Origin: Planctomycetota bacterium
GTDB lineage: Bacteria > Planctomycetota > UBA1135 > GCA-002686595
Assembly: GCA_029259635.1 (NCBI GenBank)
Contig: JAJDEU010000043.1
Span: 124,001-188,000 of the forward strand
Length of the DNA stretch: 64,000 nucleotides
Reading direction: 5' to 3'
Below, one piece after another: positions 1 through 64,000 of this stretch. The notes below the pieces were generated by a model, which worked only from the letters and a program-made list of their open reading frames with translations, did not search any database and had not been told where the DNA came from. Both the position numbers and the translations under genes were made by a program. How positions within the stretch are numbered: position 1 is the first letter of the stretch; every line of letters begins with the position of its first letter.

Positions 1-23
1 GCGAACAGAAAGAAGTCATTCAT
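1..23 (-). CDS. narI: NarI, respiratory nitrate reductase gamma subunit (start only, runs off window)
   Basis: Only the first seven codons are inside the window, reading MNDFFLF on the minus strand. This resembles the usual short polar start followed by the first membrane helix of NarI, the diheme cytochrome b that anchors NarGH and oxidises quinol. The ATG at 23 overlaps the end of narJ by 8 bases, which is typical translational coupling in nar operons. The identity rests mainly on position after narGHJ, because the visible peptide is too short to be diagnostic. Confidence 0.7.
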
Positions 24-585
24 GGTGAGTGCCTCCGCTCGTCGAGAGCGTTTCGGCGCGCTCTTCATCGGCGCCGTGATAGTCCGTGAGGAAGCTCTGC
101 ATTCCGGTGAGGACGCATCGATAGGGATTCTTCTCGTCCTCGAAGCCTTCGAGCAGCTTCGAGATCGCCGGCAAGATCACACCGCGCGCCAGAGCGTCGC
201 CGCGGGTTTCGTCGAGCCGCCCCACCAAGCCCAGCACGACGCCGAGGTGATCGGGCAACTCGCTCGTCTCGAACAAGTCGAGCTCGCCGAGCAGCTTGCG
301 AAGCCGAACCATCAGCGCACCGCGCGCATAGTTCTCCCCGTGCAAGTGCCAACCCACCTCGAGCGCGCGATCATCCGACCCGTCGAATGTCTGCGTAAAG
401 AGCTCTTCGCGCTCGGTCACTCCATCCCGGGAAAAGAACTCCCGAAAGGTGCCGAGCTCATGGAAGCCCGCCGCGTCATCGGCCTCGAGCTCGGACAGAG
501 CGCGCGCGGCGAATGCCGACCCGTTCTCGTCGGGATAGGCCAAGAGGCTGGCCCATGCATCGTGAAGTTTAGGTGCAGTTAGCAT
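16..585 (-). CDS. narJ: NarJ, nitrate reductase assembly chaperone
   Basis: This 189-residue protein has the length and helical, acidic composition of NarJ (TorD-like fold). NarJ is the cytoplasmic chaperone that inserts the molybdenum cofactor into NarG and holds apo-NarGH until NarI docks. Family-typical elements are the N-terminal LLAYPDE segment, the central LFTQTFD segment and an ELPDHLGVVL segment near residues 105-120. It starts 3 bases after the narH stop and its stop overlaps the narI start, so the three genes are likely translated in a coupled way. The function is not directly respiratory; loss of the chaperone normally gives inactive enzyme. The assignment combines these motifs with the unambiguous neighbours narH and narG. 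Confidence 0.9.
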   Translation of the reverse strand: MLTAPKLHDAWASLLAYPDENGSAFAARALSELEADDAAGFHELGTFREFFSRDGVTEREELFTQTFDGSDDRALEVGWHLHGENYARGALMVRLRKLLGELDLFETSELPDHLGVVLGLVGRLDETRGDALARGVILPAISKLLEGFEDEKNPYRCVLTGMQSFLTDYHGADEERAETLSTSGGTHHE

Positions 586-588
586 CGC

Positions 589-2079
589 TCAGCTCCTCTT
601 AGGTGCAGCGCGGAATCCGAAACCGGCTTCCGCTTTGAGCTCTTGAGGATCGATAATCATCTCCATCGCCATTTCCCTTTGGAAAGGCGGGATGACGTAG
701 CGCTCATCGGTCGTCGCCAGCGCGGTCAACCGGAAGATGTCGTCGGCGTCCTCGGCGGTGCAGTCCGCCTCGAGCAACGCGCGCTCGGCATCCGCTTGAC
801 TGATGTCACCGACTGTGACGTAGCGACGCCAAATCTTGACGGCCATCTCCTTGCGCAAGGCGTAGCGCAGCTTCCCGAGGTTGCCCGCTGAGAACAGCTT
901 GGCCATGTACTCGAGCGGCGCACGGCCCTTGTCGATGTCGGCGAACAGACTGTCGACATCGTTGCGAACGACATCGCCCTGCGTCGTCGACATCACCGGC
1001 AAGAGCGGCGGGACGTAGAAGAGCATCGGGAAGGTCCGGTACTCGACGTGCATCGGCAGCGCGAGCTTCCAGAGCTTGACGAACTTGTAGACCGGCGAGT
1101 TTTGCGCCGACTCGATCACTCCGTCGGGGATGCCCGAGCGCTCGGCCGCTGCGATCACTTCGGGATCGTTCGGATCCAGAATCAGCTCGCGCTGCGCATC
1201 GACCAACTCGTCCTCGGGACGCATCGCGATTTCGCGCAACTTGTCCATGTCGTAGAGCACGTTGCCCAGATAACGAATGCGACCGACGCAGCTGTGGAAA
1301 CAAGCCGGCGCTTCGCCCGCTTCGAGACGCGGGTAGCACAGAATGCACTTCTCCGACTTGCCGGTAGACCAGTTGTAGTAGGTCTTCTTGTAGGGACAGG
1401 CCGGGATGCAGGAGCGCCAAGCACGGCACTTTTCCTGGCTCAACAAGACGATGCCATCTTCGCCGCGCTTGTAGAGCGCGCCCGAAGGACAGGCGGCCAC
1501 ACAGGAGGGATTGAGGCAGTGGTTGCAAATCCGCGGGATGTAGAACATCGAGATCCGCTCGATCTCGAGCATCTGCTTCTTCTGCTCCGCCGTCAGCCCC
1601 TCCATATTGGGGTCGTTCTTCGCGTAGATATTCGATCCGCCGAGGTCGTCATCCCAGTTGGGCCCGGCCTCGATCTTCTCCATCGGCTCGCCGGTGATTT
1701 TGGAGATCGGAATAGCCGTCGGCTGATCGTCCCCCTCCGGCGCGTCGAAGAGCGTCTGGAACTTGTAAGTCCACGGCTCGTAGTAGTCGTCCAAGCTCGG
1801 CTGCGCCGGGTTGTGGAAGATGTTGGGGATGATCTTGGCTTTGCTCGTCGAGCGCAGCTTGAGCTCATCACCGTCGACCACCCACCCCCCTTTGTAGGAG
1901 TCTTGGTCTTCCCAACGCGTCGGAAAACCCGTGCCGGGCTTCGTCTCCACGTTGTTCCACCACATGTACTCCGTACCTTCGCGGTCGGTCCAGATGTTCT
2001 TGCAGGCAACGCTGCAGGTGTGACACCCGATGCACTTATCGAGGTGAAAGACCATCCCAATTTGGCTTCTAACGTCCAT
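589..2079 (-). CDS. narH: NarH, respiratory nitrate reductase beta (iron-sulfur) subunit
   Basis: This 496-residue electron-transfer subunit passes electrons from NarI heme to NarG. Four ferredoxin-like cysteine groups are visible: CIGCHTCSVACK near residue 16, CNHCLNPSCVAACP near 186, CRAWRSCIPACP near 218, and the CILCYPR...CFHSCVGRIRYLG group after it. The third contains C-x2-W, the tryptophan-for-cysteine change that gives NarH its [3Fe-4S] centre. Length matches the family (about 480-515). The gene starts 10 bases after narG, with an AGGA purine run upstream of the ATG. The protein has no signal peptide, as expected for a cytoplasmic-face subunit. Nothing is unusual in the sequence. Confidence 0.97.
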   Translation of the reverse strand: MDVRSQIGMVFHLDKCIGCHTCSVACKNIWTDREGTEYMWWNNVETKPGTGFPTRWEDQDSYKGGWVVDGDELKLRSTSKAKIIPNIFHNPAQPSLDDYYEPWTYKFQTLFDAPEGDDQPTAIPISKITGEPMEKIEAGPNWDDDLGGSNIYAKNDPNMEGLTAEQKKQMLEIERISMFYIPRICNHCLNPSCVAACPSGALYKRGEDGIVLLSQEKCRAWRSCIPACPYKKTYYNWSTGKSEKCILCYPRLEAGEAPACFHSCVGRIRYLGNVLYDMDKLREIAMRPEDELVDAQRELILDPNDPEVIAAAERSGIPDGVIESAQNSPVYKFVKLWKLALPMHVEYRTFPMLFYVPPLLPVMSTTQGDVVRNDVDSLFADIDKGRAPLEYMAKLFSAGNLGKLRYALRKEMAVKIWRRYVTVGDISQADAERALLEADCTAEDADDIFRLTALATTDERYVIPPFQREMAMEMIIDPQELKAEAGFGFRAAPKRS

Positions 2080-2089
2080 ATAAATGGTC

Positions 2090-5000
2090 CTAGTAAGAGA
2101 TGGATTCCAAGCGGCGTACGACGATGTGTGTATCGCGGTTGCAACCGGTCGGACCCCAGTAGTTGAAGTGATAAGTGAATTGACCGTAGCCGCCGAGCAT
2201 CAGGTTCGGCTTCAAGCGTGTACGCGTCAGAGAGTTGTGACCACCCGCGCGACGGTTGCCGCGTGTCGGTGATTTCGGAACGCCGTAGGTCCGCTCGGGC
2301 GAGTGATAGATGATGCAGATGCCCTCGGGAATCCGAGCGCTCACCGCTGCTCGCGTCACGACGACGCCGTGGTCGTTGAGAACTTCGACCCAGTCGTTGT
2401 CTTCGATGCCGAGCTTCTTCGCGTCATCGACGCTCATCCAGAACGGCTCGCAGCCGCGCGACAGAGTCGTCATGCGCTCGTTATCACCGTAGGTCGAGTG
2501 GATGTGCCACTTGCCGTGCGGAGTTAGATAGTTGAGCGTCAACGTCTCGCCCTTGGTCTCCGTGAAGACCAGGTCGGAGTACTCGTCCGGCCGCGGTTTT
2601 GGTTTGTAGGTCGGCAGGTGCTCGCCGAACATGATGTAGCCGGGGTGGTCGAGGTAGAGCGACTGCCTACCGGTAACCGTCCGCCAGGGAACCATCCGTT
2701 CGATGTTGTAGGTGAAGGCCGCGTAGGGCCGACCATCGGCACACAAGCCCGACCACAGAGGCGCGTTGTGAATCCGGCGCGGTCTGGACTGCAGGTCCTT
2801 GAAGTTCGTGCGAATGCTGCGGTGACGTTCCGCGAGATCCGCCAGCTCCAGGCCGGTCTTGACCTCCATCTCCTTGTACGCCCGGTAGGCCAGCTCGCCA
2901 TTCGTCACGGTCGAGAGCGCCAGAATGACATTGGCGGCGTCTTCGGCCTCTTTCAGCGACGGATAGGTCTCACCTTCCCAGCGCTCGACCGGTTTCGTGG
3001 CCTGGATCTCGTCGTAGAAATCCTTGCAGTCGAAGTGCGTGCCGTGCGCCCCCAGCCCCTTCTCGCGCGGAATCTTTCCGTAGGAGATGAACTGGTTGTA
3101 GAGGTTGGTGTAGTCGCGTTCGACCACCGCAATACTCGGCATGGTCTTGCCGGGAATCGGCTCGCACTCACCCTTCATCCAATCCGCCATGGTCGGCTGA
3201 GCAATCTCGGCCGGCGAGTCGTGGGCCAACGGGGCCATCATCACGTCGCGGGTCTTGCCGGGCAGGTGTGTCTCCGACATCTCCGAGAAGCGCTTGGAGA
3301 TCGCGCGGAAGATGTCCCAGTCACTCTTGGACTCCCAACAGGGCGGAACCGCAGGTGCGAGCGGGTGAATGAACGCGTGCATGTCCGTCGAGTTCATGTC
3401 CGCTTTCTCGTACCAAGTTGCCGCGGGCAAGATGATGTCCGAGTACAGCGCGGTCGTATCCATTCGGAAGTTCAGATCGACGACCAGGTCCATCTTTCCG
3501 GCAGGTGCCGTTTCGACCCACTCGACGTCATTGACGGCCTCTTCGGCGAGGTCTTCGCCGACGCGATTCGTGTGCGTGCCGAGATAGTGATGCAGGAAGT
3601 ACTCGTGTCCTTTGGCCGAGCTCATCAGGGCGTTGCCGCGCCAGATGAACCAGAGCCGCGGCCAGTTCTCGGGTGCGTCGGGACGCTCGATCGCAAACTT
3701 CAGTCTGCGCGAGACGATCTCTTCTTTGACCCAGGCGACAATCTCCTCCTTGGTCTTCGCGCCCGCAGCCTCGGCCCGCTTCGCCAGCTCGATTGAGCTC
3801 TCGTCAAACTGCGGGAAGAAGGGCAGCCAACCGCTGCGCACAGCGCGCACGTTGACGTCGATGGAGTGCGCCGTCGCCAACCCCTCCTCGGCATCACTCG
3901 GAACGGTGTTGTAGTCCGTGCCGTTCTTCTCGTAGCGCCACTGATCGCTGTGAATGTAGTGCCAGCTCGGACCGTTCATCAGGCGCGAAGCCGGGTACCA
4001 GTCTTTGGCGAGCGCGAGGCTGGCCCAAGAGTCCATCGGAGCCAGCTTCTCCTGCCCGACGTAGTGCGCCAAGCCGCCGCCGTTCACTCCGACGCAGCCG
4101 GTAAATACCAGCGCGTGAATCGCCGCGCGATACATCAAGTTCGCGTGGTACCAGTGATTGATTCCAGCGCCGATGATGACCGTGCACTTGCCGCCGGTCT
4201 TGTCCGCGGTGACCGCCCACTCGCGAGCGAAGCGAATCAGGGTGTCGCGCGAAATGCCGGTGTAGAGCTCGGCCCAAGCAGGCGTGTAGACGCACTTCTC
4301 ATCGTCGTAGTCCGCCGGATAAGCGCCCTCGAGGCCACGTCCCACGCCGTACTGCGCCATCAAGACGTCGTACACCGTGACGACGCGAACCGTCTCGCCC
4401 TCGGCCGTCTGGACCGTGCGATAGGGAACGCCGCGCGCGACCTTCTCGCCATCCGCGAAGTCGTCAAAGCGGCACTGCGCGACGCCGGCATGGTCGTCGA
4501 GGAAGGTCAGCTCGGCGTCGATATCGCTGCCGTCTTTTCCATCCTTGGGGATCAGGTTCCACTTGCCCTTCTCCTCGCCCCACCGGTGACCGACGCTGCC
4601 CATCGGCATCTTCGGCGTGTTTTCGTTTCGATCCCAGTTGAGGAACTTCCACTCGTTGTTCTCTTCCTCGGTGTAACGATCGAGCCGCCCTGCGCGCAGG
4701 AGCTGCCCAGCCTTCCACTGGTCGCCATCCGGCACGAGCTCGATCAAGAACGGCGAGTCGGAATAAGTGCGCGTGTAGTTCAGGAACTTTTCGTTCTGTT
4801 GCTCGTGATGGAACTCCTTGAGGATCACGTGATTGACCGCCATCCACCACGCGCCGTCCTGGCCCGCGTTGACCGAGATCCACTCATCCGCAAACTTCGC
4901 CACTTGGCTGAAGTCCGGTGAGAACACGACCATCTTCGTGCCGTTGGTTCGCGCTTCGGCGGCGAAGTGCACGTCCGGAGTCCGGGTCATGTTGAGGTTG

Positions 5001-5731
5001 GCACCCATGACCGCCAGGAACTTGGCGTTGAACCAGTCCGCTGACTCGTTGACGTCGGTTTGCTCGCCCCACACTTCGGGCGAGGCGTTCGGAAGGTCGC
5101 AGTACCAGTCGTAGAAGGACAGGTTGATGCCCCCCATCAGCTGAAGCATGCGCGAGCCGGCTGCGTAGGAGAGCATCGACATCGCGGGGATCGGTGAGAA
5201 GCCGACGATGCGGTCCGGGCCGTGCTCTTTGATCGTGTGGACAGCGGAAGCAGCGATGATCTCTTTCGCCGTTCGCCAGCTCGTGCGCCGCAGGCCGCCC
5301 TTGCCGCGGGCCCGCTGAAAGCGCGCGCGCTTGACCGGGTCGCGCATGATCGACTGCCAGGCGTGAACCGGATCGTCATGCTCGGCTTTTGCCGCTCGCC
5401 AGAGATCGAGCAGAGCGCCGCGGATGTAGGGATACTTGACGCGCAGCGGGCTGTAGAGATACCACGAGTAGGAAATGCCTCGCTGACATCCGCGCGGCTC
5501 CATCGGCGGAATGCTCGGATCCATGTCTGGATAGTCCAGCGCTTGCATCTCCCAGGAGACGATGCCCTCCTTGACGTGAACGTTCCAAGAACAAGAACCC
5601 GTGCAGTTCACGCCGTGGGTACTGCGCACAACTTTGTCGTGCTGCCAGCGATTGCGGTAGAACTCCTCCCACTTGCGCGCCTTCGGATCCAGCGCGTCTT
5701 GTAGGAAGGGATTGTTGGGCAGGTTCTTCAT
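2090..5731 (-). CDS. narG: NarG, respiratory nitrate reductase alpha (molybdopterin) subunit
   Basis: This is the 1213-residue catalytic subunit, reducing nitrate to nitrite at a Mo-bis-MGD centre. The N-terminal segment [15 protein letters not shown] supplies the His/Cys ligands of the FS0 [4Fe-4S] cluster. The segment [20 protein letters not shown] near residue 208 contains the conserved aspartate that ligates molybdenum in membrane-bound Nar enzymes, which separates it from Cys-ligated periplasmic NapA. The C-terminal region holds the usual MGD-binding HSTYGDN and [13 protein letters not shown] segments. There is no Tat signal, so the active site should face the cytoplasm. The ATG overlaps the narC stop as ATGA, giving tight coupling. 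Together with NarHI it makes a quinol:nitrate oxidoreductase. Confidence 0.98.
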
Positions 5732-6582
5732 GCGTTCCGAGCCTCTTGAATCAGGGAGCGTCGAACGCCCCGGAAGCGATTGCGCCAGACAAGATCGAAG
5801 ATCACGAGCAGGGTGGCGGCGAGGCCCAGGCCCATGAGTAAGAAGGGAAGGCTCTGCGACTCGCTCTGTTCGAGTCCAGATGCGGCCTCGTCACCGAAAA
5901 AGGCGACGAGCGCTAGGACCTCGTCGCTCTCGATCGGGTGATCGGCAAAGAGCGGCTTCATGGTCTCGGACGGTGGCGAACTGAGCCAAGCGCCGAGCGC
6001 CGTGCGACCTTCGAGTCGCGAGTAGACCGCCGTCAAATCCGGTCCCAGGTTGCCTCCGCCAAAGCCACCGATGCTCGCGCTCGTGTGACACGACACGCAG
6101 GCCGGCGCACCGGATTCGAAGTCGAGGGCGCCGAGGAACAGCTCGCGCCCCTTCTTGACGTCAGCCGCGGTCAGCGGGCGATCGCTCACCTGCACACCGG
6201 CGAACTGTGACTTTTCTTTCTGCTCCTCTTGCTCGATGAGAGCGATCAGCTTGCCCGCGAGCGCAGCGTTCATGCCCGGGACCGGCGGCATGTAGACACC
6301 GCGCGATTCCGCCAGGATGCGCTGTTCGTATTCACCGCCAGCATCGATCGTTCCCTTCGGGTCGATCAAGAACTGCGTGATCCAATCGGAATCGCGGCGC
6401 TCGGTCAGACCCGCAAGGTCGGGACCCGTGAGGCGACCGCCGCCGATGGTGTGGCAGCTGGCGCAGTTGCGGGCGAAGAAGTTGATGGTCTCTTCCGAAG
6501 GCGGGTCTTGAGCGAAGACGGGCGCGACGAAAACAGAGGCCAGGAGCAGAGGGAAGACACTCGAGAGGTGGATCAATCTCAT
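5728..6582 (-). CDS. narC: NarC-like membrane-anchored diheme cytochrome c of the nar operon
   Basis: This 284-residue protein begins with a signal peptide ending near AQD (residues 1-25). It has two c-type heme sites, CASCH at 40-44 and CVSCH at 162-166, each in a cytochrome c-like domain. It ends with a transmembrane helix at about 244-264 followed by a basic tail, so both domains should sit outside the membrane. The GVYMPP and GPDLT segments are typical distal-side methionine and loop regions of class I cytochromes. The stop overlaps narG by 4 bases. Thermus nar operons also begin with a diheme narC, where it takes part in electron transfer to and assembly of the reductase; the same role is inferred here. 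Confidence 0.85.
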
Positions 6583-6709
6583 GACGGTCGGCTCAAAGCA
6601 AGGGACGTGCCCGCGCTGCGCGGATTCGCGCAGACGGCCCTAAAGACCTGCGATAAAGGTCCGTGCGACATTGGGAGTTCGTCGAACGCGGGGAGAGAGA
6701 GCGCGCGGC

Positions 6710-6725
6710 GCATAGCTTCGTATGC
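6710..6725. promoter_or_regulatory. GCATA-N6-TATGC palindrome upstream of narC
   Basis: The 16-mer GCATAGCTTCGTATGC has perfect 5-bp arms. It sits 128 bases upstream of the narC start, in the 192-base gap after narK. It matches 13 of 16 positions with the palindrome upstream of narK at 8741-8756, so a shared operator for narK and narCGHJI is likely. It does not match the FNR/NnrR TTGAT-N4-ATCAA form. The binding regulator is unknown. Confidence 0.5.
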
Positions 6726-6732
6726 ACCGCGC

Positions 6733-6747
6733 GCATGAGTGGTATGC
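6733..6747. promoter_or_regulatory. Second, weaker GCATG-N5-TATGC palindrome upstream of narC
   Basis: This element starts 7 bases after the first palindrome. Four of its five arm positions pair (GCAT/ATGC). Paired half-sites in the same gap suggest cooperative binding of one regulator, but this copy alone would not be significant. Confidence 0.35.
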
Positions 6748-6774
6748 AGCCCAGTCGGAGACCTCCAACTTCCC

Positions 6775-8565
6775 CTAAGGAGCCGAAGGACTCGCCTCGT
6801 TCGCCTCGGTGCGGAGCAGCTTGTCCAAGGAGAAGCGCCCCGCTCCTTGCCAGAAGAAGACCATCAAGGTGACCAACACCAGCAAGGCGAACTGGAAGTT
6901 GAGGTTCTCTCCGACGAAGCCGAAGCCGGTTGCGCCCTGCAGGTGAATCCACACGGCTCCCGCAAGGACAATGGCGTTGAGACCCGCGGCAATGCGCGTC
7001 GCGAACCCGAGTGCGAGGCTCATTCCGCCAACGGAATGAGCGAAGACCACGAACCAGGCGATCAGGTTCTCGGTCTGACCGAACTCGCCGCCGAGCTGCG
7101 CCTCGAGCTTGCCCATGTCCAGGATGTAGTAGATGCCTTTGATGGCCAGAGCGACTCCCAAGTAGATGCGTAGGACCGCCATCGGAGAGAGGCGACCGGG
7201 CACGGGTGCAGCCGTCGGAAGCTTGAAGCGCGGTTCCTTTCGAGTCGCCGCGCGTTTTTCGAGAGCTAGCTCGTGCTCCTCTGCGGCGGCTTTTTCGTCC
7301 GCTTCACTGAAGGTCACGAACTTGGTCATGAAGGAGAGAGCGATGACGCAGAAGCCCAGAATGAGGAGGGCTGTCGGCCATTCGAGGCTCTCGGAACGGA
7401 AGAGGAAGCCCGCTCCCACAGCGCCGAGATTGCCTCCGGCACCGACGATCCCCGCCACTGACCCGAGCGCTTTCTTGTTGATGAAGGGCACCACCGAGAA
7501 GGTCGCACCTTCCGACATCTGGGTGAACAGACTGAACACGATCATGGTTCCGATCGCGAGCGGGAGCAAATCAGCTCGTGAAAAGCACAAGAGCGCGATG
7601 CCTTCGATAAAGAGGGCAATAAACAGCCAGCGCACTCGCCCCTTCAAGCCACCGCGATGTCCGAACTTATCGCCAATGATTCCGCCGGTTGTCCGTGCGA
7701 AGATATTCATCAGCCCGAAGAGGCCGGCAACCAAGCCCGCCGCCGCTAAGCCCAGATCGAAGTAGTCGATGAAATAGAGCGCTGCGATGTTGTTGATCGT
7801 GAGCTCGATGCCGAAACAAGCCGCGTAGATCAAGAATAGCGCCCAGACGCGCTTATCCGTGGCCGCCATCAGGAAGGCACCCTTCGTCTTCTGCTTGCTT
7901 TCCAGCTCGCCGCGCTTGCGCAGATCGGCAAAGTTCCCGTCCGGCAGATCTTGAGTCAGGAAGTAGTACGCGATGCCGGTTACGAAACAGACGGCGCCAG
8001 CAACGACCATCGAGAAGCGCCAGCTGTGCTCTAAGCTGAAGCCGAGGCCGATAAAGGCCGCCAAAACGAGCGGCATGACCATCTGCGTCACACCCCCACC
8101 GAGGTTGCCCCAACCCGCGCTCGTCGCATTCGCTGTGCCGACGCAGTTCGGCGCGAACATCACCGAGGTGTGGTACTGGGTGATCACGAAAGATGCCCCG
8201 ATGACGCCGATGCCGAGGCGGAACAAGAGGAAGCTCTCGTAGCTCTCGGCGAGACCGATCCCCATGACGGGCAAGGAGCCGAGTAGCAAGAGGATCGTGT
8301 AGCTCTTCCGTGGACCGATGTGGTCGCAGAGCCAGCCGATGGCGAGCCTGGCGACGATCGTAATCGAGACCGAAGCGATGATCGTGTTGCCGATCTGGGT
8401 CTTGGTCAGCCCCAGCTCGTCGCGCACGACCGCCATCAGCGGTGCGATGCCGAACCATGCGAAGAAGCAGAGGAAGAATGCGAACCACGACATGTGGAAG
8501 GCTCGCATTTGCGGTGTCTTCAGGCTGAAGAGCTCGATTCGCGTCGCTTTGTTCTTAACGTCCAT
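6775..8565 (-). CDS. narK: NarK-family nitrate/nitrite transporter fused to a C-terminal DoxX-like domain
   Basis: Residues 1 to about 418 form a 12-helix major facilitator of the nitrate/nitrite porter family. The two glycine-rich nitrate signatures are visible as GWGNLGGGVTQ and GAGGNLGAVGAG, with a DHIGPRKSY loop after helix 2. A charged linker (about 419-461) leads to a second membrane unit (about 462-585, four helices) that resembles DoxX/quinol-oxidase small-subunit domains. NarK proteins usually stop after the first part. I chose the ATG at 8565; the frame stays open to 8712, but the extra 49 residues are Arg/Ser-rich and do not look like a transporter N terminus. It imports nitrate and/or exports nitrite for the downstream reductase. 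Confidence 0.9.
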   Translation of the reverse strand: MDVKNKATRIELFSLKTPQMRAFHMSWFAFFLCFFAWFGIAPLMAVVRDELGLTKTQIGNTIIASVSITIVARLAIGWLCDHIGPRKSYTILLLLGSLPVMGIGLAESYESFLLFRLGIGVIGASFVITQYHTSVMFAPNCVGTANATSAGWGNLGGGVTQMVMPLVLAAFIGLGFSLEHSWRFSMVVAGAVCFVTGIAYYFLTQDLPDGNFADLRKRGELESKQKTKGAFLMAATDKRVWALFLIYAACFGIELTINNIAALYFIDYFDLGLAAAGLVAGLFGLMNIFARTTGGIIGDKFGHRGGLKGRVRWLFIALFIEGIALLCFSRADLLPLAIGTMIVFSLFTQMSEGATFSVVPFINKKALGSVAGIVGAGGNLGAVGAGFLFRSESLEWPTALLILGFCVIALSFMTKFVTFSEADEKAAAEEHELALEKRAATRKEPRFKLPTAAPVPGRLSPMAVLRIYLGVALAIKGIYYILDMGKLEAQLGGEFGQTENLIAWFVVFAHSVGGMSLALGFATRIAAGLNAIVLAGAVWIHLQGATGFGFVGENLNFQFALLVLVTLMVFFWQGAGRFSLDKLLRTEANEASPSAP

Positions 8566-8740
8566 GTACGGATTCTTAAAGTCGTAGACGCCTGCCTGAG
8601 GCGCGCGGGATGAAAGACTCGACTCGAATCGCCGTCTTGAATTCGAGCCTTCGCGCACGCGGGCAAGTGGCGTGCCGATCTTCCCAGCAGCGCTTCGACG
8701 GGATCCAGGCATGCAGCGAGCGTTCGTAAAGCCAGTAGCT

Positions 8741-8766
8741 GCATAGCTCGCTATGCGGTCTGCATA
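8741..8766. promoter_or_regulatory. Overlapping GCATA/TATGC palindromes upstream of narK
   Basis: Positions 8741-8756 read GCATAGCTCGCTATGC, a perfect 7-bp-armed palindrome. A third half-site follows, so 8752-8766 is TATGC-N5-GCATA. The element lies 176 bases upstream of the chosen narK start and about 180 bases upstream of the divergent nitronate monooxygenase gene. It could therefore control either or both. Its resemblance to 6710-6725 suggests co-regulation of transporter and reductase. Confidence 0.5.
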
Positions 8767-8856
8767 CGAATCAAAGCATCAACCGCTGGAGATGTTGGAG
8801 CGCGGCGCGCATCCCCCATCGAGTGGAGCTCCTGCCTTCCGCGAGGCAAGTGCGTC

Positions 8857-8883
8857 CGCACTATTAGCCTTCGCACTATTAGC
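8857..8883. repeat. Direct repeat, two copies of CGCACTATTAGC
   Basis: The 12-mer occurs at 8857-8868 and 8872-8883, giving a 15-base periodicity, in the 378-base divergent gap between narK and the nitronate monooxygenase gene. Beyond this repeat, the palindromes at 8741-8766 and the hairpin at 8905-8932, I see no gene in the gap. The repeats could be protein-binding sites or simple slippage. Confidence 0.4.
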
Positions 8884-8904
8884 GGGCACGCTACGAACTA
8901 GTTG

Positions 8905-8932
8905 AGTTCGCGTCTCATCGGATGCGCGAACT
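8905..8932. promoter_or_regulatory. Hairpin in the leader of the nitronate monooxygenase gene
   Basis: Arms AGTTCGCG (8905-8912) and CGCGAACT (8925-8932) pair perfectly around a 12-base loop, ending 11 bases before the ATG at 8944. The hairpin could mask the ribosome-binding region; no clear Shine-Dalgarno sequence is visible there. As a dyad in DNA it could also be an operator. Confidence 0.35.
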
Positions 8933-8943
8933 AGCTTGCACCG

Positions 8944-10386
8944 ATGAACTACGCCTCTCTTCCAACAATCATCCAAGGTGGCATGGGAGCCGGCGTGTCC
9001 GGATGGAAGCTCGCGCGAGCCGTCTCCCGCGCCGGTCAACTCGGCGTTGTAGCCGGGACCGCGCTCGACGTCATTCTCGCGCGCCGCTTGCAGCAAGGCG
9101 ATCCGGGTGGACACTTCCGCCGCGCGCTCGCCCGATTTCCCGTCCCGGGAGTTGCCGAGCGCATCCTCGATCAGTTCTTCCTCCCGCACGGGAAAGACAG
9201 CTCCACTCCCTTTCGCGCCATTCCCCTGCTCAGCACGAAGTCGTCCGGCGAGCGCGAGGATTTAATCGTGGCCGCGAACTTCGCGGAGGTGTTCCTCGCC
9301 AAAGAGAATCACACGCGCCTCATCGGCATCAACTTCCTGGAGAAGATTCAGCTCCCGACCCTGCCCTCAATCTATGGAGCCATGCTCGCCGGCGTCGACG
9401 TCGTCTTGATGGGCGCGGGCTTGCCGCTCTCCATCCCCGGAGTTCTCGACAACTTTGCGGCAGCGCGAACAGCGCGCATAACTCTGGATGTCCGAGGGAG
9501 TGCCAAATCGTCGTCGCACGAGCTTCACTTCGACCCCAAAGAGTTCTGTCCGGGCGTGGCGCCGACGCTCCGTCGCCCCGACTTCTACGCGATCGCCTCG
9601 TCGGCCATCGTCGCCTCCGTCATGGCGCGCAAATCGACGAGCCAGGTAGATGGACTCGTTATCGAAGAATCCTCTGCCGGCGGTCACAATGCGCCGCCTC
9701 GCGGTCCGATGAAGCTCGACGCTCATGGTGAACCCAGCTACGGAGAGCGCGACGTCGTCGACTACGGTGCTATCGAAAAGCTCGGCCTGCCGTTCTGGTT
9801 GGCGGGCTCCTACGGAACCGCCGATGCCTTGGAACGAGCGCAAGAACTCGGCGCCGTCGGAGTACAGATCGGAACTCCTTTTGCCTTCTGCGATGAGTCC
9901 GGAATTACGAGCCGTCTGAAAGCCCGCGCTCTTCGTCGAATTCGCGCCGGCAACGATCACGTGCACACCGACCCCCTAGCGTCGCCGACGGGCTTTCCCT
10001 TCAAGGTCTTCGAACTTCCAAACACGATGTCCGAACCCGGCATCTTCGAGCGCCGCGAGAAGCTGTGCGATCTCGGTTACCTGCGGCACGCCTACGAGAA
10101 GTCGGACGGCCGAGTGGGTTGGCGTTGCCCCGGTGAGCCGACGCATGTGTTCTTGCGAAAAGGCGGAAAGCCCGAAGAGATCAGCGGCAGAAAGTGTGTG
10201 TGCAACGGACTGCTCGCCAACATCGGTCTCGCTCAGCTGCAACCGAGCGGAGTTGCAGAAGAGCCTCTGCTAACCTCGGGAACCGATACCAGCACCGTGC
10301 GGGCGCTGGTTTCCGAATGCGGGATGCGTTATTCCGCCGAAGACGTCATCGAGCACATCCTCGGCGCCACCGCCACCGCTCCCTGA
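8944..10386 (+). CDS. Nitronate monooxygenase / 2-nitropropane dioxygenase family flavoprotein
   Basis: This 480-residue protein opens with the TIM-barrel FMN-binding signature PTIIQGGMGAGVSGWKLA. It continues with GLVIEESSAGGHN (the catalytic-loop SAGGH region) and GAVGVQIGTPFAFCDES (phosphate-binding region), all typical of nitronate monooxygenases, which oxidise toxic alkyl nitronates with FMN and oxygen. It is longer than the usual 320-360 residues. The extra part includes a cysteine-containing segment WRCPGEP...GRKCVCNGLLANIGLAQ at about 395-440, which could bind a metal. The gene is divergent from narK. A role in handling nitro compounds near a nitrate-respiration locus is possible, but the substrate cannot be read from sequence. 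Confidence 0.8.
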   Translation: MNYASLPTIIQGGMGAGVSGWKLARAVSRAGQLGVVAGTALDVILARRLQQGDPGGHFRRALARFPVPGVAERILDQFFLPHGKDSSTPFRAIPLLSTKSSGEREDLIVAANFAEVFLAKENHTRLIGINFLEKIQLPTLPSIYGAMLAGVDVVLMGAGLPLSIPGVLDNFAAARTARITLDVRGSAKSSSHELHFDPKEFCPGVAPTLRRPDFYAIASSAIVASVMARKSTSQVDGLVIEESSAGGHNAPPRGPMKLDAHGEPSYGERDVVDYGAIEKLGLPFWLAGSYGTADALERAQELGAVGVQIGTPFAFCDESGITSRLKARALRRIRAGNDHVHTDPLASPTGFPFKVFELPNTMSEPGIFERREKLCDLGYLRHAYEKSDGRVGWRCPGEPTHVFLRKGGKPEEISGRKCVCNGLLANIGLAQLQPSGVAEEPLLTSGTDTSTVRALVSECGMRYSAEDVIEHILGATATAP

Positions 10387-10437
10387 CGCGAGACGCGAAA
10401 ATACAACCCGGCTTTCCAGGTCGTGTATCCTGCGCGG

Positions 10438-11475
10438 ATGAAACCCTTCCTCGCTACTTTCGTTCTCTTCGCGCTGGTCGTGCCAGACGCGGTTCAGCTC
10501 GAAACTAAATACGCTCCCACTGAGGTTCGCCGCACGACCTTCAGCTCTGAAGTCACGACCGCGCTGGTCGAGATGAGCATGATCCAAGATGGCGAGGAGA
10601 TGCCTTCCATGAGTGGCTTCGAGCAGGAGATGGATAGCTCGCGCTCCGGAGCCTTCGTCGAGCGCACGCACAAGGTCGACGGCCATCGTCGGCTCGCCTT
10701 CGAACGCGAGTATTTGAATATCCGCGAGTCGACGTCAATGGAGATGACGAATCCGATGGGCAACACCCCCATCTCCAATGGCCACGATGCCGACAGTCAG
10801 CTCAACGGAATACGCGTGCGCTTCGATCTTGAGGAAGGCGAGTTCGTCGCCAGCTTTCCCGAGCATGAAGAGAGCGAAGAGCATGACGAGGATCTGCTCG
10901 AGGGCCTCGAAGCGGAACAGCCTTGGCCCTTGTTTCTAAGTGAGAACGAGGTCGAGGTTGGCGATCAGTGGGAACTGACTCCTGACTTGATCTGGCGCGC
11001 GATCAAGCTTGGTGGCGAGCTGTCCTTTGAAAAAGAGGCGGGGCCAATGGACGAGCCGTCGCTTGAGATCGACTCGATCGAATTCGAGGGAACGATTACC
11101 GCAAAGCTCGCGGCCGTCGAAGACATCGATGGAAGTCCTCACGCTGAGATCGCTCTCGCCTTCGAAATCGTGGCCGTTCAAGATCTCACCGAGCTCATTG
11201 CCAACTTTGAACCTCCCGAAGATGCCCCGTCTGAAATGATGATGCCCGACTTCGACTCGATGATCACGGAGTCGGCCTACAGCGGGGAAGCGACCTTGAG
11301 CTGGAACATCGAGGCAGGCGCCATGCGGAGCTTCGAAATGGAATACGAGCTTGAATACGTCTATATGATGGAGATCAGTGTCGAGATGGGGCCCGAACTT
11401 ATGGAGATCGAACAGACGATGATCTCCGAAGGCGAAGGAACTCTTTCCGTTACCCAGGAGGTCGAAAGTGAATAA
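10438..11475 (+). CDS. Secreted acidic protein of unknown function
   Basis: A GTG at 10423 gives the longest frame, but the ATG at 10438 begins a clean signal peptide (MKPFLATFVLFALVVPDA) and is preferred. The mature part of about 325 residues is strongly acidic and rich in Glu and Met (for example EHEESEEHDED near residue 145). It has no cysteine pairs or heme motif. I do not recognise a domain; regular beta-type segments suggest a lipid- or membrane-associated periplasmic protein. Its stop overlaps the start of the following thioredoxin-like gene by 8 bases, so the two are probably translationally coupled and may act together. It could be a client or partner of that redox protein, but this is only context. 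Confidence 0.75.
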   Translation: MKPFLATFVLFALVVPDAVQLETKYAPTEVRRTTFSSEVTTALVEMSMIQDGEEMPSMSGFEQEMDSSRSGAFVERTHKVDGHRRLAFEREYLNIRESTSMEMTNPMGNTPISNGHDADSQLNGIRVRFDLEEGEFVASFPEHEESEEHDEDLLEGLEAEQPWPLFLSENEVEVGDQWELTPDLIWRAIKLGGELSFEKEAGPMDEPSLEIDSIEFEGTITAKLAAVEDIDGSPHAEIALAFEIVAVQDLTELIANFEPPEDAPSEMMMPDFDSMITESAYSGEATLSWNIEAGAMRSFEMEYELEYVYMMEISVEMGPELMEIEQTMISEGEGTLSVTQEVESE

Positions 11476-12601
11476 GCGAAGGTTGGGAACAATGGCGGCG
11501 GCGCTGATGGTGCTCGTTACAGTGCCGATGTCTGCGATGGCGATCCTTCCGATGGCGGAGAGTTCACCTGTCGTGGGCAATCGGACGATTGGCGAGGTCG
11601 ACGATGATATTGCCGCTTATGAGAGCGCGCTCGAGACTTGGAAAGCGACCTATGCCGCGACCGAGGATCGCGCCGAGAAGCGCGCGCTGCGCAAGGCTCA
11701 TCCCGCGAGCGTCTTCACCGAGAAGCTGCGCGCTCACTTCGAAGCGGGCGAACTGAAGGCCGCGGTCTGGTGCCTGGAGAACATCAAAGCGCTCGACATG
11801 AAACGCAAGGACCGCGAGGCTCTTCGGCTCGCGCTCTACGACGCACTCATCGTCGACTCGGATCCCGCCCGAAGGGCGTGGACGCTCGAGACGATGATGA
11901 AGGACTCGGCGCTCGCACGCGCGGTGAACTTCACCGGCCTTGAACAACGCGTCGTTCGCTTTCTCGAGAACGAGTCGAACTCCGACGCACGCGGGCTCGC
12001 CATCTTCAAGCTCACGTCGAAGTACATGGGCTCGCGCGACGAGACCGAATCCACGTGGGCTACGGGCAACATCGAGAACCTGCTCAGCTTCGAGCCCAAT
12101 TACAAAGGTCACGCCCTGACGCTGACCGCCGAAATTCGCGAGAAGGCGGAGAAGTTTTTATTCGCCGCCCAGCACTTGGTCGTCGGCAAGATCGCACCCG
12201 ACTTCACCGGCTCGACCATCGACGGAGTTCCTGTCGCTCTTGCCGACACGCGCGGCAAGGTCACCGTCCTCGACTTCTTCGGCTTCTGGTGAGGCCCTTG
12301 CCGTGCGGAGATGCCCACTCTCCAGACGCTGGTCGAGCGTCACGATTCAGAAAAATTCACACTGCTGGGAATCAACACCGGGGATAGCGAAGAGACCTTC
12401 CGCAAGGACTCGGTTGAGCTCGGCGTCACCTGGACTTGCGTCTACACCTACGAAGGCAGGGCCAAGAGCACCGTCGCCGACCTCTATCAGGTCCAGGCCT
12501 ACCCGACCATCTACGTCCTCGACGCCGAAGGTCGCATCCGCTTCAAAGACGTCCGCGGCCAAGCGCTGCTCGACGCCGTCGCGATACTGCTGGCCGAGTA
12601 A
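11468..12601 (+). CDS. TlpA/thioredoxin-like protein, probable selenoprotein with UGPC active site
   Basis: Read straight through, this is a 377-residue secreted protein: GTG start at 11468, signal peptide in the first 26 residues, a helical region to about 240, then a TlpA-like thioredoxin domain. The active site reads F-W-(TGA)-G-P-C-R-A-E-M-P, with TGA at codon 275 exactly where the nucleophilic cysteine of CGPC belongs. The same frame continues for 103 codons with normal thioredoxin features (TLLGINTGD, the cis-proline segment QAYPTIYVLD). A hairpin fitting a bacterial SECIS follows the TGA. Selenocysteine insertion is therefore the best reading. A nonsense mutation or sequencing error (TGC to TGA) is the alternative. 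Routine gene callers would split it at 12292 and 12311. Confidence 0.8.
12302..12328 (+). promoter_or_regulatory. Candidate bacterial SECIS hairpin downstream of in-frame TGA
   Basis: The upper stem GGAGA (12307-12311) pairs with TCTCC (12319-12323) around the 7-base loop TGCCCAC. The lower stem CGT (12302-12304) pairs with ACG (12326-12328) across a 2x2 internal loop. The apical loop begins 19 bases after the TGA and has G as its second base. This agrees with the usual bacterial SECIS description of a short stem, a loop roughly 16-37 bases after UGA, and a G among the first two loop bases. It was found by eye and no folding energy was computed. Confidence 0.55.
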
Positions 12602-12607
12602 CCGCGT

Positions 12608-12728
12608 GAAGGTGTAATACCGAACCCGGTTCATCTCTAAACTTTTAGGTCCCCGCACCCATGGCTGAATGCCATGGGTGCGGGGACCTAAAAGTTTAGA
12701 GATGAACCGGGTTCGGTATTACACCTTC
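12608..12728. repeat. Perfect 58-bp inverted repeat with 5-base loop (REP/MITE-like, also a bidirectional terminator)
   Basis: Bases 12608-12665 are the exact reverse complement of 12671-12728, separated by TGAAT. The arms contain GGTGTAATACCGAACCCGG and a GGTCCCCGCACC core. The element fills the gap between two convergent genes and would fold into a very stable hairpin, so it should stop transcription from both sides. There is no poly-U tract. The perfect symmetry suggests a mobile palindromic unit, such as a REP-type or miniature element, rather than an ordinary terminator. I saw no second copy in the window. Confidence 0.9.
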
Positions 12729-12740
12729 GCGGATGGCGAG

Positions 12741-14771
12741 CTACGGCAACTCGAAGTACATCAACACATCCTCGCCGACGTTCAGGTTGTTGTTGAGGTC
12801 GAGGCCTGAGCCTGTCTCCGAGCCCACGAAGGCCGCGCCGAGCGTACGATCGGTAATGACCAGATCATCGCCGTTCACGGGGTTCGTGGTCGTCGCCATC
12901 AACACCGGGTCGCAGGCGAACAGCGAGTTTCGCACGAGGACGAAGTCCGTCGAGTCGCCGTCGCCGTTGATGTCGGCTCCTTGCGCCGCTTCGCTCACGC
13001 GAAAGTAAGCGGACGAGACATCGACCAAGATGCCGCCATTGCCCGGGGACATCGCGAGCCCCACGCCTGGAAAGAGCATCGTCGAGCCGCCACCAAACCG
13101 CGCAAAGGTCGGCAGCTCGTCGGTCGTATCCGCATCGGCAAAGCTGAGCGACTTGCAGGCCGAGTTGAGCGAGCTCCCGATGACCGACTCCTGAAAGGCG
13201 ATCGCAATTCGATCGAACTCGGGCTCGTCGTTCATCCAAGCCGCGCCGACGAAGTCCCCGCTGTGCATGAAGGTCCAGGTCGTCAAGGTCGTGCTACTCG
13301 GATCGATCCACCCGACGAGGTTTTGCGTCTTGAGCGAGTCCATATCGATATCGTTATCGTCCATCATCTCGCTGGCGACGATGACGAACCGATCCTCCAC
13401 CGAAGCGAGCCCTTCGGACGGTCCCGGAAGCCCCACCGCCAGAGCGTGCAGCTCGGTGGCGAGCCCCGGCGGAAGAATATCCGCCATGGGATCCGTCGGC
13501 GCGGCGGTCAAGCGCACAACGCCGTCCGTTCCAAAACCCGCGTCGACATCCGAGTTCAAATTGCATTCCGCCGATGCTTCGTCGCTGACGACCGCGACGA
13601 AGCCCTCGATCACGGCTAGGCGATCCGGCTCTATTCCCGCCGGGTCGCGTCCCACCAAGCCTGTATTACGCGGCGGATTGGTCCCCGAGTTCGCGAACCA
13701 GGCTTCGAAGTAGAGGAAGTGCATCACCGAATCGGTCGCGTCCGTATCGGGCGTCGTGCACTGAGTCGGGTTCCAAGCCGTTCCCACGAACGGTGCGCTC
13801 GTGCTGTCGTTCAGGTTCATTCCGCCTTCGTCATTCTCGCTGACGAAAAACCCGACGAGCCAATCGTTACCCGCGTCCACGAGGCGCGCTCGGACCGGCG
13901 AGTACGCCGGCGGCACGAGCGACATGCGCAGCGGAATCGCGAGCCCGACATTCTTGATCCCGCGCCCCGGATTCAACCCGTCGAGCAAAGCCAAGACCGC
14001 GGTGTCCAGCATGTCGGTATCCCCCGCGTTCAACTGCAGCATCTCGACCGTCTCGTCATAGGCGAGGATCAAGAGCCCGTCCGGATCGGAAGCCACGATG
14101 CGCGGCCGACGCGGTCCCGTATCGGTATGCGTCACCGCCATCGGAGTCAACGGCGCCGTGGGATCCAGCATGTTCAGCGAGGTGGCGCCGCTCGCGAGCA
14201 TCCCCGAAGCGATGTTGCTGCTGTAGTACAGGAGCCCCTCATGCGAGATCGCCGCTAGCGAGGGCGCAACCACCGCCGGATCGAGGTCGTCGACGTAACA
14301 AGCACCGCTCGCTTTGCACATCCCCATCCCGTTCGCAACTCCCGCGGTATCGGATGACCAGTGCACCAGCACCAAGTCGTCCTTCCCTCCGTCGCCGTTC
14401 CAATCGAAATCGTCGTCCGCCTCGACTACTTCGAGATAGATCTCATCGCCAACGATGTGAGCGGCACGCGCAGCAACGCCGAGCGGAAACACCGATCCGC
14501 CCGTGATGCTCACCGCCACTGCGACGGAATCCATCGTGTCGGCGTCGCCGTTCAAGCTCCCCGGTGAAATCGCCGGCGCCATCGGGCTCTCGTCCTCGAA
14601 GTAGACGACCCAGTTCCCGCGAACCTCGATTCGAAGGGTTGTGTCAACAGCTCCCTGTGACACCCGTACAACAAAGGCCTGATTTCCATCTCCGTCATTG
14701 CCTGAACAGGCAGAGCCGCACAGCACAAGCGCGGAGAGGCAGAGAGCGAAGAGAGCTTGAGATCGATTCAT
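12741..14771 (-). CDS. Large secreted lipoprotein of unknown function
   Basis: The frame is open to 14969, but the ATG at 14771 begins a clear lipoprotein signal (MNRSQALFALCLSALVLCGSAC, lipid-modified Cys at about 20-22), giving 676 residues. The mature protein is Asp/Gly-rich with segments such as DDDFDWNGDGGKDDLVLV and DINGDGDSTDFVLV. These resemble calcium-binding DxDxDG loops as in dockerin or FG-GAP-like beta-propellers. Repeated LVHWSSDT- and LVGWIDPSS-like strands suggest a propeller. I do not recognise the family. It converges on the selenoprotein gene across the inverted repeat and diverges from a radical SAM gene 156 bases away. Surface display is likely. Confidence 0.75.
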   Translation of the reverse strand: MNRSQALFALCLSALVLCGSACSGNDGDGNQAFVVRVSQGAVDTTLRIEVRGNWVVYFEDESPMAPAISPGSLNGDADTMDSVAVAVSITGGSVFPLGVAARAAHIVGDEIYLEVVEADDDFDWNGDGGKDDLVLVHWSSDTAGVANGMGMCKASGACYVDDLDPAVVAPSLAAISHEGLLYYSSNIASGMLASGATSLNMLDPTAPLTPMAVTHTDTGPRRPRIVASDPDGLLILAYDETVEMLQLNAGDTDMLDTAVLALLDGLNPGRGIKNVGLAIPLRMSLVPPAYSPVRARLVDAGNDWLVGFFVSENDEGGMNLNDSTSAPFVGTAWNPTQCTTPDTDATDSVMHFLYFEAWFANSGTNPPRNTGLVGRDPAGIEPDRLAVIEGFVAVVSDEASAECNLNSDVDAGFGTDGVVRLTAAPTDPMADILPPGLATELHALAVGLPGPSEGLASVEDRFVIVASEMMDDNDIDMDSLKTQNLVGWIDPSSTTLTTWTFMHSGDFVGAAWMNDEPEFDRIAIAFQESVIGSSLNSACKSLSFADADTTDELPTFARFGGGSTMLFPGVGLAMSPGNGGILVDVSSAYFRVSEAAQGADINGDGDSTDFVLVRNSLFACDPVLMATTTNPVNGDDLVITDRTLGAAFVGSETGSGLDLNNNLNVGEDVLMYFELP

Positions 14772-14927
14772 GGCTTCGAATACAGAGACGGCGACAGAAT
14801 TCGGGAGCGCAATGGGTGGTCGAAAGAATCGCGCGCGGTCGAACACAATAGCGAGTGCCAACGACGGGCAGGCGAATTTTCGGGCTCTTGAAGTTGGAAC
14901 TGTGTTGCACCGCCCGACGAGCGGAGG

Positions 14928-16796
14928 ATGATGGAATCCATGCGCGTCCTCCTCGCCTCCTCGCCCCATCGAGATACCTTTGGATATTCGATGCCTCCGC
15001 CGGGGTTGCTCAGGCTCGGCGGCGAGCTCTTGCGCCGAGGATGGGAGGTCCGATTGGAGGACTTGGCCTTTCGGCTGGCGAAGGGCGAGCTGCGCGGCGA
15101 TGACGAGATGTGTGCGGATGCGGCACGCTGGCTCCAGAGAGATGGCGCCCCCGAAGTGCTCGGGCTCTCCACCATGGGCGCCACTCTGCCGGCAGCGATT
15201 GAGATCGCACGTTTAGTGCGCGAATGCTCGCCTTCCACGTTCATCGTGCTCGGTGGTCCGGGCACGCACGGATCGGACGCCGCGCTCCTCGAGCGCTTTG
15301 ACTTCATCTCGGCCATCGTTCGCGGCGAGGGCGAAGAGACGTTGCCGGAGCTTCTCGAGCGGCTGGCGAGCGGCGACTCACTCGATGGAGTCGCGGGCCT
15401 GACCTGGAGAGCGAGCACGGGTGAGGTCGTTCGAGAGGCCGACCGACCGCCCATCGCCGACCTCGGTCAGCTCGCCGACTACGCGCGCTCGCTCCTGCCC
15501 CCGCTCTCCAGCTATAAGGCCATCACCGGGTTCGAAGACGGACTCACACCGATCGACTCCGGGCGTGGTTGCGTCTACGACTGCAGCTTCTGCACGATCG
15601 GCCGCTATTGGGGACGTCGCTCGCGCACGCTTCCGGTCGAGCGACTGATCCGAGAGGTGCTCGAAGTTCGCGAGCTCGAGAGCGCCAAGAGCGCGTACCT
15701 GTGTCACGACATTTTCGGCGCGGACCGCGAGTACGCGATCGACTTTTGCGAGTCTCTGATCGCACTCGGCGCACCGGTGCCGTGGGAGTGCCGCGCGCGC
15801 GTGGATCACATCGACGAAGAGCTGTCCGAGCGCATGGGGCGCGCGGGTTGCTATCGCGTGTTGTTCGGAATCGAGTCCGGCGATCCGGCTCTGCGAAACG
15901 CGCACGATAAACATCTCGATGCGAAGCTCGACGTGTTGGGGCGCATCGAAGCGTGCTCCAAGAACGGCGTCATTCCGATCCTCTCGATCATCTTGGGGCT
16001 GCCGGGCGAAGACGAGGACGCGCTCGCCCGTTCGCTCGACTTCGCGGCCCAGGCGGGACTCGCGAGCGGAGTTCAGCTCTCCTTCCACCTGGTCAACCCG
16101 CAACCCGGATGCGGACTGGGCGAACAGTACGGCGCCGACTCGAGTCCCCTTGAGGGCATTCCGCCCGACATGGCACTCGGCGCTGGCGAGACGAAACCCG
16201 AGCGCGAGTTGATCGCCGCTCATCCCGATCTGTTCTCGACGTGGTCGCTGCTCACCTCTCTGCCCGGCGGCGAAGTTCACCTCCGCAACCTCCACGAGAT
16301 CACAAAGCGCGTGCCCGATTTGTTGATGCGCTATCCTCGTACTTTCCTCGCGCACTGCCGCCGAACCAACGAACGCGCGCTCGACGTACTCCGCCGACTT
16401 CAATCCTTCGGTCGCTCCTTCGAGGCTTTCACGCGCATCGAACGCGACGACCTTCTCGACGGCATCATGGCCTGGGAACAATGCGTTCTGCGTGCACCGT
16501 TGCGCCGCGCCAACTCCTCCGGGCGGCTCTATCCCGATCGCGTACTCGTAAACTTCGAGCCCAGAGAGCTCACGGACTGGCTGCGCGGGAAGACCCAACA
16601 ACCTCCCGTCGAGCAGACCGTTCACCTCGCGATCCTCGCTTCCGAACGCGGCGTGCGAACGAATCGAATCAGCGCCGACGTGTGGGATGTGCTCGAACAG
16701 GCCGAAGCTCTTGAGGAGCAGAGCCCCGAGACGACAGCGGCTCCCGAGCTCTCCGAAGCACTCGCTCAACTCGTCTCGGCGGGCGTCATCGGCTAG
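14928..16796 (+). CDS. B12-binding-type radical SAM protein
   Basis: This 622-residue protein has an N-terminal Rossmann-like cobalamin-binding region (about 1-150; FIVLGGPGTHG). The radical SAM barrel follows, with Cys215, Cys219 and Cys222 in RGCVYDCSFC as the canonical CX3CX2C cluster site. The barrel has the expected SAM-binding segments (FGIESGDP, LSIILGLPGEDEDA). The C-terminal region of about 120 residues ends in a winged-helix-like segment (DVWDVLEQAEAL...AQLVSAGVIG), comparable to the end of the second radical SAM protein at 20913. Cobalamin radical SAM enzymes commonly methylate unactivated carbons; the substrate here is unknown. Starts at 14928, 14931 and 14940 are all possible. 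A sulfotransferase-like gene follows after 5 bases. Confidence 0.88.
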   Translation: MMESMRVLLASSPHRDTFGYSMPPPGLLRLGGELLRRGWEVRLEDLAFRLAKGELRGDDEMCADAARWLQRDGAPEVLGLSTMGATLPAAIEIARLVRECSPSTFIVLGGPGTHGSDAALLERFDFISAIVRGEGEETLPELLERLASGDSLDGVAGLTWRASTGEVVREADRPPIADLGQLADYARSLLPPLSSYKAITGFEDGLTPIDSGRGCVYDCSFCTIGRYWGRRSRTLPVERLIREVLEVRELESAKSAYLCHDIFGADREYAIDFCESLIALGAPVPWECRARVDHIDEELSERMGRAGCYRVLFGIESGDPALRNAHDKHLDAKLDVLGRIEACSKNGVIPILSIILGLPGEDEDALARSLDFAAQAGLASGVQLSFHLVNPQPGCGLGEQYGADSSPLEGIPPDMALGAGETKPERELIAAHPDLFSTWSLLTSLPGGEVHLRNLHEITKRVPDLLMRYPRTFLAHCRRTNERALDVLRRLQSFGRSFEAFTRIERDDLLDGIMAWEQCVLRAPLRRANSSGRLYPDRVLVNFEPRELTDWLRGKTQQPPVEQTVHLAILASERGVRTNRISADVWDVLEQAEALEEQSPETTAAPELSEALAQLVSAGVIG

Positions 16797-16801
16797 TCCT
16801 C

Positions 16802-17533
16802 ATGCACAGTACCCACCTCGCCATGTGGTCCGGACCGCGCAACATCTCGACCGCGCTCCTGCGTTCCTTCGAGAGTCGCGACGACTGCCAGGTTTGCGAC
16901 GAACCGCTCTACGCGCACTACCTGAAGTCGACCGGACTTGCCCATCCCGGCGCCGAGGAGATCATGCGCGTCCACGAAACCGACTGGCGCAAGGTCGTTG
17001 CCGAGCTGACCGCGCCGTTGCCGCCGCCCGTTTCGCTCGACTATCAGAAGCACATGGCGCACCACCTCTTACCGGAAATCGACCGCGCCTGGCTCGACCT
17101 GATCAATCACGCCTTCTTGATTCGCGATCCCGTCGAAATGCTGATCTCGCTCGACAAGGTGATTCCATCCCCGCGCGTCGAGGACACCGGCTTGCCAGAG
17201 CAACTCGAACTTTACCGCGCCCTCCGCCAAGCCGGGCAACATCCGCCGGTGATCGATTCACGCGATGTCCTGGAGAATCCGCGTGGCGTGCTCACCGCCT
17301 TGTGCCATCACCTCGCGATCGACTTCCAAGACTCGATGCTCTCGTGGAAGCCGGGGCCGCGCGACACCGACGGTTGTTGGGCCGAGCACTGGTACGCGAA
17401 TGTCTACAAGAGCACGAGCTTTGGCGCGTGGCGACCTCGCTCCGAAGCCTTGCCCGAAAAACTAGAATCCGTGCTCGCCGCCTGCCAATTGGCCTACGAC
17501 GAACTCCATGCCGACCGAATTCGAGCGAGCTGA
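16802..17533 (+). CDS. Sulfotransferase-like protein paired with a class IV aminotransferase
   Basis: This 243-residue protein has the P-loop-like PAPS-binding start LAMWSGPRNISTALLRSF (residues 7-24) and the 3'-phosphate-binding region FLIRDPVEMLIS near residue 106. These are typical of sulfotransferase-family proteins often annotated beside branched-chain aminotransferases; in some eukaryotes the two domains are fused. A conserved DEPLYAHY segment follows at about 34. It lies 5 bases after the radical SAM gene and 5 bases before the aminotransferase, so the three form one operon. True sulfo transfer is not proven for this subfamily, and the product may act on a metabolite shared with the aminotransferase. 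Confidence 0.82.
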   Translation: MHSTHLAMWSGPRNISTALLRSFESRDDCQVCDEPLYAHYLKSTGLAHPGAEEIMRVHETDWRKVVAELTAPLPPPVSLDYQKHMAHHLLPEIDRAWLDLINHAFLIRDPVEMLISLDKVIPSPRVEDTGLPEQLELYRALRQAGQHPPVIDSRDVLENPRGVLTALCHHLAIDFQDSMLSWKPGPRDTDGCWAEHWYANVYKSTSFGAWRPRSEALPEKLESVLAACQLAYDELHADRIRAS

Positions 17534-17538
17534 ACGCC

Positions 17539-18435
17539 ATGCTGCAGACCTTTGACGAGCGAAACCGGGACCTAGTCGTGAACGTGAACGGGGTGCTCTC
17601 GCACCGCGACGAGGCGCGCGTCAGTCCGTTCGATTCTTCCGTTCAAGGCGGCGACGCGGTTTGGGAGGGGCTGCGCTTGTATGACGGCAAGATCTTCAAG
17701 CTGGAAGAGCACCTGGCGCGCCTGCGTCACTCCGCGCTCGCGCTCGCCTTCGCGCACATTCCCACTCGCGAAGAGCTCGTCGATCAAATCAAGCGGACGC
17801 TCGCGGCGAACAAGATGCGCGACGGTGTACACATCCGCTTGACGCTCACGCGCGGCGAAAAGATCACGTCGGGAATGGATCCGCGGCTCAACCAGAGTGG
17901 CTCGACTTTGATTGTCTTGGCCGAGTTCAAAGCGCCGGTCTACGGAAAGACGGGGCTCACGCTCATGACGAGTTCCGTGCGCCGCTTCTCGCCCGACTCG
18001 CTCGATCCCAAGATCCACAGCGCGAACCTGATCCAGTCCATCCTCGCGAAAATCGAGGCGAATGCGGCCGGAGCAGACGACGCGCTGATGCTCGACCGAA
18101 ATGGATTTATCGCCGAGACCAACGCGACCCACGTCTTCGTCGTGGATGGCGGCGTCGTGCGCACCTCGCGGCTGGTCGCTTGTCCGGAAGGCATCACGCG
18201 CGCGACGGTGCTCGAGCTGTGTGCCGAGCACGCGATTCCCCATGAGGTGCGCGACCTCACGCAAGCCGAGGCTTATCGCGCCGACGAAATGTTCTGTACC
18301 GGCACGATGGGCGAGCTCGCGGCCGTGACGAAAGTCGACGGCCGCACGATCAACAGCGGCGAACGCGGCCCGATGACCGAGCGACTCTCGGAGCTGTTCC
18401 GAACGCTCGTCTCGTCATCGGGTACACCCGTTTGA
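17539..18435 (+). CDS. Class IV (branched-chain-type) aminotransferase
   Basis: The ATG at 17539 gives 298 residues, the normal length for fold-type IV PLP aminotransferases; the frame is open far upstream but that part overlaps the sulfotransferase gene. The start VNVNGVLSHRDEARVSPFDSSVQGGDAVWEGLR is typical, as are the PLP-lysine region KIHSANLIQSILAKIEA (the Lys near residue 156), the glutamate segment GFIAETNATHVFVV and the end motif EMFCTGTMGELAAV. The family includes branched-chain aminotransferase, D-amino-acid transaminase and aminodeoxychorismate lyase; IlvE-like is the best guess. It may supply a 2-keto acid or amino acid for the small radical SAM/sulfotransferase operon. It converges on the BlaR1-like gene with a 12-base gap. 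Confidence 0.87.
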   Translation: MLQTFDERNRDLVVNVNGVLSHRDEARVSPFDSSVQGGDAVWEGLRLYDGKIFKLEEHLARLRHSALALAFAHIPTREELVDQIKRTLAANKMRDGVHIRLTLTRGEKITSGMDPRLNQSGSTLIVLAEFKAPVYGKTGLTLMTSSVRRFSPDSLDPKIHSANLIQSILAKIEANAAGADDALMLDRNGFIAETNATHVFVVDGGVVRTSRLVACPEGITRATVLELCAEHAIPHEVRDLTQAEAYRADEMFCTGTMGELAAVTKVDGRTINSGERGPMTERLSELFRTLVSSSGTPV

Positions 18436-18447
18436 GACTAGAAACGC

Positions 18448-20382
18448 TCAGGGCATGAATTCCACGAACTCGATGTCGACGAAGCCAGCTTCGAGCAAGG
18501 CATCGAGTACCGGCACGACGTCTCCATAGACCGTCCCAGCGCCCGCTTGGATTCGCGCGCCGAGCTCGGGCGTCTTCGACTTCTCGCTGGAGAGGTATTT
18601 TGCAATTCCAGCGATGGAGTCGACGGCCAATCCTCGGCTCATCGACATCCTCGGTTCGGCGGTCTCCTCGGCCCCGCTCGTTGCGGTGTAGAGGATGCTC
18701 CGGTCTTTAAAAGTGAACCGACGACTGCCCTCCCATGAGTCTGCAGACTCGACTTCGACCATCTGTCCGGCTTTCAAGACGGAGAGGTTGATCTCGACGA
18801 AGGACGGTTCGAGTGGATACGAATCACCTGAGTCGTCTGAGGAGAGCGCCGCGGGAAAGCGCCGATCGCCCTCGAGCTCGAACGATATCTCGGAATGGCC
18901 TTGGGCCGCGATAATTTCCAGGAGTCGCAACCACTCGCGCGGCTCCGTTGACGGCGCGACGCGCAGAATGATAGGAAGCTCAGCCGTCGGCGGTTCTATC
19001 TCCAAGACTCGGAACACCTCGGCGATGTCCTCCGCATCGAGCACCCGCAGCATCACTTCGAAGGCCAACGATCGCGACCCTCCCGAGTTGACACGAACGT
19101 GCTTGGGAAAGAGGAGCGAGACACGCCCGTCCTCAAGCAGCGAGACCGTGAAGTGGAGATTCTCCGGCTCGTAGTTTTCAACCTTGACCGCGGACCCCGA
19201 AAGGAACTTTTTCCATTCGTCCGGTTTCTCATCCGACTTCTCGACCCGAAGGACCATGTCGATGTGTGCTGGTCGAGAGTTTGAGCGGAGTTCGGGGCCG
19301 GCACAGGCCATCCCTGTGGTGAATCCGGTCAAGCAGACGAGCGTGGCAACGCGCGCGAGCCGTGAAGTGGGGAGCTCCGGTCGCACCAACAAGCGTTCGA
19401 CTCGCGACACGATGGCCGAGCTCTCTGGTTCCGATGAAGCCACCATGGCTGCTCCGTTGAAGGATGGAACTCGTTCCGTCTCGACCGACCAGATGGCCAC
19501 ATGACGAAGACCTCGCGCCAGGGCAATCGCATTGCCTGACCAGAGAACGGCGCGGTCATCGCAGAGCAGTTCGGCCTCGGTCTCGATTCTGCGCGCGCTG
19601 AAACGCAGGAGCGGCAGAAAGAAGAACACGCGTGAGAGCAGAGCGAGGGCGAGCTGCCACTCGGGGTCAAAGCGCACGATATGCGCGAGTTCGTGGGCGA
19701 GAACGGCTTCTTGCTCTTCGTCGGTCATCGTCTCGACAACTTGGCGAGGCAGGTACAGTCCTCCACCCGCAATGGCGATCGGTGTAACGAGCGCTCTCGT
19801 GATTCGTAGATTCACACTTCGGCGGCAGCCCGACTTGTGGATCACGCGCTCGAGCAATCGCTGCGTCGAAGCTTCCGGTTGATCGCTTTCCGTCCTCAAC
19901 TCTTTCAGACAACGATGTCTTGAGAGAAGCAGCTGGACCACGCACAGAACGGCACCCAACGCCCAGCCCGCGACGAGAATCGAGACAAAGGGAACTGCGC
20001 TTTCAGAGGACCCGCTCGCAGCGTCACTGGTTTCCGCCGCTTGTACGGGAACCCGCGAAGCGCCGGCACCGACGGCCTTCGGCGCAATCTCTCCCGCCGC
20101 GATCATCATCTCGCCGCTCTGCACTTCGGAAGCACTCGCAGGAGAAGAGCTCTTCTCGACTTTCCAGATCAGGGGTCGCTGACCGGCACCCCACTCACCG
20201 ATCATGCCCGCCGAGAACAGCGCCCCCACCACGGAAGCTTTCCACGTCCACTCGCGCAGCTGGGGAGTTTTAAGCAGGCGTACCAACGACCAAGCGAGCA
20301 CGAACCACATCACCCCGTGAACGGCATAGGTCGTCAGCCAGGTTGCAATGTCCACGATCCAATCCGGTTCATGAGTACTCAT
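18448..20382 (-). CDS. BlaR1/MecR1-like M56 metallopeptidase with ExbD-like C-terminal segment
   Basis: This 644-residue membrane protein has N-terminal helices at about 20-60 and 131-154. A cytoplasmic zinc-peptidase domain follows, carrying HELAH at 230-234 and the downstream acidic segment ETEAELLCDDRA near 267. This is the BlaR1/MecR1 layout, in which a signal triggers proteolysis of the BlaI repressor. Beyond the helix near 345 there is no penicillin-binding sensor. Instead a region of about 290 residues ends in GARIQAGAGTVYGDVVPVLD and AGFVDIEFVEF, resembling the periplasmic ExbD/TolR fold; a degenerate copy (IILRVAPSTEPREWLRLLE) sits near 460. The start overlaps the repressor stop by 4 bases. 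The sensed signal is probably not a beta-lactam. Confidence 0.85.
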   Translation of the reverse strand: MSTHEPDWIVDIATWLTTYAVHGVMWFVLAWSLVRLLKTPQLREWTWKASVVGALFSAGMIGEWGAGQRPLIWKVEKSSSPASASEVQSGEMMIAAGEIAPKAVGAGASRVPVQAAETSDAASGSSESAVPFVSILVAGWALGAVLCVVQLLLSRHRCLKELRTESDQPEASTQRLLERVIHKSGCRRSVNLRITRALVTPIAIAGGGLYLPRQVVETMTDEEQEAVLAHELAHIVRFDPEWQLALALLSRVFFFLPLLRFSARRIETEAELLCDDRAVLWSGNAIALARGLRHVAIWSVETERVPSFNGAAMVASSEPESSAIVSRVERLLVRPELPTSRLARVATLVCLTGFTTGMACAGPELRSNSRPAHIDMVLRVEKSDEKPDEWKKFLSGSAVKVENYEPENLHFTVSLLEDGRVSLLFPKHVRVNSGGSRSLAFEVMLRVLDAEDIAEVFRVLEIEPPTAELPIILRVAPSTEPREWLRLLEIIAAQGHSEISFELEGDRRFPAALSSDDSGDSYPLEPSFVEINLSVLKAGQMVEVESADSWEGSRRFTFKDRSILYTATSGAEETAEPRMSMSRGLAVDSIAGIAKYLSSEKSKTPELGARIQAGAGTVYGDVVPVLDALLEAGFVDIEFVEFMP

Positions 20383-20768
20383 GAGCTTTTTCCTTCCCCG
20401 GACTCGTGGGCGGCGATGATGTCGCGAATGCGATCGAGATCACCGGGATTGAGCTCGTGTTCCTTCAAGAGGTGACTGACGAGGCGCGGAACGTCGCCGC
20501 CGAACAGGCGCTCGGAAAACTCCGCCACCATCGAGCGCGTGGCGCGCTCCTCTTCGACGAGTGCGCGGAAAATGAATTGCCGACCTTCGGCGCGATGATC
20601 GACGAGGCCGCGTTCTTCGAGCCGGCGCAGGAGAGTCGCGACCGTTGTCGGGACGAGTTGGTGGCTGGCCACGAGGTCCGCGTGGACTTCGGTAACGCTG
20701 GCTTCTTTTCGCTTCCAGAGGGAGCGCATCACGGAGAGCTGGAGCGGAGTGAGATCGGTCTTGGCCAT
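20379..20768 (-). CDS. BlaI/MecI-family winged-helix repressor
   Basis: This 129-residue protein matches the family length. Its N-terminal winged helix reads LTPLQLSVMRSLWKRKEASVTEV, with recognition region LVPTTVATLLRRLEERGLVDH. The C-terminal helical dimerisation region (about 78-125) contains the usual cleavable segment before LFGGD. It is a DNA-binding repressor that would be destroyed by the M56 peptidase encoded immediately downstream with an ATGA overlap. Two TACA-N2-TGTA dyads 16-41 bases upstream of its own start are the likely operators, implying autoregulation of the pair. The same region could also affect the divergent radical SAM gene at 20913. Confidence 0.93.
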   Translation of the reverse strand: MAKTDLTPLQLSVMRSLWKRKEASVTEVHADLVASHQLVPTTVATLLRRLEERGLVDHRAEGRQFIFRALVEEERATRSMVAEFSERLFGGDVPRLVSHLLKEHELNPGDLDRIRDIIAAHESGEGKSS

Positions 20769-20783
20769 GGGGAATCACCTCTG

Positions 20784-20809
20784 TTACACCTGTAATACTA
20801 CAACTGTAA
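20784..20809. promoter_or_regulatory. Two BlaI-type operators (TACA-N2-TGTA)
   Basis: TTACACCTGTAA (20784-20795) and CTACAACTGTAA (20798-20809) are two dyads spaced 14 bases centre to centre. Both have the TACA/TGTA half-sites recognised by BlaI/MecI/CopY repressors. They lie directly upstream of the repressor ATG at 20768, where bound repressor would cover the promoter. The larger segment from CTGTTAC (20781) to GTAACAG (20806) is also symmetrical. Confidence 0.8.
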
Positions 20810-20912
20810 CAGAAGCGCAACCCCCTTCTGTCGGCCCCGAGAAGGGGGAAATTCCAGCCGCAGCCCTCGCCACAGCCTCGCACTCGCCCCGCGACCCCCG
20901 TAGAACTTCTTC

Positions 20913-23147
20913 ATGATTCAGAAGAGCGCCGCGTTCCCGATCAGCTTGATCTTCCCGCCCCAGGGCCACTTCACTCAGCCCTACTTGGCACTCCCCTGCC
21001 TCAAGGCCTGGCTCGAGCAGCACGGCTTCGGCGACGTCGCACTCGTGGATGCGAGCATCGAGGCCTACGACCACTTTTTATCGCCGGATGAACTCAGCTG
21101 GGCGGCCGAACGCGTAGCTGAAAAGTTGCCTCTCGATAAATTTGGCGAGAGCGGCGAGCTTCGGTTCGACGAACTCGAAGGCTATCGCGCGGCAGCCGAG
21201 AGCGCCGTGTCGGCATCCGCACTGATCGCGGGGATCGACGAAGCGAAACGCATCGTGCGAGGCGAAGACTTTTACGAGCCCGACGCCTACCTGCCCGCGA
21301 TGCGCTCGATCTATCACGGCCTGCGACTTTTTTCTGCGGCGCACTTTCCCAGCCAGCTCACGCCGCACAACTTCACGATGCGGCTCGCGAACGATCGCTC
21401 CGAAGAGGTTTTGGCCGCGACACTGAACGAGGACGAGAATCCGTTCATTCGTTTCTTCCGCGAGCGCGTGCTGCCCGGCCTCATCGAACGCAAGCCGCGC
21501 CTCGTCGGCCTGAGCGTCATCTATGGCAGCCAACTGATTCCCGCGCTCACGCTCGGTCGCATGATCAAAGCGGCGCTGCCCGATTGTCACATCACAGCGG
21601 GCGGCGGATTCCTCGCGTACATCGGCAAGAAACTCTTGGCCGCGCCCGGCGTGGACGCGTGCCTCGACTCGCTCATCTTTCACGAAGGCGAAGCGCCGAT
21701 GCTCGCGCTCGCGAACGCACTTCAAGCTGGCGAGTCCCTGTCGACAATCGGCTCACTCGACTGGTACGACCGCTCGAGCGGAAGCGCGGTGCGCGTCGAG
21801 AACCCGCAGGGTCATCCGATTCGACTGGAAGATGCGCCGACGCCGAGCTTCGACGGCCTGCCCTTCGAGAAGTACTTTTCGCCCGAGGTCGTGATCCCCT
21901 ACGACATCAACCGCGGGTGTTATTACGGAGAATGCGCGTTTTGCACGCTGCCGACCGTCATCGGCCCGGGCTATCGAACGCGCTCCGCGAAGAAGATCGT
22001 CGACCACGTGATGGAGCTCTCGGAGAAGCTCGGGACTCGGAATGTCAACTTCATCACCGACTGCATGCCGCCCGGCATGATCGCGGATTTGCCGAATGAA
22101 CTGATCGAGCGCAAAGCCAACTTGCGTTGGTGGTGTGACGCGCGCGTCGAGCCGAAGGCCTATACGCCCGAGGGTGCGCGCAACTTGCATGCGGCCGGGT
22201 GTCGGAAGCTCTTGTTCGGGTTCGAGACCGCTACGCCGCGACTCTTGAAGTTGATGAAGAAGGGACAGAGCGCGCGGGCGACGCTCGACGTCGCGCGCAA
22301 CTGCACCGACGCGGGTATCAGTGTCACCTTCTACGCGATGGTCGGCTTTCCGTCGGAGACTCGCGAAGAGGCGCGCGCCACGCTCGACTTCATTCGAAGC
22401 AACTCGGACGTCGTGCGCGAAGTTTCGTTGCAGACCTTTCACATCGACGAAGTCGCGCAGACCTATAAGGACGCCGAGGCCTTTGGCATCGAGATTCTCG
22501 ACGACGAGCATGCCGACCTGCAGCTCTACCACGACTACGTCTCCGAATCGGGCATGACGCAGACCGAAGCGGCCGAGATGTTCGAGGAGATGATGGCGGC
22601 GTTCCGGGAACAGCTCCCGCTCTTCTCCGGCGACAACATCTATTACTTCATGAACAAGAGCCACTACTTCCTGCACCTGGCGCGCGACGTCTCGCCGGAC
22701 GAGTTCGTCGAGCTGTGCAGAAGGCGCACCGAACGGCGTTCGACCGAGCAAGCGGTCGAGCGCGGGCTCGCACCCGCGACCGACTTGGGGCTGACGACTC
22801 TGCCCTTCCGCTATACCGACGTTGTTCGCGCGCTCGCGCATCCGCTGGCTCGCGCCGTGCGCCCCGACTTCCTCACCGGTCGCTACGTCGAAGACTTGAT
22901 TCCGCGCGCGGGCGCCGAGATCGGTTCCATTCGCCCCGCAGAAAGCGCCTTGGCCTACTCCGCAAACGGTGCGGAGTACACCGAGCTCTCCATCGACGGG
23001 AAGCAGGTGCTCGACGCGCTCTCCGAGGTAGGATCTCTCGACCTTCTGCTCGACTCACTCGCGGGCGCGGACGAACGCGGCCGCGCCGACCTCAACCGCT
23101 TTGCCGCGCGCCTCGAACGAGCGGGCGTCCTCAGCCGCACGCACTGA
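20913..23147 (+). CDS. B12-binding-type radical SAM protein, possible RiPP maturase
   Basis: This 744-residue protein has an N-terminal cobalamin-binding-like region (about 150-250, with GLSVIYGSQLIPALTLG and ITAGGGFLAYIG). Its radical SAM cluster site is NRGCYYGECAFC, Cys336, Cys341 and Cys344; the CX4CX2C spacing is seen in B12 radical SAM groups with RGCYWGxC-type motifs. SAM-binding features include LLFGFETATPRLL and YAMVGFPSETREEA. The last 80 or so residues (ELSIDGKQVLDALSEVG...LERAGVLSR) look like a PqqD-like winged-helix peptide-recognition element. A 52-codon gene follows 40 bases downstream. This layout, a radical SAM with a possible recognition domain plus a small peptide, is what a RiPP pathway looks like. 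The reaction is unknown. Confidence 0.85.
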   Translation: MIQKSAAFPISLIFPPQGHFTQPYLALPCLKAWLEQHGFGDVALVDASIEAYDHFLSPDELSWAAERVAEKLPLDKFGESGELRFDELEGYRAAAESAVSASALIAGIDEAKRIVRGEDFYEPDAYLPAMRSIYHGLRLFSAAHFPSQLTPHNFTMRLANDRSEEVLAATLNEDENPFIRFFRERVLPGLIERKPRLVGLSVIYGSQLIPALTLGRMIKAALPDCHITAGGGFLAYIGKKLLAAPGVDACLDSLIFHEGEAPMLALANALQAGESLSTIGSLDWYDRSSGSAVRVENPQGHPIRLEDAPTPSFDGLPFEKYFSPEVVIPYDINRGCYYGECAFCTLPTVIGPGYRTRSAKKIVDHVMELSEKLGTRNVNFITDCMPPGMIADLPNELIERKANLRWWCDARVEPKAYTPEGARNLHAAGCRKLLFGFETATPRLLKLMKKGQSARATLDVARNCTDAGISVTFYAMVGFPSETREEARATLDFIRSNSDVVREVSLQTFHIDEVAQTYKDAEAFGIEILDDEHADLQLYHDYVSESGMTQTEAAEMFEEMMAAFREQLPLFSGDNIYYFMNKSHYFLHLARDVSPDEFVELCRRRTERRSTEQAVERGLAPATDLGLTTLPFRYTDVVRALAHPLARAVRPDFLTGRYVEDLIPRAGAEIGSIRPAESALAYSANGAEYTELSIDGKQVLDALSEVGSLDLLLDSLAGADERGRADLNRFAARLERAGVLSRTH

Positions 23148-23187
23148 CCCTTTCTCGTCCGCCCGATCTCCCTCCCCCGAGCTCGCC

Positions 23188-23346
23188 ATGTCCAACAAGC
23201 AAGACCAAGACGCACCGACCACATCCAAGCCCGCCGAAAAGCTCGAGACGCTCGCCGAGAAGCTGAAAGCCGGCAAGCTCGATCTCAAAGTCGAAGAAGT
23301 CGAAGAGCGCATCAGCCCCAGCGAAACCAACGTCTTCGACAAGTAG
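23188..23346 (+). CDS. 52-residue peptide, candidate RiPP precursor
   Basis: This small protein begins MSNKQDQDAPTTSKPAEKLE and ends ERISPSETNVFDK. Residues 16-43 are a Lys/Glu-rich amphipathic helix, a plausible leader. The last 11 or so residues are uncharged to polar and could be a core with Ser, Thr, Asn and Phe as modification sites. There is no cysteine. It sits between the radical SAM gene (40-base gap) and a lipoprotein gene (9-base gap), so it is probably co-transcribed. No strong ribosome-binding site is visible, and the frame is open upstream to 23101. I know no named family for it. It could instead be a small structural or regulatory protein. Confidence 0.55.
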   Translation: MSNKQDQDAPTTSKPAEKLETLAEKLKAGKLDLKVEEVEERISPSETNVFDK

Positions 23347-23355
23347 TCCTGCCCG

Positions 23356-23937
23356 ATGCGGCATCTCGCCCTCGCGTTAGCGCTGTCCCTCTCGCTCAGC
23401 TCATGCGCCAGTGTCTCGCTCTACGCCAAGCGGCGAGCGCATGATTTGTCCGATTGCTTCGCATTGGCGATAGCCCCGGGCACAGCCGATCCCCTAAGCC
23501 TCGCTGTCGGAATCGAACTTACAGAGTATGTCCCAATAGGCCTCGGCTGGTCGCAGGGGACCGAGTACGGATTAGTCAACGGAAACTTCGGGCAGCAAAA
23601 CTTCGCGCTGTGCAACTTCTCCGTAATCGTCTATGCCTTCGAACTCATTTTCGCCGCACTCGCTGATGGGTTGCAACTCGAACATGATTCACTCATCGAA
23701 TCAGACCATCAAAAGAGCATGGTCGTTCAACATGAGTTGTCCAAGGCACTTGGTCGCAATCCCGATCGCAGTTTCCGCATCGGTGCCCACGCGGGTTTTT
23801 CGGTCTTCTTCGTCTACGCCGATGTCGAACTCGGCGAGCTCCTCGACTTCGCGCTCGGCATCTTCGGCATCGACATCATGAACGACGATGTGCCGGCGGG
23901 TGAGGCCGACGCCGAGACGGATTTAGATCATCACTGA
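23356..23937 (+). CDS. Small lipoprotein of unknown function
   Basis: This 193-residue protein has a textbook lipoprotein signal, MRHLALALALSLSLSSCAS, with Cys17 after the lipobox. The mature part has short hydrophobic strands with glycines (IGLGWSQGTEYGLVNGNFGQQNF; FRIGAHAGFSVFFVYADVELGELLDF). This looks like a small outer-membrane-associated beta protein. The tail is acidic and ends in HH. It follows the 52-residue peptide gene by 9 bases and precedes a multiheme cytochrome by 34. I do not recognise a domain; similar lipoproteins occur beside many unrelated genes. Confidence 0.7.
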   Translation: MRHLALALALSLSLSSCASVSLYAKRRAHDLSDCFALAIAPGTADPLSLAVGIELTEYVPIGLGWSQGTEYGLVNGNFGQQNFALCNFSVIVYAFELIFAALADGLQLEHDSLIESDHQKSMVVQHELSKALGRNPDRSFRIGAHAGFSVFFVYADVELGELLDFALGIFGIDIMNDDVPAGEADAETDLDHH

Positions 23938-23971
23938 CCTTCGAAGCGACGCGAGGTAACATCGCGCTCTT

Positions 23972-24952
23972 ATGCGAAACCCGATTGATGTCCTCATCGC
24001 GCTGGCCGCAGTCCTCATCCTCGCCGCCACAGGCGTCGGCCGGGAGGACGAGCCCGCCTCCCTTCCCCTCGCGACCGTCGAGGCGGTCTCCTGCACCGAG
24101 TGCCACCGCGCCATCGCTCTGGAGTGGGCCGATTCCCTCCACGCCCGAGCCTGGGTCGACCCGATCTACCAGAAGGCCGTGAAGAAGAAGCGCCGGCCCT
24201 CCAGCTGCTACGGCTGCCACATTCCCCTTCCGCTTCACTCCGGCGACCTGGCCAAGAAGCCCAAACCCCGCTCAGCGGAGAGCGAGCCCCTGGAACACGG
24301 GATCAGCTGCCGGAGCTGCCATGAGGGTCCGGATGGCGAGATCCTGGGACCCTTTGGGGCCGAAACCGAAGCCCACCGATCCGTCCAATCGCCCTCCTTC
24401 GTGGGTGCCGGCCGAGATCAGCTCTGCGCCAGTTGCCACCGGACGAATATCGGCCCCGTCATAGGGGTTGCCAAGGACTTCGAGAGCACCAGACAAGCCG
24501 ATCGGGACCGCAGTTGCGTGGGTTGTCACATGAGCTTCGAGATACGAGAACTCGCCGAATCGGATCCCAATGGACCCAAAATCGAGCGAAAAGGGCGCAA
24601 TCACCGCATTAATGGCCCAAGCGACCCGGAGTTCCTGGAGCGGGCCTTCCAGCTCTCGCTCGAAGCCGAGGAGGGTGCTCTCCGGCTCCGCATTGCCAAC
24701 GGTGCCGGGCACCGAGTTCCCGGTCTCATCGGTCGCCGATTCGAGCTGACCGGTCGTCTCCTCGACGAAGAAGGCCAAGAGCTCGCCTCCCAGACGGCGA
24801 CCTTCGATACCTTCTCCTATCTCGATGTCACCAAGCCGTTCGAGTGGGTATTCAAGGGCACCGGAGCAGTCCTCACCGTCACCGGCCTCCACTTCCCCAC
24901 CGAAAAGTCCCGTCCGATACCCTTTCTTAATGAGCGATTCGAGATCGAGTAG
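23972..24952 (+). CDS. Five-heme c-type cytochrome (cytochrome c554-like)
   Basis: This 326-residue protein has an N-terminal hydrophobic signal (residues 5-22). Five CxxCH heme sites are visible at 41-45 (CTECH), 79-83 (CYGCH), 113-117 (CRSCH), 152-156 (CASCH) and 182-186 (CVGCH). The spacing, the CYGCHIPLP segment and the EHGISCRSCHEGP segment resemble the cytochrome c554/multiheme tetra- to pentaheme electron carriers. After the heme region, residues 200-326 form a beta-rich domain without cysteines. It should act outside the cytoplasm as an electron carrier or oxidoreductase. It is 4 bases upstream of a VWA-domain gene. No nitrite reductase Lys-ligand motif (CxxCK) is visible. Confidence 0.85.
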   Translation: MRNPIDVLIALAAVLILAATGVGREDEPASLPLATVEAVSCTECHRAIALEWADSLHARAWVDPIYQKAVKKKRRPSSCYGCHIPLPLHSGDLAKKPKPRSAESEPLEHGISCRSCHEGPDGEILGPFGAETEAHRSVQSPSFVGAGRDQLCASCHRTNIGPVIGVAKDFESTRQADRDRSCVGCHMSFEIRELAESDPNGPKIERKGRNHRINGPSDPEFLERAFQLSLEAEEGALRLRIANGAGHRVPGLIGRRFELTGRLLDEEGQELASQTATFDTFSYLDVTKPFEWVFKGTGAVLTVTGLHFPTEKSRPIPFLNERFEIE

Positions 24953-24956
24953 GCCG

Positions 24957-26585
24957 ATGAGCCCCCACCGCCTCGCCAAGCTGGCCGCATTCACGCTCCT
25001 TCTTTGCAGCGCGACCTGGGCCACGCCGCGCCTCTCGGCCGACGACGACCTTTCGGCCCCGGAGGCGCCGCTCGTCAGCTGGTTGAAGGCTTTTCGGCGC
25101 GGCAAGGCGGAGCTCGATGTCGCCGGCCTCGGCGAGCTACGCGACTTGGTTAAAGAGGTCGAAGCGAACGCCGCGATTAGCTCGACACCTGTGGACGAGG
25201 AAGCCGCCGCGGCGAGCCGAGCCAACCTGCGAGAGGCTTACTTCGATCTCGCCAGCCTCGAACTGATTCCAAAGCGGCGCTCGTCGTCCGATTCCGAGCC
25301 GCAAAACCCGCTCTTGGTCAGTGCGCGCGAGCTCGGAACGCTCGCGCTCCACGGCTTACTCGATGCCGAAGACGGGATGAGTTTCGCACTCTACCTGTCC
25401 ACCGAATTGCTGCCCGCGCCAAAGGCCGAGCTCGCCCACCGAGTCGTCGCCGCCTCTCTCTTCGAGGGTCGCCATCTCGAGCTCTCGCGCGCCCCCCTGC
25501 TCCAACTCGCGTCATCGGAAAAGAAAATCCTCCTGCGCACCGCAGCGCTCAAATCGCTGATTGGATGGCCACATCCGGCGATAACGAGCTTTATCTTGGA
25601 CGGGATCGATCTCGCCGGAGACTCGAACAAGAACGACTTCACCGTTCCGCTGGCGGCCGCCACTCGTCACTTGGCGATGTTGAAGGAGCAGAATCTCGAC
25701 GTGGAGCAGCAGGTCAAAATTCTCCAGTTCCTCCGCCCGAGTCTCGCTTCGGAGCGTTGGCGCGAAGCCTCGCGCGCCCTCGCGCTCTCGACGACCATTA
25801 GCAGCGACGAGATCTATCCGGTCTTGATCGACAGCCTTGAGGTCTGGTTGAACCGACGCGGAACGGACCTGGCCTCGCGGCGCATCGAGAGCGACCTGGT
25901 CGACAACCTCACCCTGCGCAGCGGTCGCCATCTTCGCGACAACGCGGACCGCTGGCGACACTGGTGGAAATTGGTCGAAGCTGGCGAGGTTCCACCACCG
26001 GCCAAAGAGGGCGAAGACGATGGCAGCTCCCGGGCGAGCTTCTTCTCGCTCCGGCCGGTGACCCAGCGCGTGACCTTTGTCATCGATCGCTCGGGCAGCA
26101 TGTCGAAATCCTTCGGCGAGGACCCCCTTCACACGCGGCTCGACGAGGCCTACGACCAGACGATCGGATTTCTCCAGCTCTCCGGGGAGGAAGTCGAATT
26201 CAACGTAATCCTGTTCGGCGACGATTTCGTGCGCTGGAAACCGCGGATGCAGCCCGCGACGGAGCGAAATCTGGCCGCATTGAGGTCCTGGCTAGCCAGC
26301 AATGGCCCCGCTGGGGGGACCCACCTCCGCGAGGCCGTCGAGGAGGCCCTAGAGCTGCGTCGGGACGGTACCGCGGACCTCAACCGGCTGACTTCCGACA
26401 CGATCATCGTCCTGTGCGACGGGAAGACGGTCGCCGGGACCGATTGGATCGTCCCCACGCTCGCGTCCATTGCCGAGAGCGCGCAGCTGGTCTTCAATTG
26501 CGTTCAGATCGGCCGCGGGGGCGATGCCTGCCTCAAGCTGCTGGCGAGGGAGTCCGGAGGGGACTTCATTCACATCAAAGACTAG
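24957..26585 (+). CDS. Secreted VWA-domain protein
   Basis: The ATG at 24957 is preferred because it starts a signal peptide (MSPHRLAKLAAFTLLLCSATWA), giving 542 residues. The middle section (about 60-330) is alpha-helical with HEAT-like repeats (LLRTAALKSLIGWP; QVKILQFLRPSL). A von Willebrand A domain occupies about 360-542. Its MIDAS motif is DRSGSMS, with the later Thr in GGTHLREA and the Asp in IVLCDGKT completing the metal site. Such proteins bind other proteins through a divalent metal. It is 4 bases after the five-heme cytochrome, so the two products may form one extracytoplasmic complex. Confidence 0.85.
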   Translation: MSPHRLAKLAAFTLLLCSATWATPRLSADDDLSAPEAPLVSWLKAFRRGKAELDVAGLGELRDLVKEVEANAAISSTPVDEEAAAASRANLREAYFDLASLELIPKRRSSSDSEPQNPLLVSARELGTLALHGLLDAEDGMSFALYLSTELLPAPKAELAHRVVAASLFEGRHLELSRAPLLQLASSEKKILLRTAALKSLIGWPHPAITSFILDGIDLAGDSNKNDFTVPLAAATRHLAMLKEQNLDVEQQVKILQFLRPSLASERWREASRALALSTTISSDEIYPVLIDSLEVWLNRRGTDLASRRIESDLVDNLTLRSGRHLRDNADRWRHWWKLVEAGEVPPPAKEGEDDGSSRASFFSLRPVTQRVTFVIDRSGSMSKSFGEDPLHTRLDEAYDQTIGFLQLSGEEVEFNVILFGDDFVRWKPRMQPATERNLAALRSWLASNGPAGGTHLREAVEEALELRRDGTADLNRLTSDTIIVLCDGKTVAGTDWIVPTLASIAESAQLVFNCVQIGRGGDACLKLLARESGGDFIHIKD

Positions 26586-26904
26586 CCGCGAACCGACTCC
26601 CGGGAAATCGCGACGACGGGCCGGGGCTCTAAAGTCATCGCAACTGTGCGTAGCTCGCTCCGTTCAAAAGTGACCCGATCCGACAGGATCTCGCGATCGA
26701 TGCGTCCCAACTCTTTCAGGCCTAAGGCCCGGGAGCTAGACTTCCGCGCAGGTTAATAGGTTGTCCGAGCCGCGTCGCTCGGCATCCTCCGCCACCCCGA
26801 AGGGTAGGCGTCATCCCGGACTGATTTTCAGCTCGACTCGGGATGCGCAGGCTCTCGTCCCACGCCCTCCCCCGCGCCGTCCCCACCCCAAAACGGCCCC
26901 CGCC
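26586..26904. promoter_or_regulatory. Non-coding leader region of the nuo operon
   Basis: No convincing gene is seen in these 319 bases. They must contain the promoter of the nuoA-N operon unless transcription continues from the VWA gene. The only local structure I can point to is a small dyad, GATCC-GACA-GGATC, at 26677-26690. No confident -35/-10 pair stands out. Confidence 0.3.
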
Positions 26905-27279
26905 ATGCTGATCGATTACGCCCCGGTTCTCGTGCTCCTCGCAGTCGTTGCGGCCTTTGCCTCCGGCGGAGTGATCGTCTCCGAACTGCTCGGCCGCACA
27001 CGCCCCGCAATTGCCAAAGGCTCGGCCTACGAGTGCGGCACGAGCGGCATCGGCAATGCGCGACTTCGACTCTCCATTCACTTCTACCTCGTCGCCGTCC
27101 TGTTCATCATCTTCGATGTGGAGACACTCCTACTCGTTCCTTGGGCCGCGTCGGCCAAGTCCTTCGCGGAAGCGGGCGTCGGAGGAATCGTCTTCGCTCA
27201 AGTCGCCGCTTTCCTGTTCGTGCTCGGACTCGGGCTCGTCTATGAGTGGCGCAAAGGAGGCATGACATGGGATCGCTAG
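26905..27279 (+). CDS. nuoA: NuoA, NADH:quinone oxidoreductase subunit A
   Basis: This 124-residue membrane subunit has three helices (about 6-28, 64-84 and 94-114) and the diagnostic [23 protein letters not shown] loop and [15 protein letters not shown] segment. NuoA sits at the Q-site/membrane-arm junction and its cytosolic loop moves with turnover. The ATG at 26905 is chosen because it begins the first helix; upstream codons in frame are low-complexity. It is the first gene of a full nuoA-N operon. Its stop overlaps nuoB by 13 bases. Confidence 0.96.
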
Positions 27280-27890
27280 TCGCCGCCGACGCGCACGCCG
27301 ATAACGGCTTCTTCGCAACGAAGACCGAGGCGTTCATTAACTGGGGTCGCAAGAACAGCCTGTGGCCGATGCCGCTCGGACTCTCGTGTTGCGGGATCGA
27401 GCTGATGGCCATGCTCGGACCGAAGTTCGACCTCGCGCGCTTTGGAGCCGAGGCCGCACGATTCTCGCCGCGCCAGTGCGATCTCTTGGTCGTGGCCGGC
27501 ACGATGACTTGGAAGATGGCGCAGGCCGTTCGCTTGACCTACGACCAGATGCCCGACCCCAAGTGGGTCATCGCCATGGGCGTGTGCTCTTCCACCGGCG
27601 GCATGTACGACTCGTACGCCGTCGTGCAGGGCGTCGATTCGATTCTGCCGGTCGACGTCTATGTTCCCGGTTGCCCGCCGCGACCGGACGCCGTGATCGA
27701 CGCCATCATCAAGCTCCAGAGCCGGATCGAGCGCGAGCATCCGCTGAAGCGCGTCTTCGGCGACTTCTCGGATCCCGAAGGTGAAGAGGGCACGCGCGAG
27801 CAGCTCTATCAGCCGAACTTCGGCGCCGCTGCGACGCACCTCGACGGTCACCCGCACACGCCGTCGCACGTCAATGAGGAGACGAAGTAG
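27267..27890 (+). CDS. nuoB: NuoB, NADH:quinone oxidoreductase subunit B (N2 cluster)
   Basis: NuoB carries iron-sulfur cluster N2, the last electron donor to quinone. The ligands are visible: tandem cysteines in [12 protein letters not shown], the cysteine of [20 protein letters not shown] and the final one in [11 protein letters not shown] prefer the ATG at 27267 ([14 protein letters not shown], 207 residues); an alternative start at 27246 lies deeper in nuoA. The C-terminal tail after residue 170 is longer and more polar than in E. coli and ends before nuoC with a 2-base gap. Confidence 0.96.
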
Positions 27891-27892
27891 CG

Positions 27893-28438
27893 ATGAGCGC
27901 ACCATCCTCACCCTGCATCGACACCACGGCGATTGCGTCGGCTCTCGAGGGTCTTGAACCCCACTGGATCGTCACTCCGGACGACATCCCGACGGTAGAG
28001 CTTGACGCTAAGCATGTGCACGACGCTCTGACGCGCCTCAAGCAGGATGCTCAGTTCGAGCTCTGCACCCTCGTCACTGCGATCGATCACTTCCCGGATG
28101 AGCCGCGCTTCCAAGTCGTGTGGCAGTTGCTCTCCTTAGCACGCAACCAACGCGTGCGCGTCTACGCGCGCGTCTCGAGCGACAATGCCGTCGTCGCGAC
28201 CTGCACTGATCTCTGGCCCGGCGCTGCTTTTAGTGAGCGCGAGTGCTACGACATGTTCGGCATTCAGTTCGAGGGCCACGAAAACCTGCGACGCCTGATG
28301 ATGCCCGACGGCTACGACCACCATCCGCTCCGCAAGGACTTCCCCCACCAAGGCATTCAGCCGGACCGGCTCTATCGCGAGTGGGATAACGATCGACGCG
28401 GCGAGTGGGAAGCGAACAAAAAGGGTGGCGCGCAGTGA
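27893..28438 (+). CDS. nuoC: NuoC, NADH:quinone oxidoreductase 30-kDa subunit
   Basis: This 181-residue hydrophilic subunit of the peripheral arm carries the family signature SERECYDMFGIQFEGHENLRRLMMPDGY at about 110-138, followed by HHPLRKDFP. NuoC packs against NuoD and NuoB and has no cofactor. It is encoded separately from nuoD, unlike the fused nuoCD of E. coli. Its TGA overlaps the GTG start of nuoD. Confidence 0.96.
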   Translation: MSAPSSPCIDTTAIASALEGLEPHWIVTPDDIPTVELDAKHVHDALTRLKQDAQFELCTLVTAIDHFPDEPRFQVVWQLLSLARNQRVRVYARVSSDNAVVATCTDLWPGAAFSERECYDMFGIQFEGHENLRRLMMPDGYDHHPLRKDFPHQGIQPDRLYREWDNDRRGEWEANKKGGAQ

Positions 28439-28473
28439 GTTCGAAAGCAGTGAGTTCGAAAGCAGTGAGTTCG
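28435..28473 (+). repeat. Tandem 15-bp repeat duplicating the nuoD start
   Basis: GTGAGTTCGAAAGCA occurs at 28435-28449 and 28450-28464, followed by a partial third copy GTGAGTTCG at 28465-28473. Each unit encodes V-S-S-K-A in frame and each offers a GTG start codon. The array spans the nuoC stop. Confidence 0.9.
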
Positions 28474-29718
28474 CAGACGACAAACCCGCGGACGACCTTC
28501 GAGTACAAGCCCGGTGTGCCGGCGGAGTACGAGGACGATCCGATTCACGGCGAGGTGATGAAGCTCAACATGGGGCCGCAACACCCGGCGACCCACGGAG
28601 TGCTTCAACTTCAACTCGCGCTCGATGGCGAACTGATGCGCGACATCAACCCCGTCGTCGGTTTCCTGCATCGCGGCAAAGAGAAGACCTGCGAGAGTTT
28701 GGGTTGGGCCAAGTTCTTCCCGCACACCGATCGCCTCGACTACGTCCAGCCGCTCCTGAACAACGTCGGCTACGCGCTCGCCCTGGAGAAGCTCGCCGAC
28801 ATCGAAGTTCCCGAGCGCGGCCAAGTGATTCGCGTCGTCTTGATGGAGGTCAGTCGCATCGCCGCGCACCTGATCTACCTCGGCACGACGGGCATCGACC
28901 TCGGCGCGGTCACGATGTTCTTCAATACGTTCAAAGAGCGCGAGAAGATCTACACCATCCTCGACGCCTACACCGGCCACCGGATGAACAACACGTACGT
29001 CCGGATTGGCGGCGTGTACTCCGATGTGGACGAGACTGTCGAGGGCATGCTGCGCGAGTTCCTCGAGCAGTTCGAGGCGCAAGTCGACGAGTTCGAAGGG
29101 CTCCTGACCGGCAACCGCATCTGGTACGACCGCAATCGCAATGTCGGCGCTATCACGAAAGAACAAGCGCTCGCCTGGTCCCTGACCGGACCTAACCTGC
29201 GCGGCACTGGCGTCGAGTGGGACCTGCGCAAGAGTCAGCCCTACTCGGGCTACGCGGACTACGACTTCGAAGTGCCGGTGGGAACGATCGGCGACTGCTA
29301 CGACCGCTACCTCGTGCGCGTGGAAGAGATGCGTCAGTCGACCAAGATTGCGCTGCAGGCGCTCGACCGGCTGGCGAAGAGTCGCGGCGCCGCCGTGCTC
29401 GCCGAAGATCGACGCTACATCCTGCCGCCGCGTCAAAAGGTTCAGTCGTCGATGGAAGAGCTGATTCACCAGTTCAAGATCGTGACCGATCTGCGCTTGC
29501 CCAAGGGCGAGGCCTACTCCGGCGTCGAGTCCAGCAAGGGCGAGCTCGGCTTCTTCGTCGCTTCCGACGGAACCAGCGAGCCGCTGCGCTGCCACATCCG
29601 CGCGCCCGGCTTGATGAACGTACAAGTCATTCCGCTGCTTGCGGAAGGACGACTCTTCTCCGACATGGTCGCCTTGATCGGCAGCCTGGACTTTGTGATG
29701 GGCGAGGTCGATCGCTAA
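28435..29718 (+). CDS. nuoD: NuoD, NADH:quinone oxidoreductase 49-kDa subunit
   Basis: NuoD forms the quinone-binding cavity with NuoB. It carries the conserved MGPQHPATHGVLQ loop with the quinone-contacting His, GFLHRGKEK, and the C-terminal segment LIGSLDFVMGEVDR. The start is GTG at 28435, forming GTGA with the nuoC stop and giving 427 residues. Two further in-frame GTGs at 28450 and 28465 arise from a tandem duplication of the start region, so the exact N terminus is uncertain by 5 or 10 residues. The stop overlaps nuoE as TAATG. Confidence 0.96.
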   Translation: MSSKAVSSKAVSSQTTNPRTTFEYKPGVPAEYEDDPIHGEVMKLNMGPQHPATHGVLQLQLALDGELMRDINPVVGFLHRGKEKTCESLGWAKFFPHTDRLDYVQPLLNNVGYALALEKLADIEVPERGQVIRVVLMEVSRIAAHLIYLGTTGIDLGAVTMFFNTFKEREKIYTILDAYTGHRMNNTYVRIGGVYSDVDETVEGMLREFLEQFEAQVDEFEGLLTGNRIWYDRNRNVGAITKEQALAWSLTGPNLRGTGVEWDLRKSQPYSGYADYDFEVPVGTIGDCYDRYLVRVEEMRQSTKIALQALDRLAKSRGAAVLAEDRRYILPPRQKVQSSMEELIHQFKIVTDLRLPKGEAYSGVESSKGELGFFVASDGTSEPLRCHIRAPGLMNVQVIPLLAEGRLFSDMVALIGSLDFVMGEVDR

Positions 29719-30188
29719 TGGCGCTACCCGAGAAACTGGTGACGGAGTTCGACGAGCTCTGTTCGCACTATCCCGAGCGACGCTCGGGTTTGATCATGGC
29801 GCTGCATCGCTGCCAAGAAGAGCTCGGTGGCTGGATCAGCCCCGAGACGATGGAAGCGGTCGCGGGCTACTTCGAGATGGAGCCGGTCGAGGTCTACGGA
29901 GTCGCCAGCTTCTATCCGATGTTTCGCATGACGCCGCCCGGCGAGCACGTGGTCAGCGTGTGCCACAACATCGCGTGCGAGTTGCGCGGCGCTCCGGACA
30001 TTCTGAAGAAGGTCTGCGAAGTGACGGGTGCTTCGGTGCACGGCACCTCGAGCGACGGAAAGTTCACAGTCGAGACAGTCGAGTGCCAAGGCGCGTGCAC
30101 GACGGCGCCGATGTTCGACCTCGACGGCGTCTATCACGAAGAGCTCACACTCGAGAGCGTGGAGAAGATTTTGGGAGGGCTCTCATGA
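29718..30188 (+). CDS. nuoE: NuoE, NADH:quinone oxidoreductase 24-kDa [2Fe-2S] subunit
   Basis: This 156-residue thioredoxin-fold ferredoxin holds cluster N1a. The four ligands are visible as CHNIAC (two cysteines, about residues 82-87) and CQGACTTAP (about 122-126). The N-terminal helical region with RRSGLIMALHRCQEELGGWI is typical. The ATG at 29718 overlaps the nuoD stop; a much longer open frame upstream is a shadow within nuoD. Confidence 0.95.
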   Translation: MALPEKLVTEFDELCSHYPERRSGLIMALHRCQEELGGWISPETMEAVAGYFEMEPVEVYGVASFYPMFRMTPPGEHVVSVCHNIACELRGAPDILKKVCEVTGASVHGTSSDGKFTVETVECQGACTTAPMFDLDGVYHEELTLESVEKILGGLS

Positions 30189-31519
30189 TCCCCGCGAACG
30201 AGACCTATTTGCTCAATCGAGTGCAGAACAAAGGGTCGGAGACGCTGGCGAGCTATCGAGAGCACGGTGGCTACGTCGCCATCGAAAAGATCCTCAAAGA
30301 GAACACGCCCTTCGACCAAGTCATCGAAGAGCTCAAGGATTCGGGACTGCGCGGTCGCGGCGGAGCGGGCTTCCCCACCGGGCTCAAGTTTTCGTTCATG
30401 CCGGATCCCGAAAAGGATCCGCGCCCGCGCTACCTCGCGGTGAACGCCGACGAGTCCGAGCCGGGCACCTGCAAGGATCGCATCCTCTTGCGCGAAGATC
30501 CGCACGGGTTGATCGAGGGCATACTGATCGCGTGCCGCGCCATCCGCGCGGAAGCCGCCTACATCTACGTGCGCGGCGAGTATCGCAAGGAGTACAACAA
30601 CCTGTTCGCTGCGCTCGCGGAAGCGCGCGCCGCGGGCCTGGTTGGCAAGAATATCGCTGGCTCTGATTGGAGCTGCGAGATCTGGATGCACAAAGGCGCT
30701 GGCGCCTACATCTGCGGCGAAGAGACCGGGTTGATGGAGAGCCTCGAAGGCAAGCGCGGTCACCCGCGTCCGAAGCCCCCCTTCCCCGCCGGCTTCGGTC
30801 TCTGGGGACAGCCGACCACCGTCAGCAACGTCGAGACACTCTTCAACGTGCCGTTCATCTTGAATCGCGGCGCGCGCTGGTTCCGCACGATGGGCACCGA
30901 GAAGAGCCCCGGGAATATCCTGTGCGGCATCTCCGGACACGTCGAGCGACCGGGCGTGTATGAAGTGCCGCTGGGCATCTCCACGCGCACCTTGATCGAG
31001 GAGTACGCGGGCGGTGTCTGGAAAGGTCGCAAGCTCAAGGCCTTCTTCCCGGGCGGTTCTTCGACGGGACTGTTGCCCGCTTCCGCGATCGACACGCCGA
31101 TGGATCACGACGGAATGAAGGATGCCGGCTCGATGCTCGGCACCGCCGCGCTGATGGTGCTCGACGAGACCGCGTGCACCGTGCGCGCGATGGAAGTCGT
31201 CGCGCGATTCTACGATCACGAGAGCTGTGGACAGTGCAGCCAGTGTCGCGAAGGCACGCAGTGGCTCTATCAGATCTTTCGTCGCCTCGAGAACGGCCAG
31301 GGACGCGTGGAAGATGTCGAGCTGCTCGACAGCCTCGCGCACGGCATGGCGCCGGGCAAGACGATCTGCGCGCTCGCGGATGCGGCGGCAATCCCGACCC
31401 ACGCCATCGTCAAGAATTTCAAGGACGAGATGATGGAGCACGCGACCCTCGGGCGCTGTCCGCTCTCGCACGATCACTCAACGAAAGAAAAACGCGAACC
31501 CGCGGAGGCAGGCGCGTGA
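30185..31519 (+). CDS. nuoF: NuoF, NADH-binding flavin subunit
   Basis: NuoF is the electron entry point, with FMN, the NADH site and cluster N3. In 444 residues it shows the glycine-rich NADH/FMN loops LRGRGGAGFPTGLKF and GAGAYICGEETGLMESLEG, the ADESEPGTCKDR segment, and the N3 ligands ESCGQCSQCREGT with the later cysteine in GKTICALAD. The start ATG at 30185 forms ATGA with the nuoE stop. The C-terminal tail is short and charged, ending before the GTG of nuoG. Confidence 0.97.
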   Translation: MIPANETYLLNRVQNKGSETLASYREHGGYVAIEKILKENTPFDQVIEELKDSGLRGRGGAGFPTGLKFSFMPDPEKDPRPRYLAVNADESEPGTCKDRILLREDPHGLIEGILIACRAIRAEAAYIYVRGEYRKEYNNLFAALAEARAAGLVGKNIAGSDWSCEIWMHKGAGAYICGEETGLMESLEGKRGHPRPKPPFPAGFGLWGQPTTVSNVETLFNVPFILNRGARWFRTMGTEKSPGNILCGISGHVERPGVYEVPLGISTRTLIEEYAGGVWKGRKLKAFFPGGSSTGLLPASAIDTPMDHDGMKDAGSMLGTAALMVLDETACTVRAMEVVARFYDHESCGQCSQCREGTQWLYQIFRRLENGQGRVEDVELLDSLAHGMAPGKTICALADAAAIPTHAIVKNFKDEMMEHATLGRCPLSHDHSTKEKREPAEAGA

Positions 31520-32994
31520 CTACACGTCAGGTAGTAACGATTCAAATTGATGGGCAAGACGTCGAAGTCGACGCTTCGAAGCCCTTGGTCGACGCGCTCC
31601 ATCGCAGTGGAACGGACGTTCCAACCTACTGCTATCACCCCGGTCTCTCGGCGGTCGGCTCTTGCCGTATTTGCCAGGTCGAAGTGCAGATGGGCGAGGC
31701 TCCCGGTCGAGTGGTCGTCGCTTGTCGGACACCGATCTCGGAGGGCATGCGCGTTTTCACCAGCACCGACAAAGCGCACGCGGTGCGTCGCGAGTGCTTG
31801 GAGTTCTTACTGAAGAACCACCCGCTCGACTGTCCGATCTGTGACAAGGCCGGCGAGTGCGACCTGCAGGACTTTTCCTTCGCGGAAGGACAAGCGGAGG
31901 GTCGCAGCAGTGAGCCGCGTCGCTCACTCGACAAGCGCAAGAGTCTGGGCGATGTGATTGTGCTCGACGAAGAGCGCTGCATTCTTTGCAGTCGGTGCGT
32001 CCGCTTCATGGATGAGGTTCCGAAGACGCCGCAGCTGACAGTTTCCGGGCTCGGCGCACGCTCGACCATCTCGACTTTCGCCGATCGCCCGCTGACCGGT
32101 AACTACCAGGGCAACCTGGCGGACGTCTGTCCTGTCGGCGCGCTGACTCTGAAGAAGTTCCGCTTTCAAGCCCGCGTGTGGAACCTGCGCAAGACACCGT
32201 CGACCTGCGGCGAGTGCAGCCGCGGTTGTTCGATCACGAACGAGGTCTTGCGAAACAACGAGCTGAAGCGCATCCGTCCGCGCTACAACGCCGACGTCAA
32301 CGAGTGGTGGATGTGCGACACCGGGCGCTTTGCGCTCGAAGAGCACTCGCTCGAGGGACGACTGGCGGGATCGATGATTCGCGGCGAAGCGGGCATGGAG
32401 CCGGCCAGTGCGCGCGAGGGGCTGGAGCGCGTCGCCGACGCACTTCGGACTCATGGACAACCGGTGCTGCTCGGTTCGGCTTGGTTGACAATCGAAGAGG
32501 GACAGGCTCTGGTCGCGCTTGCGAAACAGCTCGGGACCGAAGCGCGGTTTGTCACTCCGCCACCGAGCGAGCTGGCCGACGAGCTTTTGCACACCGATGA
32601 TGCCTGCCCGAATCGGCGCGGATTGACCGAGGTCGGCATGCGCGCCATCGATGCGGCCGAAGCACTCGAAGCGATCGCCGGCGCCGAAGTCGCGCTGCTC
32701 ATCGGCGAGCGCATCATCGAGACGGTCGGCGCCGAAGCTCTCGCCGAACTTCCGAATACGGTTCGGCTCTTCAGCTTCGACACAGTTGCGCTCGATGTGC
32801 CCGCCGCTCGCGCGGCGCTGGGAACTCCGAGTTCAATCGAGCGCGACGGTCACTGGGTCAACGTCGATGGCCATCGCGGGATGCTGACGATCGCGCGCCC
32901 CGCCCCCACCGACGTCGCAACACTGATTCAAAACTTTGAATCGCTGAGTCGGCTCATCACGCCGGCCGAAACCGCTGGAGGCGCCGCGTCATGA
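31516..32994 (+). CDS. nuoG: NuoG, NADH:quinone oxidoreductase 75-kDa subunit (short form)
   Basis: Starting from GTG at 31516 (overlapping the nuoF TGA), this 492-residue protein has the plant-ferredoxin-like N1b site (YCYHPGLSAVGSCRICQVE plus a later Cys). It then has the His/Cys N5 region (HPLDCPICDKAGECDLQD) and the N4 ligands (CILCSRCVRFMDE, DVCPVGALT). A CGECSRGC segment follows, with a WMCDTGRF motif. The molybdopterin-oxidoreductase-like C-terminal part is much shorter than in E. coli (about 900 residues) or mitochondrial (about 700) homologues. The essential electron path is intact. It is followed by nuoH with a 4-base overlap. Confidence 0.95.
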   Translation: MTTRQVVTIQIDGQDVEVDASKPLVDALHRSGTDVPTYCYHPGLSAVGSCRICQVEVQMGEAPGRVVVACRTPISEGMRVFTSTDKAHAVRRECLEFLLKNHPLDCPICDKAGECDLQDFSFAEGQAEGRSSEPRRSLDKRKSLGDVIVLDEERCILCSRCVRFMDEVPKTPQLTVSGLGARSTISTFADRPLTGNYQGNLADVCPVGALTLKKFRFQARVWNLRKTPSTCGECSRGCSITNEVLRNNELKRIRPRYNADVNEWWMCDTGRFALEEHSLEGRLAGSMIRGEAGMEPASAREGLERVADALRTHGQPVLLGSAWLTIEEGQALVALAKQLGTEARFVTPPPSELADELLHTDDACPNRRGLTEVGMRAIDAAEALEAIAGAEVALLIGERIIETVGAEALAELPNTVRLFSFDTVALDVPAARAALGTPSSIERDGHWVNVDGHRGMLTIARPAPTDVATLIQNFESLSRLITPAETAGGAAS

Positions 32995-34166
32995 TGGACG
33001 ACATCCTGCCCGCCGAACTGCCCCTGTTTGCGGTTTGGGTCATCAAAGCGGTTGTGATCTTTGGCTCGCTGATCAGTGCGGCCGGCATCACGACGCTGGC
33101 CGAGCGCAAGGTCTCGGCCTGGATTCAGTACCGCATCGGTCCGAATCGCGTCGGCCCCTTCGGGCTCCTGCAACCGCTCGCTGACGGCGTGAAGTTCATC
33201 TTCAAAGAGGAGCTTGTTCCCGACGGCGCGAACCGCCTGATGTTCCGCCTCGCGCCGATGATCACCGCCGCCCCGGCGATGATGTGCATCGCGGTGATTC
33301 CCTTCGCCGGCGAGGTCGTCATCGGCAATTACAACCTCGGCAATCTCTCGATCACCGATCTCAGCGTCAGCGTGCTCTACGTCGGTGCGCTGACCGGGCT
33401 GGGTATCTACGGAATCATCCTCGGTGGCTGGAGCAGCAATTCGAAGTTCTCGTTGATGGGCGCCATGCGCGCCTCGGCGCAGATGGTGAGCTACGAGCTG
33501 ACGCTCTTACTCGCGATTCTCTCCGTCGTGCTGCTCGCCGGCAGCCTCGACCTGCGCGCGATCGCCGAGAGCCAGGCGAGCTCCGCCGAAGGCGGCATCG
33601 GCGTCTGGAACATGTTCCTGCAGCCGGTCGCCTTTGTGCTGTTCATCATCGCAATGTTCGCCGAGACCAACCGCCATCCCTTCGACTTCGCCGAGTGCGA
33701 GCCGGAGCTCGTCGGCGGGTTCCACACCGAATACTCCTCGATGAAGTTCGCGCTGTTCTTCCTCGGTGAGTACTGCGCCATCATCGTGATGTGCTGCCTG
33801 GTGACGACCTTCTTCCTCGGCGGCTACGACGTCCCGTTCTGGGATAGTGCGCCCTGGTTCATCCAGCTGGCGAGCTTCGTCGCCAAGGCCGCGTGCTTCA
33901 TCTTCCTCTTCCTGTGGGTGCGCTGGACCCTTCCGCGATTCCGCTACGACCAGCTCATGGGACTCGGCTGGAAGGTGATGCTGCCGCTCGCCCTGGTCAA
34001 CGTGACCGTCACCGGTGCCGTCGTCTCCTTCGGCTGGTCGCCGCTGATCACTCCCGTACTCGCCGTCGCGGCGCTCATCCCCGGCGTGATCCTGTTTGCC
34101 AGAAGCAATCCCGGCGAAGCCTCCCTGACCGGCCACGCGCTCTCCGAGGAAGGCTCGGCCTCCTGA
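32991..34166 (+). CDS. nuoH: NuoH, NADH:quinone oxidoreductase subunit H
   Basis: This 391-residue membrane subunit forms the quinone entry channel. Conserved elements include the ERKVSAWIQYRIGPNRVGPFGLLQPLADGVK loop near residue 40, the FAETNRHPFDFAECEPELVGGFHTEYSS loop near 222 and RWTLPRFRYDQLMGLGWKV near 310. The charged residues in these loops couple quinone reduction to proton pumping. About eight helices are predicted by eye. Tandem ATGATG codons overlap the nuoG stop. Confidence 0.97.
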   Translation: MMDDILPAELPLFAVWVIKAVVIFGSLISAAGITTLAERKVSAWIQYRIGPNRVGPFGLLQPLADGVKFIFKEELVPDGANRLMFRLAPMITAAPAMMCIAVIPFAGEVVIGNYNLGNLSITDLSVSVLYVGALTGLGIYGIILGGWSSNSKFSLMGAMRASAQMVSYELTLLLAILSVVLLAGSLDLRAIAESQASSAEGGIGVWNMFLQPVAFVLFIIAMFAETNRHPFDFAECEPELVGGFHTEYSSMKFALFFLGEYCAIIVMCCLVTTFFLGGYDVPFWDSAPWFIQLASFVAKAACFIFLFLWVRWTLPRFRYDQLMGLGWKVMLPLALVNVTVTGAVVSFGWSPLITPVLAVAALIPGVILFARSNPGEASLTGHALSEEGSAS

Positions 34167-34167
34167 C

Positions 34168-34689
34168 ATGGTCATCGTCAAACGCAAAGAACTGTCCTTC
34201 TGGGAGCGCCTCTACCTTCCGGAAGTTTTTCAGGGACTCTCGATCACATTGCGCGCGATGTTCCGGAAGAACGTCACGCGTCAGTATCCCGAGCAGAAGC
34301 TCGAAGTGAACGAAGTCACACGCGGTCAACCGCGGCTGGCGGTCAACGCGGACGACACGATTCGCTGTGTGTCCTGCGGGCTCTGCGAAGCGGCTTGTCC
34401 GGCCTACGCGATCACCATCGACGGTCAGGAGACCGACCGATTCATCGAGCGCGAACCCGAGCGGTTCGAGATCGACATGTTGCGCTGCATTCTGTGTGGC
34501 TTCTGCGAGGAGGCGTGCCCGAAGGACGCCATCCTGATGAGCGATGAGCTCGAGCTCGCGGACTTTTCCCGCGAAGCTCTCGTCTACGACCTCGAGAAGT
34601 TGAAGCGGCCGGTGTCGGCGCTCCAACCTCGTCTCGATTACATCTACAAGCTGAGCAACCGTTGGAACAGTTCCTCTTCTTCCTCCTAA
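34168..34689 (+). CDS. nuoI: NuoI, NADH:quinone oxidoreductase subunit I (2x[4Fe-4S])
   Basis: This 173-residue ferredoxin-like subunit carries clusters N6a and N6b. Two CxxCxxCxxxCP motifs are visible: CVSCGLCEAACP near residue 66 and CILCGFCEEACP near 107. The N-terminal GLSITLRAMFRKNVTRQYPE helix is typical. The protein ends in a run of six serines (from AGT/TCC-type codons), an unusual low-complexity tail, and this tail overlaps the start of nuoJ. Confidence 0.96.
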   Translation: MVIVKRKELSFWERLYLPEVFQGLSITLRAMFRKNVTRQYPEQKLEVNEVTRGQPRLAVNADDTIRCVSCGLCEAACPAYAITIDGQETDRFIEREPERFEIDMLRCILCGFCEEACPKDAILMSDELELADFSREALVYDLEKLKRPVSALQPRLDYIYKLSNRWNSSSSSS

Positions 34690-35216
34690 GCCTATCGGCC
34701 ATTGCCTTCGCGGTCGGCGTCGTCGTCGTGAAGAGTCCAATGAAGAGCGTACTCTCGCTGCTCGGCAGCTTCGTCGCGCTCGCCATGATCTATTTGTTGA
34801 TCGGCTTTCAATTCCTCGCAGCAGCCCAGCTCCTGGTCTACGCCGGCGCGATCATGGTGCTGTTCCTCTTCGTCGTCATGTTGCTCAATCTGAGCGATGT
34901 AAACGCCGTCTTCGACGCGCCGATACGAGTGCTCGGACAGAAGCGCATCGCGATTGCAGCCTCGGCCGCAGCGCTGATCGGAATGATCGCGCTATTCGCT
35001 GGCGGCTCGGTTCAGGCCAGTGAGAGCGTCGGCGCGATTCCCGCCGAGGGCTATGACCAGATCGAGTATCTCGGCGCCCTGATCTTCAGCCGCTACATGA
35101 TCCCCTTCCAAGCCTCCGCGTTGCTACTGCTCGCGACGATGATCGGCGTGCTGGTGCTCGCCAAGCGCCGCCGCGACAGCGCCTCTGACGTCAATTCCGA
35201 GGAGCCGGCCCAATGA
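34662..35216 (+). CDS. nuoJ: NuoJ, NADH:quinone oxidoreductase subunit J
   Basis: This 184-residue membrane subunit has five helices. The family signature [31 protein letters not shown] spans about residues 45-77 and contains the pi-bulge helix involved in conformational coupling. The first usable codon is TTG at 34662, which places 28 bases of overlap with nuoI; the methionines at 27 and later would remove the first helix. It is followed by nuoK with a 4-base overlap. Confidence 0.93.
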
Positions 35217-35578
35217 TGGCTCTCCTCAGTGCTCATCTCAGTGCGCAAGCCCCCGAGCTCGCAATCTCTAACGATCACCTGCTGGCGCTCGCCGCGATCT
35301 TGTTCGCGATCGGCGTCTTCGGATTTCTCGTCAGGCGCAACGCGATCATCGTGCTCGCGAGCGTCGAGCTGATGCTCAACGCGGCCAACCTGACCTTCTT
35401 GGCGGGCAGCCGTATGCACTCCACGTCGGAGGCCCTCAATCTCGATGGCCCCGTGTTCGCGATCTTCGTCATCCTGGTCGCAGCGGCGGAAGCCGCCGTC
35501 GGCCTGGCGCTCGTGATCGCACTCTACCGTCTCAAGCTGACGGTCCACCTCGACGCATTGAACCAACTCGAGGGATGA
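35213..35578 (+). CDS. nuoK: NuoK, NADH:quinone oxidoreductase subunit K
   Basis: This 121-residue three-helix subunit has the two conserved membrane glutamates visible in [14 protein letters not shown] and [17 protein letters not shown]. Both are needed for proton translocation. The N terminus is about 20 residues longer than in E. coli; a start inside the sequence (Asn-Asp-His-Leu region) has no start codon, so ATG at 35213 is kept. The stop overlaps nuoL by 4 bases. Confidence 0.95.
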
Positions 35579-37548
35579 ATAGTCTTTGGCTTATCCCGCT
35601 GCTCCCTTTGTTGGGCAGCGCTGTGTGTGGCTGGCTCCACTTCGCAACTCTCCGCGCACGTCGCACCGACGAGAACGCGGAAGGCACGGGCATCTTGGCT
35701 GGGTACGTCGCGAGCGGCGCCATCATCGGCTCGCTCCTCGTCGCCGTTCGCGCGCTCTTCGCAAGCGGACTGCACGCAGACTCCCACAGCGTAGAGAGCG
35801 CGGCCTGGTCCTGGATCGATCTCGGTGGCGGCTTCACCATCGAACTCTCGATGGTCTTCGACCACCTGTCGAGCGTGATGACCATGGTGATCTGCGGCGT
35901 CGGCGCGCTGATCCACATCTACTCCATCGGGTACATGAAGGGCGACCGTGGCTTCGCCAAGTTCTTCGCGTACCTGAATCTGTTTGTCTTCGCGATGCTG
36001 ATGCTGGTGCTCTCCAGCAACCTGCTCGGTCTGTTCGTCGGATGGGAAGGCGTCGGCCTGTGCTCCTACTTGCTGATCGGCTTCTGGTACGAGAAGGGCT
36101 GGCCGGCGGAAGCGGGACAAAAAGCCTTTGTCGTCAACCGCATCGGCGATGCCTGCTTCTTGATCGGGAGCTTCTTGCTCGTCGATCTATTCGCGACGCT
36201 CGACTTCTCCGAGATGCTCGGCGCTCTCGCCGCAGTCTCGGAGACGCCCGGCGCGATGACCAAGCTGACCTTCGCGACGCTGCTCCTCTTCGGCGGCGCT
36301 TGCGGCAAGTCGGCGCAGTTTCCGCTGTTCACCTGGCTGCCGGACGCGATGGCTGGCCCGACGCCGGTCTCCGCTCTGATCCACGCCGCGACGATGGTCA
36401 CGGCGGGAGTCTACCTGGTCGTGCGACTCAACCCGCTGTTCGCGTCGGTGCCGGGCGTGCTGCTAGTCATCGGCAGCATCGGCGCACTGACCGCACTCAT
36501 CGGCGCGTCCTCCGCACTCCTGCAGCGCGACATCAAGAAGGTCCTGGCCTACTCGACGGTCAGCCAGCTCGGCTATATGTTCCTCGCCCTCGGCGCGGGC
36601 GCCTGGGCCGCAGCGATCTTCCACCTCGTCACCCACGCCTTCTTCAAGGGCCTCTTGTTCCTCGGTTCGGGCAGTGTCATTCACGGCATGCACGACGAGC
36701 AGGACATGCACAAGATGGGCGGCCTGCGAAAGCACATGCCGCGCACGCACTTGACCTTCTTGGCCGGAGCCGCCGCGCTCTCGGGCATGCCGCTCATGAG
36801 CGGCTACTTCTCGAAGGACGAGATCCTCGCGCATGACTTCGCCTCGGGCGGGTACAACACCGTGCTGTGGTTAGTGGGCATCATGGCCGCCGCGCTGACC
36901 GCCTTCTACACCTGGCGTATGGTCGCGCTCACCTTCTATGGGAAGGAGCGCTTCGACGTCGAGAAGGTTCATCCGCACGAGTCACCCGCGTCGATGACGA
37001 CGCCGCTGATCGTTCTCGCAGTGCTCTCGGTCTTCGGTGGTCTGCTCGGCTTGCCCGCGGTGTTCGGCGATCACATCCACTTCCTCGAGAACTGGCTGCA
37101 GCCCATCACCGAGCAGGGCAACGCCATTCTGGGCCACGGTCCGCCGGCGCATAGCTTGAGCCTCGCCGTCGAGTGGGAGCTACTCGCGCTCGGCGCCGGC
37201 ATCGCGCTGTTCTTCGCGCATCGCGGCTTCCACTCCTATAAAAACGGAGTCCAGCGCGATCTCGACTACCGACAAGCGGTCCCCGCCCGAGCGGAGTTCT
37301 TCGAAAAAGCCTGGCGCATCGACTCGACCTACCACAACAAGATCGTCGTCCCGCTCAAGCTCTTCTCGTTCTTGCTCGCCACGCTCTTCGACCAGTTCAT
37401 CATCGATGGCATGGTCAACGGCTCGGCGGTGCTCGCTCGCAAGATCGGCGGGCGCATCAGGAGCAGCCTGGATGGCAACGTGAAGACCTATGCTCTCTGG
37501 ATCGGCGGAGGCGCCGCTATCCTGGTCGCGCTCTGGAGGATTGTCTGA
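35575..37548 (+). CDS. nuoL: NuoL, NADH:quinone oxidoreductase antiporter-like subunit L
   Basis: This 657-residue distal proton pump shows the usual landmarks. These include [16 protein letters not shown] with the key membrane Glu near residue 155, [38 protein letters not shown] near 243 with the channel lysine and histidines, and the second-half lysine region. The long C-terminal amphipathic helix that lies along the membrane arm is present after about residue 520. The length matches the family. The next gene, nuoM, begins 1 base after the stop. Confidence 0.97.
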
Positions 37549-37549
37549 G

Positions 37550-39109
37550 ATGTTTTTGACAGCCCTCACCTTCTTGCCGCTGCTCGGCGCACTCGCCATC
37601 GCGCTTCTGCCCAGCGCTGACGAGAAGAAGCAGCGCATCGTCGCTCTCGCAACGACCATCGTCGTCGCTCTGCTCGGAGTCGTGCTCTTCGCCGGCTTCG
37701 ACGGCAGCTCGGCGAGCTTGCAGTACATCGTCGACTCGGCCTGGTTCGCGCTGCCCGGCGCCGCCAGTATCCCGATTCAGTTCTCGCTTGGCGTGGACGG
37801 CATCTCGGTCCTGATGGCGGTCTTGACCGCACTCTTGATGCCGATCGTGATCCTCTCGACCTGGGGCCACATCGACAAGCGCGTGAAGGAGTTCATGATC
37901 TGGATGCTGGTCATGGAGACCGGCATGCTCGGCGTGTTCCTCGCGACCGACCTGATGCTGTTCTACTTCTTCTGGGAGATCAGCCTCGTCCCGCTGTACT
38001 TCATCGTCGGAATCTGGGGTGGCGAGCGCCGGCTCTACGCGACGGTCAAGTTCTTCCTGTTCACGTTGGCCGGCAGCCTCGTGATGCTCGTCGGCGTGAT
38101 CTGGCTGATCTATCAGTCGAAGACGTCGAACATCGCCGAGCTCAGCGACTTCGCCGCAGCGCTCTCCGGAACCACGCAGGGTTGGATGTTCGGCGCGTTC
38201 ACGCTCGCCTTCGCAATCAAGGTCCCGCTGCTGCCCTTCCACACCTGGCTCGCCGACGCGCACACCGAAGCTCCGACCTCCGGCTCCGTCGTGCTGGCCG
38301 GCGTGCTCTTGAAGATGGGCACCTACGGCCTGCTTCGATTCGGCATCGGCATGTTCCCCGAAGCCGCCGTCACTTGGGCGCCGCTCTTCATGGGGCTCGG
38401 CGCGATCGGAATCGTCTACGGCGCCTTCCTCGCGATGGCGCAGACCGACATCAAGCGCTTGATCGCCTGCTCTTCCGTCAGTCACCTCGGCTACGTCGTA
38501 CTCGGCATGTTCGCGCTGACCCAAGCGGGCCTGCGCGGCAGCATCCTGCAGATGGTCAACCACGGCCTCTCGACCGGCATGCTGTTCTTGCTGATCGGCA
38601 TGATCTATGAGCGCCGTCACACGCGCGCCATCGACCAGTTCGGAGGCATCGCCGCGAGCATGCCGATGTTCGCCATGTTCTTCGTTTTCGCCGTCCTATC
38701 GAGTGTCGGTCTTCCCGGCCTCAATGGATTTGTCGGCGAGTACATGATCCTGCTCGGCTCCTTCCAGGCGAGCCCGTTCTGGGCGTCGCTTGCAGTGCTC
38801 GGCGTGATCTTCGGCGCGGTCTATCTGCTCTCCGCCACGCGCCGCGTGCTCTTCGGTCCGCTGATTCACGAAGCGAACGCCAAGCTCACCGACATGGTGC
38901 CGCGCGAAATCGGCATGTGCATTCCGATCATTTTGGTCTCGGTTTGGATTGGTGTCGCACCGAACACTTGCCTCGGCAAGCTCGACGGTTCAATCGATCA
39001 GCTCGTCGACCGACTCGACGGCGCGCGCGTCGCGCTGGAGCTTTCGAACAGAGAACAGGAGCCCAAGCTGGCTCTTCAACTGGCGCCCAAGAAGGGCCAA
39101 GCGCGATGA
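37550..39109 (+). CDS. nuoM: NuoM, NADH:quinone oxidoreductase antiporter-like subunit M
   Basis: This 519-residue antiporter-like pump subunit shows the family signatures: the Glu segment FFWEISLVPLYFIVGIWGG near residue 140, KVPLLPFHTWLADAHTEAPTSGSVVLAGVLLKMG near 222 and GFVGEYMILLG near 400. ATG at 37550 is chosen since it begins the first helix and follows the nuoL stop. The last 60 residues are more charged than in E. coli. The stop overlaps nuoN as ATGA. Confidence 0.97.
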   Translation: MFLTALTFLPLLGALAIALLPSADEKKQRIVALATTIVVALLGVVLFAGFDGSSASLQYIVDSAWFALPGAASIPIQFSLGVDGISVLMAVLTALLMPIVILSTWGHIDKRVKEFMIWMLVMETGMLGVFLATDLMLFYFFWEISLVPLYFIVGIWGGERRLYATVKFFLFTLAGSLVMLVGVIWLIYQSKTSNIAELSDFAAALSGTTQGWMFGAFTLAFAIKVPLLPFHTWLADAHTEAPTSGSVVLAGVLLKMGTYGLLRFGIGMFPEAAVTWAPLFMGLGAIGIVYGAFLAMAQTDIKRLIACSSVSHLGYVVLGMFALTQAGLRGSILQMVNHGLSTGMLFLLIGMIYERRHTRAIDQFGGIAASMPMFAMFFVFAVLSSVGLPGLNGFVGEYMILLGSFQASPFWASLAVLGVIFGAVYLLSATRRVLFGPLIHEANAKLTDMVPREIGMCIPIILVSVWIGVAPNTCLGKLDGSIDQLVDRLDGARVALELSNREQEPKLALQLAPKKGQAR

Positions 39110-40572
39110 ATCCCAACGATCTCGACTTCGACCTGCTCCTGACGCCCGGTGCTTGGACGGCCCTGTGGCCGATGATCACCATCGCGCTGGGCTTGATGAT
39201 GTTGCTCGCCGCCGAAGTGGTCAGCTCGCTGCGCCCCTTCCGCTCGATCTTCTTCTTGGCGACGCTCGGCGTCGCGGCCCTCTTCGAGTTACGAATTCTC
39301 GCCGGACCCGAGTCCCTGACCGACACCGGCGGAATCGTCCTCGGTGGAGCGCTCGTCGCCGACGCGACCAGCGCCGTGTGGGGTTTGATCTTCCTCATCG
39401 GGACGGCGCTCGCCTTCAGCTATAGCACCGCCTACTACAGCGGCAGTGAAGCGCGCTACAAGGACGAGCACGACATCCTGATGCTGACCTGCCCGCTGGG
39501 CATGATGATGATGGCGGGTGCTCAGGACCTGGTCGTCTTCTTCCTCGGCCTCGAGCTCCTGTCGATCCCGCTCTATATCTTGGCCGCCTACAAGCGCAGC
39601 GATTCCAAGTCCGTCGAAGCCGGCCTCAAATACTTTTTACTCGGCGCCTTCTCTTCCGCACTGTTCGTCTACGGCTCCGCCCTGCTCTACGCCGAGCTCG
39701 GCAGTGTGTCCTTCGGTGGAGCGGCCGCTGCCCTCGCCGAGAACGAGATGGGCTCGCTCGCCATGACCGGCGTCGGCCTGATTGTCGCGAGCATCCTCTT
39801 CAAGATCTCGGTCTTCCCCTTCCACGTCTGGGTGCCCGACGTCTATCAGGGCAGCCCGACGCCCGTGACCGCGCTGATGGCAACCGGCACGAAAGCCGCA
39901 GCGATCGCCTTCCTGCTCAACGCCTTCTTCCTGCTGCCGAGCTCCGCCGCGAACCTGATCGCCGTGCTCGGCATCGTCACCATGGCCGCCGGCTACTTCG
40001 GTGCGCTCGTGCAAGACGATCTCAAGCGCATGCTGGCCTACTCGGGCATCGCCAGCGCCGGCACAGTGATCCTCGTGATCGCCGGCGCCCTCGCCAATCC
40101 CGAGTCTCTCGATGCCGCGCGCACCGCCGCGCTCTACTACATCGGCGCCTACGTCTTCACGATCACCGGCGCCTTCGGCCTGATCGCTCTGTTCGAGAGA
40201 GACGGCCAGCGCTTTACGCGCCTCACCTCTCTCGCCGGCCTCGCGACCAAGCGCCCGGCTATGGCCGCCGCGATGACGATTTTCGTGCTCTCCCTCGGAG
40301 GCATCCCCGCCACCGGCGGCTTCCTCGGCAAGTGGTTCGTCTTCTCCGTCCTCGTCAACGCAAACATGATCGGCTTCGCCGTCATCGGAGCGGTCCTCTC
40401 GGTGATCGCGCTCGCCTTCTACTTGCGCATCGTGATTACGATGTGGATGTTGCCCGCCGACGAAGCCCATCCGATCCCCGGCGCCGACCGCCCGCTCATC
40501 GCGGGAGTCGCGACCGCCGTGTGTGTCGCTGGCGTGATCCTCACGGGGATCCTGCCGGGCCTGTTTATCTAG
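39106..40572 (+). CDS. nuoN: NuoN, NADH:quinone oxidoreductase antiporter-like subunit N
   Basis: This 488-residue antiporter-like subunit is adjacent to NuoK in the membrane arm. Recognisable segments are FFLGLELLSIPLYILAAYKR near residue 143, FKISVFPFHVWVPDVYQGSPTPVTALMATGTKAA near 226 and GGIPATGGFLGKWFVF near 396. The ATG at 39106 overlaps the nuoM stop; the frame is open further upstream but only within nuoM. It is the last gene of the nuo operon and converges on the arylsulfotransferase-like gene after 61 bases. That gap has only a weak 5-bp dyad. Confidence 0.97.
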   Translation: MNPNDLDFDLLLTPGAWTALWPMITIALGLMMLLAAEVVSSLRPFRSIFFLATLGVAALFELRILAGPESLTDTGGIVLGGALVADATSAVWGLIFLIGTALAFSYSTAYYSGSEARYKDEHDILMLTCPLGMMMMAGAQDLVVFFLGLELLSIPLYILAAYKRSDSKSVEAGLKYFLLGAFSSALFVYGSALLYAELGSVSFGGAAAALAENEMGSLAMTGVGLIVASILFKISVFPFHVWVPDVYQGSPTPVTALMATGTKAAAIAFLLNAFFLLPSSAANLIAVLGIVTMAAGYFGALVQDDLKRMLAYSGIASAGTVILVIAGALANPESLDAARTAALYYIGAYVFTITGAFGLIALFERDGQRFTRLTSLAGLATKRPAMAAAMTIFVLSLGGIPATGGFLGKWFVFSVLVNANMIGFAVIGAVLSVIALAFYLRIVITMWMLPADEAHPIPGADRPLIAGVATAVCVAGVILTGILPGLFI

Positions 40573-40633
40573 GCGCGAGTCAGTCCGCGCATCGACTGCG
40601 GAGCTGTACCCGACCGTCGAGCACGACCGAGAC

Positions 40634-41881
40634 CTAGCGCCTCGAGCCCAGTCCCTGCGCAGCGAGGATCGGCTCGACGAAGTCGCGCTCGAGCCGCGCG
40701 TATCGATAGATCCGACGACGACTGCCGTCGACCAGGTCGGGGTTCCAGAACTCCCAGACCTTTTCGCCATCTGGAGTGACCTCGAAGACATAACCGCGCT
40801 CGGACTCGCAGATCAGGGTGTTGCCGTTGGGGAGCCTCTGGTTCGAGCCGCGCCATTCCGAGTAGAAGCCGCCCTTCTCGGGATCCGTATAGCTCCAGAC
40901 GATCTCCTTCGTCCGTGGGTCGAGCTCGAGGACGCGCGAATCACCGCGGCGCTGGCCATTGTCGAAGACGAGGATGTTTCCGTTTTCGAGCAGAGTCGGA
41001 GTGTGCGCAAATTCGAGATGCTTCGGCCCCCAGCTCCACACAACGTCGAATGAGTCCCGATCAAGGATGGCGATCAGGTTCACCCGGGGCAGGCAAATCA
41101 ACAGATTGCCCGCGCGGAAGCGTTCATCGTTTTCTCCCAGCTCCGTCGGAGGCAGTGGCTCCACACAGTTCATGTGGTAATAGTCGAGCCAGAGCTTATC
41201 GGGAGTGCCCTTCTTTGGAGCTCGGTCGAGAGGTGACGGAGGATGAATGCGACGTAGCTCCTCGAGGTGTTCAAAGGTGGACCACAGCTTGCGCTGCTTC
41301 CCCTCCGCGGAAATCTCGACGATCTGGTCGAACTGAACGATGCGCCCCTTGTACGGACGCGGCTGTTCCTTAGCGATCACGAGGAAGGAACCGCTTGGCA
41401 GCCTTCGAACGTCGTGATGAATATGCACTTGGGCACGCCAGATCGGTTTGGAATCCCAATCCACTCGAGCCAGGCCTTCTTTCTCCGACTCGCCAGCAAT
41501 GCTGCCGTCCTCATAGAGTTCGAAGAGCTCCAGGTGAGTCGCGCCGGGAACGCGCCAGGTATGCAGTCGCTCTCCGGAGGTCGAGATCAGATAGGCCTCG
41601 TCCTGATCATTCGTGTAGATATCGTAGCCGGGCCAAGACCTCTCCCTGTCGTGGAGGGTCACCCCGCTCAACGAGACGTCGGCATTGTCGTCCCAGTCGA
41701 CGTATCCCAAAGCGCTCAGCGCGGGCAGTTCGCCGCCGTCATCGCTGTCCTCCAAAGCGGCGGCCGTGGCGGCGTGCTTTTCGCTCGCGGCAATCGGATC
41801 AGAACCGGAGTGCCCCTGCCCGTCGCAAGCACCGAGCAAGCAAACCAAAGCAGTCGGCGCGAGAGCACGTCGAACCAGCAT
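40634..41881 (-). CDS. Arylsulfotransferase (ASST)-like secreted lipoprotein
   Basis: Starting at the ATG at 41881 (alternative 41896), this protein of about 415 residues has a lipoprotein signal, LVRRALAPTALVCLLGAC. The mature part is a beta-propeller of the ASST/arylsulfotransferase type, with repeated strands such as VHIHHDVRRLPSGSFLVIAKEQPR, WSWGPKHLEFAHTPTLLENGNILVFDNG and NQRLPNGNTLICESERGYVFEV. Canonical AssT uses a periplasmic histidine to transfer sulfate between phenols; several His residues are present, but I cannot assign the catalytic one. Many distant members are probably non-enzymatic binding propellers. It stands alone on the minus strand. Confidence 0.8.
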   Translation of the reverse strand: MLVRRALAPTALVCLLGACDGQGHSGSDPIAASEKHAATAAALEDSDDGGELPALSALGYVDWDDNADVSLSGVTLHDRERSWPGYDIYTNDQDEAYLISTSGERLHTWRVPGATHLELFELYEDGSIAGESEKEGLARVDWDSKPIWRAQVHIHHDVRRLPSGSFLVIAKEQPRPYKGRIVQFDQIVEISAEGKQRKLWSTFEHLEELRRIHPPSPLDRAPKKGTPDKLWLDYYHMNCVEPLPPTELGENDERFRAGNLLICLPRVNLIAILDRDSFDVVWSWGPKHLEFAHTPTLLENGNILVFDNGQRRGDSRVLELDPRTKEIVWSYTDPEKGGFYSEWRGSNQRLPNGNTLICESERGYVFEVTPDGEKVWEFWNPDLVDGSRRRIYRYARLERDFVEPILAAQGLGSRR

Positions 41882-41950
41882 CGCGATAGTGTACATCGCT
41901 TTTCGCGCCTTGATCGCCGAGCCTCACAGGCAGGACAGACATCAACACTC

Positions 41951-42088
41951 TTAGGTCAAGAGCCCGTGCATGACGCCTTCGGGATCCCTTGCCGAGAGTA
42001 AGACGAGTGCCGAGTAGGAGATTCCGAAGTGCGCGATGAGCAAGAGGAGGAGTACATATCTCCACAGCCCAGCGTTACTCAGCTCCAT
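41951..42088 (-). CDS. Possible 45-residue single-helix membrane peptide
   Basis: This short frame reads MELSNAGLWRYVLLLLLIAH at its start and ends in EGVMHGLLT. It contains one clear hydrophobic helix (about 8-30) and starts about 9 bases after an AGG. It occupies most of a 317-base gap between the arylsulfotransferase-like and MamK-like genes, whose only other content is the hairpin at 42143-42170. No family is recognised, and a chance frame cannot be excluded. Confidence 0.35.
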   Translation of the reverse strand: MELSNAGLWRYVLLLLLIAHFGISYSALVLLSARDPEGVMHGLLT

Positions 42089-42142
42089 AGCAATCAACCT
42101 AGCAGGCAGCGACTCAACTCGATACCCGACCGGCTTAACGCG

Positions 42143-42170
42143 AACAGCCCGCGCTCTCGCACGGGCTGTT
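42143..42170 (-). terminator. Hairpin terminator after the MamK-like gene
   Basis: Arms AACAGCCCG (42143-42151) and CGGGCTGTT (42162-42170) pair perfectly around a 10-base loop. The hairpin lies 44 bases beyond the end of the MamK-like gene. It has no strong U-run on the minus strand; a T-rich tract follows on the plus strand. A smaller hairpin (GTC-CTCCC/GGGAG-GAC) sits at 42181-42200, just after the stop. Confidence 0.6.
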
Positions 42171-42213
42171 TCGGTTTCTAGTCACTCCCAGTGGGAGCGA
42201 CTGAAGAGAAGCT

Positions 42214-43365
42214 CTACTTGAGCTGCTCCCAGAAGTCGCCGGGCATGTCGTGGGCGATCTTGAGAGCGCCGTTCGAGCCGCCGTACATGGCTTCTTCGGT
42301 CTTGATGACCTTGCCACCACCGAGGTGCTCTTGCATGTACTTCTCAACCGCGATGTCGAGGCCGCGAATCTGGCTACCGCCACCGGCGAGCAGGACGCGG
42401 TTCTTCAAGCGCTCTTGGAATTCCGGGTCGAAGGAGGAGACTAGCTCTCCGAGGCCGTCGACGAGCGGTGCAACGATCGAGTTGCAGGCGTCACGCATGA
42501 TGTTCGTGATGTCGAAGTCCGTGGGCTTACCTTTGACGGGCAGCTGGACGATGACCGGCGGCATGTCTTCGGCGACGTTGGAGAACTTCTCCTTGATCGC
42601 TTTGATCATGTTCACGCTGAATTGAGCTTCGGGATGCGCTTCTTTGATGCGCTCCATCAGCTGGTTGTCGACGTAGTCACCGGCGTAGGTCACGGTGATT
42701 TGGTCGGAGTCCTCCGGCATCGTGCCGTGCATACGGCAGAGGTCGGTGGTACCAGCTCCGATGTCGATGACGAGAACGTCGTCGAGCATGTCGAGGCCGT
42801 AGGCAACCGAGAAGGGCTCGGAGCACAGCATGACGGAGTCGACCGTCTCTTTGGCGGCCTTGATGATCGCCTCTTTACTGTGAATCGATGCCTGAGCCGG
42901 AACGCCGATGACGGCGTAGATCAGCTCGTCCTTGCGCGGCTGTGCGCGGCGAATGATTTCGCCGATCAAGTCGCGGGCAGCCTTGAGGTTGCCTTTGGCA
43001 TTCGCCATGTCGTCTTCGTTGCAGTCGATGACACCGTCCGCGAGCGGGCGATAGAAATCGAGGGAGAGACGCTTCTCAGCAGCTTCGTCACCGAAGAGGA
43101 CGTCCTTCTTCAGCAGCTTGCGACTGACAACGTCTTTCGGGTAGCCGACGTAAGACGCAACCGTCTCGCGCACGCCATTGCTCGAAGAGACGGAGGTACG
43201 AGATGTACCCAGGTCGATGCCCAGGTAAAGGACCCCGTGGTCCTTCGAATCGTCATTGCTTTGCATGATCGTTCCAGCGCTTTGTGAAGCTTCTTCGGTC
43301 TCGACCACGTGATCGAGTTCGGCGTCTGCTTCCTTTTTAGTATCCACTTTTTTGGTGTTGCTCAT
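42214..43365 (-). CDS. MamK-like bacterial actin
   Basis: This 383-residue protein has an unstructured acidic N terminus (about 1-44), then an actin-fold ATPase. The phosphate-1 loop is LGIDLGTSRTS, phosphate-2 is VIDIGAGTTDLCRM and the adenosine motif is LAGGGSQIRGL. The segments VGYPKDVVSRKLL, RPLADGVI, YAVIGVPAQAS, CSEPFSVAYGLDML and AGDYVDNQLM agree, as I remember it, closely with MamK, the actin that aligns magnetosome chains, and less with MreB, ParM or DnaK. No other magnetosome gene is in the window. A coiled-coil gene lies 75 bases upstream in the same orientation. The product probably forms a cytoplasmic filament that positions some structure; which one is unknown. Confidence 0.8.
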   Translation of the reverse strand: MSNTKKVDTKKEADAELDHVVETEEASQSAGTIMQSNDDSKDHGVLYLGIDLGTSRTSVSSSNGVRETVASYVGYPKDVVSRKLLKKDVLFGDEAAEKRLSLDFYRPLADGVIDCNEDDMANAKGNLKAARDLIGEIIRRAQPRKDELIYAVIGVPAQASIHSKEAIIKAAKETVDSVMLCSEPFSVAYGLDMLDDVLVIDIGAGTTDLCRMHGTMPEDSDQITVTYAGDYVDNQLMERIKEAHPEAQFSVNMIKAIKEKFSNVAEDMPPVIVQLPVKGKPTDFDITNIMRDACNSIVAPLVDGLGELVSSFDPEFQERLKNRVLLAGGGSQIRGLDIAVEKYMQEHLGGGKVIKTEEAMYGGSNGALKIAHDMPGDFWEQLK

Positions 43366-43440
43366 GACTTCCTAAGGGGTAGCTCTAGTGTTGTTACGTG
43401 TTGGGTCCCGGGATTCGCGTCCCCTGGATCTCCTCCCAAG

Positions 43441-44289
43441 TCAGGCAACCTTGTCTTGAAGCGAAAGGTTAGCTTCAAAGATCGCCATCATCATCTCCTT
43501 CTTGGACTCAGCGTTATCATCATTCTCGCTGAGCCCTTGCACTTGCCTGTAAATCGACTCCACGCCGGTGTCGATGTCCTTGATTCCCGCCAGCCGGATG
43601 ATCTCCGCCTCGGTCCGGGAGAGCGACTCGGTCAGCTTGCTGATCCGGCGCTGGTAGTTGGCCACCTCGGAGTCGTGCTTCCGAAGCTTCTCGTCCAGAG
43701 CCTTGGAACGCTCCTGCTGGACCGTCTCGAGGGCCGCACTCATGACCAGCTCGCGGATCTGCGCCAGCTCTTCGGTCTGTTCCATGCTGTCGAACAGCTC
43801 TTCTAGGCGGTCCGCCAGCTGCCCATCCACCACCGCGCCGTCGACGTTCTGGTCCTGGACCATCGCCTCGCGCTCGTGGCGCATCTCCGCCTGGCGATTC
43901 TCCAGCTCCCGGGTGAGCCGATTGAGCTCCAGCCGCGCCTGCTCGCGCTGCTTCAGGATCTCGTTCTTGCTGGCCTCGACCTCTTTGACGAACTCCTTCA
44001 CCGGCAGGCCCCGGACGGCCTTGCCCTGGTTCTTCAGGAGGTGATTGAAGCCCCGCAGAGTCGTCTCCGCGACCTCGGACAGCACCTCGTCGGCCACATC
44101 GTCGAAGTTACGACGAACGGCATGACGGACGGCTGCGCCGAGCACGGCCAGGAGCCGGCTGTTTCCGATGAAGTTCAGGTTCCTCCCGTTATTCGCCATC
44201 ATCTGGCGACGCTCCGCGTCATTGCCAGCGGAAAGCGTTCCGTCGGGGGAAGCTCCGTCGAGGGGGGGTGTCGATTGGGCGTTGCTCAT
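43441..44289 (-). CDS. Coiled-coil protein upstream of the MamK-like actin
   Basis: From ATG 44289 (alternative GTG at 44319) this is 282 residues. Residues 1-40 are low-complexity and polar, 40-100 contain a mixed region (NFIGNSRLLAVLGAAVRHAVRRNFDDVADEVL), and from about 100 to 240 it is a long coiled coil rich in Glu, Arg, Gln and Leu. The tail ends MAIFEANLSLQDKVA. There is no signal or membrane helix, so it should be cytoplasmic. It precedes the MamK-like gene by 75 bases on the same strand, so it is a reasonable candidate for a filament partner or adaptor, analogous to MamJ only in concept. I recognise no named domain. Confidence 0.7.
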   Translation of the reverse strand: MSNAQSTPPLDGASPDGTLSAGNDAERRQMMANNGRNLNFIGNSRLLAVLGAAVRHAVRRNFDDVADEVLSEVAETTLRGFNHLLKNQGKAVRGLPVKEFVKEVEASKNEILKQREQARLELNRLTRELENRQAEMRHEREAMVQDQNVDGAVVDGQLADRLEELFDSMEQTEELAQIRELVMSAALETVQQERSKALDEKLRKHDSEVANYQRRISKLTESLSRTEAEIIRLAGIKDIDTGVESIYRQVQGLSENDDNAESKKEMMMAIFEANLSLQDKVA

Positions 44290-44509
44290 AGAGGACCGCA
44301 CGAGCGGAATGCGCCTCACCCCGGACTCAAGGTCCGTAGTAAGGAACGCGCCTCCATCGTCAAGAACGCCCCCTTCGTCTTGAGCGTCCCTGCTAGAAAT
44401 GAGTGGATCCGCGTATTTTTGCCGCTCGAGCTCGCCCGCTCCCGTTCATGCGCTCAAGGAGCGAGGAGCACCCCGGCCTCGCGGAGACGCTCTCACCGGA
44501 CTCCGAGCC

Positions 44510-44875
44510 CTATTTGGCCTGCAGAATCTCGATGTCGTAGCCGTTCGGATCCTTCACGAAGATATAGCGCGAGTTCGACGTGGGCTTGCTCTCTCGGAAC
44601 CACCATTCGCGCCGCTCGACCTCAGCAATCACGGCGCCGAGGTCCTCCACGGTGAAGGCCAGATGGCCGAACTGATTTCCGGGTTCGTAGGTGCGGCCGT
44701 CGTGGTTGTAGGTCAGCTCAATGAAGTAGCTCTCGGCCTCGTCCCCGAGAAAGACGAGGGTGGCCTCGTCCCCGATCGCGCTCCTGCGGATCTCCCGGAG
44801 ACCCAGGAAGGCGGTGTAGAACTCCAGCGTGGCGTCGAGGTCGGTCACGCGAATCATCGTGTGGGCTAGCTTCAT
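44510..44875 (-). CDS. gloA: Glyoxalase-family protein (lactoylglutathione lyase-like)
   Basis: This 121-residue single-domain vicinal-oxygen-chelate protein begins MKLAHTMIRVTDLDATLEFY, with the metal-ligand His at position 5, the FYTAFLGL segment and the second-half ligands in FGHLAFTVEDL and DPNGYDIEILQ. This matches glyoxalase I, which converts the hemithioacetal of methylglyoxal and glutathione to lactoylglutathione, detoxifying methylglyoxal. The metal-site Glu residues (YFIELTYN and YDIEIL) are present. ATG at 44875 is chosen by homology; the longer frame upstream is Arg/Gly-rich. It is divergent from mscS. Confidence 0.88.
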   Translation of the reverse strand: MKLAHTMIRVTDLDATLEFYTAFLGLREIRRSAIGDEATLVFLGDEAESYFIELTYNHDGRTYEPGNQFGHLAFTVEDLGAVIAEVERREWWFRESKPTSNSRYIFVKDPNGYDIEILQAK

Positions 44876-45137
44876 CGGCTGAAGAATAACCTCTAGGCGG
44901 CGGAGGACGGAGCTTCTCCCAGCTTTGGGTCGGGAGAGATTTTCGCGAATTCGCCACCCCGGCCCGCCCGCCATTCGGACACCGGAGCCCTGTGGACAAA
45001 AACCGAGCTCGGCAATAGGGTTCGCGCCCCTCGGGCAATGCGCCCGAAGCCCACCGAGCGGCCACGATGAGGATTTCACTCGTCCTTGCCCGCCCGCCAC
45101 CCTCACGAATCCCCACCTCTCGACTCAGGAGAAACAA

Positions 45138-46040
45138 ATGATTGCGATGTTGAATAACTTCTTGCTGCAAGCAGCGGAAACCGCGGCGGCCCCTGGTGGC
45201 GAAGAGGAGAAAGTGACCTTCGTGTTGACCGACCCCACGACCTACGTGGCCAAGGCTACGGAGCTTGTCGAGACCCACGGAATGGCCGTCGTGATGGCCA
45301 TCGCGATCTACGTGATCGGCAAGATCGTCCTGAAGGTCGTCTTGGGCGGCGTCGACAAGCTGATGACCAAGCGCGGGCTCGACCAGATGCTGCGCAGCTT
45401 CCTCAAGAGCATCATGCACATGGCCGGTATGGCGATGATCATCATCGCCGCCTTGGGCGCGCTGGGAGTCGACACGACCTCCTTCGCCGCCGTCCTCGGT
45501 GCCGCCGTCTTCGCGATCGGCTTCGCGCTCCAGGACTCCCTGGGCAACTTTGCCTCCGGCGTCATGATCATCCTGTTCAAGCCCTTCAGCATCGGTGATT
45601 TCGTCGAAGCGGGCGGCGTCACCGGCGTCATTGTCGAGATCAGTGTCTTCTGCACGATCCTCAAGACCGGCGACAACAAGAAGGTCATCGTTCCGAACTC
45701 GGCCATGACCGGCGGCAACATCGTCAACTACTCGGCCAATGACACGCGTCGGATCGACCTCGTCTTCGGGATCAGCTACGACGATGACATGAAAAAAGCC
45801 CGCCAGGTGATGACCGACGTCATCGCGAAAGACGACCGAATCCTCCAGGATCCGGCCCCTACCATCGGATTGTCTGAGCTTGGCGACAACAGCGTCAACT
45901 TCGTCTGTCGGCCGTGGGTCAAGACCGGCGATTACTGGCCCGTTCTTTTCGACCTCAACGAGAATATGAAGAACGCCTTTGACTCGAATGGTCTCAACTT
46001 CCCCTACCCGCAGCGCGACGTTCACATGATCGAGAACTAG
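45138..46040 (+). CDS. mscS: Small-conductance mechanosensitive channel MscS
   Basis: The ATG at 45138 is preceded by AGGAG at good spacing and gives 300 residues, the size of E. coli MscS. There are three helices: about 45-66, 90-112 and the pore helix with FAAVLGAAVFAIGFALQDSLGNFASGVMIILF. The MscS signature PFSIGDFVEAGGVTGVI with KVIVPNSAM follows, and the cytoplasmic vestibule domain occupies the last 150 residues. It forms a heptameric channel that opens on hypo-osmotic stress. A strong hairpin terminator follows 20 bases after the stop. Confidence 0.95.
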   Translation: MIAMLNNFLLQAAETAAAPGGEEEKVTFVLTDPTTYVAKATELVETHGMAVVMAIAIYVIGKIVLKVVLGGVDKLMTKRGLDQMLRSFLKSIMHMAGMAMIIIAALGALGVDTTSFAAVLGAAVFAIGFALQDSLGNFASGVMIILFKPFSIGDFVEAGGVTGVIVEISVFCTILKTGDNKKVIVPNSAMTGGNIVNYSANDTRRIDLVFGISYDDDMKKARQVMTDVIAKDDRILQDPAPTIGLSELGDNSVNFVCRPWVKTGDYWPVLFDLNENMKNAFDSNGLNFPYPQRDVHMIEN

Positions 46041-46055
46041 TCGCCTCGGAAAACG

Positions 46056-46096
46056 AAAAAGCCGGGTCACTCTTTGCGAGTGACCCGGCTTTTTTT
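46056..46096. terminator. Bidirectional Rho-independent terminator
   Basis: AGCCGGGTCACTC (46060-46072) pairs perfectly with GAGTGACCCGGCT (46078-46090) around the loop TTTGC. The hairpin is preceded by an A-run and followed by a T-run, so it terminates both mscS (plus) and the convergent coiled-coil gene (minus). Confidence 0.96.
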
Positions 46097-46118
46097 GTGC
46101 TCGAGCGAAGCCGCGAGG

Positions 46119-46649
46119 CTACTCGGGTTTCTTCGTCGTTTGGGTCGCGCCTTGATCCATAAAGCGTGCGAGGTGAGCAAAGACACGCGCCAGCCGCTTC
46201 TGATCTTCGGTCCGCGCCTCCGACATCTCCGAACGAATGTCGCGGCCGTCTTCGAGCGAGGAGAGGCGCAACTCTTCGTGAGCGGCCGAGGCTTCCACGC
46301 GAAGATCCTCCAGTCGCGTCTCGACCGCTTCCGCAGATTCTTGCACGCGAGCCATCGCCTCTTCGACACGACTATCGCGATCGGACTTCATCTCGGTTAA
46401 GCCCGACGACAAGACCTCGACCTCGCTCGCCAGCTCGCGCTGCATCGAGTCCAGTCGTTGCTTGAGGTCCGAACGAAGCGCCGTGATCTCGCGACCCAGG
46501 CGCTCCTCGATACGCTGCACCCGACGATCCAGTGCACGCATCTCCGTTCCGAACAATAGATCGCGGACCTGCTCCAAGCTCTCCCCTGTCGCGCCCGTTC
46601 CAGCTGCTGCGCCGAGTGTCGCGGGTGACCGTTCTTCTCTCGAATCCAC
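46119..46649 (-). CDS. Coiled-coil protein of unknown function
   Basis: This 176-residue protein, with an Ala/Gly-rich polar start, is a nearly continuous coiled coil from about residue 24 to 160 (LEQVRDLLFGTEMRALDRRVQRIEERLG; LRSDLKQRLDSMQREL). The composition is rich in Arg, Glu and Ser, and there is no signal or membrane segment. A short helical end (KRLARVFAHLARFMDQG) follows. Similar short coiled-coil proteins act as scaffolds or as polar-localisation factors, but no family is recognised. It converges on mscS over a shared terminator. Confidence 0.7.
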   Translation of the reverse strand: MDSREERSPATLGAAAGTGATGESLEQVRDLLFGTEMRALDRRVQRIEERLGREITALRSDLKQRLDSMQRELASEVEVLSSGLTEMKSDRDSRVEEAMARVQESAEAVETRLEDLRVEASAAHEELRLSSLEDGRDIRSEMSEARTEDQKRLARVFAHLARFMDQGATQTTKKPE

Positions 46650-46810
46650 GTGTTGTCCTCGCGTTGATATTCCCTGGTGATGAATCGAATCCGCCCGAAA
46701 GGCCGATTACGGCGCGCATCTTAGCGAAGCTGGGTCTTTTGAGACACAGCCGCTTGCCGAGACGAGGTCCGGTCTAGGGGGTTCGGCGAGAGCGCCGCGA
46801 CCTCCGCGGT

Positions 46811-48187
46811 CTAGTGATCCTCGTCATCCTCGGAGTCGACATAGCCCAGCTCGCGCAGCTCGGAGAGCTCAGCTTCATCGAACTGCGTCCGCTCCATCTC
46901 CCGAGCCCCCAGTGCCAATTGAGCCAAGTGCTTGTCCAGTAAGCTTGTGAGACGCCGGACCTCCTCCGGTTGCTCCTCGGACAGGTCGAAGGCCTGGGCC
47001 GGATCCAGCCGGTACTCAAACAGCTCAACCACCCCCGACTGGTCATCCCGAACGAGCTGGTAGCGCTCCCCCACCACCGATTTTTTGTGGCAGGTCCTCA
47101 GGCCCGGTCGCCCCTCATCGACGCCCAGATAGTCCACTTCGCAAAAAACAGGGCGGGCTGGCAGAGCCTCGCCTCGGAGTAATGGAGCCAGCGAGCTGCC
47201 GTCCCCGAGCCCCTCTCGGAAGCCGAGCAGCTCGAGCAGGGTCGGCGCCAGGTCCACCGCCGAGACCGGATCCGCGAGCCGAAGCTTCTGAGCGACCCCG
47301 GGGCCACGCAGGATTAGGGGGACGCGCACGAGCTCGCGATAGAGCGACTGCGTATGTCCGAGCCAACCGTGGTCTCGAAACTCCTCGCCATGGTCTGCCG
47401 TAAAGACGACCAGCGTATTCTCGGTCAGTTCCAATCGATCCAATCGATCGAGCAGGCGACCGATGGCGGAGTCGGTAAAGAGGATCTCCTCGTCATACCG
47501 GTCGCGAATGAAATCCAGCTCCGACTCATTCAAGTCCGCGAGCATTCCGCGTAGCTGACCGATCTTCTCATCGCCCTTCAATCGACCGAACGAGTCGCCC
47601 GCGTAGTCGATCTGTTCGTGATTGCGATACTCGTAGTGCGGATCGAAGTAGTGAACGAACAGGAAGAAGGGCTTTTCATTCGGATCGCGAGCGAGCACTG
47701 CAAGTTCTCGAATTGCAAGTTGTGTGATCAGCTGACTCGAGATGAAACGGTGGCCGCGCGCAAGCTCTTGATCGAAGCGCTCGAAGCCTTGGTTGAAGCG
47801 GGTCTTCTTCCCGATGATGCGATTGCTCACTATCCCTGAGGTTGAGTAGCCCTTCGAGAGCAGTCTCTCGGCGAGCGTCTCCAACTCTTCGGACATCAGC
47901 GCATCGGTGTTCGTCGCGGCGTGCCGTGTAGGCGCGAGTCCCGTAAACAGCGTCGCTACCGCCGGCAACGTCCACGGTGCGGAAGAGTAGGACTCTTCGA
48001 ACAGGACCCCGTCCTTCGCGAGACTCGAGATGGCGGGTGTCGGTCGGTGGTAACCGTAGGCTTCGAGGCGATCCGCGCGCAGGGAATCAACAACAATAAA
48101 GAGCAAGTTCGGTGATGACTGTTCGGCGGAACAGGCCATGCAACCGAGCAATCCGGCGACGATTATCGTGCTCCCTCTAGCGTTCAT
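46811..48187 (-). CDS. Sulfatase-superfamily lipoprotein lacking the Cys/Ser formylglycine motif
   Basis: From ATG 48187 (458 residues) it has a lipoprotein-type signal ending CMACS. The alkaline phosphatase/sulfatase fold follows, with the metal aspartate in FIVVDSLRADR (Asp34), the metal Asp/His in VFTADHGEEF and the downstream GHTQ histidine. At the nucleophile position the sequence is APWTLPAVATLFTG, so Thr73 replaces the Cys/Ser of true sulfatases (C/S-x-P-x-R). A Thr nucleophile is normal in phosphotransferases of this fold such as phosphoethanolamine transferases. A phosphodiesterase or transferase activity is therefore more likely than sulfatase. Its start overlaps the end of the GT39-like gene by 11 bases. 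Confidence 0.85.
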   Translation of the reverse strand: MNARGSTIIVAGLLGCMACSAEQSSPNLLFIVVDSLRADRLEAYGYHRPTPAISSLAKDGVLFEESYSSAPWTLPAVATLFTGLAPTRHAATNTDALMSEELETLAERLLSKGYSTSGIVSNRIIGKKTRFNQGFERFDQELARGHRFISSQLITQLAIRELAVLARDPNEKPFFLFVHYFDPHYEYRNHEQIDYAGDSFGRLKGDEKIGQLRGMLADLNESELDFIRDRYDEEILFTDSAIGRLLDRLDRLELTENTLVVFTADHGEEFRDHGWLGHTQSLYRELVRVPLILRGPGVAQKLRLADPVSAVDLAPTLLELLGFREGLGDGSSLAPLLRGEALPARPVFCEVDYLGVDEGRPGLRTCHKKSVVGERYQLVRDDQSGVVELFEYRLDPAQAFDLSEEQPEEVRRLTSLLDKHLAQLALGAREMERTQFDEAELSELRELGYVDSEDDEDH

Positions 48188-49805
48188 CAGTTTTCTTCTT
48201 AGCCCTTTTCTTGCGGCCGACGGCTGAACGAGCGCCGCCATTACCCGACTTAGGCAGTTCGTAGATCTGGAGACGAGGGTCGCCCATATGCATCTGTCGA
48301 TTCGTGTGCCGCGGCACGAGGTTATTCCCGTATCGAGCGCGAACCTCAAGCTCATCGGCCGGCTTCATCCGTTTCCCGAACATACTTGCGAAGCGCGTCC
48401 CGGGTACGATTTCCGGAAGGACAAAGACGGGATTCTCGGCGGCATAGCGTTTGACCATGCCAACATCAAGAATCCAACCCAGCGGTAGATCCGTCGCGGA
48501 ATAAGCTTCGAGAGGGCGCAGATCCATCTGAAGCTCCGCGGCGACATAGACACGATCACCTTTCGCTCGATGCTTCTCGATCCACTCGACGACTCTCGAA
48601 CGACTATCGATTGGAGCCGTGAAGCTCGCCCGGGCGCGCTCCCAAGGCACGGTCAGGTAGAGGACGAGAACAACGAGCACACCGCCGAAGACGGTCTGAA
48701 CGCGTCGACCTACGGGTAGAGCTAAACCGCCAAGTCCCCGAATAGCCGTGGTCATGCCGAACGCGGCGAAGATCGGGAAGAGCGCGTAGACCGAGATGAT
48801 GTTCCGTGGAAAGTGAACGCGTTGGGTCGCGAGAAATGCCAGTAGAGCGACCGGAAAAGAGAGCAGTAAGAAGGCTGACTTGCGATCCTTTTTAATGAGA
48901 CTCACCAGTCCGATCAACGCGAAACCGAGCAGGCCTATACCGAACTCCCTCTTCAGTTGTCCCCCGTAGTAGATGAGTTGTCCGAGTCCCGGCTCACCAT
49001 CACTACCCGCGTGTCCCTCCGAGTAGTGTGCGACTTGAGAGAGGACGTCCTCGAGAAAAGTCTCGTGATCGAGGACGGCGTAGGGCGTCGTCATCAAGAA
49101 TCCGATGACGGTCGTAAAAACGATCACCCTTGCGTTCCTCGCGAGTTGGTCGCGGTGTCGCTTGTCGAGAAGGATTATGGCGAAAGGCAAGCCGATCAAG
49201 CCGAGGTAGTACTTGCTGCTGATCGCGAAGCCGGTGATCAAGCCCGGCAAGATTGCGCGATAAAGCAAGCTTGAGCGTTCGCGAGTAAGAAAAGCGAGTA
49301 AGACCGCGAAGGTGCAAATTAGAGTCCCGACGATGTCGACGTTCAAATACGCGGCGGACTGGATCAGGAACCGGTCGGAAGGTAGGAGACAGAGGGGCGC
49401 CAGCGCGAGGAGCGCGCTCTCTTTGGTCGCGCGGACCGCAAGAAAACCGATGAGCACAAACACGGTGAGCGAGAAAAACAGGAAGGTGTAGCGGGCCGTG
49501 AGAACCACCGTCGGGCGCGCGTAGTAAGGCCGCCCGACGTTTCCGACCTCCGTTTGGGTGTCGCCATCGATGGCGCGTCCAGCGAGGAAGCTCGCGGCGG
49601 TCAAGTAAATCGGCAGAGACGGATACTGAAACCAGCGCGGGTTGAGCTCACCGCGCTTAATCATGCGAGCCGCTGGGGCGGCCATCAGCGCTTCGTCTGC
49701 GTGCAGCGGATAGGGCCCCGAGCGAGTGATAAAGCGATCGCGCGGGAGAAACGCGAGGACCAGCACGCCGGCCAGCAGAAGAAAGTGAATTGGACGAAGC
49801 AGCAC
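48177..49805 (-). CDS. GT39/ArnT-like membrane glycosyltransferase
   Basis: This 542-residue polytopic protein has about ten hydrophobic helices. The first periplasmic loop contains PLHADEALMAAP, with the acidic Asp-Glu pair expected for GT-C glycosyltransferases that use polyprenyl-phosphate sugars. The luminal C-terminal region (about 380-542) is soluble and ends in a basic tail GRKKRAKKKTDE. It is encoded just upstream of, and overlapping, the sulfatase-fold lipoprotein. A joint role in decorating a surface polymer or lipid is plausible. Donor and acceptor are not readable from sequence. Confidence 0.78.
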   Translation of the reverse strand: MLLRPIHFLLLAGVLVLAFLPRDRFITRSGPYPLHADEALMAAPAARMIKRGELNPRWFQYPSLPIYLTAASFLAGRAIDGDTQTEVGNVGRPYYARPTVVLTARYTFLFFSLTVFVLIGFLAVRATKESALLALAPLCLLPSDRFLIQSAAYLNVDIVGTLICTFAVLLAFLTRERSSLLYRAILPGLITGFAISSKYYLGLIGLPFAIILLDKRHRDQLARNARVIVFTTVIGFLMTTPYAVLDHETFLEDVLSQVAHYSEGHAGSDGEPGLGQLIYYGGQLKREFGIGLLGFALIGLVSLIKKDRKSAFLLLSFPVALLAFLATQRVHFPRNIISVYALFPIFAAFGMTTAIRGLGGLALPVGRRVQTVFGGVLVVLVLYLTVPWERARASFTAPIDSRSRVVEWIEKHRAKGDRVYVAAELQMDLRPLEAYSATDLPLGWILDVGMVKRYAAENPVFVLPEIVPGTRFASMFGKRMKPADELEVRARYGNNLVPRHTNRQMHMGDPRLQIYELPKSGNGGARSAVGRKKRAKKKTDER

Positions 49806-50078
49806 CCTAGAGAGAATAGGTGATCCTCCGGCGACGGGATATGACCAGGCAGCGGAGTAAGCGGCGAGCCGAAGATTATCGATGCCGCCTAGCTGTCCGT
49901 CGTGAAAGTGCTATGCCGCATGAGCAGCGGAATTTCGGTCGGGTTGGTGCCCGAGAAAGAAGTCGCAGCCGCATTTCGGCAGGCAATAGATTCAGCGAGG
50001 CTCTCGGGGGCCGACCAGGCGGAAGGACGCCCTTCATATGGTGAATGGCTTTTACCACGGGCTGCTAGGCCCAGGGCT

Positions 50079-51938
50079 TTACCGCTGAGACCAATCGCGA
50101 GGATTGTAGTTTGGAGGCACTGGATTGGATTTAAACCCGTCCAGGTCAGAGCGAAGCGCGTAGGTCGACGGAGCGTCAAACAGAAAGAGATAGGGTTGCA
50201 GCTCGTTCAGACGTCGGTGCAGCTCGCGCCAAGCTGCGAATCGCTTGGCCGAATCCAGCTCGGCCTGACCGTACTCGATTAGACGATCGACCTCGGGGTC
50301 CGCGAAGCCACCGAAGTTCGAAGAGCCCGCAGAGTTCGCCAGGCTTGAGTGCCACTTCTGCTGGGGATCACTCTCAAGCGGTTGCGTCCAGGCCAGCAAA
50401 ACCGAATCGAAGTCCCGCGAGCGAACGCGGGCCAGCAGCGCGGCGAGGTCAAGCTGGCGAATGGTGAGCACGATTCCGAGACCGCGAAGCCCCTCTTGCA
50501 AGACTGTGGCAACTCGCTCCCCGGATCGATTTCCGGCCGGCAGCAAAAGCTCAATCTCAAGGTCGACTCCTTCGCGATCGAGCACGCCGTCTTGATCACG
50601 ATCGATCCAGCCCGCCTCGGTCAGAAGCGCTTCGGCCCGTTCGAGATCGAACGCTGGAGCCTTCACACTTTGGTCATAGCCCGGACCAAAACGGTTTTGG
50701 GGACCGGTAACGCGAACCGCCAAACCGTCGTATTGAGAGCCATTGAAGCGATTGAAGTCAAAGGCGTGAGCAATCGCGCGGCGCACCTTTGCACTCGAAA
50801 GCTCGGGACGTCGAAGGTTCCAGGCGAGAAATCCGTAGCGCCCTCGGTGAAAGGTACCTGTCTCATACCGTCCCGCCATCGCACCGGAACCCTCGAAACT
50901 CATCGCCAGTTCCGGCGTCAAGCGGTCAGTAAAATCAACGACCCCCTCGGATAACGCTTCACGCAGAACGGAATCAGAAGTCAGCGCTCGCCACCATATT
51001 TCATCGAACTCGCCCGCGCGGTTCGCGTCGAAATATCCTGAGAATTTCTCGGCGCGGACCCACTGCAAGTCCCACTCGACGACTCGATGGGAACCGAGTC
51101 CCACCCACTCGCGGTTGTGCAGGTTCTCATTGATCTCAAGCGCGAGTGCTCGCTCGTCGGCCAGAGAGTCGTGCCGCGCGTGATCGGGATCTCGCAGATT
51201 GTAGAGGTGCGAAGGAAGCAGGCACAGCGACGCCAGCGCGTCGACCGACTTGAAGTATTGAGCGTCGTAGAAGAATCGAATCCTCTGTTCATCCAGCACC
51301 TCGACGTGCGAAATTTTCGAGTATTGGAACCGCCGGGAGTCGCAATTCACCTGAGGGTTTGAATACAGCTGCCAGCTAAATAGAACGTCGCCCGAATCAA
51401 ATCGATGTCCGTCGTGCCACCGGATCTTCTCACGAAGGCGAAGCGTAAAGACTGTTCCCCTCTCGACGCGCTCCACAAACGCCGCCGGGATGAGTCGCGC
51501 TTCTCGCAGTGGATTGCCCTCTGAAAGCGGCGAGACAAGGTAGCCGGTTTCACGCTCTTCGATTCGGCCGAACACAACGGGTTGAGTGCTCTCGCGATCC
51601 GAGCTGGGCAGTTCGCGTAAAAACTCATCCGAGCCCGCCTTATCCGGAATTAGGAACAAGGAATCCTCAACGATCCAATCGCGGCAAATACCGGGCTCGA
51701 ACTCGAGCGTCTCGGGGTTGCGCCGAATCAGAGCCTCGTGAACGACAGCGTGAATCTCGCGGCCAACGCTCGTGCTACCTAGACTCAAATTGAGCGTCGG
51801 CGGCAGCGCGGGAACGTGCAGGCGGATGATCTCCCTACTCGTGGGACGCGCGGAGTCGGCTTGACTCCAGATCCCTGGAGACATGAGTACGAGCGCCCAG
51901 AGCAGGCCCACGAGACGCTCGCCATTTCGCTCACTCAT
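50079..51938 (-). CDS. Orphan oligopeptide/solute-binding protein (SBP family 5)
   Basis: This 619-residue protein has a signal peptide (LVGLLWALVLMSPGIWSQA) and the SBP-5/OppA fold. FTLRLREKIRWHDGHRFDSGDVLFSW (about 165-190), YGFLAWNLRRPELSSAKVRRAIAHAFD and the C-terminal WHSSLANSAGSSNFGGFADPEVDRLIE segment are typical of DppA/OppA-like receptors. It lacks a lipobox cysteine, so it should be periplasmic. No ABC permease or ATPase is adjacent. Instead its start overlaps by 8 bases the end of the giant kinase/sigma54 regulator. A sensory role, presenting a peptide signal rather than importing it, fits the context but is inference. Confidence 0.85.
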   Translation of the reverse strand: MSERNGERLVGLLWALVLMSPGIWSQADSARPTSREIIRLHVPALPPTLNLSLGSTSVGREIHAVVHEALIRRNPETLEFEPGICRDWIVEDSLFLIPDKAGSDEFLRELPSSDRESTQPVVFGRIEERETGYLVSPLSEGNPLREARLIPAAFVERVERGTVFTLRLREKIRWHDGHRFDSGDVLFSWQLYSNPQVNCDSRRFQYSKISHVEVLDEQRIRFFYDAQYFKSVDALASLCLLPSHLYNLRDPDHARHDSLADERALALEINENLHNREWVGLGSHRVVEWDLQWVRAEKFSGYFDANRAGEFDEIWWRALTSDSVLREALSEGVVDFTDRLTPELAMSFEGSGAMAGRYETGTFHRGRYGFLAWNLRRPELSSAKVRRAIAHAFDFNRFNGSQYDGLAVRVTGPQNRFGPGYDQSVKAPAFDLERAEALLTEAGWIDRDQDGVLDREGVDLEIELLLPAGNRSGERVATVLQEGLRGLGIVLTIRQLDLAALLARVRSRDFDSVLLAWTQPLESDPQQKWHSSLANSAGSSNFGGFADPEVDRLIEYGQAELDSAKRFAAWRELHRRLNELQPYLFLFDAPSTYALRSDLDGFKSNPVPPNYNPRDWSQR

Positions 51939-54900
51939 GAAGCGGGGAGCCGTCCCACTCCTTCAAGCGCTGATAGATCTTTGATCGAGAAATCCCGAGC
52001 TGTTTCGCGGCCTCGGCCTTATCGCCACCGGCGCGATTGATGGCATCCAGGATCGCATCCCTTTCGAGATCCGCCAATGTTCTCGGTTGACCACTTCGCT
52101 CGACCGACGGAGCCAATCCGGGATCGCGAACCAATTCCGGATCGTTGATCTCATCTTCCGACAAGACGCATAAGCGGGCGACCTCGTTCGAGAGCTCACG
52201 CACATTTCCCGGCCAAGCTCGTCGGCACAGCCTGCTCACTACCGAGTGTGCGATCGATTGATTACGACCTGTTTTCGCCAACTCTTGACGCAAGAAGTGG
52301 TCGACGAGCGCCGGAATATCCTCGGTTCTGTCAGCGAGGTCGGGCATTTCGATCCGCAATCCATCAATGCGGTAGTACAGGTCCGCACGGAAACGGCCCT
52401 CCTGAATCTCGGCTTCTAAGTTTCGGTTTGTCGCCGTCACGAGTCGGAATTCCACGGATCTGGGTTCGGAATCGCCAAGCCGGCGAACCGTGCCGGTCTC
52501 CAAGACGCGCAGGAGTTTGGCTTGTAGGTCGATGGGAATCTCGCCGATCTCGTCCAGAAAGAGCGTGCCTCCCGCTGTGCGCTCAAAGATCCCTGGACGA
52601 TCTTGGTCGGCGCCCGTGAATGCGCCTCGCTTATAACCGAACAACTCGGACTCAATCAACGAAGGCGGGAGCGCCGCGCAGTTTTCGCACACGAAGGGCT
52701 TCGAGCTGCGAGGTGATAATTCGTGGAGGCCCCGCGCCGCCAACTCTTTGCCCGTACCGCTCTCACCGATCACAAGCGCGGGAAGATCGCTGACCGCCAC
52801 CTTCTCGATCAGTCTGTGGACAGCCCGCATCTGCTTCGAGTTCCCGACCAACCCCGCCGTCGAGCTCGCCAAGCCTGCCTCATGCAAGGCGCGTTGAGCA
52901 GTCTTCAACTGGCTCTCCACGCTCACGACTTCTCCCTTGAGCGCCTGGTTCAGTCGTTTGATTTCCTCGAGTCTTCGGACCTGCTGAATCGCCAGAGCCG
53001 CCTGATCGGCCAACAGGATCAAGAGCCGCTCACCGCTCTCATCGAAGGCACCTTCGCGAATTCGATTATCCAAATAGAGCGCTCCGCGCGTCTCACCGTC
53101 GATAGTAAAGGGCGCGCACATCACGGAGCGCAGGTCGAGGGAGACGACCGAAGCCGCGGAGCCGAGCATCGGATCGTCTTGTGCGTTACTAATCCGGGTC
53201 GGCTCCATGTTGGAGAGCGCCTCAGCGACGACCGAACGGGAGAACTCGAATTCAGGTGATTCGATTCCACCCCGGCTCGAGTCGAGTGCTGTATCGAGCT
53301 TGAGCTCACCGTGCTCCTCCAAGACTAGAAAGCCTCGCTCCGCCCCGGTCACCGAGAGAGCGCTCTCAACGATGACGCCGAGCAGCGTCGATAGATCCTC
53401 CTGTGCAACCAGGCGGTGATTGATCTCCAGCAGTGTCATCATCTCCATCTCATCGTCTCCAGCTTGTTGGCTATTCAGTTCAAATGCGGCGAGGTCGTCG
53501 GGGCACGGATCGGGCAAACCTAGCAGGCAAGTCCTGAACCATTGGGCCTCCGCGTCCGAGAGACCTCGACAACATTGGTCCATGGCCGCGCAGGCCAACT
53601 CTCTTGCGCCGACCCGTTGATCCTCATCGGCGCTGCGCACCGCGAGCGCGATCCAAAGACGAGCGGCACGGTCCTCTCGACCGGCGCTCTCAAGCTGCGC
53701 GGCCAGGTCCGCCGCGCGCTCTAAGTCAAAACCCTTTCGATCTTCGAACATCGCGAATAGCTCGGCGTCCGAGATTAGAAGAGGCGACGCGCCCTCGAGC
53801 GTGCGAACCGGTTGGCCTCCGAAGAGACTCGCCAAAAAACGCCCCTCGATCTCCGCGCCGCCGTGAGAGCTAGACTTCGCCTGAATGATCGCGCTCTCGG
53901 ACCGCTCGAGAGCGAGTTCCCGGTCCCCGCGAAGCGCCGCCTCGCGAGCCAAAGCCAACAAGACCCTCGGGTCGGACGCCCGCAAGTCATCGGAAAGGCG
54001 CTCCTCCTCGGCACCGATTCGCGCCGCGACCTCTCTCGCTTTCGCGAGCAAGATCGGCGCAAACAGCCGCTTCTGAGATTTTGAAAGAGCAGCCGTCGAA
54101 CGGGTGAGCTCTTCGAGCGCCGCACGCGGACGCCCGCGATCCGCAGCCACCAAACCGAGCATTCCACGCACGGCAGCCGCGCCGCGATCGTCGCCCAGCC
54201 TTTCGCGCGTCTGGAGGGAGAGCGTCAGCGTCTCTTCGGCCGAAACCAACCGGCCCAGTTCGCGTAACGTTCCACCGAGCGTGGCACGCGCGTGTGCCAA
54301 CCCGGAAATATTGCCGGACTTGTCGTACAGCTGGACCGCGCGCTCCAGATGTTCCGCTGCTCGCTCTAGTGATCCGACGCGGCGTTCGACAATCGCGAGA
54401 TCAATCGAGATAGCGGCTTCTCTTCCGAAATCCTCGTCCTCGCGCGCTGCAACGACAAGGCTCTTGAGCTCTGCGTGCGCGCTTTCGATTTCCCCCATTC
54501 GAAACTTGCTCATCGCTCGCATCGATTTGAGGTAGACCAGCGGTCGCGAGGCGACCTCCCTTCCACCATCGATCGCATCGGTCACTTGGCGAACGACTTC
54601 GGCGTCGCGTCCGAGCGTGTAGAGCAGATAGATCTTGGCGACAGAGGCTTCGACCCACTCCAGCGGATTGAGCACCATCGCGCGCTCGAAGCGCTCGAGC
54701 GCTTCGTCAGTCTCATGCTGGAGAGCCGCAACGCGAGCTTTCACTCTCTCAACCAGAGCGCGAGTCTCATTATCCTCGGCAGACTCGAACTCGCGCACCG
54801 CCGTTAGCGCTCGTTCGGCCTGGCCCATCGCGATCCAGCAGAGCGCCTCCTGCGCCGCCCAACGCGCCGTCTCCTCAGCGCCCACTCTCGGAATCGCTAT

Positions 54901-56883
54901 CCGAATCCGGTGCAACAAATCGACGCCGACCTCGGGGCAGCCGCGATCGAGCGCAGCATCGACAGCTTCGATAAGCGCAGCCTCGCGATCCCGGTTCGGA
55001 TGCGCGCACCAGCGATGAAAAAGTAACTGTTCCTCCCCGATACTCTGAAACCCAGCCGATTCCAGCCAGCGCTCGTGCAGCGCTCGCCACTCTTCCACCG
55101 AATGTCCCCCATCTCCCCATAGGCCGCGGCGAGCCACAATTTGCTCTGCTTCGGGTTGGTGATCGATCTGCACCGCGCCAGCGCCAACGAGCACGGGAAG
55201 CTCGGCAGCCACGCGCTCTTCATCGATGTCGAGCAGGGCGGCTAAGCTTGCCAGCGGTAGCCCGGCGCCAACCACTTCAAGCGCGACAAGGAGAGTTGGG
55301 GCGCGGCCATCCACTTGCGCCGATTCCACGTCGTCGTCGAGGAGCAGATCGCGCGAAAGCTCTCCAGACCGTAAACACGGCTTCGAATTTCCGAAGAGGA
55401 TCGTGCCGTCGGTCGCAGATTGATCCAACGCGCGCTGTAGCCGCGTCGAAGAGCCGCGGGCCGTGTCCAGCAAGAGCTCGGCAAAGACCTCGATCCGTCC
55501 GGGCTCCTCTTTCTCGAGGGTGCGCTCGAGGAAGGCCCCTAGATTCTCGAGCGTGAGTTTGGCGATCTCCTCAACGTCGAACAATTCCGCGTTTGTCGGC
55601 GGTGGTTGCGCGGAGACAATCAACATGGCGCCGAGAGAGTTTCGAGCGTTCGTGTCGCGCGCAAGCGCGGTGAGTGCGCGCATTGGCCATGGTCCTGCCT
55701 CACTCACGAGCAGAGCAAGAAGTGCCCCGGATCGGCGCTTGCTAGCGAGTGTCCCCACCGCTCTTTCGAGTTCGAGACCGTCTTTTACTCCCCGCAGCTC
55801 TTTGCCGAGCTCCAAGCCAACTCCGCGTACACCGCTGAGGCTCGCGTCGAGCCTCAGAGCTCGAAAAGCTTCTTCGACATCTTCACTGTGAACATGCACC
55901 CATACCGGTCGAGTCGCTTTCGTACTGTGCGCCCGGCGAACTAGATCGTTCGAGCAGCGCTCGAACCACGGGCCTCGGGCTTCGCGAATCCCCACGCGAA
56001 GTGCCGCGGCACTGGGCGCGACAACTTTTACTCCGAGGCGACCCGCGATATGTCGCGCGACCTCGATCGCCGAGGTCGGGCGGCGATCAGGATGGCGCGC
56101 AAGGAGCAGAGCGGTAATATCGCGCGCCCACTCAGGCAACATCTCCGGGCGGGTTCTTGTCGCGTCGAAAAAGGACTCGCTCGGGAATCGCCCGTAGAAA
56201 TCCCGAGCCGATGGCCACTCTCCTACAAGCAACCGGTGGAGCATGACCCCGACGGCGAACAAATCGGACCCCGAGTCTGGTGCGCCGCCGAGCAGTAGTT
56301 CGGGCGCGAGGTACATCGGCGTTCCCGCAATGGTGTCGCGCTGGCTATCGCACGCCAAAGAGAGCCCGAAGTCGGAGAGATAGACCGAACCCTCTGCGTC
56401 AATGAGCACGTTTTCAGGCTTGAGGTCTGCGTGCGATAAGCCCGCGCGGTGCAGGCCCTCGAGGCTCGTGCAGAGAGATGCGAATTTGGTGCCGATCTCC
56501 GTTTGCTCTCGCCCTCTCGACCACTCCAGGAAATCGTTGCCCTCCACCCAACGCCGAGTCACAAAGACATGGCCCTCTCCGGTCAGACCGTGATCCAACA
56601 GCGCCAAAATGCCGGGCTCTTCGATGGTTCCCAACACGAGCAGCTCTCCTCGACCTGCACTCGTTGAACTCTGGGTCTCAATACGGCAAACGACATCCGA
56701 CTCTTCGAGCTTCGCGCGTACGACCCAGGTTCCATTGCGCCAAGCCAGCTCGGCGACGAACTCGTAGCCGTCGGGTAGGTCAGGTCGATCAGTGGGACGG
56801 TTCAACACAGGCTCGGGTGGGGAAAGTGAAGTCCATATTCTGGACGGAGAATCCAAAAGCTGGACGCGCGCCTCCCAATCCAT
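51931..56883 (-). CDS. Ser/Thr kinase-TPR-GAF-sigma54 activator-Fis fusion regulator
   Basis: From ATG 56883 this is about 1650 residues. A protein kinase-like domain (about 35-285) has HADLKPEN (151-158) and DFG, but the beta-3 Lys is Arg (VVCRIE) and the glycine loop is degenerate. An ATPase-like and TPR-rich region follows to about 1130, then a GAF domain (about 1147-1300). The sigma54-interacting AAA+ domain (about 1344-1597) has Walker A GESGTGKE, GAFTGA and Walker B GTLFLDEIGE. A Fis-type helix-turn-helix ends the protein. Alternative starts are ATG at 56979 and TTG at 56991; the latter would lie upstream of a predicted sigma54 start site. It activates RpoN promoters, perhaps its own and that of 57034. 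Confidence 0.88.
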   Translation of the reverse strand: MDWEARVQLLDSPSRIWTSLSPPEPVLNRPTDRPDLPDGYEFVAELAWRNGTWVVRAKLEESDVVCRIETQSSTSAGRGELLVLGTIEEPGILALLDHGLTGEGHVFVTRRWVEGNDFLEWSRGREQTEIGTKFASLCTSLEGLHRAGLSHADLKPENVLIDAEGSVYLSDFGLSLACDSQRDTIAGTPMYLAPELLLGGAPDSGSDLFAVGVMLHRLLVGEWPSARDFYGRFPSESFFDATRTRPEMLPEWARDITALLLARHPDRRPTSAIEVARHIAGRLGVKVVAPSAAALRVGIREARGPWFERCSNDLVRRAHSTKATRPVWVHVHSEDVEEAFRALRLDASLSGVRGVGLELGKELRGVKDGLELERAVGTLASKRRSGALLALLVSEAGPWPMRALTALARDTNARNSLGAMLIVSAQPPPTNAELFDVEEIAKLTLENLGAFLERTLEKEEPGRIEVFAELLLDTARGSSTRLQRALDQSATDGTILFGNSKPCLRSGELSRDLLLDDDVESAQVDGRAPTLLVALEVVGAGLPLASLAALLDIDEERVAAELPVLVGAGAVQIDHQPEAEQIVARRGLWGDGGHSVEEWRALHERWLESAGFQSIGEEQLLFHRWCAHPNRDREAALIEAVDAALDRGCPEVGVDLLHRIRIAIPRVGAEETARWAAQEALCWIAMGQAERALTAVREFESAEDNETRALVERVKARVAALQHETDEALERFERAMVLNPLEWVEASVAKIYLLYTLGRDAEVVRQVTDAIDGGREVASRPLVYLKSMRAMSKFRMGEIESAHAELKSLVVAAREDEDFGREAAISIDLAIVERRVGSLERAAEHLERAVQLYDKSGNISGLAHARATLGGTLRELGRLVSAEETLTLSLQTRERLGDDRGAAAVRGMLGLVAADRGRPRAALEELTRSTAALSKSQKRLFAPILLAKAREVAARIGAEEERLSDDLRASDPRVLLALAREAALRGDRELALERSESAIIQAKSSSHGGAEIEGRFLASLFGGQPVRTLEGASPLLISDAELFAMFEDRKGFDLERAADLAAQLESAGREDRAARLWIALAVRSADEDQRVGARELACAAMDQCCRGLSDAEAQWFRTCLLGLPDPCPDDLAAFELNSQQAGDDEMEMMTLLEINHRLVAQEDLSTLLGVIVESALSVTGAERGFLVLEEHGELKLDTALDSSRGGIESPEFEFSRSVVAEALSNMEPTRISNAQDDPMLGSAASVVSLDLRSVMCAPFTIDGETRGALYLDNRIREGAFDESGERLLILLADQAALAIQQVRRLEEIKRLNQALKGEVVSVESQLKTAQRALHEAGLASSTAGLVGNSKQMRAVHRLIEKVAVSDLPALVIGESGTGKELAARGLHELSPRSSKPFVCENCAALPPSLIESELFGYKRGAFTGADQDRPGIFERTAGGTLFLDEIGEIPIDLQAKLLRVLETGTVRRLGDSEPRSVEFRLVTATNRNLEAEIQEGRFRADLYYRIDGLRIEMPDLADRTEDIPALVDHFLRQELAKTGRNQSIAHSVVSRLCRRAWPGNVRELSNEVARLCVLSEDEINDPELVRDPGLAPSVERSGQPRTLADLERDAILDAINRAGGDKAEAAKQLGISRSKIYQRLKEWDGSPLHE

Positions 56884-56973
56884 TGTAGCTCGAAAAAAGC
56901 CCCATCCGGATCTACGCCCCCATCTGACCTCCTGGAACGGCTCAAGCTGAATTCCTGTCGTACAATTGGGGAG

Positions 56974-56989
56974 AGGCATACAGCTTGCC
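56974..56989 (+). promoter_or_regulatory. Sigma54-type promoter motif for the secreted protein at 57034
   Basis: AGGCATACAGCTTGCC keeps the -24 GG (56975-56976) and -12 TTGC with GC at 56987-56988, in the exact 12-base register of the RpoN consensus TGGCACG-N4-TTGCW. Transcription would begin near 57000, 34 bases before the ATG. The match is moderate in the -24 half. Confidence 0.45.
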
Positions 56990-56991
56990 AA

Positions 56992-57007
56992 TGCATAGCC
57001 CGTGCCT
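56992..57007 (-). promoter_or_regulatory. Sigma54-type promoter motif for the kinase/sigma54 regulator
   Basis: On the minus strand AGGCACGGGCTATGCA matches the RpoN consensus at GGCACG and TGCA with correct spacing. Only the first base and the first T of TTGC differ. Transcription would start near 56981, downstream of the TTG codon at 56991, which favours the ATG at 56883 (or an almost leaderless ATG at 56979). Confidence 0.5.
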
Positions 57008-57033
57008 TCGATAATTGGAGAAGTGATCCTGTC

Positions 57034-58803
57034 ATGCGCAACACTAAATTAGCCCTCGGTTTATTCGTTCTGTCCACAAGCCCGCTCGCGGACGTCTCGC
57101 TCTTCCACAGACTGCCGGGCGCCACCGGCGATGTCGCCATCCATGACGAGGCCGGAGCGAACCCAGCGGTTTTTCCTCCCGCACTTCAGGGCATTCAGCT
57201 TCTCGAAATCGATTTCGTGGGGCGAACAGAACTCGAAGAGCTCCGTACTGACCGGCCGCGCCTGCGCTCGGATCTTCCCGGCGCTTCTCGGTTATCGCTG
57301 CCTGGCCAAGGCGGATCGCTCTATCACTACCGCCGCGACCAAAGTCTAGGCGGCGCGGTTTTCGGCTGGATGTTCATCGGTACCGATGGCCGAGCCCGCT
57401 CACTCTACGAGCTGCAGGGCACCGGCGCTTCCATGGATGTGGATCCGATCATCGCGCGCGTAGGGGTTGCACCCTCGGGCAGCAGTTTTCTCTTCGCCAC
57501 AACCCTCGCGGCTGGCGGAGACCTCTTCGATCTCGACATACCGAGTTCTACGGCGACCCTTAGAACCCCACAACTCGCGCCTCAATCGTTTTCGCTCGCC
57601 AGTCTGTTTTTGCGAGAGACATGGGGCATGGGCGCAAGCGCGAGTGGAGTCTATAGGTTCGGCCGTACAAGTGGCGCAGAGGCGGAACTCGTTCCGTTTC
57701 CCGGCGCTCCGACCTGGTTCAGCGGAGAAGTCGCGGTCAGCGGAGACGGCCTCGTTGCCACCACCGCGGCGGGCACCGATCCGACCATGGCGCACATCTT
57801 CACCTTCGCATCGACAGGAGTTGCCCTGCAGGTCACTTCGACTCCGACCACACTCTTTGCTGCGGGCTATCTGCCCGAGTACTTGCACGGCCCATTTCTC
57901 GCACTGAACTTTGATGGTACTTGCTGCGCTTTCGTCACGAACAGCGGCGCTCGCGAAGCCTTCCTCGCCGAGGGCGTCGGTCCTCTGACCACCTCGACGC
58001 AACTGTTAACAGGAGATGCCACCTACCTCGACACCCTCGACGAAATCGGAGTGCTGTTCTTTGTTCGGGACGCGCTGATTCTCGCCGTTGGCGAGATGGG
58101 TCTCGCTCCCGGCCAAGGTGTAGAGAACCTCGACATCTATCGAGCGGAGACGACCGGAGCAGCCTCGCTTCAGCTGCAAAATCTCAGTCTGAGTTCCGGA
58201 GTCCCTACTCCGCCATTCTTTACAAAGTCCACGCTGCAGCCCGATTCGATTCGTTTGCTTCCCGGTGGAGAACAGCTGCTGCTCCTCAATCGAGATCAGG
58301 GTGGCGGTGAGCTTTTCCTGTTTGACACATCCGGCGCAAATCCCATCCAGCTCTTGAACGAGTCCAAGACTGTGGACTTTATCGAACATGCAGCGAACGG
58401 ATTGCTCTTCTCGGTTCGACGCGACAACCTCGCCGAGACTCGCGACCTGTTCGTCGCCGACCTAAATACCCCCACTGTGCTGACGACCCTCGGGTCCCTG
58501 CCCGACACGATCAGCTTTGATCGTGCGGCCACCCGTGACGACGGCTGGATCGCCTTCAATGTGAGCGACCCTCTCGGTGCCGGCGATTACTTAGCGAGAG
58601 TGAATGTCACGACCCACAGGGGCCGGCTCTTGTTTCAAGTTCCGCTCCTCTTCGGACCGGCGATCACCTGGACGGCGAGCGGGAAATTGGCCTTCTCGGT
58701 CGGGCAGGTGCGGGACGACAAGCTGGTCTTTACTTGGCCCGTAGGGTCGAAGTTCCAGCAAATCGCAGACGCCCCCACCAAGGTCTTCGTACTCCCCAAC
58801 TAG
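57034..58803 (+). CDS. Secreted protein of unknown function, probable beta-propeller
   Basis: This 589-residue protein has a short signal peptide (MRNTKLALGLFVLSTSPLAD) and a mature region made of repeated beta segments. Examples are DGLVATTAAGTDPTMAHIFTF, GGELFLFDTSGANPIQLL and ETRDLFVADLNTPTVLTTLGS. Their spacing of roughly 50-60 residues resembles TolB/WD40-like propellers. There are no catalytic motifs and very few cysteines. It is divergent from the giant sigma54 regulator, with interleaved sigma54-type promoters between them, so it may be a target of that regulator. I do not recognise a named family. Confidence 0.72.
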   Translation: MRNTKLALGLFVLSTSPLADVSLFHRLPGATGDVAIHDEAGANPAVFPPALQGIQLLEIDFVGRTELEELRTDRPRLRSDLPGASRLSLPGQGGSLYHYRRDQSLGGAVFGWMFIGTDGRARSLYELQGTGASMDVDPIIARVGVAPSGSSFLFATTLAAGGDLFDLDIPSSTATLRTPQLAPQSFSLASLFLRETWGMGASASGVYRFGRTSGAEAELVPFPGAPTWFSGEVAVSGDGLVATTAAGTDPTMAHIFTFASTGVALQVTSTPTTLFAAGYLPEYLHGPFLALNFDGTCCAFVTNSGAREAFLAEGVGPLTTSTQLLTGDATYLDTLDEIGVLFFVRDALILAVGEMGLAPGQGVENLDIYRAETTGAASLQLQNLSLSSGVPTPPFFTKSTLQPDSIRLLPGGEQLLLLNRDQGGGELFLFDTSGANPIQLLNESKTVDFIEHAANGLLFSVRRDNLAETRDLFVADLNTPTVLTTLGSLPDTISFDRAATRDDGWIAFNVSDPLGAGDYLARVNVTTHRGRLLFQVPLLFGPAITWTASGKLAFSVGQVRDDKLVFTWPVGSKFQQIADAPTKVFVLPN

Positions 58804-58845
58804 GAAGATCGAGCACCTCGATTGGGCTCGCCGACCGGGAGTCCA

Positions 58846-61158
58846 CTACTGTGCCGGATCAAGTGGGATTACGATCGGGGCTAGTAAAGCCTCTCCGTTT
58901 GTAGCGGTCGGGCCCGGCATCAGCTCGATGCGGAAGGCTTCCGTACCGAAACTTCCGCTGGTTGGTTGAACGAGAAGATCGCTGTTTGCGTCCAAAGAGA
59001 GGACCAAAGCGATCGAGTCCCCCGAGTCGGTCACAGCCCGAATGGACTGAGCGCCGAAGGTGCCTAAATCGAGGTCGCCGCCGGAAAAGCGGAGAGTCAA
59101 AGAGTCGGTCGGTGTCGAACCGGCACTAAAGCTGAGTGAAGCGAATCGAAACAGGTCCGGGCGAGCACCGTCGAGAGATCCCGGCGCACCGGCGCCCGTC
59201 GATCCAAAAATTCCTCCGTCTCGCGTCAGACCGGGAAGCGCGAGTCCGGCAGCTTGCGCGGGCGATCCCGGCGTCAACCGAAAGTCGTCGATGACCGAGC
59301 TTGCCGGCGGATAGACGAACAGAACCTTGGGCACGAACTGCGGACTCGGAGTCAAGCTCACTGAGATGGGCGAGAGAACAGTCGCGCTGCGATCGACCGA
59401 GTCATCATCGGTCTCGACGAGCGCGCCGAACGGAAGAGTAGCGGCACTCTCCAGTGTGAGAAGCGCGCCAACCGCGCTGGCAACGCGTACGAAATCATCC
59501 GGGGCGTTCGAGAAGACCTCGTCTGTGGAAAGCGCTGTCGTCGTCGAGTTGACGACCAGCGCGCCGCTCCACGCATTGGGCTGACGAAAGGCAACGCTTG
59601 AGACGACGCCCGCCTGAGTAATCAAGCTCGCCACGCCTCCGCCCCCGTTTCCGCCGAACACGGAGTGACTGACAAGGAGGGCTTGATTTCCGATATCCGC
59701 GCGAGTGCCAAAGCCTCCGTTGCCCAGGCATGCGGAGGTCGAGAGTAGAGCGTGTCCCTCGATGGATTCGGAAGTGAGCAAGACCCCATCCGTCGCGTTC
59801 GCACTGGCGAGCACTCGGTGAATCAACGTGGAGGCCAATCCATCGAGGTCGAGGTGAATTCCAGCCGCTCCATTGGCGCGCGCGCGACTCCCCAGTACCG
59901 AGATGTTCGCCGACCAACCCGGGGCCTGTTCGTAGTCCCCGTCGATAAGTAAACCGTCGGCGCCGTTGCCCTCGAAGAGCGAGCGCTCGACCCGGACGGA
60001 AAAGCGGCCAGGGTTGCCGGCGAAGAAGAGCGGGGGTGCCAGGTCAACATCCAACCCCTCCGTTCCGTTTCCGCGGAACTGACAGCCGCGAACGGAAAGC
60101 GAGGCCTTCTTTCCGGACGGCGCGATCAGGTCATCCAGCTCGGCACCTTCCTGCACATTGAACTCAAACAGGGAGCTATCTAGGCACAGCTCGAGTGCAC
60201 CCAGCGCCGATAGACCATCCGCTCCGTTTCCGCTCGAACTCGAGCGGACGATCGCGACGTCGACTAGAGTGGTTGGACCTGTACGGAGGCTAATACCGCG
60301 ACCCGCGCAGTTTCTTATCTGGACGTTTCGAATCGAGAGGCGCGCGTCGGTGGCGTCGATTCCGATGGATGCCACCCCCCCGCCCTCGATGCGAAAGCCG
60401 TCCAAGATCGAGCCCATGAGCGGGCTGCTCACCGTCAGGACACTGAAGCCCGGTGCACCGCGAAGAATCGACGGGTGATCATTAGCGTCTCGGTCCTTGA
60501 GTCGAAACCCAGACTGAAACCCTCCGAATAGGTGAACTCCATCAAAGACCGGCAGCGCTACGTCGATGTAGTCCCCCTCAAGAAAGAAGACACTTCCGCC
60601 GCCTTGGGAGAGAGCCGTGAGAATGGCGGAGATCGGAGTCGGAAAGGCCGTCTGAGGGGTGAGGCCGTCCGCCGTGGTTGGGTCGGCGTTCGGGTCGACG
60701 TAGACCGGAGCGCCCGTTCGAACCTCCAGCGCTTCACCTACCATTCGCCAGGACGAACCCGCGGTGGTGCGGCTAGCTAGAGCCACGAAGTGGGTCTGGT
60801 TCTGAGCCAAGCCATCCTCGACCGTGTCACCGCTCGTATCAGGCATCTCAAACGGCGAACCCGACAAGAGGGTCTGCTCGTCTGTTCCTACGAATAGACC
60901 AAACTCCTGCGTATCCGTTCCGAGGTCCCACTTTACGCGCACCTCGTCGAGCCCGCCGACGGCGGAGACAAGTCCCGCCGCTCTCAATGCCGGCGCTGGT
61001 CCTGTGCTTGGTGGAGGCGTGACACCCGTTGGCGCGGAATTTGAGGAATCGGGTGCTCGCAGTCGCCCAGCGCAAGCGCCGAGAACCGGAGCTAGACACA
61101 GGATGATGGCGAGACCGCTCCCCAATCTCCACGGTGATTGCGCTCCAGTCTTACTCAC
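58846..61158 (-). CDS. Secreted lipoprotein with right-handed beta-helix repeats
   Basis: This 770-residue protein has a lipoprotein signal ending VLGACAG. Residues about 50-150 resemble a fibronectin-III-like domain. The central part (about 150-560) is a parallel beta-helix with recurring 22-26-residue rungs containing G-N-x-A-D-G-L and G-x-G-I motifs (SSSGNGADGLSALGALEL; FEGNGADGLLIDGD; RANGAAGIHLDLDG). Such folds occur in polysaccharide lyases and adhesins. No catalytic residues can be assigned. The C-terminal 180 residues include TPSPQFVPKVLFVYPP and a DxxxRP segment typical of choice-of-anchor-like ends. Its start overlaps the upstream gene's stop by 8 bases, indicating an operon. Confidence 0.8.
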   Translation of the reverse strand: MSKTGAQSPWRLGSGLAIILCLAPVLGACAGRLRAPDSSNSAPTGVTPPPSTGPAPALRAAGLVSAVGGLDEVRVKWDLGTDTQEFGLFVGTDEQTLLSGSPFEMPDTSGDTVEDGLAQNQTHFVALASRTTAGSSWRMVGEALEVRTGAPVYVDPNADPTTADGLTPQTAFPTPISAILTALSQGGGSVFFLEGDYIDVALPVFDGVHLFGGFQSGFRLKDRDANDHPSILRGAPGFSVLTVSSPLMGSILDGFRIEGGGVASIGIDATDARLSIRNVQIRNCAGRGISLRTGPTTLVDVAIVRSSSSGNGADGLSALGALELCLDSSLFEFNVQEGAELDDLIAPSGKKASLSVRGCQFRGNGTEGLDVDLAPPLFFAGNPGRFSVRVERSLFEGNGADGLLIDGDYEQAPGWSANISVLGSRARANGAAGIHLDLDGLASTLIHRVLASANATDGVLLTSESIEGHALLSTSACLGNGGFGTRADIGNQALLVSHSVFGGNGGGGVASLITQAGVVSSVAFRQPNAWSGALVVNSTTTALSTDEVFSNAPDDFVRVASAVGALLTLESAATLPFGALVETDDDSVDRSATVLSPISVSLTPSPQFVPKVLFVYPPASSVIDDFRLTPGSPAQAAGLALPGLTRDGGIFGSTGAGAPGSLDGARPDLFRFASLSFSAGSTPTDSLTLRFSGGDLDLGTFGAQSIRAVTDSGDSIALVLSLDANSDLLVQPTSGSFGTEAFRIELMPGPTATNGEALLAPIVIPLDPAQ

Positions 61159-62716
61159 AGAAGTTCACCGCTAAGAAGTTCGTTCGCGCAATCGACCCGA
61201 CCCCATTGGGATCGAAGACCCATGCCTGAGCAGTGATCGAAATTCCGACCATCGACTGATCCACCGGCATGGAGTAGACGGTCGAGCCAACGCCGGCGAC
61301 TCCTAGGGCGCCCGAAAGCGTTTGCGTCTTTGTCCTGAAGCCACCCGGCAAGGGAGAGAGCGGAATGAAGACCTTGGGTTTGAACGGGAATCGCGCAGAA
61401 CTGCTTGACGGAAAACTGAGGCTGAGAACAGAAGTGCTTCCTCCCAACGCGCCCGTAACCTCTAGCCCGTAGGCCGAGTTTCCGGCGCGAGGCGCTCCGC
61501 CAATCGGCGTCAGTCCAGGAACGATTCCGCCCGTGCCCGGCGAGCCTGTTCCCGACGAGATGCCCAAGGGGCACGAAGGTAGGCTGGCGTCGAGCGGAGT
61601 GTTGCCCACCACGGATACCGCTGGAATCGACTGACGACCGAGGGGCAAGCTGAACCCCGGGGGATCGAACTCCACGTCCAATATTCCGGCGGGAACGACA
61701 ACCGAATACGCGCCTATAGCGTCCGAACTATCGGCGCAAAGATGAACCGGCGCTCCTCCGGGACGATCGACATCGACATCTGCCCCGGCCACGGGCGAGC
61801 CGTCGAAAGCCCGAACGACACCGGAGAGTAAGAAGCCCGCTTCCATCTGAAGCAAGCCCAAGCTGACATCGGCAGTAACGGAAATATCGTTGATCACCTG
61901 TCCCACCAGCTGCTCGCCGTTGACCGGACAGAGCGCCGCGCGGAAGTGGCCGGCGGGTACGACGATGGAGAAGGCACCGTTCACGTCGGTATTGTCGTCT
62001 GGCGTATACAGCTCGACTCCTGAGCCCGCCATCGAGATATCGAAGTCGGCATCCTCGAACGGAATCATTCCCGGTCCCACCACGATCCCCGAAATTCGAA
62101 ACCCCGGCTTTAGGCTCACCGTACCGACAGACAGGGCCTCCGTCGGTTGCAGCAGGAAGGCTGTGGGAGCCAGAGTTTGCCCGAGCACTCCGGAGGGATT
62201 GAGGCGCAGCTCAATGGCCGATGCCGGCGCGGCGATGGTGAACTCGCCAAAGGCATTGCTCAGGTCGCCTGGCAAGATCAGGTTATCGCCAGTCGTCAGA
62301 TCGATCACATCTAGATTAACGCCCGCGAGAGGAAAGCCAGCGGGGTCTCGAATCAAGCCCGAGATCAAGACGCCAGGAGGCAACGTGATCGTGCCCATGT
62401 TCTTCGTGCCGACGATGATTACATCCTCTACTTCGGTGACGAGGTGAGAGCTCAGCGGCGGAATCGGCGGCGTAAAACTCACCCGGTAGAGGCCTGCGGG
62501 AACGGTCGTGACAAAGTTCCCGAGGGCATCTGTGCCATCGTTGAAGATCGGCGGCGTGCCCCCGCTTCCGAGGTTCTTTACGTCGATGTCGACGCCGGGC
62601 ACCCCCACTCCGAAGGAGTCCACGACGCGTCCCGTAATGAAGTCGGCTTGCGCCGGAAGGGAAAACAGAGCGAGGGTGAGAAGGGAGAGTAATGGGTGTG
62701 GAGTCCTGAAGTTCAC
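61151..62716 (-). CDS. Secreted carboxypeptidase-regulatory-like repeat protein
   Basis: A GTG at 62716 begins a signal peptide (VNFRTPHPLLSLLTLALFSL...AQA), giving 521 residues; the frame continues upstream to 62836 without a better start. The mature part has four to five Ig-like repeats of the carboxypeptidase-regulatory type, each with G-x-V-x-x-x-x-G-x-P-V-x-G-A-x-V-x-V (GRVVDSFGVGVPGVDIDV; GVVRAFDGSPVAGADVDVD) and ending in an AGxYRVxFxPP strand. A Gly/Pro-rich linker (SSGTGSPGTGG) leads to a final beta domain of about 130 residues, seen in many large secreted proteins of uncultured bacteria. It is probably a cell-surface adhesive or structural protein, co-transcribed with the beta-helix protein. 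Confidence 0.8.
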   Translation of the reverse strand: MNFRTPHPLLSLLTLALFSLPAQADFITGRVVDSFGVGVPGVDIDVKNLGSGGTPPIFNDGTDALGNFVTTVPAGLYRVSFTPPIPPLSSHLVTEVEDVIIVGTKNMGTITLPPGVLISGLIRDPAGFPLAGVNLDVIDLTTGDNLILPGDLSNAFGEFTIAAPASAIELRLNPSGVLGQTLAPTAFLLQPTEALSVGTVSLKPGFRISGIVVGPGMIPFEDADFDISMAGSGVELYTPDDNTDVNGAFSIVVPAGHFRAALCPVNGEQLVGQVINDISVTADVSLGLLQMEAGFLLSGVVRAFDGSPVAGADVDVDRPGGAPVHLCADSSDAIGAYSVVVPAGILDVEFDPPGFSLPLGRQSIPAVSVVGNTPLDASLPSCPLGISSGTGSPGTGGIVPGLTPIGGAPRAGNSAYGLEVTGALGGSTSVLSLSFPSSSSARFPFKPKVFIPLSPLPGGFRTKTQTLSGALGVAGVGSTVYSMPVDQSMVGISITAQAWVFDPNGVGSIARTNFLAVNFCE

Positions 62717-63041
62717 GGGAATGCCTCGGCTAGAAAGGTGGAGTGCCCTTCGCTCGTCCTGGAAGCGAGCGTCGCACGGAAGCGAATCGCTCTTCGTCGA
62801 ACTAGCGGAGAGTTGGAGAGGCAAGTCCCGGCGCAAACGAGGTGCCGCGCGTTATTTGTTCTGAGGCGGGGCTCCGATGGGCTACTCCGTCCACGATTTG
62901 GAATCGATCCGAACCTTGGACGCCAATCACGCCCCAAATCGGCCTAGGCGTGGCTAGGACCGCGGCACTCCGCTTGCCTTACAGGCCAGCATGGATATCG
63001 GAATCTTTGAAGACGACCGGATGGGTTGCACGAGTGCCCCC
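62717..63041. promoter_or_regulatory. Divergent non-coding region
   Basis: These 325 bases separate the divergent repeat-protein and glycosyltransferase genes and should hold both promoters. The only structure seen is a short dyad CCTAG-GCGTGG-CTAGG at 62943-62958. No gene or clear promoter motif was recognised. If the glycosyltransferase starts at 62991 the gap is shorter. Confidence 0.3.
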
Positions 63042-64000
63042 ATGCGAGTCTTGCTCTACAGCCATGATTCGTTCGGGCTCGGCCACCTGCGCCGCAACCT
63101 CAACATCGCCCAAGCTCTGACGAGTGGCAACGAACACGCGGAGGTCATCATCGTCACCGGCTCGCCCTGCGCGACCCACTTTCCCATGCCGCCGCGCGTG
63201 GATGTGGTCAAGCTCCCGGCGGTCACGAAGAATGCAGAGGGTCGCTACGTGCCGCGCAGCCTGGGCGGCGAGCTGGACTTTTCAATCGAGCTTCGGCGTG
63301 CGCTGCTCATGCAGCTATTCGAGAGCTTTGCTCCCGACCTCCTGATCGTCGATCATCAGCTGCTCGGTCTGCGCGGCGAACTGATTCCCGTCCTGAGAGA
63401 AGCCAAGCAGCGCGGTACCCGAACCATCCTCGGCATTCGCGACGTCATCGACTCCCCGGAGGTTGTCGCCCGCGAGTGGGGATCCAAGAGCGCGCGCTGG
63501 GCGCTTGGTGAGGTCTACGACCGGGTCTGCGTCTATGGGACCTCGCGCGTCTTCGACACGCGCGCCGAGTATCCCGTCCCGCCCGAGCTCGCACAACGTC
63601 TGGAGTTCACCGGCTACCTCTCGCCCAAACTCGCCGAGTCCGCGCCCCACTCCGTTCCCAACTTGAAGCCGGAGGTACTCGTGACAATGGGAGGCGGCGA
63701 GGACGGTGAAGAGCGCGTGCTCACCTACCTCGATGCGCTCGAGCTGGGGCCCACGACTTGGGACAGCACGCTGGTCCTCGGCCCGCTCATGCCCTCGCGT
63801 GCCGTTCGGCGAATCAAACGCCGCGCACGCATCTTGGGTGGCGTAACGGTACATCGCTTTCACGCCGACCTTCCGAAACTACTCTCCAACTCGTCGTTGG
63901 TTGTCGCCATGGCAGGCTACAACACATCAACGGAGATCTTGCGAAGCGGAAGGCCGGCGGTCTTTCTACCGAGAACCTTCCCGCGCGCTGAACAGCACAT
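63042..64000 (+). CDS. MurG-like (GT28-type) glycosyltransferase, 3' end outside window
   Basis: The frame is open to the right edge, giving about 319 residues. It begins MRVLLYSHDSFGLGHLRRNL, the usual N terminus of a GT-B glycosyltransferase group related to MurG and UDP-glycosyltransferases, with the glycine-rich GLGHLRR loop that contacts the nucleotide-sugar phosphates. A second nucleotide-binding segment (VLVTMGGGEDGEE) and the C-terminal MAGYNTSTEILRSGRPAVFLPR motif are also present. In-frame ATGs at 62991 and 63021 could be earlier starts. The sugar and acceptor are unknown. Confidence 0.85.
   Translation, partial: MRVLLYSHDSFGLGHLRRNLNIAQALTSGNEHAEVIIVTGSPCATHFPMPPRVDVVKLPAVTKNAEGRYVPRSLGGELDFSIELRRALLMQLFESFAPDLLIVDHQLLGLRGELIPVLREAKQRGTRTILGIRDVIDSPEVVAREWGSKSARWALGEVYDRVCVYGTSRVFDTRAEYPVPPELAQRLEFTGYLSPKLAESAPHSVPNLKPEVLVTMGGGEDGEERVLTYLDALELGPTTWDSTLVLGPLMPSRAVRRIKRRARILGGVTVHRFHADLPKLLSNSSLVVAMAGYNTSTEILRSGRPAVFLPRTFPRAEQH

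Follow-up and report, generated by a model that had tools for sequence, protein, structure and literature searches.

A B12-type radical SAM enzyme and its adjoining D-K tail peptide in Planctomycetota: a proposed RiPP-type system

Mycofactocin (MftA/MftB/MftC) and PQQ (PqqA/PqqD/PqqE) are cofactor-type RiPPs that combine an invariant precursor core, an RRE domain and a radical SAM enzyme; invariant cores are unusual for RiPPs. In the borosins the substrate tail is fused to the modifying N-methyltransferase, and QhpC is a subunit in quinohaemoprotein amine dehydrogenase. ApyD, a B12-rSAM with an RRE, forms beta-methyltyrosine (PMC10635010). The locus described here lies in the window, by which we mean the whole stretch of 64,000 nucleotides that was analysed, and consists of a B12-type radical SAM gene (rSAM-A) followed by a gene for a small peptide. 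Its layout is of a known kind; judged by sequence comparison, the enzyme/peptide family is undescribed, and the initial annotation, which could place it in no known class, was right to the extent that neither an NCBIfam precursor model nor an enzyme model is matched at cut-off. A literature search for the tail strings, which did not cover all literature, found no paper.

The enzyme and its C-terminal domain

20913-23147, + strand: rSAM-A, B12-type radical SAM enzyme, 744 aa, CX4CX2C (Pfam Radical_SAM 70.9 bits)
21462-21710, + strand: cobalamin-binding-like domain, residues 184-266 (PF02310 31.0 bits, cut-off 32.1; B12 radical SAM enzyme fold)
21918-21944, + strand: [4Fe-4S] site C336-Y-Y-G-E-C341-A-F-C344, invariant in 56 homologues
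22938-23144, + strand: PqqD/RRE-like C-terminal domain of rSAM-A, residues 676-744 (AlphaFold; PqqD matches in homologues)

The enzyme had been annotated as a B12-type radical SAM protein with a CX4CX2C site, and this was confirmed by the PF04055 match together with the invariance of C336, C341 and C344 across the 56 homologues. The criterion of a cobalamin-binding domain is met by the fold of rSAM-A, which is nearest to TsrM and OxsB, with PF02310 just under its cut-off. The AlphaFold model (pLDDT 93) resembles TsrM, OxsB, AprD4 and MgmA; only enzyme rows were used in the modelling alignment because a joint alignment of peptide and enzyme misplaced the peptides. The best NCBIfam model for rSAM-A was TIGR03975 (rSAM_ocin_1), at 118 bits and below its cut-off of 281.85.

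A recognition-domain-like fold had also been proposed for the C-terminus, and it is present in the AlphaFold model as two strands (residues 678-683 and 688-692) and three helices (694-706, 709-715 and 721-736), with a block pLDDT of 80-97. The lack of such a fold, which the initial annotation had named as refuting, was not what the model showed. Pfam PqqD gave no match by sequence to this part of the window enzyme, and scored above its gathering cut-off in two homologues (L160 and L166) of the ten sequences tried. The strict order for an RRE is bbb-aaa (PMC12710340); the first strand of the window domain is modelled as a bridge only, so that this order is not fully met in the window copy.

The peptide and its pairing with rSAM-A

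23188-23346, + strand: 52-aa peptide, proposed precursor, with 72 distinct homologues adjoining rSAM-A
23278-23292, + strand: proposed recognition strand LDLKV (-22 to -18), hydrophobic at -20/-18 counted gapless from the C-terminus; contact with the RRE inferred, not modelled
23323-23343, + strand: proposed core ETNVFDK-COOH, invariant in 42 peptides of tail type T1 except for V/I at -4

The peptide gene comprises 52 codons and a TAG stop and starts 40 bp past the rSAM-A stop, just as first annotated, and the absence of cysteine noted for the window peptide extends to every peptide of the family. The N-terminal segment had been taken for a charged leader-like helix, a description that has to be corrected: it is a K/E/P/A-rich, low-complexity segment, variable in sequence and length (total 52-78 aa), and conservation lies in the last ~22 residues. 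Across the 42 T1 peptides R-12, P-9, E-7, T-6, N-5, F-3, D-2 and K-1 are invariant, and the last 20 codons carry 4899 synonymous as against 2966 non-synonymous codon differences. Matches of the peptide to Amphi-Trp were weak and under cut-off, and this identity was rejected.

Eighty rSAM-A loci were found in the genome collection, with labels giving Planctomycetota or, for some, no phylum. Among the 78 non-redundant loci with sufficient downstream DNA, the peptide lies directly downstream of rSAM-A in 74, mostly within ~350 bp, and the ends of the two genes commonly overlap by 4-8 bp. The four exceptions are a peptide on a different contig from rSAM-A (G306), one ~4 kb downstream (G124), one a few kb downstream, beyond the locus stretch and located by genome search (G190), and one whose tail is interrupted by a scaffold N-gap (L115). 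All 78 informative loci are therefore accounted for with a peptide, the L115 copy being cut by the gap. A search for SPSETNVFDK-like tails beside homologous radical SAM genes, which the initial annotation had put forward as a check, thus found peptide and rSAM-A together in every informative case, and the outcome named there as a refutation, a peptide lacking the radical SAM gene in most genomes, was not seen; three genomes of the family (G033, G021 and G027) have neither. The peptide was found in 24 of 61 genomes searched, the window genome included, all of them of the same family except for one marginal match (E 0.09).

No chance peptide neighbour was found beside ~590 other genes at the fetched loci, where only the true peptide appeared at rearranged loci; this rate was measured on the fetched loci only and not on whole genomes. 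The peptide was also absent from the more distant rSAM-A homologues sampled; in L193, which scored best among those examined, the C-terminal domain is missing too. The RiPP criterion of a short precursor gene consistently adjoining a modifying enzyme is met. The original observation holds and is larger than first described, as the system spans several planctomycete families; it is carried by the complete genomes of Planctomycetes bacteria Pla86 and Pla163, which makes it testable.

Tail types, register and the second radical SAM gene

Five tail types were distinguished among 73 tails:

T1 tail (42 peptides): ...LDLTVExVEERISPSETN[VI]FDK
T2 tail: ...DLHIEEVEERHIPKDRNIFDK
T3 tail: ...YVFKIAPADPKNSFDFEDVADK
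T4 tail: ...FRFKRLDGRDPMKYEDVADK
T5 tail: ...LDLEIDDVQTRLPYGSEDIADK

D-K at -2/-1 forms the exact C-terminus in all 73 tails and all five types, and positions -20 and -18, in a gapless count from the C-terminus, are hydrophobic in nearly all of them; this register and the universal D-K are kept across tails that are otherwise dissimilar. Residue -3 is Phe in T1 and T2 and Ala in T3-T5. The types map on the rSAM-A clades with four changes for five types, which is the minimum. T5 loci encode one more small peptide, which shares the LD-type strand and has a conserved tail of its own, LKEGFTGQE[RM] (L163:8314-8514, L199:8104-8283 and L210:6505-6654).

A natural fusion places rSAM-A and the peptide tail in one frame, without the variable N-terminal segment (L157:6001-8298, identical to L065:1044-3341), and was seen in one genome. 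In a single, uninformative attempt AlphaFold left the tail of this protein unplaced (pLDDT ~33), with no docking to the RRE-like domain. An apparent fusion in G002/L063 was not counted, since it lies at a contig end and two contigs disagree, and in L004, L017 and L018 the long in-frame ORFs that run across the peptide are shadows due to high GC and no fusions.

14928-16796, + strand: rSAM-B, second B12 radical SAM enzyme, 622 aa, CX3CX2C, adjoining rSAM-A in most T1/T2 loci

The window copy of rSAM-B is located 4.1 kb upstream of rSAM-A; between them (16802-20768) are a sulfotransferase gene, a gene resembling branched-chain aminotransferases and a BlaI/BlaR-like pair. It matches PF02310 above cut-off (45.2 bits); its best NCBIfam model is ApyD (NF050148) at 190.5 bits, below the cut-off of 750, and Pfam found on rSAM-B C-termini only a weak PqqD match, in the window copy (14.5 bits). 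In a search at E 1e-40 rSAM-B was confined to T1/T2 genomes, those with Phe at -3, and was not found at that threshold in T3-T5 genomes; the G124 copy is present though below it. rSAM-B belongs to the system where -3 is Phe, though the link with Phe could go back to no more than one event in evolution. The system had been drawn as rSAM-A and the peptide alone; both remain, and rSAM-B, outside the stretch then marked, is now included.

Proposed mechanism, alternatives and described systems

We consider it fairly probable that these genes form an RRE-dependent radical SAM RiPP-type system, in which rSAM-A modifies the C-terminal core and rSAM-B adds a step where -3 is Phe. What has been observed is that the genes are paired, that the tails are conserved, keep their register and match the rSAM-A clades, that the enzyme C-terminus has an RRE-like fold, and that one fusion exists. 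The ribosome would make the peptide, and the PqqD/RRE-like domain that ends rSAM-A would bind the peptide strand with alternating hydrophobic residues that lies 18-22 residues before the C-terminus, a binding that is inferred and a contact that has not been shown. The fixed strand-core distance would then put the core [N/D]-[V/I/T]-[F/A]-D-K into the active site, the modification and its site likewise being inferred. The inferred chemistry is cobalamin-dependent radical modification by rSAM-A, most likely C-methylation, and in T1/T2 rSAM-B may make a further modification, plausibly of the Phe. The radical SAM RiPP reading of the initial annotation is thus supported by pairing and fold, with modification and peptide-RRE contact undemonstrated; the typical layout it described stands for the enzyme/peptide pair and not for the conservation, which is inverted (invariant C-terminal core, variable N-terminus), nor for the number of enzymes, as a second radical SAM protein takes part.

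The function is also inferred. The invariant C-terminal core suggests a fixed cofactor, a carrier or a part or subunit of a small protein rather than a diversifying natural product or antibiotic, which is probable because the core is unchanged across many genera. Only tentatively do we propose that Planctomycetota process the D-K tail peptides into a new ribosomal cofactor or carrier, that one or two B12 radical SAM enzymes build it on the invariant C-terminal core, and that it is used intracellularly, not as a secreted weapon. No protease or exporter was found linked to the rSAM-A/peptide loci.

23972-24952, + strand: c554-like multihaem cytochrome, possible functional neighbour by a weak link (Pfam Cytochrome_C554)

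The neighbouring genes bear on whether the peptide, once modified, might instead be kept at full length, as a small protein that acts either as a carrier or as a redox enzyme's catalytic subunit, which we think unlikely and which rests on analogy with QhpC. The invariant core and C-terminus would suit such a subunit, and the c554-like cytochrome gene comes after the peptide in about half of the T1 loci, overlaps the peptide gene in L059:9903-11287, where both rSAM genes are on another contig, and has a c554-type multihaem counterpart at some T4 loci, among several ASPIC/UnbV FG-GAP genes around rSAM-A. However, T3 loci hold an ASPIC/UnbV FG-GAP gene directly upstream of rSAM-A (e.g., L159:4199-5998) instead of a cytochrome, the cytochrome at T1 loci may be there through general synteny with nuo genes, and the peptide has no apparent signal peptide and, unlike QhpC, lacks Cys and has almost no Trp. 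Other neighbours are sensor and response-regulator genes, which usually precede the peptide at T2 loci, and a NifX-like gene in two of three T5 lineages, which immediately precedes rSAM-A and encodes a protein with a NifX/NafY-like cofactor-binding domain (L163:5609-5992).

Less credible still is a role of the peptide as activator or regulatory tail without being modified, with a lipid or small molecule as the substrate of rSAM-A. Relatives among the B12 radical SAM enzymes do include small-molecule and lipid enzymes (OxsB, AprD4, HpnJ and the ladderane family), and the tail can occur fused to rSAM-A, but a C-terminal RRE-like domain with a separate Cys-free peptide carrying strand and core is the layout of a RiPP, tail residues are conserved beyond the needs of a docking motif, and at T5 loci a single enzyme is paired with two different peptides. 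A chance origin of the small ORF, as one of the many spurious frames that high-GC DNA yields, is refuted by protein-level conservation amid many synonymous changes, and no chance match adjoins the ~590 other genes.

The RiPP-type system that we favor resembles several described ones. TIGR03975, the RiPP maturation radical SAM C-methyltransferase, is likewise B12-type and RiPP-associated and is the top NCBIfam match of rSAM-A, but rSAM-A reaches only 118 bits where 282 are required, and for the peptide none of the NCBIfam precursor families reaches its cut-off. ApyD of the aminopyruvatide pathway (NF050148; PMC10635010) is similar in being an RRE-containing B12-rSAM whose ribosomal peptide substrate is modified close to its conserved C-terminus, and is the top match of rSAM-B, but at 190 against 750 bits; the Apy pathway has a P450, an MNIO and a methyltransferase, none of which is among the conserved genes of the rSAM-A loci. 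The borosins share the joining of tail and enzyme seen in L157, although fusion is exceptional here and a radical SAM enzyme replaces the N-methyltransferase. This work adds a radical SAM peptide system family that occurs in several families of planctomycetes and is unusual in its rules: the invariant core stands at the very C-terminus, its distance from the strand is measured, tails are specific to lineages, and enzyme and substrate are fused in a natural case. Whereas rSAM-A differs from the enzymes of mycofactocin and PQQ in being B12-type, and its loci in a core (N-V-F-D-K or D-V-A-D-K) without Tyr and in having no linked protease or dehydrogenase, the system shares with both an invariant core, an RRE(-like) domain and a radical SAM enzyme, and if its product is a cofactor it would join them on the very short list of those made ribosomally.
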